Origin: Arthrobacter agilis
Lineage (GTDB): Bacteria > Actinomycetota > Actinomycetes > Actinomycetales > Micrococcaceae
Length of the DNA stretch: 33,797 nucleotides
Direction: 5' to 3'
NCBI RefSeq assembly: GCF_002953615.1
Contig: NZ_CP024915.1
Coordinates: forward strand, 2,441,045 to 2,474,841
A model generated the notes under the pieces. The model was not told the origin of the DNA. It made no database searches and was given only the letters and a program-made list of their open reading frames with translations. The position numbers were made by a program, and so were the translations under genes. This document shows, piece by piece, positions 1-33,797 of this stretch (the first letter of the stretch is position 1; the number at the start of each line of letters is the position of its first letter).

Positions 1-544
1 GTGCGAGCTCGTGAATCGGATTCACCACACACTCCGGACGCATCTGGTCGACGGTCGAGTGGATCAGCAGCAGCAGCATCACCAGGGATCCGACTGTCAG
101 CAGCAATGTTGCGAACGCCCCGATGACGGGCGGGGAATCTGACCCCGCACTGGCGAACACGATGAAAGAGAATGCGGTCGCACCGATGAAATACCCCACG
201 TAGACCTGGTTCGCGCGGCGTCGAAGGTACTGGTCGAACACGACGGCCCCCAGGAAGTTCGATGTCTGTTGTACCGAGATGAGCAGCATCGAGAACGTGA
301 TTGACGTGACCGTCATCAGGCTCGCCGCGGCCACGCCGACGACCCCCGCGGCACTCGAAGCCGGAATGATCGACCCTGCAACCTGGCGCAGTGCGGGAAC
401 GCTTCCCTGAGTGTCCCAAAGCGCCACCCCCACAGCCACGACACAGAACACCCCCGTGATGATCAGCGGAAGCACCAGGAACTCATTCATTCCTCGCCGG
501 AGCCGGCTGGCCTTCATCAGGCGCCCGACGAACACACCTCTCAC
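1..544 (-). CDS. DUF2254 family membrane protein, N-terminal part (cut by window edge)
   Basis: This reading frame starts at GTG 544 and runs off the left edge, giving 181 N-terminal residues. An AGGAGG sequence lies 5 bases before the GTG, which decides this start over a GTG at 535 and an ATG at 517. Four hydrophobic segments are visible at about residues 20-41, 56-85, 108-127 and 135-158. The stretch SLMTVTSITFSMLLISVQQ followed by a Q/R-rich loop matches the arrangement TVTSLTFSLTVVTLQL in the complete DUF2254 protein at 15306-16661, so this is a divergent paralogue. DUF2254 proteins are predicted integral membrane proteins of unknown function. The start overlaps by four bases (GTGA) the stop of a short upstream open frame (541-735, same strand), whose coding status is doubtful. 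Confidence 0.82.
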   Translation of the reverse strand, partial: MRGVFVGRLMKASRLRRGMNEFLVLPLIITGVFCVVAVGVALWDTQGSVPALRQVAGSIIPASSAAGVVGVAAASLMTVTSITFSMLLISVQQTSNFLGAVVFDQYLRRRANQVYVGYFIGATAFSFIVFASAGSDSPPVIGAFATLLLTVGSLVMLLLLIHSTVDQMRPECVVNPIHELA

Positions 545-997
545 AGCAACCTCCTCGCGTACCACCAGTGGACTCGCCCGACACGAGGCGGGTCAACGGC
601 GCCTCCGCCTAAAGAGGCACTTGTCAATGACCTCCAGTGAGGAAGCGCGGGAAGCAGCGCACACCTCATCAGCACGACGAGGATGCACGCACCGGCCATA
701 GCGTGCATCAACTCGCCGTCGCCGGTCTTGCGCAAAAATCACCCCAAGGCGACGATGCCGGGCTGATCGAGAAGCACTGCAATGAAGCCCCGTCCCAAGG
801 CACGGCTACACCTGTGTGCGAGGGTCGAGACCGTGTGTATCGGTCCGGTGCGTGAGTCCCGCCAAAGGATCCTTCGATTGGACTGCTCATTGGCAGCCGG
901 AAGCTCTCCCAGATGCACGTATATGGCATCCTTCCGCCCCATTCTCGCTGTCCAACCTAAACGCACATTGCCGTTGCCGAGCTGACGGGCACGAGGG
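545..997. other. Intergenic stretch, no convincing gene
   Basis: The only suggestive item is a 64-codon leftward frame (541-735) whose TGA overlaps the GTG start of the DUF2254 gene and which contains a hydrophobic run ending in LVVLMRCALLPALP. It resembles no family I recognise. The rest reads as non-coding in all frames. Confidence 0.4.
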
Positions 998-1546
998 CTA
1001 TAGCTTCAGGGCGAGCGTCAAGATAACGACTTGCGGGCGGGTCGAAGCTCCGACGGAGAAGAAGAAGATGGTTGCAAGTATCCAGAACCAAGGGTGTTCG
1101 GGATTGTCGATGATCAAGTAGATTCCCATGATCCCGAACGCCCCGAACAACAGGGGGCCAATCCAGGCCATGACTCGGTCCGCGCGGATCGCCTTACGGA
1201 GCTCGGGAACCCATTGTTCGGCTGGTGCGTCGTCCGGGAGCCGGCGTGTGGACATTGCTCGTTCGACGTTGGTCTGTGTAGGCGAACCAGAGGGCTTCTT
1301 CTTTTCCCTGGCACTCTTCCACCGGTTGACCCGAAAGATGACAGCGGAGAGCGCAAGGCCTGAGAGAACGGCGAGGGCAACGTCGGCCAACACGACCGTC
1401 TCGCCGGTAAGAAGGTCCTTTCCCAGCAAGAAGACTGCGTACGACACAGCAATGACGAGGAAGATGATCCAGTTCGGTGTGCGTCGGAGAGCTCTGACCC
1501 AGAAGCCCTTCTTTTTGACATCTTGTTCTGTGGAAGTCACACCCAC
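998..1546 (-). CDS. Hypothetical membrane protein, four predicted helices
   Basis: A 182-residue protein starting at ATG 1546. Hydrophobic segments lie at about residues 25-43, 50-70, 124-144 and 151-168. They are arranged as two hairpins separated by a charged cytoplasmic-type loop (about 71-122) rich in Lys, Arg and Glu. The N-terminus is polar (TEQDVKKKGFW). I do not recognise a named family. The layout suggests a small integral membrane protein with both ends and the central loop in the cytoplasm. It stands alone between non-coding stretches, on the same strand as the DUF2254 gene but about 450 bases away, so co-transcription is uncertain. Confidence 0.7.
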   Translation of the reverse strand: MGVTSTEQDVKKKGFWVRALRRTPNWIIFLVIAVSYAVFLLGKDLLTGETVVLADVALAVLSGLALSAVIFRVNRWKSAREKKKPSGSPTQTNVERAMSTRRLPDDAPAEQWVPELRKAIRADRVMAWIGPLLFGAFGIMGIYLIIDNPEHPWFWILATIFFFSVGASTRPQVVILTLALKL

Positions 1547-1790
1547 AGTCTGTCAGTCCAGGTACCACTCTGACCGATAAGCGGATCGGCCTACGGACAC
1601 CTGGGAATCTATTAAGGGCGAGGGTTCCAGCGGCCTCTCTTACGTTGAGCTGACCATCTGCCGCTCAGGATCGTGGCAGACTTCGTGGAAATCGCGAAGA
1701 TCCACATCACTCGCAATGCGGGCAAGCCCACTCAAACAGACCAGGTTCAGCTGTGCTACGTCGTCATCGAACGCCGAGGAGGACATCCTG

Positions 1791-2126
1791 TTGAGCGCAA
1801 AGACCTCAGTTCGAATCACTCTCGGGTTTTTCGTAATAATGCCAATCATCGTGCTGGTGGTTATTCTCACAGGAGTCCCAATGAGGGGAGGAAATGAGAG
1901 TACCTCTTGGTTCTGTTTTGCGCTAAGCGTCATCTATTTCCTGGTGTTCTTGAGTTTCGACAGAAGATGGAAAGCCGGGAGGTCGACGGCTCAGCATTTG
2001 CGCGTACTTGATCCAAACATCTCAGTGGAGGAAGGAGCGGATCTTCTACAGAAGCACTCTTTCCTAATGTTGGTTTCTTCGGGCCCCTTCGTCATCGCCG
2101 GTATCACCGCACTACTTATCTACTGA
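1791..2126 (+). CDS. Small hypothetical membrane protein
   Basis: The frame is open from 1716, but the best start is TTG 1791, preceded by AGGAGG with an 8-base gap. The resulting 111-residue protein begins MSAKTSVRITLGFF. It has hydrophobic segments near residues 7-26, 41-56 and 92-110, with a basic loop (FDRRWKAGRSTAQHL) between the second and third. The segment NISVEEGADLLQKHSFLML precedes the last helix. No family is recognised. Third codon positions are less GC-rich than in most neighbours, which fits a recently acquired or weakly constrained gene; this is an inference. Confidence 0.55.
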   Translation: MSAKTSVRITLGFFVIMPIIVLVVILTGVPMRGGNESTSWFCFALSVIYFLVFLSFDRRWKAGRSTAQHLRVLDPNISVEEGADLLQKHSFLMLVSSGPFVIAGITALLIY

Positions 2127-2169
2127 GGTGTATGCCTAACTTACAACCACGCGCCACGGTGAAGATTGC

Positions 2170-2392
2170 ATGCTCATGGCTCGTCAGTTTCGTGTGGCTG
2201 AGTCTGTGGCTCCTTGGTGGGAAGTGTCGGTCAAGGATGGGTTCGCGAACGTCCCGAATCGGGGTAAGCGCGTACAGGCGCCCTTGGATTGGGTCATGGT
2301 CGCGCCTGTACAACTCCGATCAGGTGATCGACTTCTTCACCGACGAACGCGAGGCCCTGACACGGCCGGCCAATTACCCGTCTGACGCGTGA
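2170..2392 (+). pseudogene. Possible relic of a DUF7793/STAS-like gene
   Basis: Two overlapping frames look protein-like in succession. One (2170 to about 2308) ends APLDWVMVAPV. The next, shifted in frame (about 2308-2392), reads YNSDQVIDFFTDEREALTRP before the stop. The second part resembles the C-terminal end of the two intact paralogues in the window (SRYFPHRNEALTWL at 2477-2893 and GEYFTEEASALRWL at 26716-27195). I infer a frameshifted remnant of a third copy. The upstream half is not clearly homologous, so this call is tentative. Confidence 0.35.
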
Positions 2393-2476
2393 AAGCCTTA
2401 CGCGTGTCGGTACAGTCGGCGTACCCCAGGATTATCAGACGGTCGTACACGAGCTTCAGAGAGGAAGTGAGAGATT

Positions 2477-2893
2477 GTGTGCAGCAAGAGGGTGGGTACT
2501 CCTGTGGAACTGCTGAGGCCGTTCACGATGGAACTGCGTAACGGGATCCTGTCGGTCGGTTGGGCCGAGGGGATGAGCGTTACTGAGGCAGATGCAGTCG
2601 CCTTCATCGAGCATGCTGAGGCGATCTGCAGGAGTACTTGTCCGCCGATGCTCGTCGAGCTCAACGAGATGGTGACCTTGAGCAGTAGAGCCCTGAACCA
2701 CTTCGCGAAGGAACTGAACATTGGGGCGCTGGCCCTGGTGGGTCCGTCCCCTGTCGACAAGACAATCGCAGACCACTTCACCGTGGTCCATAACCCGCCC
2801 TACCCGAGCCGCTACTTCCCCCACCGGAACGAAGCCCTGACCTGGCTGACCGCATGCTCCACGCCGGTCCGATCAGAGAGGAGGTGGCTGTGA
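2477..2893 (+). CDS. STAS/SpoIIAA-like small protein (DUF7793 type)
   Basis: A 138-residue soluble protein. The GTG at 2477 is preceded by AGAGAGGAAG about 10 bases upstream; GTG 2502 is an alternative start. The pattern is an N-terminal beta pair (TMELRNGILSVGW), an acidic helix (TEADAVAFIEHAEAI), a central strand (PPMLVELNEM), a helix with SSRALNHFAKE, and a terminal SRYFPHRNEALTWL helix. This matches the fold order of STAS/SpoIIAA-like proteins and the paralogue at 26716-27195. Many such orphan proteins occur in Arthrobacter relatives and have no assigned role. The stop overlaps (GTGA) the start of an 11-codon frame at 2890 that has a strong ribosome-binding site. No partner kinase or anti-sigma factor is nearby. 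Confidence 0.68.
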   Translation: MCSKRVGTPVELLRPFTMELRNGILSVGWAEGMSVTEADAVAFIEHAEAICRSTCPPMLVELNEMVTLSSRALNHFAKELNIGALALVGPSPVDKTIADHFTVVHNPPYPSRYFPHRNEALTWLTACSTPVRSERRWL

Positions 2894-2925
2894 ATGACTT
2901 CACCCCGAAGTATCACCCGCAATGA
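2890..2925 (+). other. 11-codon open frame with strong ribosome-binding site
   Basis: GTG 2890 lies 5 bases after GAGAGGAGG and overlaps the stop of the preceding gene. It encodes only MNDFTPKYHPQ before TGA. In another frame the following 80 bases read MQWRRAIDRKGRFALTRRGR, which is protein-like. It may be the start of a decayed downstream gene or just a fortuitous frame. Confidence 0.25.
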
Positions 2926-3023
2926 TCGATCGCCTAGTGCACCAACTGCGAGATGCAGTGGCGCCGGGCGATCGACCGCAAGGGCAGATTCGCGCTGACC
3001 AGGCGGGGTCGTGCTGCGGGTCA

Positions 3024-4031
3024 TCACCTAGTGGCTTGGAGTCCTGTCAGGTGAGACGGCTTCGGTCGGGGTGGTGGTCCTGCAGGTTCTGCCATAGACG
3101 GGATTCGGTGCCGCCCATCGCCCTGGTCACTGACGGGTGCTTGTCCTTCGACATCGGTGAGCAGAGCGATGACGTCGGCGAGGGCGGGGGTGGCGGGGTC
3201 GTGCCAGATCAGTTCGAGGGGAGCCAGCAAGGGGGGCGCCACGGGGCGGACGACGATCCCGGGTACCGCTAAGTGCTCGGCCACCGCCGGTGCGACCGGT
3301 GCTACCCCATGGCCTGCGGCGACCACGCGAAGGAGGGCTTCAGGTGCATTGATGAGATTCGGCGGGGTGAGCACCTGGTCGGGACGGGACGGGCCCGCTG
3401 GGAGCAGGCGGGCGAGGAGGTAGTCGCAGATGCCGGGGAACTGATCGCGGGGGACCATCACGACCGTCTCCTCGGCGAGGTCGGTGACCGGGACGCTTTC
3501 CGCGGCGGCGAGCCGGTGCTCGGCCGACAGGGCCAGGTATACCGGCACGCGAGCCAGGAGCCGCCCCGGAAGGTCCTGGTCCTGCGCGCAGCGCACCCAG
3601 ACGATGGCGGCGTCGGTGTGCCCGTCCCGGACCGCGCGGACCGCGTCGCTGTCGGTGGCGGTCACAGCGGTGACCTCTAGCTCGGAGGCCGGCCCGGAGA
3701 GGCGGCCCAGGGGATCTTTCAGGATGTGTTCCACACCCGGGGCGACGCGCAGGCTGATATGCCGATGACGGCCGTCGGCGCAGCGGACTTCGGAGCGGGC
3801 ACGGTCGGCGCGGGCCAACAGGACGTGGGCGTGTTCGAGCAGCACCTCCCCGGCGGGGGTGAGGACCACACGGCGAGGGCTGCGCTCGAGCAGGGTGGCG
3901 TGCAGGTCCCGCTCCAGGACCTTGATCTGTTGGGACAGAGAAGGGGCAGCGATGCGCAGCCTGGCGGCTGCGCGCCCGAAGTGCCGTTCCTCGGCCACCG
4001 CCACGAAGTACCGCAGGTGTCGCAACTCCAT
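3024..4031 (-). CDS. LysR-type transcriptional regulator
   Basis: A 335-residue DNA-binding regulator starting at ATG 4031. Residues 1-60 form the typical LysR winged helix (MELRHLRYFVAVAEERHFGR, then SLSQQIKVLERDLHATLLER), followed by the linker helix ending LLARADRARSEV. Residues 90-290 are the periplasmic-binding-protein-like effector domain, with HRLAAAESVPVTDLAEETVV and a late LRVVAAGHGVAPVAP segment. The C-terminal 35 residues are proline- and basic-rich and beyond the normal family end. It diverges from the formaldehyde-dehydrogenase-type gene starting at 4206. LysR regulators often control the adjacent divergent operon, so control of the dehydrogenases and autoregulation is a reasonable inference. 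The inducer is unknown. Confidence 0.95.
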   Translation of the reverse strand: MELRHLRYFVAVAEERHFGRAAARLRIAAPSLSQQIKVLERDLHATLLERSPRRVVLTPAGEVLLEHAHVLLARADRARSEVRCADGRHRHISLRVAPGVEHILKDPLGRLSGPASELEVTAVTATDSDAVRAVRDGHTDAAIVWVRCAQDQDLPGRLLARVPVYLALSAEHRLAAAESVPVTDLAEETVVMVPRDQFPGICDYLLARLLPAGPSRPDQVLTPPNLINAPEALLRVVAAGHGVAPVAPAVAEHLAVPGIVVRPVAPPLLAPLELIWHDPATPALADVIALLTDVEGQAPVSDQGDGRHRIPSMAEPAGPPPRPKPSHLTGLQATR

Positions 4032-4205
4032 GATTTACGTTAGCCCCTGGCTCACGAGCCGGAGGAATTATGTCGTGGTGGCCATCTGGGGTGAGGCGAA
4101 CAATCGTGGTGTGCGTTGACGGGTTGCCTCGATGGGTCGCCGAAGGCGAGGAGGCCGCTGGGTCGGCGTCATCTCCGTTGCCGCATCAATTCAAGGAGGC
4201 TCACC
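4032..4205. promoter_or_regulatory. Divergent control region between LysR gene and dehydrogenase operon
   Basis: The 174 bases separating the two divergent genes hold an imperfect inverted repeat at 4049-4060 (GGCTC, two bases, GAGCC), 18 bases from the LysR start. This is a plausible but unproven LysR operator. GGAGGAATTATG at 4061-4072 has a perfect ribosome-binding site and start for a frame overlapping the dehydrogenase gene. AAGGAGG at 4193-4199 serves the GTG start at 4206. I cannot place -10/-35 elements with confidence. Confidence 0.45.
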
Positions 4206-5354
4206 GTGAAGGCAGTGGTTTACAAGGGACCGAACGACGTCAGCGTCGAGGACGTGCCGGACGCCAGGATCGAACATCCCGCCGACGTGCTGGTCCGCAT
4301 CACGTCGGCGAACATCTGCGGCTCGGACCTGCACATGTATGAGGGCCGCACCAGCTTCGAACCCGGACGTACCTTCGGGCACGAGAACCTCGGCGAAGTG
4401 ATCGAGACCGGCCCGGCCGTGAGCAAGGTGAAGGTGGGCGAACGTGTCGTACTGCCCTTCAACATCGCCTGCGGATTCTGCAAGAACTGCGAACGGGGTT
4501 TCACCAACTACTGCCTGACGATGCAGCCCGAGCCCAAGCTCGCTGGAGCAGCGTACGGCTTCGCGGACATGGGCCCGTATCAGGGCGGTCAGGCCGAGTA
4601 CTTGCGGGTGCCGTATGGGGATTTCAACTGCCTGCGGCTGGGCGAGGACGCGGTGGAGAAAGAGCTCGATTACGTGATGCTCGCCGACATCTTCCCCACT
4701 GGTTGGCATGCGACTGAGTTGGCCGGGGTGTACCCCGGGGACTCGGTGGTCATCTACGGTGCCGGTCCGGTGGGTCTGATGGCCGCCTACTCCGCCATCA
4801 TCAAGGGCGCCGGCAAGGTCATGGTCGTGGACCGCCAGCGCGATCGCCTGCAGCTGGCGGAACAGATCGGAGCAATCCCGGTCGATGACTCGGTGGTCGA
4901 TCCGGTGAAATTCGTCAAGGACCAGACCATGGGCTTCGGGGCGGACCGGGGCTGCGAATGCGTCGGCTACCAAGCCCACGACCCCTCGGGCACCGAGCAC
5001 CCCAACCAAACCCTGAACCGGCTCGTGGATTCCGTCCGGTTCGTGGGCGGCCTCGGCGTGGTGGGTGTGTTCCTCCCCCAGGACCCCGGCGGCCCCGACG
5101 AACTCGCCCAGCAGGGCCAGGTGGCCTTCGATTACGGCAACTACTGGTTCAAGGGACAGACGATGGGCTCGGGCCAGTGCCCGGTGAAGAAGTACAACCG
5201 GGCCCTACGCGACCTCATCGCCGGCGGAAAGGCCAAGCCCTCGTTCATCGTCAGCCACGAACTCACGCTCGACCAGGCCCCCGAGGGTTACCGGAACTTC
5301 GACAACCGCGAAGACGGCTGGACCAAAGTCGTCCTCCACCCGGCCGGGGGCTGA
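4206..5354 (+). CDS. Zinc-dependent dehydrogenase, glutathione-independent formaldehyde dehydrogenase type
   Basis: A 382-residue enzyme of the medium-chain dehydrogenase superfamily. GTG 4206 is chosen because AAGGAGG ends 6 bases before it and the product then begins MKAVVYKGPNDVSVEDVPDA as in the family. Cys38, His59 and Asp161 fit the catalytic zinc ligands. Cys89, Cys92, Cys95 and Cys103 fit the structural zinc site (CGFCKNCERGFTNYC). The spacing equals that of Pseudomonas putida formaldehyde dehydrogenase (Cys46/His67/Asp169 and Cys97/100/103/111) with a constant offset of eight. The NAD-binding glycine motif is VVIYGAGPVG at 181-190. The family oxidises formaldehyde or dismutates aldehydes with tightly bound NAD without glutathione. 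The exact substrate here is inferred. It leads a set with the genes at 5404 and 5877. Confidence 0.92.
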   Translation: MKAVVYKGPNDVSVEDVPDARIEHPADVLVRITSANICGSDLHMYEGRTSFEPGRTFGHENLGEVIETGPAVSKVKVGERVVLPFNIACGFCKNCERGFTNYCLTMQPEPKLAGAAYGFADMGPYQGGQAEYLRVPYGDFNCLRLGEDAVEKELDYVMLADIFPTGWHATELAGVYPGDSVVIYGAGPVGLMAAYSAIIKGAGKVMVVDRQRDRLQLAEQIGAIPVDDSVVDPVKFVKDQTMGFGADRGCECVGYQAHDPSGTEHPNQTLNRLVDSVRFVGGLGVVGVFLPQDPGGPDELAQQGQVAFDYGNYWFKGQTMGSGQCPVKKYNRALRDLIAGGKAKPSFIVSHELTLDQAPEGYRNFDNREDGWTKVVLHPAGG

Positions 5355-5403
5355 GCGCCGTGACGTCCGACGGAGTCATCACCCCTCGAAAGGTAGGTAA
5401 CAC

Positions 5404-5880
5404 ATGAAGCGAGTAATGAGCATGGCCGTCCTGGCCGGGGCAGGCGGGATCATCATCCGCCGCGTCATCCAGTCCTCGCGTAGGACCTCGGGCGAAGAGT
5501 CGCAGGATCGACGGTGGGCAGTTACCATCAACCGTCCGCCCCAGGAGGTGGGGCCGCAGGGCCAGTGGCCCGAGCCCCTCGCGAGGCTGGGCGACACCGT
5601 CGAGGTCAGGACGCGGCCCGCTCCCGGGGGCAAAGGCACCGAGCTGACCGCCCGGCTGCGTCACCGCGGACCCTCCACATCGGGCAACGCGACATCCCGG
5701 GCCGAGGGCGAAACCCCGCAGCAGGCGCTGCGCTCGGCGCTGCGCCAGGCAAAGCAGCTCATCGAAGTCGGTGAGGTCCTCCAGGTCGATCCGGCACCAC
5801 ACGGTACACGCAGGCGCACCCCTGGCGGACTGCTGCTCGAGGCCGCGACCAAGCGAGCCGGTAAGGAAGGAATCCTATGA
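5404..5880 (+). CDS. Small membrane-anchored protein between two dehydrogenases
   Basis: A 158-residue protein starting at ATG 5404, with AAAGGTAGG about 7 bases upstream. Residues 5-22 (VMSMAVLAGAGGIIIRRVIQ) form a weak hydrophobic anchor, followed by a soluble domain. That domain contains WAVTINRPPQEV, WPEPLARLGDTVEVRTRPAP and GTELTARLRHR, then the helix TPQQALRSALRQAKQLIEVG. The strand pattern and the spacing of NRPP and RPAPGGKGTEL resemble actinobacterial SRPBCC (START-like) proteins, but I am not certain of that assignment. The ATGA overlap with the dehydrogenase gene at 5877 indicates translational coupling. A role in binding or presenting a hydrophobic or aldehyde ligand is speculation from context. 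Confidence 0.75.
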   Translation: MKRVMSMAVLAGAGGIIIRRVIQSSRRTSGEESQDRRWAVTINRPPQEVGPQGQWPEPLARLGDTVEVRTRPAPGGKGTELTARLRHRGPSTSGNATSRAEGETPQQALRSALRQAKQLIEVGEVLQVDPAPHGTRRRTPGGLLLEAATKRAGKEGIL

Positions 5881-7052
5881 AGGCGCTGTGCTGGACCGGG
5901 GTCAATGAAACCTCCGTCGAGGAGGTCCCCGATCCTAAGATCCTCAATTCCCACGATGTGATCCTGCGCGTCATCCTCACCACCACGTGTGGGTCCGACC
6001 TACATCTGCTCGGCGGGTACATCCCCTTCATGCGCAGCGGGGACGTACTGGGTCATGAGTTCCTCGGTGAGGTCGTCGAGGTCGGTGCCGGCGTCCAGAA
6101 GCACAAGGTCGGCGACCGGGTCGTGGTGTGCTCGTTCATCAGTTGCGGCAAGTGCTGGTACTGCCAGAACAAGCTGTTCTCGCTGTGTGACAACGGCAAC
6201 CCCAACCCTGCGATCACGGAAGCGCTATGGGGCTTCGCGCCAGGGGGGTGCTTCGGCTACTCGCACGCCCTTGGCGGGTACGCCGGCAGCCACGCCGACT
6301 ACATCCGGGTGCCCTACGCCGATCAGGGGGCATTCTCGGTCCCGGACGGCGTGCCCGACCTGACCGCGTTGTTCGCCTCCGACGCTGCCCCGACCGGGTG
6401 GACCGGTGTCGATCAGGCCGAGGTCCAGGCCGGGGACGTCGTCGCCGTGTGGGGTGCCGGTGGGGTGGGGCAGATGGCTGCGGCCGCCGCGCAGCTTAGA
6501 GGTGCCGAACGTGTGATCGTGATCGACCGGATCGCCAACCGGCTACAACAAGTCGAACAGCACATCGGTGCCGAGACACTGAATTATGAGCAGGTCGACG
6601 TGGCAGCCGCACTTCGCGAGGTCACCGGTGGCCGAGGACCCGATGTGTGCATAGAGGCCGTCGGGATGGAGGCCCACAGTTCCGGTCCCGCCTATCTCTA
6701 CGACCAGGCCAAGCAGCAGCTGCGGTTGCAGACCGACCGGCCGACCGCCGTTCGTGAGGCCATCCACGCCTGCCGCAAAGGCGGAACAGTGTTCACCCTC
6801 GGCGTCTTCGCCGCAGTCGTGGACAAATTCCCCTTGGGTGCCGTGATGAACAAGGCGCTCACGCTGCGCGGCGCACAGCAGCACGGCCACCGCTACATCC
6901 CGCAGATCCTCGAACACATGGCTCGGGGCGAACTGACCACCGAACACCTGGCCACCCACGTCATGCCACTCGATCAGGGACCGCGCGGATACGAGATGTT
7001 CAAGAACAAGGAAGACGGCTGCGTCCGAGCTGTCTTCCAACCCGCAGGATAA
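5877..7052 (+). CDS. Second zinc-dependent dehydrogenase, formaldehyde dehydrogenase-like
   Basis: A 391-residue medium-chain dehydrogenase whose ATG overlaps the stop of the preceding gene by four bases. Catalytic zinc ligands are inferred as Cys38, His60 and Asp169. Structural zinc cysteines are at 90, 93, 96 and 104. The nucleotide-binding motif is VWGAGGVGQ near residue 191, followed by VIVIDRIANRLQQVE. Compared with the first enzyme it has an extended Gly-rich insert (GFAPGGCFGYSHALGGYAG) and the segment GMEAHSSGPAYLYDQAKQQ typical of the long formaldehyde-dehydrogenase-like branch. It is clearly a paralogue but divergent, so the pair probably differ in substrate. A single operon and LysR control are inferred from spacing and orientation. 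Confidence 0.92.
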   Translation: MKALCWTGVNETSVEEVPDPKILNSHDVILRVILTTTCGSDLHLLGGYIPFMRSGDVLGHEFLGEVVEVGAGVQKHKVGDRVVVCSFISCGKCWYCQNKLFSLCDNGNPNPAITEALWGFAPGGCFGYSHALGGYAGSHADYIRVPYADQGAFSVPDGVPDLTALFASDAAPTGWTGVDQAEVQAGDVVAVWGAGGVGQMAAAAAQLRGAERVIVIDRIANRLQQVEQHIGAETLNYEQVDVAAALREVTGGRGPDVCIEAVGMEAHSSGPAYLYDQAKQQLRLQTDRPTAVREAIHACRKGGTVFTLGVFAAVVDKFPLGAVMNKALTLRGAQQHGHRYIPQILEHMARGELTTEHLATHVMPLDQGPRGYEMFKNKEDGCVRAVFQPAG

Positions 7053-7056
7053 CCCG

Positions 7057-7188
7057 ATGACCAGTAGCTCCAAGGGCGGTCAGGACGTGTCGCTGCCCCT
7101 GGCACCGGAACACCCGATCGAGCCCCGGATCGCACACGCACCGACGCGCTGTCCGGGACTCGAGCATCCGGTGACCTGCGCGCCCTGA
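7057..7188 (+). CDS. Short open frame after the dehydrogenase, doubtful
   Basis: A 43-codon frame begins four bases after the preceding stop (MTSSSKGGQDVSLPLAPEHP). It is proline- and polar-rich, has no recognisable domain and lacks a clear ribosome-binding site other than purines inside the previous gene. It may be a tail remnant or a small translated peptide. Confidence 0.25.
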   Translation: MTSSSKGGQDVSLPLAPEHPIEPRIAHAPTRCPGLEHPVTCAP

Positions 7189-7231
7189 TCCGCCACCCCA
7201 TGCTGAACCTCCCCGCCCGTTCGAGGACCCC

Positions 7232-7867
7232 ATGGCATCGCGTATTCTCTCAGCCCGCCGCGCCCTGATCTGCCTCGGGGCAGGAATCGCCGCCGGGATC
7301 ATCGCAGCAATCACCGTCGCACCGGATCTCGGTCCGTTGGTCGGCTGGTGCGTAGCCGGCACCATCGCGCTGACCTGGGTCTGGCGTATCTGCTGGCACC
7401 AGGACCCGGCAGGCACGAGAGAACTGGCACAGGAAGAATCAGGGACCCGCATCACCGACAACGCCATCATCGCCGCGTGTCTGGCAAGTATCGCCGCCGT
7501 CGCAGTCGCCCTGATCCAATCAAAAAGCGCAGATCTGACCTCGGTGGCCTTGGTCATCCTCGGCGTCCTGGGCACGATGATCGCGTGGGCGCTCGTCAAC
7601 ACCGTCTATGCGCTGAAATACGCCCGCCTGCACTTCATCGACCAGGCCGAAAGCGGATTCGACGTCAAACAAGACCGGCAGCCCACCTACAGCGACTTCG
7701 CCTACTACGCCTTCACCATCGGAATGTCCTACGCAGCACCGGAGATCGAACCGGTCACCAGCAAGACCCGACGCAAAGCCCTCCCACACGCCCTCCTGTC
7801 CTACTTCTTCGGCACGGTCCTCATCGCCGTCGCCATCAACCTCGTCACCAACCTCAGCCAACAATAA
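7232..7867 (+). CDS. DUF1345 family membrane protein
   Basis: A 211-residue integral membrane protein with five predicted helices at about residues 11-28, 33-49, 74-93, 102-124 and 186-205. The family signature is visible in the loop and following segment (YSDFAYYAFTIGMSYAAPEI), which matches the Y-x-DF-x-YYAFT-x-GM pattern of DUF1345 (COG4291). The function of DUF1345 is unknown. It lies 180 bases after the second dehydrogenase on the same strand, so it may be a distal member of the operon. Confidence 0.88.
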   Translation: MASRILSARRALICLGAGIAAGIIAAITVAPDLGPLVGWCVAGTIALTWVWRICWHQDPAGTRELAQEESGTRITDNAIIAACLASIAAVAVALIQSKSADLTSVALVILGVLGTMIAWALVNTVYALKYARLHFIDQAESGFDVKQDRQPTYSDFAYYAFTIGMSYAAPEIEPVTSKTRRKALPHALLSYFFGTVLIAVAINLVTNLSQQ

Positions 7868-8162
7868 GAGAGCCCAGCATCATCTTCAGGGATACCCCAC
7901 GACCACAAGGGAACGCAGAGATCCCTACGACGTCTCAGAAATCTCAAGCTTTCCAAGACATCCGTAGGGCTCTCCGCCCGAGTGACCACTCCTGTGAGTC
8001 GCAGTGGTGAATGGCGTGTTTTCCGCCGCTTTCTGTGACCCAGTCGCTCAGCTTCGTCGCGGGATTGTCATGCGGAAGTCTGATCCACGGCACCTCGACT
8101 GGTTGTCTTCTGTGATGCAGGAGGTGTGGGAGTTGGCGGTGTGTAGTCCCGTTGCCGCGAGG
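7868..8162. other. Non-coding gap between convergent genes with possible stem
   Basis: GAGAGCCC at 7868-7875 can pair with GGGCTCTC at 7967-7974. CCCTACG at 7923-7929 can pair with CGTAGGG at 7963-7969. The two pairings share the same GGG, so they exclude one another. It could serve as a bidirectional end region for the convergent genes. No gene is seen. Confidence 0.3.
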
Positions 8163-8861
8163 TCAGATGAGGGAGCTGAAGAGTTCCGCTTTGCTTGTCG
8201 GGCCGGCGACGATGATCTCGTCGTCGTCGTACAGGGTGGTCTGGGCCGTGGTGTAGTCCCATTCCCCGCCCTTGCGTTTGACGGCGACGACCGTGACGCC
8301 GTGTCGGGCGCGCAGGCCGGTGGTGCCGAGTTCGCGCTCCCAGTACTCGCGTGGGGGCCGGGTTTTCACCATCGCGAAATTGTCCTCGAACTCGACGTAG
8401 TCGAGCATGGTGCCCCGGACGAGGTGTGCCACCCGTTTGCCCATGTCGTGCTCGGGCCGGATGACCCGTTCCACACCGAGCTGGGACAGGATCTGGGCGT
8501 GTGGCTCGCTGATGGCTTTCGCCCAGATGGTGGGGCGGTCAAAGCGCAGCAGGATCGAGGTGGTCAAGATGCTGGCTTCCAGGTCGGACCCGATCCCCAC
8601 GACGACGCGGTCGAAATCGGGGAGGGACAGCTGGCGCAACACTTCCTCTTTCGTGGTGTCAGCGCGGACTACGTGGGTGAGGCGGCCGTTGTAGGACTGG
8701 ACGGTGTCTTCGTCGCTGTCGATGCCCAGGACTTCGGTCCCTGCTTCCTCCAGCTCGAGGGCCAGGGCGCCCCCGAACCGGCCGAGGCCGATGACTGCGA
8801 CTGAGTCGGCTGCCGCGACTGCTTCGATGGGTTTGGAGGAAAACATGCGTTGCCTAGCCAA
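8163..8861 (-). CDS. ktrA: Ktr/Trk potassium uptake regulatory subunit (RCK domains)
   Basis: A cytoplasmic protein of 232 residues. The RCK_N Rossmann domain (about residues 18-145) shows VIGLGRFGGALALELEEAG with the GxGxxG motif and an acidic residue after the second strand (GIDSDED) for NAD/ATP binding. The RCK_C domain follows (about 150-230), ending DDDEIIVAGPTSKAELF. It gates the channel subunit encoded immediately upstream. TTG 8861 overlaps the ktrB stop by eight bases and has AAGGAAAGG before it. ATG 8846 is an alternative with a weaker site. The overlap implies one operon. In other bacteria such subunits bind ATP/ADP and in some cases c-di-AMP; which applies here is not visible. Confidence 0.93.
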   Translation of the reverse strand: MARQRMFSSKPIEAVAAADSVAVIGLGRFGGALALELEEAGTEVLGIDSDEDTVQSYNGRLTHVVRADTTKEEVLRQLSLPDFDRVVVGIGSDLEASILTTSILLRFDRPTIWAKAISEPHAQILSQLGVERVIRPEHDMGKRVAHLVRGTMLDYVEFEDNFAMVKTRPPREYWERELGTTGLRARHGVTVVAVKRKGGEWDYTTAQTTLYDDDEIIVAGPTSKAELFSSLI

Positions 8862-10287
8862 TGAGGGGCCTTTCCTTGGGGTATTCGTAGTAGAGCGGTT
8901 TGGAACGCAGCGCCAGTGCGGTGGCCAGGGTGACCGGGCCGAGGCGTCCGGCGAACATCACCAGGATCAGGACCACCTGGCCTGCCGGCGGGATGCCGGC
9001 GGTGATACCGGTGGACAGACCTACGGTCGCGAAGGCGGAGATGACCTCGAAGAGGATCCGGTCGAGGCCGAAGTCGGTGATGAGCATGAGGAACATCGTG
9101 GCGCTGATGACGAGCCCGACGGCGAGCAGCACGATCGAGATGGCTTGCCGGTGCACCGAGCGGGGCAGACGCTTGCCGAAGATGTTGACCGCGTTGCCGC
9201 CGCTGATCTCCGTGTAGAGGATGAAGAGCAGAACACCGAACGTGGTGATCTTCAGGCCGCCCGCGGTACCCGCCGGGCCTCCCCCGATGAACATGAGGAC
9301 GTCCATAGCAAGCAGGGTGACGGGGTTGAGCTGGGCGAAGTCCACACTGTTGAAGCCGGCGGTGCGCGTCATCGTCGACTGGAAGAAGCCTGCGAGGAGC
9401 CGCTCTTCTGGCCGTAGCGCCCCGAGGGTCGCGGGGTTGGACCACTCGACCGCGGTGATGAACACAGTGCCAAGAACGAGGAGGATGACTGTCCCGGTGA
9501 GCACGAGTTTGGTGTTCACGTGCCATGTGCGGGGGTACCGGAAGTGGCGCCTAAGTTCAAACAGGACGGGGAAGCCCAAACCACCAATGATGACGGCGGC
9601 GCAGATCGGCAGGCAGATCCATGGGTCCCCGGCGAAACCGATCAGGTTGTCACTGAACAGCGCGAAGCCGGCGTTATTGAAGGACGAGATCGAGTGGAAG
9701 ACACCCAGCCATACCGCTTCACCAACGCCGTAGCCATACCCAAGGAGGAACCGCGCCGCCAGAACGACGGCGGTGAGTACCTCGACAATCAGGGTGATGC
9801 GCAAGACGCCGAGCAGGACGCCTCGGACGTCACCGAACCCCACGCTCTTCGTCTCGGCCGCCGCGGAGATCCTTGAGCGTAGACCCATGCGTCGGGCCAA
9901 CAGGACGCCGAGGAGGGAGGCGAAGGACATGATGCCGAACCCGCCGACCTGGATCAGTGCCAAGATGATGACGTGACCGCTGCCCGTCCAGTAGACCGGG
10001 GTGTCGACGACGATCAGCCCGGTGACGCAGACGGCCGACGTCGCCGTGAACAGGGCCTCCAAGAAGGTGGCGCTGCCCGGACCGACCTTCGAGGTGGGGA
10101 GCATCAGCAGCGCAGTCCCGATCAGGACCGCTCCCGCAAAACCGAGAACGATCACTTGGGCGGGGTGGCGAGGGCTCAGATGCGCAACCCACATTACGAC
10201 TTTGCGCGCTGTCGGGCGGAGAAGCCCGCCCAAACGTGCCGTCATGGACGCTCGTGACTCCCTGAGGATAGTTCTGCTCGACCTCAC
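8854..10287 (-). CDS. ktrB: TrkH/KtrB family potassium channel subunit
   Basis: A 477-residue membrane protein with four repeats of helix, pore loop and helix. The four selectivity-filter loops are visible: SAVCVTGL near residue 87, SSFNNAGFAL, TRTAGFNSVD and FATVGLSTGIT, each with the conserved glycine. It starts at GTG 10287, where GGAG lies 7 bases upstream; an ATG at 10245 (MTARLGG) is an alternative. It forms the K+ (possibly Na+-coupled) pore with the RCK subunit at 8163-8861. The second, third and fourth loops align well with KtrB. The pair is leftward and isolated from its neighbours. Confidence 0.95.
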   Translation of the reverse strand: MRSSRTILRESRASMTARLGGLLRPTARKVVMWVAHLSPRHPAQVIVLGFAGAVLIGTALLMLPTSKVGPGSATFLEALFTATSAVCVTGLIVVDTPVYWTGSGHVIILALIQVGGFGIMSFASLLGVLLARRMGLRSRISAAAETKSVGFGDVRGVLLGVLRITLIVEVLTAVVLAARFLLGYGYGVGEAVWLGVFHSISSFNNAGFALFSDNLIGFAGDPWICLPICAAVIIGGLGFPVLFELRRHFRYPRTWHVNTKLVLTGTVILLVLGTVFITAVEWSNPATLGALRPEERLLAGFFQSTMTRTAGFNSVDFAQLNPVTLLAMDVLMFIGGGPAGTAGGLKITTFGVLLFILYTEISGGNAVNIFGKRLPRSVHRQAISIVLLAVGLVISATMFLMLITDFGLDRILFEVISAFATVGLSTGITAGIPPAGQVVLILVMFAGRLGPVTLATALALRSKPLYYEYPKERPLIG

Positions 10288-10697
10288 GGGAATGCTCCGA
10301 CCTCCAGAGAGTTGATCGACTTGCTGCAGACGCTCTGCACCAGCCGCTCATTCAACCCCACGAACAGCGAGCTGAGGGGCGTCTTTACATGATCTTGATG
10401 CTCCGAGTCAGTGGATTCCGCCGCAGCCTGTTCACCATTTACGGGGCTTTCGCGCGCGGACCGCTGTCCGCTCGCCAACGTAGGGCAACAGGATCTTCAT
10501 ACGGGAAAAGACCCCAACGAACCCGCTCCTCCTCGGATTCCTGTCTATGAGGGAGACGAAGTGGTTCCGATGCTGTCCCTGTCACACACAGGAGTGAACA
10601 CATCCGACGAGATAGGTGATACCTCCGGTCTCATCGTTGCCCTCCGCATTGTTCCCACCGGCCCCAAACCTGGCATGGTGTACGCGCGCACACTTCG
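10288..10697. other. Non-coding stretch upstream of ktrB
   Basis: About 400 bases without a convincing gene. It should include the ktrB promoter on the minus strand, but I cannot fix -10/-35 elements. I looked for a c-di-AMP (ydaO-type) riboswitch core and did not see one. Confidence 0.35.
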
Positions 10698-11112
10698 CTG
10701 GAAGGCTTTGGGCCGGCCTTCAGACCGCACTTTTTCGCTCTCATCGGTGCGGTTGAGACAGCAGTTGTCACTCTTAGTCGGGCCGTTGATATGTCCACTC
10801 AAGTTGCTGCCAGATTTGGGATAGTGGCAGACCTTCCTGCTTCGGTGTCACGGTTGCGATTGACTGTCGTTGAGATCCGTAACGCCTATGAGCACATCGA
10901 GGACCGTGCTTTCGGTGCGGTTCGGACCCGGCCGAACGATGCCGCGCTAACCATCTCCAATCATCAGACTTTGCTCATTGAGCAATGCCATCGTCTACGG
11001 CGAGCACCGATCAAGCCTGGATATAGATCTTCCTCAACTTCTCTCAGATACTCGCGCCTACCTCAAAGTCGCCGCAGGCGGCAACCACACTCCTGAGGCC
11101 GGGTCCAGCTGA
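10698..11112 (+). pseudogene. Frameshifted remnant of a helical hypothetical protein
   Basis: One frame reads protein-like from about 10698 (LEGFGPAFRPHFFALIGAVE) through the Met at 10791 (MSTQVAARFGIVADLP) to HIEDRAFGAV and NDAALTI. Near 10970-10990 coding character passes to another frame, which gives NAIVYGEHRSSLDIDLPQLL and LSDTRAYLKVAAGG before TGA 11110-11112. The joined product would be a mostly helical cytosolic protein of at least 130 residues. No start codon with a ribosome-binding site is evident upstream of 10698, so the 5' end may also be lost. The family is not one I can name. Confidence 0.6.
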
Positions 11113-11117
11113 ACGAC

Positions 11118-11828
11118 CTACTGACTTATTGCCCGCGTAAGTTCAGGTCCGTTATTGCGGACTGAGCCGACTTCTTTGCCAACGATCCGCGGGACAAGGT
11201 TGGGTTCGGGGACGGTGTCGATGAAGTGCTGCACCTGGTCCCGTTCCGTCATGGTCGAGTCCAGCCACTGATCCTGCAGATCCGCGGGGATGATGACCGG
11301 AGTCCGGTCGTGAATGTGCCCGAGCGCGTCATGCGCGGCCCGGGTGAGGATCGTCGCGGTCACCAGCTATTCGTCCTCGGCATCTTCAGCCTTGGTGGGG
11401 TTGGGCCAGAACTCGTACAGGCCGGCGAAGCCCAGCAACTGGTCCTCGTCCTTCCCGTGGAGGTAGTGCGGGGTCTTCCAACCATCCGTGTTCTTCTGCC
11501 ACTCGTAGTACCCGTTGGCTGGGATGAGGGCCCTGTGTTTGGCGGTCGCCGTGCGGAACGACGGCTTTTCCGTGACCGTCTCGCTGCGGGCGTTGATTAT
11601 CCTCGCCCCCACCTTTCGATCCTTGGACCACACGGGAACGAGTCCCCAGCGGGCTATCTCGAGGCGGCGCACCAGCTCGCCCTCGCGCAGCTGCTCGGAC
11701 ACGAACGGGATCCCCTGCATCGGAGCCACGTTCCACGACGGCTTCACCTCGTCCTGGAACGTCCCATCGATGCTGAAAGCCTCCCGGATAGCGGCCTTGT
11801 AGTCGGTGATGACGAACTGTGCGCACAT
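11118..11828 (-). pseudogene. SRAP family (SOS response-associated, YedK/HMCES) peptidase interrupted by a stop codon
   Basis: The gene starts at ATG 11828 so that the catalytic Cys2 follows directly (MCAQFV), as in all SRAP proteins. The first part contains PSWNVAPMQGIPFV, EIARWGLVPVW, INARSETV and the catalytic region LIPANGYYEWQ. An in-frame TAG at 11367-11369 stops it after residue 153. The same frame then continues LVTATILTRAAHDALGHIHD and RTPVIIP up to 11118, carrying the HxHDRxP motif with the conserved histidine. In family members a Trp often precedes L-V-T-x-T-I-L-T, so TGG to TAG is the simplest explanation. SRAP proteins crosslink to abasic sites in single-stranded DNA. The truncated product lacks an active-site histidine and is probably inactive. 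Confidence 0.85.
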
Positions 11829-12207
11829 GCCATTACTTTCCCGCTCCAGTAGGAACACCATCTGCTCCTACATTCCGTGGGTGGCAGGGCGGCGCGTCGA
11901 TACCCCTGGGCCGCTCCATGGTGTTACATGGGCTGTTATCGGCGTCAGATCATCCGGAGCAGGTCGCCCTCGCCGACATGTGGCATCCTCTGCCACCATT
12001 GGGGAGGCAGTTTGCAATACGGCTTCTGCGCACATTCGCCACTGATGGCATTCCAGTAGCACCACCAGTTCCGACGAGCAAAGCCGCCCGACTCGCGTTG
12101 TGTAAGGGGTACGAAAATGTGCGACCGCTCTCGCCCATGGAGCGACGGCGCCTTCGCCGTGATCCGCTCCATCTCCGGACGCATGTGACGGCTGCGGTGG
12201 CCCGGTG
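11829..12207. other. Intergenic stretch, one possible hairpin
   Basis: No gene is convincing. ACGGCG at 12145-12150 and CGCCGT around 12155-12160 form a compact stem with a 4-base loop, extended by GGAGCG and CGCTCC with a bulge. It lies about 40 bases before the DUF2256/DUF3253 gene, and its role is unknown. A short rightward frame through this region shows no recognisable protein. Confidence 0.3.
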
Positions 12208-12588
12208 ATGAGGTCGGCAGGTCCGGCGCACGAGCCCAAGTCCTGCCGCTCCTGCGGACGCCGCATCGAGTGGCGGAAGAAGTGGGAGCGGAACTGGGAG
12301 GACGTCGTCTACTGCAGCGACGCCTGCCGGTCCCGCAAGATCCGTGCCATCGATACCGCGCTCGAGGAGTGGCTGCTCGCGCGGCTCGACGCCGCAGCCC
12401 GCGGTTCGGGGATCGACCCGGCCGACGCCGCAGCGGCCTTCGGCGGTAGTGACTGCCCGCTGCATGAGCCTGCACGCAACGCTGCCCGCAGGCTCGTCGC
12501 CCGCGGACTCGCGGAGATGGTGCAGCGCGGCGCCGTCGTAGATCCTTCGACCGCCAAGGGATTCGTCACACTGCGCAGGCCCCGCTGA
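12208..12588 (+). CDS. DUF2256-DUF3253 fusion protein
   Basis: A 126-residue cytosolic protein. The N-terminal 45 residues are a DUF2256-type zinc-ribbon-like motif (CRSCGRRIEWRKKWERNW, then VVYCSDACRSRK), with cysteines in the pattern C-x2-C ... C-x3-C. The remainder is DUF3253, a winged-helix-like domain (ALEEWLLARLDAAARG, then SDCPLHEPARNAARRLVARG and VVDPSTAKGF). Both domains are of unknown function and are often adjacent or fused in actinobacteria and cyanobacteria. ATG 12208 is 7 bases after GGTGG; GTG 12205 directly before it is an alternative. It is intact although its neighbours on both sides are decayed. Confidence 0.88.
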   Translation: MRSAGPAHEPKSCRSCGRRIEWRKKWERNWEDVVYCSDACRSRKIRAIDTALEEWLLARLDAAARGSGIDPADAAAAFGGSDCPLHEPARNAARRLVARGLAEMVQRGAVVDPSTAKGFVTLRRPR

Positions 12589-13111
12589 TCCTGCTGACCC
12601 CGCTGAATGCATGACCCCGCTGACCGCACCGTGCGCGGGCAGGGTGTTCCGTCGTCGTCCGTGCTCGGCGCGCGGATGGCTCGAAGCGCTGGTGTTGTGG
12701 GTGGGCATCAACGCAATTCCTGATGCGCATGACACAGCCTTGTTCCCTGCGACCACGAAACGTCCACGCATACCGATCATTCTGCCCGTCTCTCGCCACA
12801 GCATCATCGGTGTGGTGAACTAAGGCTCCGCTGCGCCGACCTGTACGGATGCCTCCTCACGGGCCGGCGCAGCGCTACCATCGTCGTGAAGACCGAGAGC
12901 TGATTGGTTGTCAGATTGCTGCGCCTCCTGCCCCCAGGTGCACGGCACACACTTCCCCTCGCTCCGCTGCTTGTTCCACACACAGGGGGACAAGCAGGAA
13001 CCATCAGCCCGCCTGCACACACCCACCCGCGTCACCGACACCGGAGAACTCACCTCGAGTAAATGGTGGATGTGCACAGCCTCCTCATGCTGGGGTGCTA
13101 CGAAGGAAGCG
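12589..13111. other. Intergenic stretch without recognisable gene
   Basis: Overlapping short frames on both strands have no family resemblance and mixed codon use. A small imperfect repeat of GACCCCGCTGA occurs twice at about 12595-12622. Nothing else is supported. Confidence 0.35.
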
Positions 13112-13333
13112 CTATCGCGCCCGGACGCGGAAGTACCGGAAGCTAAAGATGTAGAGGCCAATGAGCAGAATGCTCCTGAGTACGAACCATGCACCGTCTC
13201 AGCTCAGCTCCACCTGACCAAGCAGTAACGCCAACACGGACAGCAAACCTAGAAACCCCGCTAGAACGATGGACACCCCAGCCATAACGCCAGCGAAGGT
13301 CTTGCTCATGGGCTTCATGACGTATTGGGTCAT
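13112..13333 (-). pseudogene. Possible two-helix small membrane protein with internal TGA
   Basis: From ATG 13333 the frame encodes 44 residues with a strong hydrophobic helix (GVMAGVSIVLAGFLGLLSVL, about residues 15-34) up to TGA 13199-13201. The same frame continues for 28 sense codons as DGAWFVLRSILLIGLYIFSF then RYFRVRAR, and stops at TAG 13112. The second part is also helix-like with a positively charged end, as expected for a second transmembrane segment. I infer a small two-helix protein interrupted by a nonsense mutation. There is no clear ribosome-binding site, so the call is tentative. Confidence 0.35.
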
Positions 13334-13447
13334 CAGCCCATTGAATCAGCCATGCCCCGCCGACACTTCAGACAGCTTTCCAAATAATCGAACCTGGGTT
13401 CTATTTCAAACCCTGCACAAGGGACGGCAGAGGATCAGGACGGCACG

Positions 13448-13830
13448 GAACGACGACAGCGCACCCAGCCGACACGACACACACCACGACCACAGGACAG
13501 GACGCACAGAGGCCTGAGGCGTCAGCCTGGCATGTGCTCGACGAGGTCGCTGACGTCCGGTTCCTGCCCTCGGGGTTGCCCTTGGCGCTGCGCTGGCGGG
13601 ACCGCCTGTGGCCGGTCATCGGCGACACCGATGTCATGGTCCAGCTCAAGCAGCTGGTGGGAACCCTCCACCACTCCCCCGGGCGGGCAAGGCGGGCAGG
13701 GCAGCATGCTCACGATAAGGTTTTGGCGGTTCCAGGCACAGACCAAGCCGGCGTCGCCTGGATCTCGGGGAGGGACAGTGTCTGGTTTGAGCCTTCGAGC
13801 CGCTTGAAGAGGAACTGGCAGGTGCCGCAC
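13448..13830 (+). pseudogene. Frameshifted DUF6504-like gene remnant
   Basis: Frame one contains DVRFLPSGLPLALRWRDRLW followed by PVIGDTDVM (13549-13640). The adjacent frame then gives WWEPSTTPP (13655-13681) and IRFWRFQAQT. The first frame resumes with DSVWFEPSSRLKRNWQV. The order W-R-x-R, then W-W-E, then F-W-R-F, then V-W-F-E, then W-x-V is that of short actinobacterial DUF6504-type proteins. The family is of unknown function and is sometimes found with error-prone polymerase genes. Two compensating shifts are needed, so the gene is broken. The family assignment is from motif order only. Confidence 0.42.
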
Positions 13831-14221
13831 CAGAAGGACAACTCGAAGGCATCCCTCTGTTGTCGAGTCGCAGGAACGTGCCTTCCGTCGTGTCGTCACT
13901 GAACCGAAGGACTGCGGTCTCTGCATTACCCAAAGCTCGCGGTTACCTCCTGCAATCAACATGAGCGCACCCTATGGAACGGAAGGTCCGATCCCCGCCG
14001 ACCGGAACGGTCCTCACTAGCGTCGCTCCGTTCAACCACCGCAGCAGCGCGAAGGCCGAACCATCGCAGTCGTTACAGAGGCGCCGAAGACCTGCACCAG
14101 TCCATACCTATGAGTCTCGCCCGCTGAGGGATCCTCAACCGGACGCTTTGTTCCGTATGACAAAGAATTCCTTTACGGCCTCGGGCGGCTAGGCGTGGGT
14201 TGAGCATGACCATCCCTGCTT
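13831..14221. other. Non-coding stretch
   Basis: No gene or clear signal is seen. It may once have held upstream parts of the broken genes on either side, but no motif supports that. Confidence 0.3.
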
Positions 14222-14467
14222 GTGAAGCACCGCTTCTGCATCGTTTCCACGGCTCGGGGCTTGCTGGAACCGGTGTACGGCTTCCGGTCGCTGCACCACT
14301 TCAAACAGAAGTTCAACCCCCGAACCGAACCGGTCTACCTCCTCTTCGAAAACGAAGTCGACCTACCCGCCATCGGCATCGGCCTCACACGAGCGTTCCT
14401 TCCCGACGCCAGCCTCCGCGACCTCCTCCACGCCGGCGTCGACACCGTCCACCCGAAGGCGCATTGA
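14222..14467 (+). pseudogene. C-terminal fragment of an MprF/DUF2156-type phosphatidylglycerol lysyltransferase
   Basis: An 81-codon frame from GTG 14222 contains LEPVYGFRSLHHFKQKFNPR, then EPVYLLFENEVDLPAIGIGL and TRAFLPDASLRDLL. This corresponds to the extreme C-terminus of bacterial MprF/LysX-type DUF2156 enzymes, where Y-GF-x-SL-x-x-FK-x-KF-x-PR and the LP-x-IG-x-x-LTRA-x-LPDA segment are usual. Those enzymes transfer aminoacyl groups from tRNA to membrane lipid. The catalytic GNAT-like domain and all membrane segments are missing upstream, so this is a dead remnant. Confidence 0.68.
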
Positions 14468-14701
14468 CCGGTCCCACTACTCGCCGGCGACAGCGCACGC
14501 TAAACGATCCTCTAACGACCAGTTCTTGGGTTAACGGCGATGCACGACCATCTGACGAGTGAGCTGTCAGGACGGTCACGATTCAGCGTCTTACCCCTCG
14601 ATTGTTGCTGACAGCTGTTGTTCGGTGTCTATGGTCGAAGGAACGAGTTTAACCGCTACCGCGTGAACCGCACCTTCGTGTTCTGTTTCCGAGAGGCTTT
14701 C

Positions 14702-15169
14702 ATGACGTCGTTCCGTTCAATCTTCGCTACCCCACACCGTGCCTCCTGGGTCGCAGCGTCTGCCCTCATCCTGGTTATGGGCTTGACGGGGTGCTCGAGC
14801 CCTGCGGAAGAGGATATGGATGCGATTGCCGTCGGCGAGGACGGATCCGTAGGTTCTGTGAAACTGCTCAGCGTCCTGGTGGTCTCCGAAAACGAGGGTG
14901 AGCCGGCCAGATTACTGGGCACGCTGGACAACGAAGGTGATGAAACCCTCGAGGTCACACTCAGTGACGAGGACGACAGTGTCACGGTCACTGTCGCCGC
15001 CAATGACCAGTACCCGTTTGACACGAACGAGGCAGTCTTCGACACAGCAGGAGACGCACCAGGGGCGAACACGACCATCACGGTCGAGGCCGACGGCGAA
15101 ACGACGGAACTCACGATTCCCGTCCTCGACGGGACACTCGAGCGATACCAGCCCTACCTGCCCGAATGA
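14702..15169 (+). CDS. Secreted lipoprotein, unknown function
   Basis: A 155-residue protein. ATG 14702 is preferred over upstream in-frame ATG 14618 because GAGAGG stands 6 bases before it and a normal lipoprotein signal follows. The signal comprises a basic/polar start (MTSFRSIFATPHR), a hydrophobic core (VAASALILVMGLTG) and the lipobox LTGC with the acylated Cys. The mature part is strongly acidic and beta-rich (SVKLLSVLVVSENEGEPARL, then GTLDNEGDETLEVTLSDED) and ends LERYQPYLPE. It resembles small actinobacterial lipoproteins of unknown role. It stands alone, 136 bases before the DUF2254 gene. Confidence 0.8.
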   Translation: MTSFRSIFATPHRASWVAASALILVMGLTGCSSPAEEDMDAIAVGEDGSVGSVKLLSVLVVSENEGEPARLLGTLDNEGDETLEVTLSDEDDSVTVTVAANDQYPFDTNEAVFDTAGDAPGANTTITVEADGETTELTIPVLDGTLERYQPYLPE

Positions 15170-15305
15170 TGCCGTCGGCGGCCAACCACTCTGCGGTGCC
15201 GGCAGTGCAGCTTCACAGCCGATATCGGACAGCGGGTTCCATGTGTCTGTTGCCCGCTAGTAAGACGGCCTGGCTGAAGAATGATGACGAAGGAGGCACC
15301 CTGAG

Positions 15306-16661
15306 ATGAGTCGTGTGGATGAACGATCTGTTCGGGAGTCGTTACGCGCCCAGTTGTGGCCGGTCCCGTTGGCGGCGGTCCTGGTGGCGGTCGTCCTCGG
15401 GCAGGCTCTTCCGTTCCTCGATGAGCGCCTGGACTACCGGCTTCCAGCGGCACTGTCCGGTGTGCTGTTCGGCGGGGGCCCGGAAGCTGCCCGGTCCTTA
15501 CTGGAGACGATCGCCAGTTCCACCATCACCGTGACGTCGCTGACGTTTTCCCTGACGGTCGTGACCCTGCAACTGGCCAGCAGCCAGTTCTCCCCCCGCC
15601 TGCTGCGCACCTTCACCCGGGACCGCTTCGTTCACAACACGTTGGCGTTGTTCCTGGCGACCTTCGTGTTCGCGTTGACCGTCCTGAGAAGCATCCGCGT
15701 GGAAAGCAGCGCAGGCGCCAGCTTCGTGCCGGAAATCGCCGTCACCACAGCGTTCCTCCTGACCCTTGCCAGCGTCGTCGGCCTCGTCCTGTTCCTGGCC
15801 CACCTCGCACGACAGATCCGGGTGGAAACGATGCTCCGCGACGTGCACCGCGAGACAGAGCACACCCTCGAGCGCATCTACCCCGAGCACGGGGACACAA
15901 CACCCCGTGATGTGCGTCCTCCAACGGACAGCCTGCTGCTGCGAAGCCCGCGATCGGGTTTCCTGACCCGGGTCAACGAGGACGGCCTCCTAGATGTCGC
16001 TACCCGCTCGGGTGTTGTCGTCAGCGTCGACGTCAGCCCTGGAACTTCTCTCATCGAATCCGTTCCCGTCGGACGGTTCTGGACCACGGACGGAACCCCA
16101 CTCGAGGATCAGCAGTGCGAAGACGTGTCAGAGGAGATCCTCGAAGCTTTCAGCACAGGGTTTGAGCGCACCTCGAACCAGGATCCGTCGTTCGGGTTGC
16201 AGCAGCTCCTGGACGTGACTGACAAAGCGCTCTCCCCCGGAGTAAACGACCCCACGACCGCCGTCCACGCACTAGGTCACATCTCGGCATTGCTGTGCTC
16301 GCTCACCGGCCGGTCCACAGGGCCCCGCACACTCGTCGACCCCGAAGGGGTACCTCGGGTGAAGCTGCACCTGCCGACCTTCACCGATCTCCTGGAACTC
16401 GTCATGGATCAACTGATCACCTATGCCTTCACCGACCCGCGGACTGCAAACCGCACCATCGACATGCTCTCCGAGATCCACATCAAAGCCACCGTCACCG
16501 ACCCGGACCCAACCATCACCACCCCGCTCAACGCGCAGCTCGACACACAGCTGCAGCGTGTCCGCACTGCTGTCGAGAACTCCCCCATGGACGACACGAT
16601 CCAGCGAAACCTCACCGAGCGCATCGACGGCATCAGCACGACCATCAGCATCGGCCGGTAA
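15306..16661 (+). CDS. DUF2254 family membrane protein
   Basis: A 451-residue protein starting at ATG 15306, with AAGGAGG 9 bases upstream. Four hydrophobic segments occupy the N-terminal part (about residues 20-38, 68-90, 110-128 and 143-168), with the family core SSTITVTSLTFSLTVVTLQL and SSQFSPRLLRTF. The C-terminal part (about 180-451) is soluble and contains FGLQQLLDVTDKALSPGVND, which is characteristic of DUF2254 (conserved ALSP-x-x-NDP-x-TA). The function is unknown. It is followed 12 bases later by the YrhK-like gene, so the two form an operon. It is a paralogue of the partial gene at the left window edge. Confidence 0.93.
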   Translation: MSRVDERSVRESLRAQLWPVPLAAVLVAVVLGQALPFLDERLDYRLPAALSGVLFGGGPEAARSLLETIASSTITVTSLTFSLTVVTLQLASSQFSPRLLRTFTRDRFVHNTLALFLATFVFALTVLRSIRVESSAGASFVPEIAVTTAFLLTLASVVGLVLFLAHLARQIRVETMLRDVHRETEHTLERIYPEHGDTTPRDVRPPTDSLLLRSPRSGFLTRVNEDGLLDVATRSGVVVSVDVSPGTSLIESVPVGRFWTTDGTPLEDQQCEDVSEEILEAFSTGFERTSNQDPSFGLQQLLDVTDKALSPGVNDPTTAVHALGHISALLCSLTGRSTGPRTLVDPEGVPRVKLHLPTFTDLLELVMDQLITYAFTDPRTANRTIDMLSEIHIKATVTDPDPTITTPLNAQLDTQLQRVRTAVENSPMDDTIQRNLTERIDGISTTISIGR

Positions 16662-16672
16662 AGGAGATCCTT

Positions 16673-16939
16673 GTGGGCGATGATCTGGACGTACCTCTGG
16701 GTGGACGGGAGCTGGTCCTGCACAACAGGTACGAGGTCCTGTCGATCGTGAACGACATCCTGGTCGCGCTCTGGTTCATCATCGGCAGCATCCTCTTCTT
16801 CCAGGAGAGCACCACGACGGCAGGGACCTGGCTGTTCCTGATCGGATCAATCGAACTCCTGATCCGACCAGTGATCCGCCTCTCCCGAAACGTCCATCTA
16901 CGCACGATCACCCGCACCAGGAACAGCAACGACTTCTGA
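16673..16939 (+). CDS. YrhK-like small membrane protein
   Basis: An 88-residue protein whose GTG start at 16673 lies 5 bases after AAAGGAGA, in the short gap following the DUF2254 stop. It has a polar N-terminus and the sequence NRYEVLSIVNDILVALWFII, then GSILFFQES and AGTWLFLIGSIELLIRPVIR, giving two transmembrane helices. This is the YrhK domain pattern of a two-helix hairpin with conserved R-Y-E and G-x-x-LF. Its function is unknown. Tight spacing implies co-expression with the DUF2254 protein, and the two may work as one membrane complex (inference). Confidence 0.82.
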   Translation: MGDDLDVPLGGRELVLHNRYEVLSIVNDILVALWFIIGSILFFQESTTTAGTWLFLIGSIELLIRPVIRLSRNVHLRTITRTRNSNDF

Positions 16940-17149
16940 TCCGACATCAACAGATCGTCTAGGACCTCTCGCGACTCTTCGAACACGTAGATGTGCTGGC
17001 CAGCTACCCCGCCCTTCCGGCAGAAGGTCAGGGCAAGCGGACGTCGTGGAAACACTCCGTGATGCCATGTTCTGATACGGGGTTCGACTGCCTTATGCTG
17101 ATGACTGGTCCTGCAAGCGGCCAACCGGTTTTCCGTTGATGGAGCCACC

Positions 17150-17488
17150 ATGTACGACCGCCTTATCACCCTGATCAGGGTCGACCTCGCGAATAACGAA
17201 GCAACGATCTCCGTTCGAGGCCGCTTCACCACCACGAACTACCGGGCCCTTGTGCCCCTCATACGGCGCGCCCGCGCTCTACCGGGCAACCCCATCGTCA
17301 CCATCGACATCGCGCGGGCGGCCACGGTGAAAGCTGACGCGACCCGCCTCCTCCTGGAGGCGTGCCACTCGGCTTCCCCGCACATCTCCACACACCAGAG
17401 CCAGCACAGCGCCCCGGCCCCGGTCCGCATCACGGGGAGCGCTGCCCTGTCTGACACCTCACGCGTAGCTTCACCCGTCGCCGCCTGA
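17150..17488 (+). CDS. STAS-like small protein
   Basis: A 112-residue protein starting at ATG 17150, with GGAG about 6 bases upstream. Residues 1-75 give the order strand (LITLIRVDLANNEATISVRG), helix (TNYRALVPLIRRARAL), strand (IVTIDIARA) and helix (KADATRLLLEACHS). This is how anti-sigma-factor-antagonist (STAS) domains are built. The serine normally phosphorylated at the start of the last helix appears to be replaced (TVKADATRLL). The last 35 residues are low-complexity and polar. It opens the signalling block that continues to 20093. No partner kinase is nearby, so a role is not assigned. Confidence 0.6.
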   Translation: MYDRLITLIRVDLANNEATISVRGRFTTTNYRALVPLIRRARALPGNPIVTIDIARAATVKADATRLLLEACHSASPHISTHQSQHSAPAPVRITGSAALSDTSRVASPVAA

Positions 17489-17685
17489 CAGTCCGAACAC
17501 CTTCTCCACACCACCGGCCTGTTCCCCCGCCGAACAGCAGCTGCAGGACTCCTGTCCCGCCTGTGCTGTCCGTCCGGGGCCCGGACTGTGCTGCTGAACA
17601 GCACCAGCTCGCCGTCATGCCGATCCTCGTCGCATGTGCCGGCACCTCCTCCCTCTCGCGTTTTCCCCTCTTTTCAGGAGTAGTT

Positions 17686-17925
17686 ATGAATTCTCGTCTT
17701 GTACCCACCAATTCTTTCCCCGAGGACCTCGCAGCACTTGAGGACATCGAGTTGCAGGTCCTGCACAGCAGGGTTCAGCGCCAGGTCGATCACGAATACA
17801 GTCACGAGTTCGGGCTGAACCCGGAAACCGAGTTCCGGGCAGCGGATGTTGCTGAGGAGTTCGAGCGCCGCGAGGCGCTGGCACCGTCGTGGGGTTCCCT
17901 GCTGCACTCGATGCTGCAGGCATGA
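17686..17925 (+). CDS. Small acidic protein translationally coupled to Hpt-like gene
   Basis: A 79-residue protein starting at ATG 17686, 7 bases after TCAGGAG. It is rich in Glu and Asp and predicted largely helical (FPEDLAALEDIELQVLHSRV, then FRAADVAEEFERRE). No membrane segment or known domain is seen. Its TGA overlaps the ATG of the next gene (ATGA at 17922), showing translational coupling. It may be an adaptor for the Hpt-like protein; that is a guess from context. Confidence 0.65.
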   Translation: MNSRLVPTNSFPEDLAALEDIELQVLHSRVQRQVDHEYSHEFGLNPETEFRAADVAEEFERREALAPSWGSLLHSMLQA

Positions 17926-18305
17926 GGGCCAACGGGGCACCTGATGTCCTTCCACACTTCGAGCACCGTGCCTTTGATGTCCTGGTAGCGGACCTGTCCC
18001 CGGCCGCCGCGACCTGCTTCGTCGCGGATTTCATCTCGATGCTTCCATCACGACTCGAGAGGATCACCGAGGCGCTGGCTGCAGGCAAGGACAGGGACGA
18101 GATGATCACGGCGTTGGCGAGCCTGGGAGTCAGCGCGAGCATGACCGGGGCGACGCGCCTGGCCCTGACCGTTGACACAGCGCTGGCTGATCTTTCCAGG
18201 GCCGCCCACCCCAGCACGTTGCTGCCAGTCCGGCTGCGGCGTGAGGCACAGCAGTTCGCATACGCCTATGCCTCGTTCCAGAAAGCGTCGTCACTGGCCG
18301 CATAA
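17922..18305 (+). CDS. Hpt-like helical-bundle protein lacking the phospho-accepting histidine
   Basis: A 127-residue protein starting at ATG 17922 in an ATGA overlap. The segment FVADFISMLPSRLERITEAL, then AAGKDRDEMITALASLGVSA and MTGATRLALTVDTAL, follows the helix order of histidine phosphotransfer domains (FL-x3-P-x-RL-x3-x-AL-x-AG, then the usual AH-x-LKGS-x-x-x-x-GA). At the expected phospho-histidine (about residue 66) the sequence has Ala, and the following Lys-Gly is Gly-Val. It therefore could not relay phosphate in the usual way and may act as a binding or inhibitory partner. The family assignment is by pattern only. It belongs with the GAF-ANTAR gene 108 bases downstream. Confidence 0.58.
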   Translation: MRANGAPDVLPHFEHRAFDVLVADLSPAAATCFVADFISMLPSRLERITEALAAGKDRDEMITALASLGVSASMTGATRLALTVDTALADLSRAAHPSTLLPVRLRREAQQFAYAYASFQKASSLAA

Positions 18306-18413
18306 GCCAGGCCAAACACGCACCTGCGGAGTCCTTGCCGCGGTCCGTGATGGGTCATTCACGTCCGGTCCCGTCAGGGTGCCGTAGCATTTCATAGGTT
18401 CATGAGGTGACCC

Positions 18414-19223
18414 ATGGTTCAGCATCGAGCCTTCCTCCGCCTCTTTTCATACGTGAATGAGGACTCAATGCCGGATGAGCAAGAACTGGCCCGTGAAGCT
18501 GAGCGGGACAGCGTCACAGCCCAGTTGCAGAACATGGTGCTCGAAAGCGATGACGTTCAGGAGTTCCTGAACGGACTGGTGTCCGTCGCAGCCCAGGCCT
18601 TCACTGGGCCCTACGGCGACGTGTTCTGCGGCATCACTCTCCTGCGCCCAAGGTCGATGGTGACAGTGGCTAGCAGCAGCGAGAAGGCCCGCCAGGTCGA
18701 TGAGGTGCAGTACGGGTTCGACGACGGGCCCTGCCTGCGTGCGGCCCGCGAAGGAATCACCGTCCACATTCGAGACTTCCTGACCGAGACCCGGTTCCCG
18801 GAGTACCGCGAAGCAATCGCCGGCCACGGGCTACGCTCAGCCCTGGGCATTCCCATCCGCCTCGACGAAGGAGCCAGCGCCGGCCTGGACTTCTACTCAA
18901 CCGAACCGAACACCTTCGACGCCAAAGGTATCCGCGTCGCCGAAGGATTCGCCCGTGACGCATCCCAGTCCCTCCGCCTCGCCGTGCGGGTAGCCAAGCT
19001 CACCGAAGCAAGCACGAACATGCGGGCCGCCATGGAATCTCGCACCAGCATCGATATGGCCATCGGGGCGATCATGGCCCAGAACCGGTGCGGCCAGGAA
19101 GAAGCCACCGCGATCCTGCGAAAAGCGTCCTCGAACCGGAACGTGAAGCTACGCGACTTATCCGCGGACATCCTGAACTCGATCGGACAGCACAAACCCG
19201 TCATCACGCACTTCGACAGCTGA
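18414..19223 (+). CDS. GAF-ANTAR domain regulator (RNA-binding antiterminator type)
   Basis: A 269-residue cytosolic protein. The GAF domain spans about residues 38-195 (VQEFLNGLVSVAAQAFTGPY, then VQYGFDDGPCLRAAREG and YREAIAGHGLRSALGIPI). The ANTAR three-helix domain spans about 210-262 (SRTSIDMAIGAIMAQNRCGQ, then EEATAILRKASSNRNVKLRD). ANTAR domains bind paired hairpins in nascent RNA and prevent termination, and the GAF domain senses a small molecule or redox state. ATG 18414 has GAGGTGA 3 bases before it; ATG 18468 with GAGG is a good alternative and would give 251 residues. No histidine kinase adjoins. Relics of two further ANTAR domains occur at 20448 and 24500. Confidence 0.93.
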   Translation: MVQHRAFLRLFSYVNEDSMPDEQELAREAERDSVTAQLQNMVLESDDVQEFLNGLVSVAAQAFTGPYGDVFCGITLLRPRSMVTVASSSEKARQVDEVQYGFDDGPCLRAAREGITVHIRDFLTETRFPEYREAIAGHGLRSALGIPIRLDEGASAGLDFYSTEPNTFDAKGIRVAEGFARDASQSLRLAVRVAKLTEASTNMRAAMESRTSIDMAIGAIMAQNRCGQEEATAILRKASSNRNVKLRDLSADILNSIGQHKPVITHFDS

Positions 19224-19316
19224 TCCTCGACACCGCGCCTCACCGTTCCAGCACGTGCCTGCACACACCCGCACCGGAACCCGACAACGATCAACGGTCG
19301 GCAGTGACGGCAAAGC

Positions 19317-20093
19317 TCAGGCGTTGATCTCGTCTTCGACGAGGCTGGCGAGTTTGCGCAGGAAACGGCCGTCCTGGGCCGAGAAACCACGCGGCTTCTG
19401 GTCAATGACGCACAGCGTTCCGACGGTCCAGCCCCCGGGCCCACGCAAGGGGTAGCCGGCGTAGAACCGGATGAAGGGCTCCCCCGTCACCAGGGGATTG
19501 GTCCTGAACCGGTCATCTTCACGGGCATCCGGAACGATCAACGGTCCAGCGTTACGGATCGTCGCGTTGCAGAACGTGATCTCCCGCGGCATGTTCTGCT
19601 CGATGGGCCCGATGACCGACTTCAGGAACAACCTGTGATCGTCGATCAGAGCCACGATCGATGAGCTGACGTTGAAATGGTCCCGGGCCTGCTGCGTGTA
19701 CCGGTCAAACCGCTCCTCGAACGGCGAGTCCACAAGATTCGTGCCAGCGACAGCATCAAGGCGTTCCTGCTCCGCCTCTTCCTCCGTAAACAAAAACACC
19801 CCCAGCGCCCCCAGCAACTTACGGGAGTCCTCCGGTGACTCTGCGGCCTCGTCGTCCTCGCTGCGGGGAACCTGGATGTCCACGGACGTGCCCTCAAGGA
19901 GCTCATTCATCGCATCCGCGAGAATGGTGCGCTCACTTCCCGACAAGATGAGCAGTCCCCCGAGATATGCCTCCACCTCGAACTCCGACACCTCACCACC
20001 CAGGGCGTAGTACTTCACCCACAGCTCACCGACCGAGATGTTTGCGCTGGACAGGGCAAGGGCAGTGAGCCTGATCTGCGTTCGGCCGTTCAT
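19317..20093 (-). CDS. GAF domain sensor protein
   Basis: A 258-residue soluble protein. ATG 20093 is preferred to the longer frame (20249) because GGAGG precedes it by 4 bases and the upstream extension is not conserved-looking. The N-terminal 70 residues (TALALSSANISVGELWVKYY, then GGEVSEFEVEAYLGGLLIL) form a small helical unit common in Arthrobacter relatives as a stand-alone or N-terminal module. An acidic linker (about 78-90) follows. Residues about 105-255 are a GAF domain (DHFNVSSSIVALIDDHRLFL, then PREITFCNATIRNAGPLIVP and YPLRGPGGWTVGTLCVIDQK). No output domain follows, so it probably signals by protein contact. It converges on the GAF-ANTAR gene 94 bases away. Confidence 0.88.
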   Translation of the reverse strand: MNGRTQIRLTALALSSANISVGELWVKYYALGGEVSEFEVEAYLGGLLILSGSERTILADAMNELLEGTSVDIQVPRSEDDEAAESPEDSRKLLGALGVFLFTEEEAEQERLDAVAGTNLVDSPFEERFDRYTQQARDHFNVSSSIVALIDDHRLFLKSVIGPIEQNMPREITFCNATIRNAGPLIVPDAREDDRFRTNPLVTGEPFIRFYAGYPLRGPGGWTVGTLCVIDQKPRGFSAQDGRFLRKLASLVEDEINA

Positions 20094-20447
20094 AGGACCT
20101 CCGATCCCGCCCATCCTCGCGAACCTGAACCAACAACCCGAGGCGACAGTGAGATGAAGCCGAACCAGGGACTGCGGTAACGCACACAACCAATTATCAG
20201 CCTGCTTAGTTTTCCAAGGATAGTGCAGTATCCGGCTCGCACGAAACAATCACCCATATGACCAGAGGCGCTGACCGCTAAGGACGGCAGGCGTGTCGGA
20301 TGTGGCATTGGAGCCGGAATCGCTCGGCAAAAGCAATGACGCGCGAGTCCTGCGGCCCCGCCTCGCGGCGACCAACGCTGACGGCGGACACACGGCGGGT
20401 ACTTGAGGATCCTACGGGCCGTCATCACATGTCGGCCGCGCGTTCGG
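20094..20447. other. Non-coding stretch upstream of the GAF gene
   Basis: No gene is seen. It holds the presumed promoter of the leftward GAF gene. An A/T-rich patch at about 20195-20235 is the most promoter-like part, but I cannot assign boxes. Confidence 0.3.
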
Positions 20448-20560
20448 TCAGTGCTCGAAGCGGGTTGCTGGTTGCTGTTGACTGACGGATGCGACGACGG
20501 CGGCCGCGATGTCGCGGAGCTTGCCGTTGCTCCCGCATGCCGGTAAATGGCGAACAACAG
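20448..20560 (-). pseudogene. Relic of an ANTAR domain C-terminus
   Basis: On the minus strand one frame from 20560 gives LLFAIYRHA and the adjacent frame gives CGSNGKLRDIAAAVVASVSQ up to TGA 20448-20450. Joined, they reproduce the second half of an ANTAR domain (A-x-x-IL-R-x-AS-x-N-x-KLRD-x-A-x-x-x-x-x-S), closely like AILRKASSNRNVKLRDLSAD in the intact gene ending at 19223. One frameshift is needed and the upstream GAF part is missing. I conclude it is the tail of a lost GAF-ANTAR paralogue. Confidence 0.55.
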
Positions 20561-20583
20561 GTGTCATGCGTAGCCCTTGCCCG

Positions 20584-20814
20584 TTACTTTCGAAGGTCGG
20601 GATAGATGCCCCTGGTCTCGGCGCGGCGGTTCCGGTTGGTCACCCAATCCGACGGGTAGATCTTCGGCAGGACATTCGACAGGGCCAGCGAGGCGTAGAT
20701 GACCGTATTGATCGCTACGAACGCCGCGAGAATGGCGAACAGATTCGAGTGCAGCACCGACTCCGGAAGGAGGATACCAGTGGGGACGATAGGTCCTGCT
20801 GACGTGCTGAACAT
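20584..20814 (-). CDS. Small membrane protein coupled to glycosyltransferase
   Basis: A 76-residue protein starting at ATG 20814, with AGGAGG 8 bases upstream inside the end of the glycosyltransferase gene. One transmembrane helix is seen (FAILAAFVAINTVIYASLAL, about residues 26-45), followed by a basic, cytoplasmic-type tail ending RGIYPDLRK. Only 3 bases separate it from the glycosyltransferase stop, so they are co-translated. It is likely an accessory subunit of the synthase, by analogy with small partners of polysaccharide synthases. Confidence 0.75.
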   Translation of the reverse strand: MFSTSAGPIVPTGILLPESVLHSNLFAILAAFVAINTVIYASLALSNVLPKIYPSDWVTNRNRRAETRGIYPDLRK

Positions 20815-20817
20815 GGC

Positions 20818-22329
20818 CTAGGCCTCCTGGGATTCGAGCGAGCGTGCCGGGGCGGCGTGGGTGAGGTGCTTCCAGCTGGCCGTACGGCCGAAGGAGAGAT
20901 CGACGACGCCCTTGACGTAGACGAGGTTGAGGAACATGTCGAAGAACAGCTCGGGGAAGAGGGTCAAAGCCAGCAGCCGTGCTCTCCACCCGCCCTTCCA
21001 CACCGTGACGACGCGCTCGACGGTGAACAGCAGTCCGAGTCCCAGCCAGAAGGGGAACCAGATCCAGGTCTCGAGTGCCACGACGGTGATCAGAATGAGC
21101 GCGAGGTAGGAAGTCAGAGCGATCACCCCGTACCCGATGCCGAGCTGCTGCGCCCAATACCGCATGGTGGGAGCTGTGACACCGTAGGCGCCGATGTTCT
21201 CAAGCGCTCCGCGCTGCCAGCGGAGCCGCTGGTTCCACAGGGTGCGCCACGACGGCATGAGCTCGGTCACGACGGTGCAGTCCTGTGGCGAGATCATGAG
21301 GCCTCCGAGGGACTTGAGGGCGATGGTGAGTTCGTTGTCCTCCGTGAGGGAAGCAGTGTCGTACACATCACTCGGTGTACCGGGGATGGTCCTGCCGCGG
21401 CTGGCGGCGATGGTGCGCAGCGCCACCGGCCGGAACAGTGAGGCGGTTCCCGTCAGTACGAACACCCGTCCGCGACGGCGGCGCATCTGGCGTGAGTAGC
21501 GGATGTACTCGTTGCGCTGGAACTGGCCGATCAGCCCGTGCCCGTCCTCGCCGTAGAAGAGTCCACCGACCGCCATGAGCGCGCGATCATCGACGAAGCG
21601 CGCCACGGCGCTGGCGAGGAAGCCGTCATCGAGCTGTGTGTCGGCATCCATGACCATGACGACGTCGTTGTCCCCCTGCTGCGGCAGGACCTTGGTGAGC
21701 GCCTGGTTCAGGGCGCCGGCCTTCTTGTGGGTGTTGCCGACCGACTCGATCACCTCGACACCGGCCTCGCGGGCGACGCGGACGGTATCATCCGTGCAGT
21801 TGTCGGCGACGACGATGATGCGCTCCGGCCGGTGCGACTGGCTCTGCAGCGACGCGATGGTCTGCGGGAGGGAGGCCTCCTCGTTGTGCGCCGGGATGAG
21901 CACTGTGATCGTGACCTCGCCGGCGAACACGCCTCGGTTGGCGGCCATGACGACCTTGGGGGCAAGGGGCTGGTGGTTCGGGTTCATCGACCGACGCGCC
22001 TTCGTCGCGATCCGGCGTTCCACCACGGCGAGTCCGGCTCCTGCGAGCAGTGCGAGGGCGATCGCGGAGAGGATGACGTTCAGATCCGGGGCGTCGGAGT
22101 TGTAGAGGAGGCTCCAGACACCGACCACAGCGTCGTGCGGATCGGCGACCGTGGTCTCGGGGCCGTTCACAGCGACCGCCAGCCAAAGCAGGGCTGCGGC
22201 CAGCGTGACGAGACCGACGATCACCAGGCCGACAATGCGATCGAGCTTGCCCTTGGTCGCGTAGGGCGCCGGCTCCGCCTCGTCCGGTTCAGGCTCAAGG
22301 CGATTCTGGAAAGCAATTTGCGTGGTCAT
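20818..22329 (-). CDS. Processive family 2 glycosyltransferase (polysaccharide synthase)
   Basis: A 503-residue membrane enzyme. ATG 22329 (MTTQIAFQNRLEPEPDEAEP) is chosen with AAAGGAA 9 bases upstream, although the frame stays open to 22485. Two helices (about 31-54 and 84-104) precede the GT-A catalytic domain, which shows VLIPAHNEEASLPQTIASLQ, DNCTDD, MDADTQLDDGF, TEDNE and QRLRWQRG. These are the D, DxD, TED and QxxRW motifs of processive beta-glycan synthases such as cellulose, poly-N-acetylglucosamine or hyaluronan synthases. Three or four C-terminal helices form the export channel. The sugar made cannot be told from the sequence, and no PilZ domain is present. It forms an operon with the 76-residue membrane protein. 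Confidence 0.92.
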   Translation of the reverse strand: MTTQIAFQNRLEPEPDEAEPAPYATKGKLDRIVGLVIVGLVTLAAALLWLAVAVNGPETTVADPHDAVVGVWSLLYNSDAPDLNVILSAIALALLAGAGLAVVERRIATKARRSMNPNHQPLAPKVVMAANRGVFAGEVTITVLIPAHNEEASLPQTIASLQSQSHRPERIIVVADNCTDDTVRVAREAGVEVIESVGNTHKKAGALNQALTKVLPQQGDNDVVMVMDADTQLDDGFLASAVARFVDDRALMAVGGLFYGEDGHGLIGQFQRNEYIRYSRQMRRRRGRVFVLTGTASLFRPVALRTIAASRGRTIPGTPSDVYDTASLTEDNELTIALKSLGGLMISPQDCTVVTELMPSWRTLWNQRLRWQRGALENIGAYGVTAPTMRYWAQQLGIGYGVIALTSYLALILITVVALETWIWFPFWLGLGLLFTVERVVTVWKGGWRARLLALTLFPELFFDMFLNLVYVKGVVDLSFGRTASWKHLTHAAPARSLESQEA

Positions 22330-22588
22330 GGAATGCGTTCCTTTCGAGACCGGCACCACGGCAACTTCCCCTGAAGTACCTGGCATGAGTACAGCGCCAC
22401 CACCCAGCCGGAAGCCGCGCTTCAGCTTCGAGTCTTCCGCACCATCCTTGATCCAATCCGAGGCTAAACCCGAAGAAATAGGCAACGATTGCTATGGATC
22501 ACCGCCTCTGATGATCCAGGCCGATGACATTCGTGGAGCTGTTCCGTCTGAGTAGATGAGGAAAGAAGATCTGGGAGGAGATCGGATT
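22330..22588. promoter_or_regulatory. Divergent region between glycosyltransferase and reductase genes
   Basis: Both genes start outward from this 259-base gap. GGGAGGAG at 22573-22580 is the ribosome-binding site of the rightward gene. The frame of the glycosyltransferase extends to 22485 without conserved features, which I treat as leader. Promoter boxes cannot be assigned with confidence. Confidence 0.35.
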
Positions 22589-23221
22589 ATGGGACGGATC
22601 AGTGTGACGGAGAGTGTGACCCTCGACGGAATCATGCAGGGCCTTGGCCGGGTTGACGAGGACACCCGCAGCGGGTTCGCGCGCGGCGGATGGGGGGCCG
22701 GCTATCAGGACGAGGTGTCGATGACTTTCATGGGTGAAAGGATGACCGGTGAGGGGGTGATGCTGTTCGGCCGCCGGACCTACGAGGACATGCTCGGCTA
22801 CTGGACGGCAGCGACGGACCCGAACCCCTTCACTCAGTATCTGACGCAGGTACAGAAGTACGTAGTCTCCCGCGCACCAAACCCGTCCACCATGAAGCTC
22901 GACCACCCAAACTCGACGCTGCTCACCGGTGAGGCAACACACACCGTCCGCGACCTGAAGGATCGAACGGACGGGAACATCACAATCCTCGGGAGCGGCG
23001 AGCTTGTTCGCGCCCTGCACACAGCCGGCATGGTCGACGAATACATTCTGCAGATTCACCCCATCGTGCTGGGTCAGGGGACTGCCCTGTTCGGAGCTGC
23101 AGACCGGGCAAATCTGACGCTGCAACGGTCCGTCACCACCACTACCGGTGTCATCATCGCCCAGTACTCCGTTACACCCGTATCCAGCGGGAGTGATGAG
23201 GCCGAAAGCGGCGACCGATAA
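22589..23221 (+). CDS. Dihydrofolate reductase-like (RibD C-terminal domain) protein
   Basis: A 210-residue soluble protein. ATG 22589 is favoured because GGGAGGAG lies 8 bases upstream and MGRISVTESVTLDGIMQGLG is the usual family start. The RibD-C/DHFR-like fold is recognised from VMLFGRRTYEDMLGYWT, YVVSRAP, GNITILGSGELVRALHTAGM and VDEYILQIHPIVLGQGTALF. The family binds NADPH, and its members reduce pyrimidine-like or unidentified substrates. Most stand-alone copies have no known role. It is monocistronic here. Confidence 0.9.
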   Translation: MGRISVTESVTLDGIMQGLGRVDEDTRSGFARGGWGAGYQDEVSMTFMGERMTGEGVMLFGRRTYEDMLGYWTAATDPNPFTQYLTQVQKYVVSRAPNPSTMKLDHPNSTLLTGEATHTVRDLKDRTDGNITILGSGELVRALHTAGMVDEYILQIHPIVLGQGTALFGAADRANLTLQRSVTTTTGVIIAQYSVTPVSSGSDEAESGDR

Positions 23222-23614
23222 GCTCCGATCGGAGAGGTCAGAGTAGTCGGCACGCTCGAGACGGGGCTTTTCGAGATCACTTGCTCGGTAGGGATCGCCA
23301 CTGCCCCGATGGAGTCTCGCTGTACGGCCAGGAGCGACTGTGGTGCGGGAGCGAACCTTGCTGCAGTGTATGAAGGAACCGGCACGAACCGGAGGTCGAT
23401 GTGAGCGGTGAGGGTACGAGTGACGTCAGTGGGAATCGAACTCAGTTCTGACGAGGCCATGGTTCTGCACGTGTGGGTGGCCAGCTTCAATCAGACTGGA
23501 GAGAGCACACAGGTACTGCCATAGGACGACGAATAGACGTACCTCGATCGGAAGGTTCAGCATGAGCAGTGAGCGTGGCAGGAACAGAGTTCGGATTGCG
23601 CAGGGGCATACTTC
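23222..23614. other. Intergenic stretch with palindrome
   Basis: A perfect 12-base palindrome, CTCCGATCGGAG, sits at 23223-23234 immediately after the reductase stop. A leftward frame (23074-23490) contains SSELSSIPTDVTRTLTAHID, with partly coding-like codon use, but I recognise no family and no ribosome-binding site. I leave it unannotated. GGGG at about 23604 may serve the next gene. Confidence 0.35.
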
Positions 23615-24298
23615 GTGAGCGCGCCGGTCACTCGCTCGACCAGTTCGTCCCAGGACTCGCGGTCGGAGTTCCGCTTGGTGCGCCCTGTGGCTCGATTGAT
23701 TGCTGCTTCCGCTGTGGGCACGGCAGTGGTTGCGACGTTCCTCGATACCGCGTCGAGGACAACGATCAATCCGTTCAACTTCTTCGGGTTCTTCACCATG
23801 CAGAGCAACATCATGACTGCACTGGTTCTTCTGATCGCCGCGGTCCTGGAACTCGGCCGACGACCGGCTCCGGTGTGGCTTGTGCCCGTACGGGCTGCGG
23901 TGACCACCTTCATGGTCGTCGTCGGCGTCGTCTACAACCTGCTGCTGGCAGGTCTTGCTGGCGGAGTCGATCTGGCCTGGGCGAATTGGGTCCTGCACGT
24001 CGCGTTCCCCATCTACGCGTTCCTCGACTGGCTCCTCGCCACTGACCGACACCCCCTGCCCTTCACAACTATCGGGCTGACCCTTGTCTATCCACTGACA
24101 TGGTGCGCGGTCGTCCTCGTTCGTGGTGCCACCGACGGCTGGGTGCCCTACCCGTTCCTGGACCCTGCTACCGGTTATGGATCCGTCGCCCTCTACGTCG
24201 TCGTCATTGCCGTCGCGTTCGCCGCGTTCGGCGCCCTCGTCATCGGGATCAGCAGGATACGCCTGCCCTGGGCGAACCGCTCCAACTCCACGCGGTAG
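23615..24298 (+). CDS. Pr6Pr family membrane protein
   Basis: A 227-residue membrane protein starting at GTG 23615 (VSAPVTRSTSSSQDSRSEF). Six hydrophobic segments are visible at about residues 26-44, 62-80, 88-113, 123-142, 152-170 and 190-212. The family signature is INPFNFFGFFTMQSNI near residue 51, followed later by VYPLTWCAVVLVRGATDGW and YPFLDP. Pr6Pr proteins have six helices and no established function. It is monocistronic, and a strong stem-loop follows 65 bases after the stop. Confidence 0.88.
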   Translation: MSAPVTRSTSSSQDSRSEFRLVRPVARLIAASAVGTAVVATFLDTASRTTINPFNFFGFFTMQSNIMTALVLLIAAVLELGRRPAPVWLVPVRAAVTTFMVVVGVVYNLLLAGLAGGVDLAWANWVLHVAFPIYAFLDWLLATDRHPLPFTTIGLTLVYPLTWCAVVLVRGATDGWVPYPFLDPATGYGSVALYVVVIAVAFAAFGALVIGISRIRLPWANRSNSTR

Positions 24299-24363
24299 GT
24301 CCCGCGCGTGGACAAGAGCCGCCGCTCCCAGCCCACCAGAACCGACCGGAGCCCCGAAATACA

Positions 24364-24391
24364 GACGGACCACGGTGATGTCCGTGGTCCG
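24364..24391 (+). terminator. Perfect 11-bp stem-loop after Pr6Pr gene
   Basis: ACGGACCACGG (24364-24374) and CCGTGGTCCGT (24381-24391) are exact complements around a 6-base loop, TGATGT. No T-run follows, as is common in high-GC actinobacteria. It lies 65 bases after the Pr6Pr stop, so it is a likely terminator, although an operator is possible. Confidence 0.6.
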
Positions 24392-24499
24392 TGCCGCTCA
24401 CGTGCTACTTCGTTCCACTTGCATCCGGGCCTTCGCTTCTCGACTTCGAGGAACGCCGCCCATGTCGAGACACACAGTCCGTCAATCCGAAGTTGTAGC

Positions 24500-24710
24500 T
24501 CGTCCCAGCAGCAACCAACGGCGACGCCATGTGCTCCCGCGATGTCGTCGGCCACGCCAAATGCATCGCACATGGAGCGATACGGCATCACCGCTCAGAA
24601 CGCGTTCGTCATGCTCACAAGCCGGCTTCTACACCAACACGAAACTCATCGACGTGGCCGAACACCTCGCCACCACCGGAGCAATGCCCTCCCGGGCCAT
24701 GAATGCCTGC
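24500..24710 (+). pseudogene. Relic of an ANTAR domain with two frameshifts
   Basis: Three frames in succession read as one ANTAR domain. The first gives AMCSRDVVGHAKCI (24526-24567). The second gives MERYGITAQNAFVMLTS (24572-24622). The third gives YTNTKLIDVAEHLATTGAMP (24630-24689). Together they match the family pattern S-RD-x-IGQAKGI-x-MER-x-G-x-x-x-x-x-AF-x-ML-x ... TNTKL-x-DVA-x-HL. This ANTAR type differs from the intact one at 18414 (TNTKL rather than NVKLRD). No readable GAF domain remains upstream, apart from weak traces at about 24440-24520. Confidence 0.72.
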
Positions 24711-24846
24711 CACCGGACTGCCGAGCGGGAACCTCTAGTTCCCAACGGCCTGCTGGCCCAGAGGAGAATCGGCGGCCGTGCGCGTCCCGTGGCTTCCTTA
24801 CGGCCCGGGGCCGTCGTTCGAAGGCGTCAGTCGACCGGGGCGTGGC

Positions 24847-25299
24847 TCAGCTGTGCGTCGTGTTCTCCCGCATCTCCTCGAGGCTCAGCTCCGGTGCGCC
24901 GCCTGCTGCCGCCTCCGGGTCCATCCACACGAAGTCCCAGTGGTGGCCGTCGGGGTCGTCGAAGCTCTTGGAGTACATGAAGCCGTGGTCTTGCTCGCCG
25001 GCGGGCGTCGCGCCCGCTGCGAGGGCCTTTGCGTGAACGTCGTCGACCTCCTCTTTGCTCTCAGCGCTGAGGGCGAGCTGCACCTCGGTCGAGGTGGTGG
25101 CGTCGATGATCGACTTGCTGGTGAACTCGGCGAAGAACTCCCGCGTGAGCAGCATCGTGGTGATCGTGTCGCTGATCACCACGCTCACGGCATTCTCGTG
25201 GCTGAAGCCCTCGTTGATGGAGTACCCGAGCGCTTCGAAGAACGTCCGGGATCGCGCGAGATCACTGACGGCCAGGTTGATGAAGATCGTGGTGGGCAT
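24847..25299 (-). CDS. VOC family (glyoxalase/PhnB-like) protein
   Basis: A 150-residue protein starting at ATG 25299, with GAGAAGGA about 8 bases upstream. It begins MPTTIFINLAVSDLARSRTF, the first beta-alpha-beta unit. SHENAVSVVISDTITTMLLT and FDDPDGHHWDFVWMDPEA form the second module. The fold comprises two beta-alpha-beta-beta-beta modules that bind a metal. The His, Glu and Asp-Gly-His-x-W pattern near residues 117-122 is typical of this subgroup, which is often annotated as glyoxalase/lactoylglutathione-lyase relatives. The substrate is unknown. TTGACA on the minus strand at 25384-25379 is a possible -35 element. Confidence 0.9.
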   Translation of the reverse strand: MPTTIFINLAVSDLARSRTFFEALGYSINEGFSHENAVSVVISDTITTMLLTREFFAEFTSKSIIDATTSTEVQLALSAESKEEVDDVHAKALAAGATPAGEQDHGFMYSKSFDDPDGHHWDFVWMDPEAAAGGAPELSLEEMRENTTHS

Positions 25300-25629
25300 G
25301 GAGACGATCCTTCTCTCGGGACGCCGGCGGCCCGTCGCCGCCGATCGTCACTGCATGATGGTGAGGGGCGGCCGACATTGTCAAGCGACTGGGAGCAGCG
25401 TTGCGGTTCGGCCGGGGCACGTGGTTCCCAGCTGCCACCCGGCCGCGGAGGTACGTCCCGTAACCCTGAAGCTTCACACGACAATCGAACGGGTCGATTG
25501 CCGTGCCACCTCTTCCCCGGAATCACGGGGCTCCCTCTGTCTGGGGAACTCCTCTCGACGCCCTTCTCGAACGCCTAGCCCCGTATGTCGCCGAACAACG
25601 ACAGGGCCGTTGCTTCGCTACCCGATGAG
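25300..25629. other. Intergenic stretch between two leftward genes
   Basis: It contains the likely promoter of the VOC gene (TTGACA on the minus strand at 25384-25379, with no good -10). It also has a short rightward frame near 25470-25577 with no known motif. No gene is supported. Confidence 0.35.
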
Positions 25630-26016
25630 CTAGCTGACGGCGATCAGGGTCGCAACGATTGCGAAGACGGGGAGAACGCCTTGCTTGATAGCTGCGCTCC
25701 TCTTGGTCGGACTTGAGACGAACAAGACCAACGCTGCGGAAGCCATCGACCCGACCCCGGCGAATATCAATGCCGCGCCGACACCGGCGTCAGCCGCAAC
25801 GAACACGACGATGCCCACCAGAGCAATGAGGGCGAGGAAGAGATTGTAGAAACCCTGGTTGAACGCGAAACTCTTCGTGACCTTGACCTCGGCATCACTG
25901 GCCGGCCCGAACGTGCGACGCGCCTGAGGACCTTCCCACGCGAGGGACTCCATCCAGAAGATGTAGAGGTGCAGTACGGCAGCCAAGGCGGTCAGGATCA
26001 ATGCCATCAGTGTCAT
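25630..26016 (-). CDS. DUF1304 family membrane protein
   Basis: A 128-residue protein. ATG 26016 (MTLMALILTALAAVLHLYIF) is preferred because GGAAAG precedes it by 6 bases and the 49-codon extension upstream is not protein-like. Four helices lie at about residues 2-20, 54-74, 79-98 and 107-126. The family signature is EVKVTKSFAFNQGFYNLFLA, with the conserved NQG-x-YN. DUF1304 proteins are small four-helix membrane proteins of unknown function. Confidence 0.9.
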   Translation of the reverse strand: MTLMALILTALAAVLHLYIFWMESLAWEGPQARRTFGPASDAEVKVTKSFAFNQGFYNLFLALIALVGIVVFVAADAGVGAALIFAGVGSMASAALVLFVSSPTKRSAAIKQGVLPVFAIVATLIAVS

Positions 26017-26715
26017 GGTGAGCTTTCCGGTAGACGTGCACGGTCCTACGCGGCGCGAACGAGACGACTCTACCGAGCCACTACACGCCGAATACGGTCG
26101 AGCCCGAGCAGCCAGCGACTCCACGCAGTCGTGCCCACAGCCTATCCGGCCGGATACCATCACGACGCGTTCGATAGGCGATGCCCTGTCGGTGCATCCG
26201 GCCAGCGCCGGGAATCCCTAGGTTCGGCACGGCAGACCTCGACCTCATCGAGGCAGCACCACCCCGCAGAGCCACCACAGACGCACGCACCACCGAAGCA
26301 GGTATGGCCCGCGACCGCAGGTAGCCAGCAATACAGCGGAGTCACCGACTCTGGATCTCGAGCATTTCCCGCCGACACGTGGCATATGGAAAGCGAAGGC
26401 AACGCCAGTCGGAGGATGACGCGGAGGAACCGGTAGTTGGAGGGAATGCTCGCCGAGCCGCCGGCGGAGGAATCTGATGAGTGAGGACCCTTGATGGGAG
26501 TTCGGCTCCGATTCCGGCGGCTGGTCCCTCCGGTAGCTCCGATCTCGACTTCCGCCGCCTGGTGGGAGTCGCCGGATCGCGTCCGAGCGTTCGCTACCCC
26601 GGCTGTCGACGCTCAGTAGGGACGGCGCTTCCTAGTAAAATGACGATCGGATCTCCGACTGGTCTCCCAATGCTGATGTGTTGAGTTGGTGTGCCGACGC
26701 TGCGAAGGCAGCACC
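26017..26715. other. Long intergenic stretch between divergent genes
   Basis: About 700 bases without a recognisable gene. It contains a 14-base palindrome at 26143-26156 and a TAAAAT sequence at 26636-26641 that could be a -10 box for the rightward gene at 26716. No matching -35 is seen. A 12-codon frame (MLAEPPAEESDE) follows GGAGGG at about 26448. Two short frames on the plus strand look non-coding. Confidence 0.35.
26143..26156. promoter_or_regulatory. Perfect 14-bp palindrome, possible operator
   Basis: TATCCGGCCGGATA is self-complementary along its whole length and lies 127 bases upstream of the DUF1304 start. The length and symmetry suit a dimeric repressor. The regulator is unknown. 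Confidence 0.4.
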
Positions 26716-27195
26716 ATGCCATCATCCAGTGAGGAAGACCCAGTGATCAAGGCCTACACGTTCGACGACCGATTCGACGTCGTCCGCTTCGAGCGTTGCG
26801 CTGTCTCCGTGCGCGCCAGGACGAACGTCGTCATCTCCGAGGTAGATGCTCTGATGATCCTGCGGCGATGCTTCGAGCTGACGGACAACCGGCAGTACGT
26901 CGTCCTCCTGACGGTCGCCAACATCATGGGTGTAAGTGCTGGTGCCCGCCGTGTCCTGTCCTCGTCCCGCAACGTTCTTGCTGCAGCGCTGTTCGGCCAG
27001 GGTGCCATGGATGAGGTTCTCGCCGCTCCCTATCTGCGGGCCGTGTATCCGGGCGAGTACTTCACCGAGGAAGCCAGCGCCCTGCGGTGGCTGGCCATGA
27101 TGCACGATCTCGTATGCGCTGACCCTGTCCCCCATGCCCTGAGTCTTACCGTGGACCTGGACCCGTTCCGCCCACGGAAGCCACGAGTAGCCTGA
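26716..27195 (+). CDS. STAS/SpoIIAA-like small protein (DUF7793 type), second copy
   Basis: A soluble protein of 159 residues from ATG 26716; GTG 26743 with GAGGAAG upstream is a good alternative and would give 150 residues. The layout matches the 2477-2893 protein: N-terminal beta pair (DDRFDVVRFERCAVSVRART), helix after VVISEVDALMILRRCFELTD, central strand YVVLLTVAN, helix VSAGARRVLSSSRNVLAAAL and the terminal GEYFTEEASALRWLAMMHD. It ends in a basic/proline tail. The role is unknown. No kinase or sigma factor gene adjoins it. Confidence 0.68.
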   Translation: MPSSSEEDPVIKAYTFDDRFDVVRFERCAVSVRARTNVVISEVDALMILRRCFELTDNRQYVVLLTVANIMGVSAGARRVLSSSRNVLAAALFGQGAMDEVLAAPYLRAVYPGEYFTEEASALRWLAMMHDLVCADPVPHALSLTVDLDPFRPRKPRVA

Positions 27196-27543
27196 ACCGC
27201 GGCACTTCCACGGCACTCGGTCTTTCTGCCGCATGCAGGGCGAAGCACAGCATGGCGTTAGGTGTCGGTGGTGGGGCAGCGCAGCCGTCACAACACCCCC
27301 GGCGAGAACTACGCCTCGGGTGATGTGGCGGTCACTGACCCAGCCCGGAGACGCGGCTCTCGACGCACATCGACGGGCACTTCGGGAGCTAGCCGACACC
27401 GTGGAACGCATCATTTCTCCATCAGACGTCTCGTCGACCTGAAGCATCACGAGACACTCGAACGGCTCGAGCGCCGTGCAATCATTCCCCGGAATCGAAG
27501 GGGGTCCTTCGTCCCAAGTACCCGCCTCATCGGCTTGCAGCAG
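27196..27543. other. Non-coding stretch between convergent genes
   Basis: No gene is seen in about 350 bases. It ends in the strong stem-loop listed separately. Confidence 0.4.
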
Positions 27544-27578
27544 TATGGGCGGTGGGGAGCACTTCCCCACCGCCCATA
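27544..27578 (-). terminator. Strong terminator stem-loop after the PL11 lyase gene
   Basis: TATGGGCGGTGGGGA (27544-27558) pairs exactly with TCCCCACCGCCCATA (27564-27578) around the 5-base loop GCACT, giving a 15-bp GC-rich stem. It lies 33 bases beyond the lyase stop codon at 27612. It may also stop transcription from the rightward gene ending at 27195. Confidence 0.85.
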
Positions 27579-27611
27579 TCCGCGCTGACCCGTTGGCTTC
27601 TCCTTGAGAAG

Positions 27612-29849
27612 CTACTGGGCCTTTCCGTTGCCCGGTCGTATGGTGATCGCAGCCGTTGCGGTGGTTTCGATACCCGCGTGGTTGACCGCGGTGGCGTTGA
27701 GCTCGAAGCTGCCTTTGAGCCCTTCGATGGGCAGTTCGTATCGGCCGTCGACTCCGGTGATCTCCTGCCCGTCGAAGGTGACGGTGAGTGAGCGGACGCC
27801 CGACTCGGCGTCGTCTGCTCGGATGTCGAGCGTGAGTCCGCGCCTGGCACCGACCTTCGTGTCCTTGAGCCCTGTGACGACTGGTGCTGTCTCGTCGGGC
27901 ACCGGAGCATTCACGTAGGCGATGCTCGGAACGGGAGGCGTCGTCATCCCCTCGCCCAGGAAGAAGCTCGTGTGAGGGGGCTGGTTGTAGGCGGTGTTCT
28001 GCCATGCCACGCCGAGCCGGTACACAGGATCGTGCATCAGGGTGCGGATGCGGTGCTCGGTGACATCGGTGGTGGTGAAGATCTTCAGCGATGAGTGATC
28101 AGTACTGCGGTAGACGAGTTCTTCGCGCCAATCACCGAACAGGTCGGCCTGCAGGGCCGGGTTCCCCTTGGTGCCGTTACCGGTGAGTGTGCCGTCGAGG
28201 GTGAGGAGCCGTTCTTCTGTCGTCGACTCCCAGTCCCACTTCGAGATGGTCGGGGTCGCACCGGTGGCGAGCTCGAGCGGGTCGGTGTAGTCGTGGTCGG
28301 TGATCTCACGCAGCAGGTCCCCGTCCCACCAGGTGAGGAAATTCGCCGCGGGGATGCTCGTGCCGAGGTCCGTGCCGTCGGCTGCGCGGAGTGACCCGAC
28401 CTTGGAGTAGAACTTGTAGGCCCCTCCGATCGCCCACGCCTCGTTGCCCTCATGGGTCGGGTCGATGTCGCCTGCAGCTCCGCGACCGGTGTCACGGGTA
28501 CCGGGGATGGACCAGAGGATCTCGCCGGTTGCGGCATCACGCATCGTTGCCGCACGCTGTCCGCTGCTCGTCATGCTCTCGTGCACCGAGTAGACCTCGA
28601 GCCCGTCACGGGAGGGGATGTGGTCCGTGACGTGCATCGCGTCGCCGTGGCCGAGGCCGGTGGTGTACAGCGGGGTGCCGTCGCTGTCGATCGTCATGGA
28701 TCCGAAGACGATCTCGTCGGCGCCGTCGGCGTCGACGTCTGCGATGGAGAGATTGTGGTTGCCCTGGCCCGCGTACTGGCTGCCGGCAGTGGTCGAATCG
28801 AATGACCAGCGCTCCTGGATCCTGCCGTCGACGAAGTCGAACGCGGCGATGGAGGTCCTGGCGTAGTACCCGCGGCTGAAGATCATGCTCGGGGTCTCAC
28901 CGTCGAGGTAGGCCGTGCCCGCCAGGAAGCGGTCCATCCGGTTCCCGCTGGTGTCACCCCAGGAGGCCAGCTCTCCGCGCGCCGGTACGTAGTCGATGCT
29001 GTCGAGGGCCGCACCAGTAGTGCCCTCGAAGACGGTCAGATATTCCGGCCCGGCGAGGATGCGGCCGCTCGTGTTGCGGTGGTCCGCCGCGGCGTCGCCG
29101 ATGACGATGCCGGCACCATCGACTGTGGCGTCGGCGGTCTTCATCGCGACTTCGGCTCGACCGTCACCGTCGTAGTCGAAGACCTGGAACTGGGTGTAGT
29201 GCGCTCCGGCACGGATGTTGCGGCCGAGGTCGATCTGCCACAGCCGCGTGCCGTCGAGCGTGTAGGCGTCCAGGTAGACGTTGCCGGTGTAACCGGAGCG
29301 CGAGTTGTCCTTCGCGTTCGTCGGGTTCCACTTGAGGATGATCTCGTACTCGCCGTCGCCGTCGAGGTCTCCGACCGATGCGTCGTTGGCTTCGTACTCG
29401 TAGGTCTCCCCTGTCGGAGTCGTTCCTCCTGCCGGGCGCTGGAGCGGGATGTCCAGGGACTGATCCCCCCACGGGCTGAACTCATCGGTGACCGTCACTT
29501 CGCGCTGGTCGATCAGCGCGGTCACGCGGTAGACAGAGGTACTGGTCCCTGCCGCGTCGAGCATGTTCGTGCTCCTGGTGATCGGGTCTTCAGTGATGCG
29601 CACGCCGTCGCGGTAGACGTGAAACCCGATCGATTCAGGGTCGAGGCCGAGCATCCGCCAGCCGACATAGACTCCCCCTTCGGTCGTCACGGCGACCGGG
29701 GCCCGATCGAGGTATTCCATCTGCCGGACCGGCGTGTCCTCCGGCGCAGCTGATGCAGGCATGCTCACCAGCGTTGCAGCAGCAACGGCGGCCACTGCCG
29801 CCGCTCCCAGTGCTCGTCGTGATCTTCGTGGGTGGACGAATGAAACCAT
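27612..29849 (-). CDS. Secreted rhamnogalacturonan lyase (polysaccharide lyase family 11)
   Basis: A 745-residue exported enzyme. ATG 29849 is chosen because GGGAG lies 6 bases before it; an in-frame ATG six bases earlier abuts that site. The signal peptide has a basic start (HPRRSRR), a hydrophobic core (ALGAAAVAAVAAATLVSM) and cleavage near PASA-AP. The mature part opens RQMEYLDRAPVAVTTEGGVY and forms a beta-propeller with Asp-rich calcium loops (DLDGDGEYEI, DYDGDGRAEV, DVDADGADEI) and family-11 segments such as YVGWRMLGLDPESIGFHVYR, EYEANDASVGDLDGDG, LFGDWREELVYR and VAWQNTAYNQPPHTSFFLGE. The last ~95 residues are an Ig-like domain. The enzyme cleaves pectin backbone rhamnogalacturonan I. 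A LacI-type operator-like site precedes it. Confidence 0.94.
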   Translation of the reverse strand: MVSFVHPRRSRRALGAAAVAAVAAATLVSMPASAAPEDTPVRQMEYLDRAPVAVTTEGGVYVGWRMLGLDPESIGFHVYRDGVRITEDPITRSTNMLDAAGTSTSVYRVTALIDQREVTVTDEFSPWGDQSLDIPLQRPAGGTTPTGETYEYEANDASVGDLDGDGEYEIILKWNPTNAKDNSRSGYTGNVYLDAYTLDGTRLWQIDLGRNIRAGAHYTQFQVFDYDGDGRAEVAMKTADATVDGAGIVIGDAAADHRNTSGRILAGPEYLTVFEGTTGAALDSIDYVPARGELASWGDTSGNRMDRFLAGTAYLDGETPSMIFSRGYYARTSIAAFDFVDGRIQERWSFDSTTAGSQYAGQGNHNLSIADVDADGADEIVFGSMTIDSDGTPLYTTGLGHGDAMHVTDHIPSRDGLEVYSVHESMTSSGQRAATMRDAATGEILWSIPGTRDTGRGAAGDIDPTHEGNEAWAIGGAYKFYSKVGSLRAADGTDLGTSIPAANFLTWWDGDLLREITDHDYTDPLELATGATPTISKWDWESTTEERLLTLDGTLTGNGTKGNPALQADLFGDWREELVYRSTDHSSLKIFTTTDVTEHRIRTLMHDPVYRLGVAWQNTAYNQPPHTSFFLGEGMTTPPVPSIAYVNAPVPDETAPVVTGLKDTKVGARRGLTLDIRADDAESGVRSLTVTFDGQEITGVDGRYELPIEGLKGSFELNATAVNHAGIETTATAAITIRPGNGKAQ

Positions 29850-29903
29850 AACCATCTCCCTTGATGTCCTGGTACAGAAGAAAGCCCAGAGCTTCCCCAG
29901 TTG

Positions 29904-29917
29904 GGAAACCGCTTTCC
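29904..29917. promoter_or_regulatory. LacI-family operator-like inverted repeat upstream of the lyase
   Basis: GGAAACCGCTTTCC has GGAAA and TTTCC arms four bases apart, the pattern of LacI/GalR repressor operators. It lies 55 bases upstream of the lyase start. A TTGACA on the minus strand (29958-29953) is a possible -35 about 40 bases further out, with no strong -10. Repression in the absence of pectin sugars is inferred. Confidence 0.55.
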
Positions 29918-30116
29918 TTAACGACTTCATCGTCCGTTCGCGGCCCGACGGTTGTCAAGAGCAACAAGCCGGATCGTGCATCGCCCCTGAGGACATCACG
30001 GGCCGAACCGCTGTTCACTGCAGAGTGAGGCATCGCAGCGGCGTGGGCTGCTCGGACGGGAGCGGTCCACCGTGCATCCAGCGTTCCAGTAGCCGGATGT
30101 CGCACCACCGATCACT

Positions 30117-30455
30117 TCAGAACTCTCCGTAGGGCCAGTCGAAGTGGGCGCGCGTCTCCTCGAGCGGCAGCTGCAGGGTGCGGGCGATGTCATTCCAACT
30201 CGCGCCTTCATTGCGTGCCAGCCGGACGGCCGCTGCCAGCTCCCTCTCGGCTCGCTGCGCCTGTTCCTGACGGTCTTTCAACAGGGACTTCCAGTCCTGG
30301 ATGAGCCGGCCATGCAACGCCAGGTCGTCGTCGCTCGCTTGCTCGAAACAGTCCCCCAGCAGCCGGTACGAGGTGAAGGCTCTGAGGGCCTCGTCGGGGC
30401 TGAGGTTGTCGAAGTCGTCGGTGTTGTTCGGACCTGCATACGGCGGTCTCCTCAT
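30117..30455 (-). CDS. Small protein with C-terminal helix-turn-helix-like segment
   Basis: A 112-residue cytosolic protein starting at ATG 30455, with GAGGAG about 11 bases upstream. The N-terminal half is acidic and helical (TDDFDNLSPDEALRAFTSYR, then CFEQASDDDLALHGRLIQDW). A charged coil (about residues 58-75) leads to AAAVRLARNEGASWNDIART followed by LQLPLEETRAHF, a likely helix-turn-helix or sigma-region-like unit. I do not recognise a named family. It may be a small DNA-binding protein. It is monocistronic. Confidence 0.65.
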   Translation of the reverse strand: MRRPPYAGPNNTDDFDNLSPDEALRAFTSYRLLGDCFEQASDDDLALHGRLIQDWKSLLKDRQEQAQRAERELAAAVRLARNEGASWNDIARTLQLPLEETRAHFDWPYGEF

Positions 30456-30543
30456 CGGCGTGACTCCTCAAGAAAGCGTCGTGTCGGGAAATCCTTCACT
30501 CGGGCACAGCGGGAGTAGGGCCCGAACGGCCACCTGCGCCCCT

Positions 30544-30774
30544 TCACCTGGCCGGCGAAACCATCGTCGTACCTGGGGACAACTGATCCTGCACGGCAGG
30601 ATAGACCTCACTGGTCGAGTCCGTAACCCGCGACCCCGCGGCCGGGACGACGAACGATGCGTGCCAGAAGCAATGGTGCTTCGGCGAGACCACCCGAGCT
30701 CGGATGATCTGGAACAGGGTGCGGCTACTGAGCCGGCCGTTCGCGGCGCCGTGGATCTCGATCCGCGTCGCCAT
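30544..30774 (-). CDS. Possible small hypothetical protein
   Basis: From ATG 30774 the frame encodes 76 residues beginning MATRIEIHGAANGRLSSRTL. Third positions are strongly G/C (for example CGG ATC GAG ATC CAC GGC GCC GCG), as in real genes here. No ribosome-binding site or known domain is seen. It could be a short gene or part of a decayed one. The opposite strand is also open, which lowers confidence. Confidence 0.33.
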   Translation of the reverse strand: MATRIEIHGAANGRLSSRTLFQIIRARVVSPKHHCFWHASFVVPAAGSRVTDSTSEVYPAVQDQLSPGTTMVSPAR

Positions 30775-31047
30775 GATTCGCGGCTGATATTCGTCGCCGG
30801 CGACACTCCTGGGAAGCACAACGGGTGAGACACGTTGCGCCGCTTCCTCTCGTCCGTCAGCGAACTGGCGTGCAACAGCGTCACCGATCAGTGAAGAATG
30901 AGAAAGTACGCTACATGCCGCGCACCGTGAGTGCTGTTCTCGACGGCGAGGTCGAGAGCCCCTCCGGCGGACACACCGTATGCCCGCGTATTCGTCCTGG
31001 TCTGCGTCCCTGCACAGCGCTGACCCCCGTCAGAACAGGAAGTGTTC

Positions 31048-31407
31048 ATGCCCTTTCGAAGCAAGCAGACCCTCGAATCCTGGGTCGAGGAGTTCCGTAC
31101 CACCCGCGAGGGTGGCGCCCTGATCACTGTCCTCGTGCAGGAGGGATTCGATGGCGCGGACACCGGCCTGGTCACCGTCCCCCTGCGCGACGACGGCACG
31201 GAGATCTATATGCAGCCCGTCGCCCTCGGAGACCCGACCTGGTCGGTCACCATCGGGATGCGGAACGCTGAAACGACGTTGAGCGCAGCCCAACTCCATG
31301 GGCTTGCCGCCGAGCTCCTCCTCGCGGCCTCGCTCTGCCAGTTCCTCCAGGAGAAATCCATCCACCACGTCGAAGAACCAGCCGAAGACCGGGACAGCGA
31401 CCACTAG
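31048..31407 (+). CDS. Small hypothetical protein
   Basis: A 119-residue soluble protein. ATG 31048 has AGGAAG 5 bases before it. It begins MPFRSKQTLESWVEEFRTTR. A strand-rich core follows (ALITVLVQEGFDGADTGLVT, then VPLRDDGTEIYMQPVALGDP and WSVTIGMRNAETTLSAAQLH), and then a helix (GLAAELLLAASLCQFLQEKS). The pattern of a two-sheet core plus long helix is seen in several small Arthrobacter-type proteins of unknown function. It converges on glgA. Confidence 0.7.
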   Translation: MPFRSKQTLESWVEEFRTTREGGALITVLVQEGFDGADTGLVTVPLRDDGTEIYMQPVALGDPTWSVTIGMRNAETTLSAAQLHGLAAELLLAASLCQFLQEKSIHHVEEPAEDRDSDH

Positions 31408-31612
31408 GGTCTCGGGTCCTGCGTCGACAGCCCTCCTGATCACCGATGGAGCGCCTGGCCGCTCGTTGCGCGGCAGGCTTCGCCGGGTCGGGATCCGGGC
31501 ATCAGCCCGGCCTGTCAGTCCACTCGTCACTCACGGTGTCAGTGCCGTGTTCTACGCTGTGTAGTGGAGTCCTGTCCGGGGTGTCCGTCGTACTCGACCT
31601 ACCGTGCACCCT

Positions 31613-31659
31613 GGGCAGGACTTCCGACTGCCCGCGGGTCCTGCCCGAGGGTCCTGCCC
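31613..31659 (-). terminator. Alternative-pairing hairpin downstream of glgA
   Basis: GGGCAGGAC (31613-31621) is the exact complement of GTCCTGCCC, which occurs twice in tandem at 31638-31646 and 31651-31659. One arm can therefore pair with either of two partners. It lies about 50 bases after the glgA stop and probably acts as its terminator. Confidence 0.5.
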
Positions 31660-31706
31660 ACAGTGCGGCCCGCAGCGCGGCCCCGAGAAGGGACCGCGCT
31701 AGGGCA

Positions 31707-32900
31707 TCAGAGGACGCTGCGGTACACCCCGAGCGTCGTCTCGGCGATGGAGCCCCAGTCGAAGTGCCGCTCCGCGCGTTCCCGTCCCGCGGCGCCCATC
31801 GCGGACGCCTTCGCCGGGTCACCGACGAGCGCGTTCAGTGCCGCCGCGAAGTCGTCGACGAACCGCTGCGGATCGAGCGGCGTGCCCGTGCCGTCCTGCA
31901 CCTGCTCGATGGGCACCAGGGTGCCGGTGACGCCGTCGTCGATCACCTCGGGGATGCCGCCCGTGGCGGACGCGACGACGGCGGCGCCGCACGCCATCGC
32001 CTCGAGATTGACGATGCCGAGGGGCTCGTAGATGGACGGGCACGCGAAGACGGTGGCGTGGCTGAGAATCTGGACGACCTCGCGGCGCGGCAGCATCTTC
32101 TCGATCAGCACCACGGACCCGCGCCGCTCCCGCAGTTCGGTGATGAGCACCTCGGTCTCGGCCGCCAGTTCCGGCGTGTCCGCGGCGCCCAGGCAGAGGA
32201 CCAGCTGCACGTCGGCCGGCAACTGAGCGGCCGCGCGGAGGAGGTACGGTACACCCTTCTGCCGCGTGTTGCGGCCCACGAAGACCACGCTCGGCCGGTC
32301 CGGGTCGATCCCGTGGGCGCGCAGCGCGTCGTCGTCCTCGTCCCGCGCCCACTGGGCGACGTCGATCCCGTTGTGGACCACGTGCACCTTGCCGGGGTCG
32401 ACGTCGGGATAGCTGCGGAGGATGTCGGCCCGCATTCCGGCGGACACGGCGATGACGGCCGCGGCCGCCTCGTAGGAGGTCTTCTCCACCCAGGACGAGA
32501 GGGCATAGCCGCCGCCGAGCTGCTCGGCCTTCCAGGGGCGCAGCGGCTCGAGGCTGTGCGCGCTCAGGACGTGCGGGATGCCGTGCAGCAGGGACGCGAG
32601 GTGACCGGCCATATTGGCGTACCAGGTGTGCGAGTGCACGAGGTCGGCGCCTCCGATGGCGTCGAGCATCTGGAGGTCGGTGCCGAGGGTCTGCACGGCG
32701 GCGTTCGCTCCGGCGAGCCCCTCCGGGACGCCGTAGGACAGGACGGATGCTCCGTGGTAGTCCTCCGGCCGGGGCGCACCGAAGGCGTGGACCCGGAGGT
32801 CGACCTGCGGCGCCAGGACCCGGCTCAGTTCGGCTACGTGCACCCCCGCGCCACCATAGATCTCGGGCGGGAACTCCTTGGTCACAATGTCTACTCGCAC
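31707..32900 (-). CDS. glgA: Glycogen synthase / alpha-maltose-1-phosphate synthase
   Basis: A 397-residue GT-B glycosyltransferase starting at GTG 32900; the ribosome-binding site is weak. The N-terminal domain opens VDIVTKEFPPEIYGGAGVHV, with the Gly-Gly loop that binds ADP-glucose. VFVGRNTRQKGVPYLLRAAA marks the second Rossmann domain. EPLGIVNLEAMACGAAVVAS supplies the E-x7-E motif. It is typical of the short actinobacterial enzyme (Corynebacterium-type GlgA). The mycobacterial homologue, called GlgM, makes maltose-1-phosphate from ADP-glucose and glucose-1-phosphate. It works with ADP-glucose made by the divergent glgC. Confidence 0.95.
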   Translation of the reverse strand: MRVDIVTKEFPPEIYGGAGVHVAELSRVLAPQVDLRVHAFGAPRPEDYHGASVLSYGVPEGLAGANAAVQTLGTDLQMLDAIGGADLVHSHTWYANMAGHLASLLHGIPHVLSAHSLEPLRPWKAEQLGGGYALSSWVEKTSYEAAAAVIAVSAGMRADILRSYPDVDPGKVHVVHNGIDVAQWARDEDDDALRAHGIDPDRPSVVFVGRNTRQKGVPYLLRAAAQLPADVQLVLCLGAADTPELAAETEVLITELRERRGSVVLIEKMLPRREVVQILSHATVFACPSIYEPLGIVNLEAMACGAAVVASATGGIPEVIDDGVTGTLVPIEQVQDGTGTPLDPQRFVDDFAAALNALVGDPAKASAMGAAGRERAERHFDWGSIAETTLGVYRSVL

Positions 32901-33033
32901 TATCTCAACGTAGTGCAGTGCGTCGGAGTCCTCTAGTGTGAAGTGGACCGGAAGGGTTCCGGGATGTGGGACCTACGCCGGATCGGTCCGGATCGGGACG
33001 GCAGATCACTCAAGGAAGAGCGGGGGGTCGATA
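32901..33033. promoter_or_regulatory. Divergent glgA-glgC promoter region
   Basis: The 133 bases between the two starts must hold both promoters. CGGGGGG at 33021-33027 is the likely ribosome-binding site for glgC, 6 bases before its GTG. glgA has only a weak GAGAT before its GTG, so it may be leaderless or weakly translated. No clear boxes are seen. Confidence 0.5.
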
Positions 33034-33797
33034 GTGGCACCGAAGAAAGTACTTGCCGTGGTGTTGGCAGGCGGAGAAGGCAAGCGGCTGATGCCATTGA
33101 CGGCGGACAGGGCCAAGCCCGCCGTGCCGTTCGCGGGGAGCTACCGGCTCATAGACTTCGCGCTGTCCAACCTGGTCAACTCGGGATACCTCCAGATCGT
33201 GGTGCTGACGCAGTACAAGTCGCACAGCCTCGACCGGCACATCTCCGAGACCTGGCGGATGTCCACGCAGCTGCAGAACTACATCGCGTCCGTCCCCGCG
33301 CAGCAGCGACGCGGCAAGAGCTGGTTCCTCGGCAGCGCCAATGCCATCTACCAGTCCCTGAACCTCATCCACGACGCCCAGCCGGACATCGTCGTCGTGA
33401 TCGGCGCGGACCACGTGTACCGCATGGACTTCCAGCAGATGGTCGACGCCCATGTGAAGAGCGGCGCTTCCGTGAGCGTCGCGGCCGTGCGACAGCCGAT
33501 GAACCTCGTGGACCAGTTCGGCGTCATCGAGGTCGACCAGCACGACCCCGGTCGCATCGCGGCGTTCGTCGAGAAGCCGACGACGACGCCGGGCTTGCCG
33601 GACGATCCGAACAGCTTCCTCGCGTCGATGGGCAACTACGTCTTCACCACTGATGCGCTCGTCAAGGCCCTCGAGGACGACGCCGCACGGCTCGACACCA
33701 AACACGACATGGGCGGGGACATCATCCCCTACTTCGTGGAGCGCAACGACGCCGCGGTGTACGACTTCACGACGAACGACATCCCGGGCGCCACCGA
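33034..33797 (+). CDS. glgC: Glucose-1-phosphate adenylyltransferase, N-terminal part (cut by window edge)
   Basis: The frame starts at GTG 33034 ([20 protein letters not shown]) after CGGGGGG and is open to the window end, giving 254 residues. The nucleotidyltransferase motif [11 protein letters not shown] with AKPAVPFAG, the segment [33 protein letters not shown] and [13 protein letters not shown] are all present as in bacterial GlgC. The regulatory C-terminal beta-helix lies beyond the edge. It makes ADP-glucose from ATP and glucose-1-phosphate, the first committed step of glycogen synthesis, and supplies the divergent glgA product. Confidence 0.96.

Follow-up and report, generated by a model that had tools for sequence, protein, structure and literature searches.

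A locus of Arthrobacter agilis raises the question of whether a regulator of the GAF-ANTAR type may be gated by small proteins encoded beside it. We examined this locus within a window of 33,797 nucleotides, which is the whole stretch of DNA that was analyzed. Five small regulator genes (STAS-like, acidic, Hpt-like, GAF-ANTAR and convergent GAF) are found at 17150-20093, and a check of the ORF positions confirmed the five adjacent regulators of the preliminary description. The features of the block are as follows.

17090..17149, + strand: conserved noncoding stretch before the STAS-like gene, with TTATGCT and CTGGTCCTGCAAGCGGCCA (alignment of three blocks)
17150..17488, + strand: STAS-like protein P0001, 112 aa (ORF; weak STAS/STAS_2 matches in relatives)
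17686..17925, + strand: acidic protein P0003, 79 aa (ORF; predicted helical-hairpin family)
17922..18305, + strand: Hpt-like protein P0004, 127 aa, without the phospho-histidine (ORF; profile and structure model)
18117..18119, + strand: Ala66 codon, corresponding to the phosphorylated histidine of Hpt domains (profile alignment to 3myf and 7c1i; family alignment)
18468..19223, + strand: GAF-ANTAR protein P0002, 251 aa, or 269 aa if the start is at 18414 (Pfam ANTAR and GAF_2)
19317..20093, - strand: GAF protein P0005, 258 aa, convergent with the GAF-ANTAR gene (Pfam GAF)

Organization and conservation of the block

The start of P0004 overlaps the stop of P0003 by ATGA. This overlap, described earlier as translational coupling of the two genes, was kept in all three orthologous blocks (genomes G000, G019 and G032). 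For the GAF-ANTAR gene, the start at 18468 is more likely than that at 18414 because the ORFs of two relatives (L104 and L105) begin there. Among the 32 window proteins scanned, no kinase or receiver domain was found, nor was an anti-sigma kinase.

Over the three orthologous blocks, the five genes showed amino acid identities of 59-92% and dN/dS values of 0.05-0.38. The values were 0.27-0.38 for the STAS-like P0001, 0.09-0.24 for the acidic P0003, 0.19-0.26 for the Hpt-like P0004, 0.05-0.09 for the GAF-ANTAR protein P0002 and 0.07-0.08 for the GAF protein P0005. These values indicate purifying selection on each of the five, which behave as real genes. The complete five-gene block was rare, being present in 3 of the 38 genomes of the genus, and the idea of the five genes as one set is not supported in its original form. 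A GAF-ANTAR and GAF pair without the three small genes occurs elsewhere in the same genome, and an A. agilis plasmid carries such a pair with only a 57-codon Hpt-like piece upstream. The acidic, Hpt-like and ANTAR genes also occur singly, scattered over the genomes, and several relatives sit on plasmids or small contigs. The search for co-occurrence across relatives thus gave a divided answer, as the pairing of the acidic and Hpt-like genes and the proximity of acidic and ANTAR genes exceeded chance (see below) but the whole set was rare. Two findings had been named as evidence against the preliminary description, rare co-occurrence of the five genes and a fold other than a four-helix Hpt bundle for the 127-residue protein; with the complete set in 3 of 38 genomes, one half of this evidence was found.

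Predicted fold and histidine site of the Hpt-like protein

P0004 matched the Pfam Hpt domain (PF01627) with an E value of 4.4e-4 and 20.9 bits, against a cutoff of 24.6. Ten of 16 members of its family matched this domain at an E value of ≤0.01, and one paralogue in the same genome exceeded the cutoff, with 35.1 bits. The structure of P0004 was predicted by AlphaFold2 with an alignment of three sequences (pLDDT, 85.9; pTM, 0.79), and the model had helices at residues 15-25, 27-54, 58-75, 78-92 and 101-126. In a structural comparison, the first 24 rows were Hpt proteins, with Z from 15.5 down to 11.4 and a value of ≥13.1 in 12 rows; unrelated bundles appeared at Z 10.6 and lower, with three further Hpt-type rows (Z 9.5-10.0) mixed among them. 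Foldseek likewise ranked Hpts first, with a best E value of 4.7e-3 and none at ≤0.001. According to the model, P0004 is an Hpt four-helix bundle, as had been proposed for the 127-residue protein.

Compared with the Hpt domains of Pseudomonas aeruginosa HptB (7c1i) and Shewanella (3myf), P0004 is alike in fold, helix order and sequence register, whereas the phospho-histidine is replaced by alanine (by leucine in most family rows). Both the profile alignment to 3myf and 7c1i and the family alignment placed Ala66 at this position, in agreement with the earlier observation that the histidine is missing. Since P0004 has no phosphorylatable histidine in helix C, it was classified as an Hpt-fold relative and not as a phosphotransfer protein. 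Across the family, the site was Leu in 57, His in 6 and another residue in 9 of 72 rows, an alignment that includes some genes fetched twice. The six histidine-bearing rows represent five distinct genes, one of which is in this genome (G000:C1:3450573); in a smaller set of relatives, none of 35 sequences had the histidine. The three block orthologues have Ala, Ser and Leu at the site, and therefore no particular residue is kept in the block.

Pairing of the acidic and Hpt-like genes

The acidic protein P0003 had no Pfam match, and no credible Pfam or PDB sequence match was found for its family, which is present in all 38 genomes of the genus. Acidic and Hpt-like genes were adjacent eight times in these genomes, against 0.21 expected, and chance was rejected as the cause of the pairing. 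The eight pairs are not independent: the MN05-02 plasmid carries three of them, A. cheniae has two, and the remaining three are orthologues of one another. All eight pairs have the same strand and the same order. Most copies of either gene are unpaired, with 121 of 129 acidic places not adjoining an Hpt-like gene and 81 of 89 Hpt-like places not adjoining an acidic gene.

One pair on the MN05-02 plasmid overlaps by 4 nt, and in A. cheniae the acidic and Hpt-like genes share one open frame twice. The second of these frames (L109) lacks an ATG where the start would normally be; it is therefore regarded as a continuous frame, with fusion unproven. In a model of the fused A. cheniae protein, the acidic half was a confident hairpin (mean pLDDT of 83-93 in blocks of residues 11-60). 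The Hpt half was weak (pLDDT of about 51-73 at residues 101-210) because MAFFT did not align the stand-alone Hpt sequences with the fused protein. The halves were not docked confidently (pTM, 0.41). Eight Hpt rows came first among the structural matches of the fused protein, with unrelated bundles tied in Z, and the claim on the fold is therefore drawn from the P0004 model. The coupling and the fusion suggest that the acidic and Hpt-like proteins form one complex.

Association with GAF-ANTAR and GAF genes

In Pfam searches, P0002 matched ANTAR (PF03861) at residues 202-254 with 57.5 bits (cutoff, 27.3) and GAF_2 with 44.9 bits, over the cutoff, and P0005 matched GAF with 50.3 bits, also over the cutoff. 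An ANTAR gene was present in the fetched flank of 9 of 45 acidic loci (one of them, L128, with a 43-codon ANTAR fragment only), against 2.1 expected from the ANTAR density of the own genome for 37 loci and from the mean density for 8; the other 36 loci had none there. In eight nonredundant loci, the acidic gene was upstream of and codirectional with a GAF-ANTAR gene within 1.5 kb, and at one locus the ends of the two genes overlapped. Six of the eight acidic/Hpt-like pairs had an ANTAR gene within 1.5 kb, which in one of the six is only a 43-codon fragment; it was absent within this distance from two pairs (MN05-02 at 3546 and G007:C19). The number of ANTAR genes per genome varied from 2 to 40 in the 38 Arthrobacter genomes. 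It was correlated with the number of Hpt-like genes (Spearman 0.51, P = 0.001) and more weakly with that of acidic genes (Spearman 0.37, P = 0.02).

The first ~75 residues of P0005, named P5N, have relatives that are also found as stand-alone small proteins beside other ANTAR genes, and no credible Pfam match was found for this domain. After removal of six duplicate loci, P5N was within 1 kb of an ANTAR gene in 20 of 28 ORFs, a proportion biased by loci mostly picked for acidic, Hpt-like or ANTAR matches; three of those 20 are codirectional with the ANTAR gene and share 1 nt with it. At the level of gene neighborhood, the linkage of the genes of the block is well supported.

STAS-like protein, leader region and RNA targets

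P0001 itself matched neither STAS family (PF01740 or PF13466), and its best Pfam matches were weak and unrelated (E = 0.013). STAS or STAS_2 was found in 6 of 10 relatives, at E values of 0.0034-0.14 that were all under the cutoff; one of these relatives is the 77%-identical orthologue L082. Unrelated families reached E values of this order in the relatives of P0001. The similarity to SpoIIAA-type anti-sigma-factor antagonists is thus a weak profile similarity of relatives, whereas P0001 is below every cutoff and lacks the usual serine. In STAS proteins, the phosphorylatable serine sits in a DSSG-type motif. P0001 reads VKADA at this site, without a serine, and a serine is second after an acidic residue in 2 of 22 readable rows of the family alignment (L086 and L099), both readings being by eye with uncertain register. 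The STAS assignment of P0001 is weak. The missing serine reported earlier was seen again, but in a protein whose domain call is itself weak. The claim that both phosphorylation sites were lost has to be toned down, as the Hpt-like family keeps a few histidine members and the STAS homology is weak.

In the alignment of three blocks, 51 of the 60 columns before the STAS-like start codon were invariant, whereas the 60 columns directly upstream of these included 30 invariant ones. Within 17090..17149, TTATGCT resembles a -10 element by eye, and a related copy of the leader precedes the MN05-02 plasmid block. This conserved stretch is probably the promoter or leader of the block, as judged from its conservation. 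A scan with the sigma-70 consensus found no promoter in 16900-20300. The leader was present in 13 of 209 fetched loci, all of them copies of the three blocks. Sixteen of its bases were also found in 31 stretches of viral contigs; these were judged to be chance matches and have no flanking sequence in common with the block.

The ANTAR hexaloop pattern was absent from the conserved leader by eye, and Rfam gave no match in the window at the gathering threshold. A double-hexaloop scan gave one match in the 33.8 kb (13600-13636, minus strand), which is not above chance, as mononucleotide shuffles averaged 0.7. ANTAR target RNAs may be located elsewhere in the genome.

A possible mode of action and its alternatives

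We tentatively favor, with some doubt, a signaling module around the GAF-ANTAR protein in which an acidic/pseudo-Hpt complex gates the antiterminator without phosphate transfer. The acidic helical-hairpin protein and the histidine-less Hpt-like protein would be made together and form one complex, which would bind the GAF-ANTAR protein and either hold or release it without phosphate transfer. Binding of the ANTAR domain to its RNA targets would thereby be limited to the right condition. Both the ANTAR protein and the convergent GAF protein could act as sensors, through ligands bound by their GAF domains, and P5N might serve as an ANTAR companion elsewhere. The logic would be that of AmiC-AmiR and NasS-NasT, with the Hpt-fold protein and the acidic hairpin in the partner's role.

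The Hpt-like protein could instead be a decoy that docks on a receiver encoded elsewhere and blocks a real phosphorelay, in the way of plant AHP6, a pseudo-Hpt without the histidine that acts as an inhibitor; the acidic protein would then tune or recruit it, and the ANTAR gene would be a mere neighbor. P0004 keeps the Hpt shape, AHP6 offers a precedent, and an OmpR-type response regulator gene was found tail to tail in the 1.5-kb flank at 23 of 35 Hpt-like family loci, the one flanking response regulator tested having receiver and DNA-binding domain matches. These 23 loci, however, probably derive from a chromosomal gene or two and do not count as independent cases. Four paired loci (L009, L053, L054 and L056, with one response-regulator query) are without such a neighbor, two other relatives come after a gene for a BldC-like HTH protein, and the scanned window proteins include no receiver domain. 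We consider a decoy rather unlikely. The term "kinase-less" used earlier for the block stands for the scanned window proteins, but a response regulator gene adjoins those 23 loci of the family.

We also think it improbable that the five genes are plasmid or island cargo traveling together without one function, with the small proteins lineage specific and acting on separate targets. The location of several relatives on plasmids or small contigs, the rarity of the full set and the scattered single genes would fit such cargo, but the eight ordered pairs (which are not independent), the two shared frames, the kept overlap and the purifying selection argue against it. Far less probable still is a continued role of the Hpt-like protein in phosphotransfer, via another residue or only through histidine-bearing paralogues forming mixed dimers with the histidine-less ones. 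Such paralogues exist, including the one in this genome, but leucine at the site in most rows seems to have been retained and not to be a product of drift, and the histidine is absent from all eight paired copies.

A two-gene operon beside an RNA-binding regulator, with parts recurring in relatives, suggests an undescribed switch that would work without phosphorylation. More broadly, these genes could belong to an undescribed class of Micrococcaceae switches, in which widespread Hpt-fold proteins with leucine or another residue in place of the histidine would be plain docking modules. In complex with a new family of acidic hairpins, such a module would gate the RNA antiterminator here, and other copies would work with a response regulator or one of the BldC type; such a class is conceivable, although we think it unlikely. 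No description of such a module was found in the openly accessible literature of PMC. The block names concrete candidate partners for GAF-ANTAR proteins, two of which (the acidic family and the P5N domain) are without a credible Pfam match. The large, mostly histidine-less Hpt family, with its copy here under purifying selection, makes bacterial nonphosphorylating Hpt docking modules testable.

Comparison with known systems

AHP6 resembles P0004 as an Hpt relative without the histidine but differs from the block in being eukaryotic, in acting in cytokinin signaling and in not being known to have an acidic partner or ANTAR. In the mycobacterial PdtaS-PdtaR system, an ANTAR response regulator of actinobacteria works in one circuit with a sensor that has GAF (PMC8131098). 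PdtaR is controlled by a histidine kinase and a competing RNA. It shares with the block an actinobacterial ANTAR regulator and GAF, whereas its kinase control contrasts with the 32 scanned window proteins, in which no kinase or receiver was found. Ligand-released ANTAR partners have a precedent, and the known partners in AmiC-AmiR and NasS-NasT are ligand-binding proteins (PMC3795266). In common with these systems, the block has the gene of a presumed partner adjacent to that of an RNA-binding ANTAR protein, and the scanned neighbors include no kinase. Judged by neighborhood, the acidic gene is a candidate for this partner in eight nonredundant loci. In contrast to AmiC-AmiR and NasS-NasT, the candidate partner in the block would be an acidic hairpin together with a histidine-less Hpt, and the ANTAR domain is joined to GAF.

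Composition and recurrence of the block

The window occupies positions 2441045 to 2474841 of a single 3.48-Mb contig, and the five regulator ORFs of the preliminary description were all present there as described. In Pfam searches, the GAF-ANTAR protein (P0002) gave ANTAR and GAF matches above the cut-off, as did the convergent GAF protein (P0005) for GAF. The Hpt match of the Hpt-like protein (P0004) was below the cut-off, the STAS-like protein (P0001) had no credible match, and the acidic protein (P0003) had no match at all. A search against NCBIfam returned nothing useful.

Orthologous five-gene blocks, with the same order and relative orientation as in the window, were found in Arthrobacter sp. 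Leaf234 (G019, 43-kb contig) and in genome G032 (180-kb contig). The five genes are under purifying selection, with dN/dS values of 0.05 to 0.38 across the three blocks, all of which preserve the ATGA overlap between the acidic and Hpt-like genes. Before the start codon of the STAS-like gene (17090-17149), 51 of 60 alignment columns were invariant across the three blocks, compared with 30 of 60 in the preceding stretch; a related copy lies on the MN05-02 plasmid (L107).

Elsewhere in the window, an SRAP (SOS-response peptidase) gene at 11118-11861 is broken into two ORFs. Two pieces similar to A. agilis plasmid pAAG24-152 lie within 11146-13744, and this region may therefore be plasmid related. 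Two DUF7793 proteins are encoded at 2528-2893 and 26716-27195, and a protein similar to them by eye adjoins the MN05-02 plasmid block (L107, 13033-14271).

Some acidic and Hpt-like genes form shared coding units

Among the 38 genus genomes, the acidic and Hpt-like genes were within 1 kb of each other in 8 cases, against 0.21 expected, always on the same strand and with the acidic gene first. Two such pairs in A. cheniae each lie in one open frame: one is a clear fusion of 214 amino acids (L106/L128), and the other is a common frame without an ATG at the usual start (L109). The MN05-02 plasmid (AP018698.1) carries three pairs; in one of them the two genes overlap by 4 nt, and a GAF-ANTAR-like gene comes next.

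Every one of the 38 genus genomes carries the acidic family, which has 129 places among them; at the family level, it is present in 32 of 197 genomes and 7 of 32 genera. Eighteen members gave only stray weak matches to Pfam and none to PDB sequences at an E value of 5. In a model of the fused relative, the conserved part of the acidic protein is a predicted helical hairpin (residues 20-40 and 46 onward; block pLDDT mostly 83-93). One contig encoding an Arthrobacter-type acidic protein (WNZI01000053.1, L141) is labelled Vibrio cholerae strain 35D; this record looks mislabelled or contaminated.

Acidic genes are also linked to ANTAR genes. Within flanks of up to 6 kb on either side, ANTAR was found at 9 of 45 named acidic loci (2.1 expected; P = 1.6e-4). 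The acidic gene lies upstream of a codirectional ANTAR gene, within 1.5 kb, at eight nonredundant loci, with an Hpt-like gene in between at four (the window, L127, L105, and L123). Relatives of the N-terminal domain of P0005 (P5N, about 75 residues) occur as small ORFs directly 3' of ANTAR genes; ANTAR was within 1 kb of 20 of 28 P5N ORFs. Three overlap the end of the ANTAR gene by 1 nt:

L105, 9280-9669: P5N-related small ORF
L112, 3863-4306: P5N-related small ORF
L129, 7494-7754: P5N-related small ORF

These three proteins (that of L129 as its L110 copy) had no Pfam match, and six small P5N proteins had no credible one.

P0004 has a predicted Hpt fold and lacks the phospho-histidine

With a 16-member Hpt-like profile, the best two matches were solved Hpt domains with the Hpt site aligned, at weak E values of 0.12 and 0.37; the next two were ubiquitins. 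The AlphaFold2 model of P0004, built from three sequences only, has five helices (pLDDT, 85.9; pTM, 0.79). In a structural comparison, the top 24 matches had Z scores of 15.5 to 11.4, and 23 of their titles referred to Hpts, to histidine phosphotransfer proteins, or to Ypd1, the Hpt of yeast; the title of 4euk was uninformative. Z scores below about 13 can reflect helical arrangement alone; 12 of the Hpt matches had a Z score of at least 13.1. The following match was unrelated (Z, 10.6), and three further Hpt-type matches lay below it (Z, 10.0 to 9.5). Hpts also ranked first in Foldseek, but at a best E value no lower than 4.7e-3.

The claimed loss of the phospho-histidine was borne out: P0004 has Ala66 at this site. 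Across 72 family rows, the site is Leu in 57, His in 6 (representing five genes), Ser in 2, Val in 2, and Ala, Met, Phe, Arg, or Gln in 1 each; the three block orthologues have Ala, Ser, and Leu. A search with P0004 recovered the family from 30 of 38 genus genomes, and a search with the profile recovered it from 91 of 197 family genomes, spread over 16 of 32 genera. At 23 of 35 loci across the genus (L012 and L060-L081, probably few independent cases), an OmpR-type response regulator gene lies tail to tail with a mostly His-less Hpt-like gene. At two loci of the window's own genome (L010 and L013), a small BldC-like HTH gene is just upstream of an Hpt-like paralogue; the paralogue in L013 retains the histidine.

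The small genes appear to be optional additions to an ANTAR-GAF pair

The proposed co-occurrence of the five genes held only in part: the arrangement is real and partly recurring, but the full set was present in 3 of 38 genus genomes. A second GAF-ANTAR/GAF pair in the window's own genome is 78% identical in DNA, and none of the three small genes was found in the stretch read near it. On pAAG24-152, an ANTAR-GAF pair has a 57-codon Hpt-like piece upstream. The MN05-02 block is without the Hpt-like gene, whose position is occupied by a second acidic gene, and has a stop inside the STAS-like match. Conversely, ANTAR was absent within 1.5 kb at 2 of 8 acidic/Hpt-like pairs. The rarity of the full set, the ANTAR-GAF pairs without small genes, and the pairs without ANTAR suggest that the small genes are optional additions to an ANTAR-GAF pair that can stand apart from them.

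The part of the STAS-like protein is the least certain. Seventeen of the 38 genus genomes encode relatives of P0001, and 6 of 10 relatives matched STAS or STAS_2 at E values of 0.0034 to 0.14, all below the cut-off and similar to those of unrelated families. The usual serine, described as lost, is indeed missing by eye, but the STAS assignment itself is no more than likely.

Proposed mechanism and known analogues

The output domain of this arrangement is known, and its candidate partner is unusual. The acidic and Hpt-like proteins may form one complex that would act on the GAF-ANTAR protein, and a ligand could be sensed by the GAF domains. No ANTAR target RNA above chance was found within the window. 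According to a survey of ANTAR RNAs, genera including Arthrobacter have nearly 10, and even up to 36, predicted ANTAR target RNAs per genome (PMC8164766); the targets are therefore probably elsewhere in the genome. Our search of the open PMC literature found no published description of this arrangement.

The closest working analogues of the proposed module are AmiC-AmiR and NasS-NasT, in which a partner retains the ANTAR protein and a ligand frees it (PMC3795266). If the proposal is true, the module would be a new variant of such partner-controlled antitermination, rather than a proven new class.
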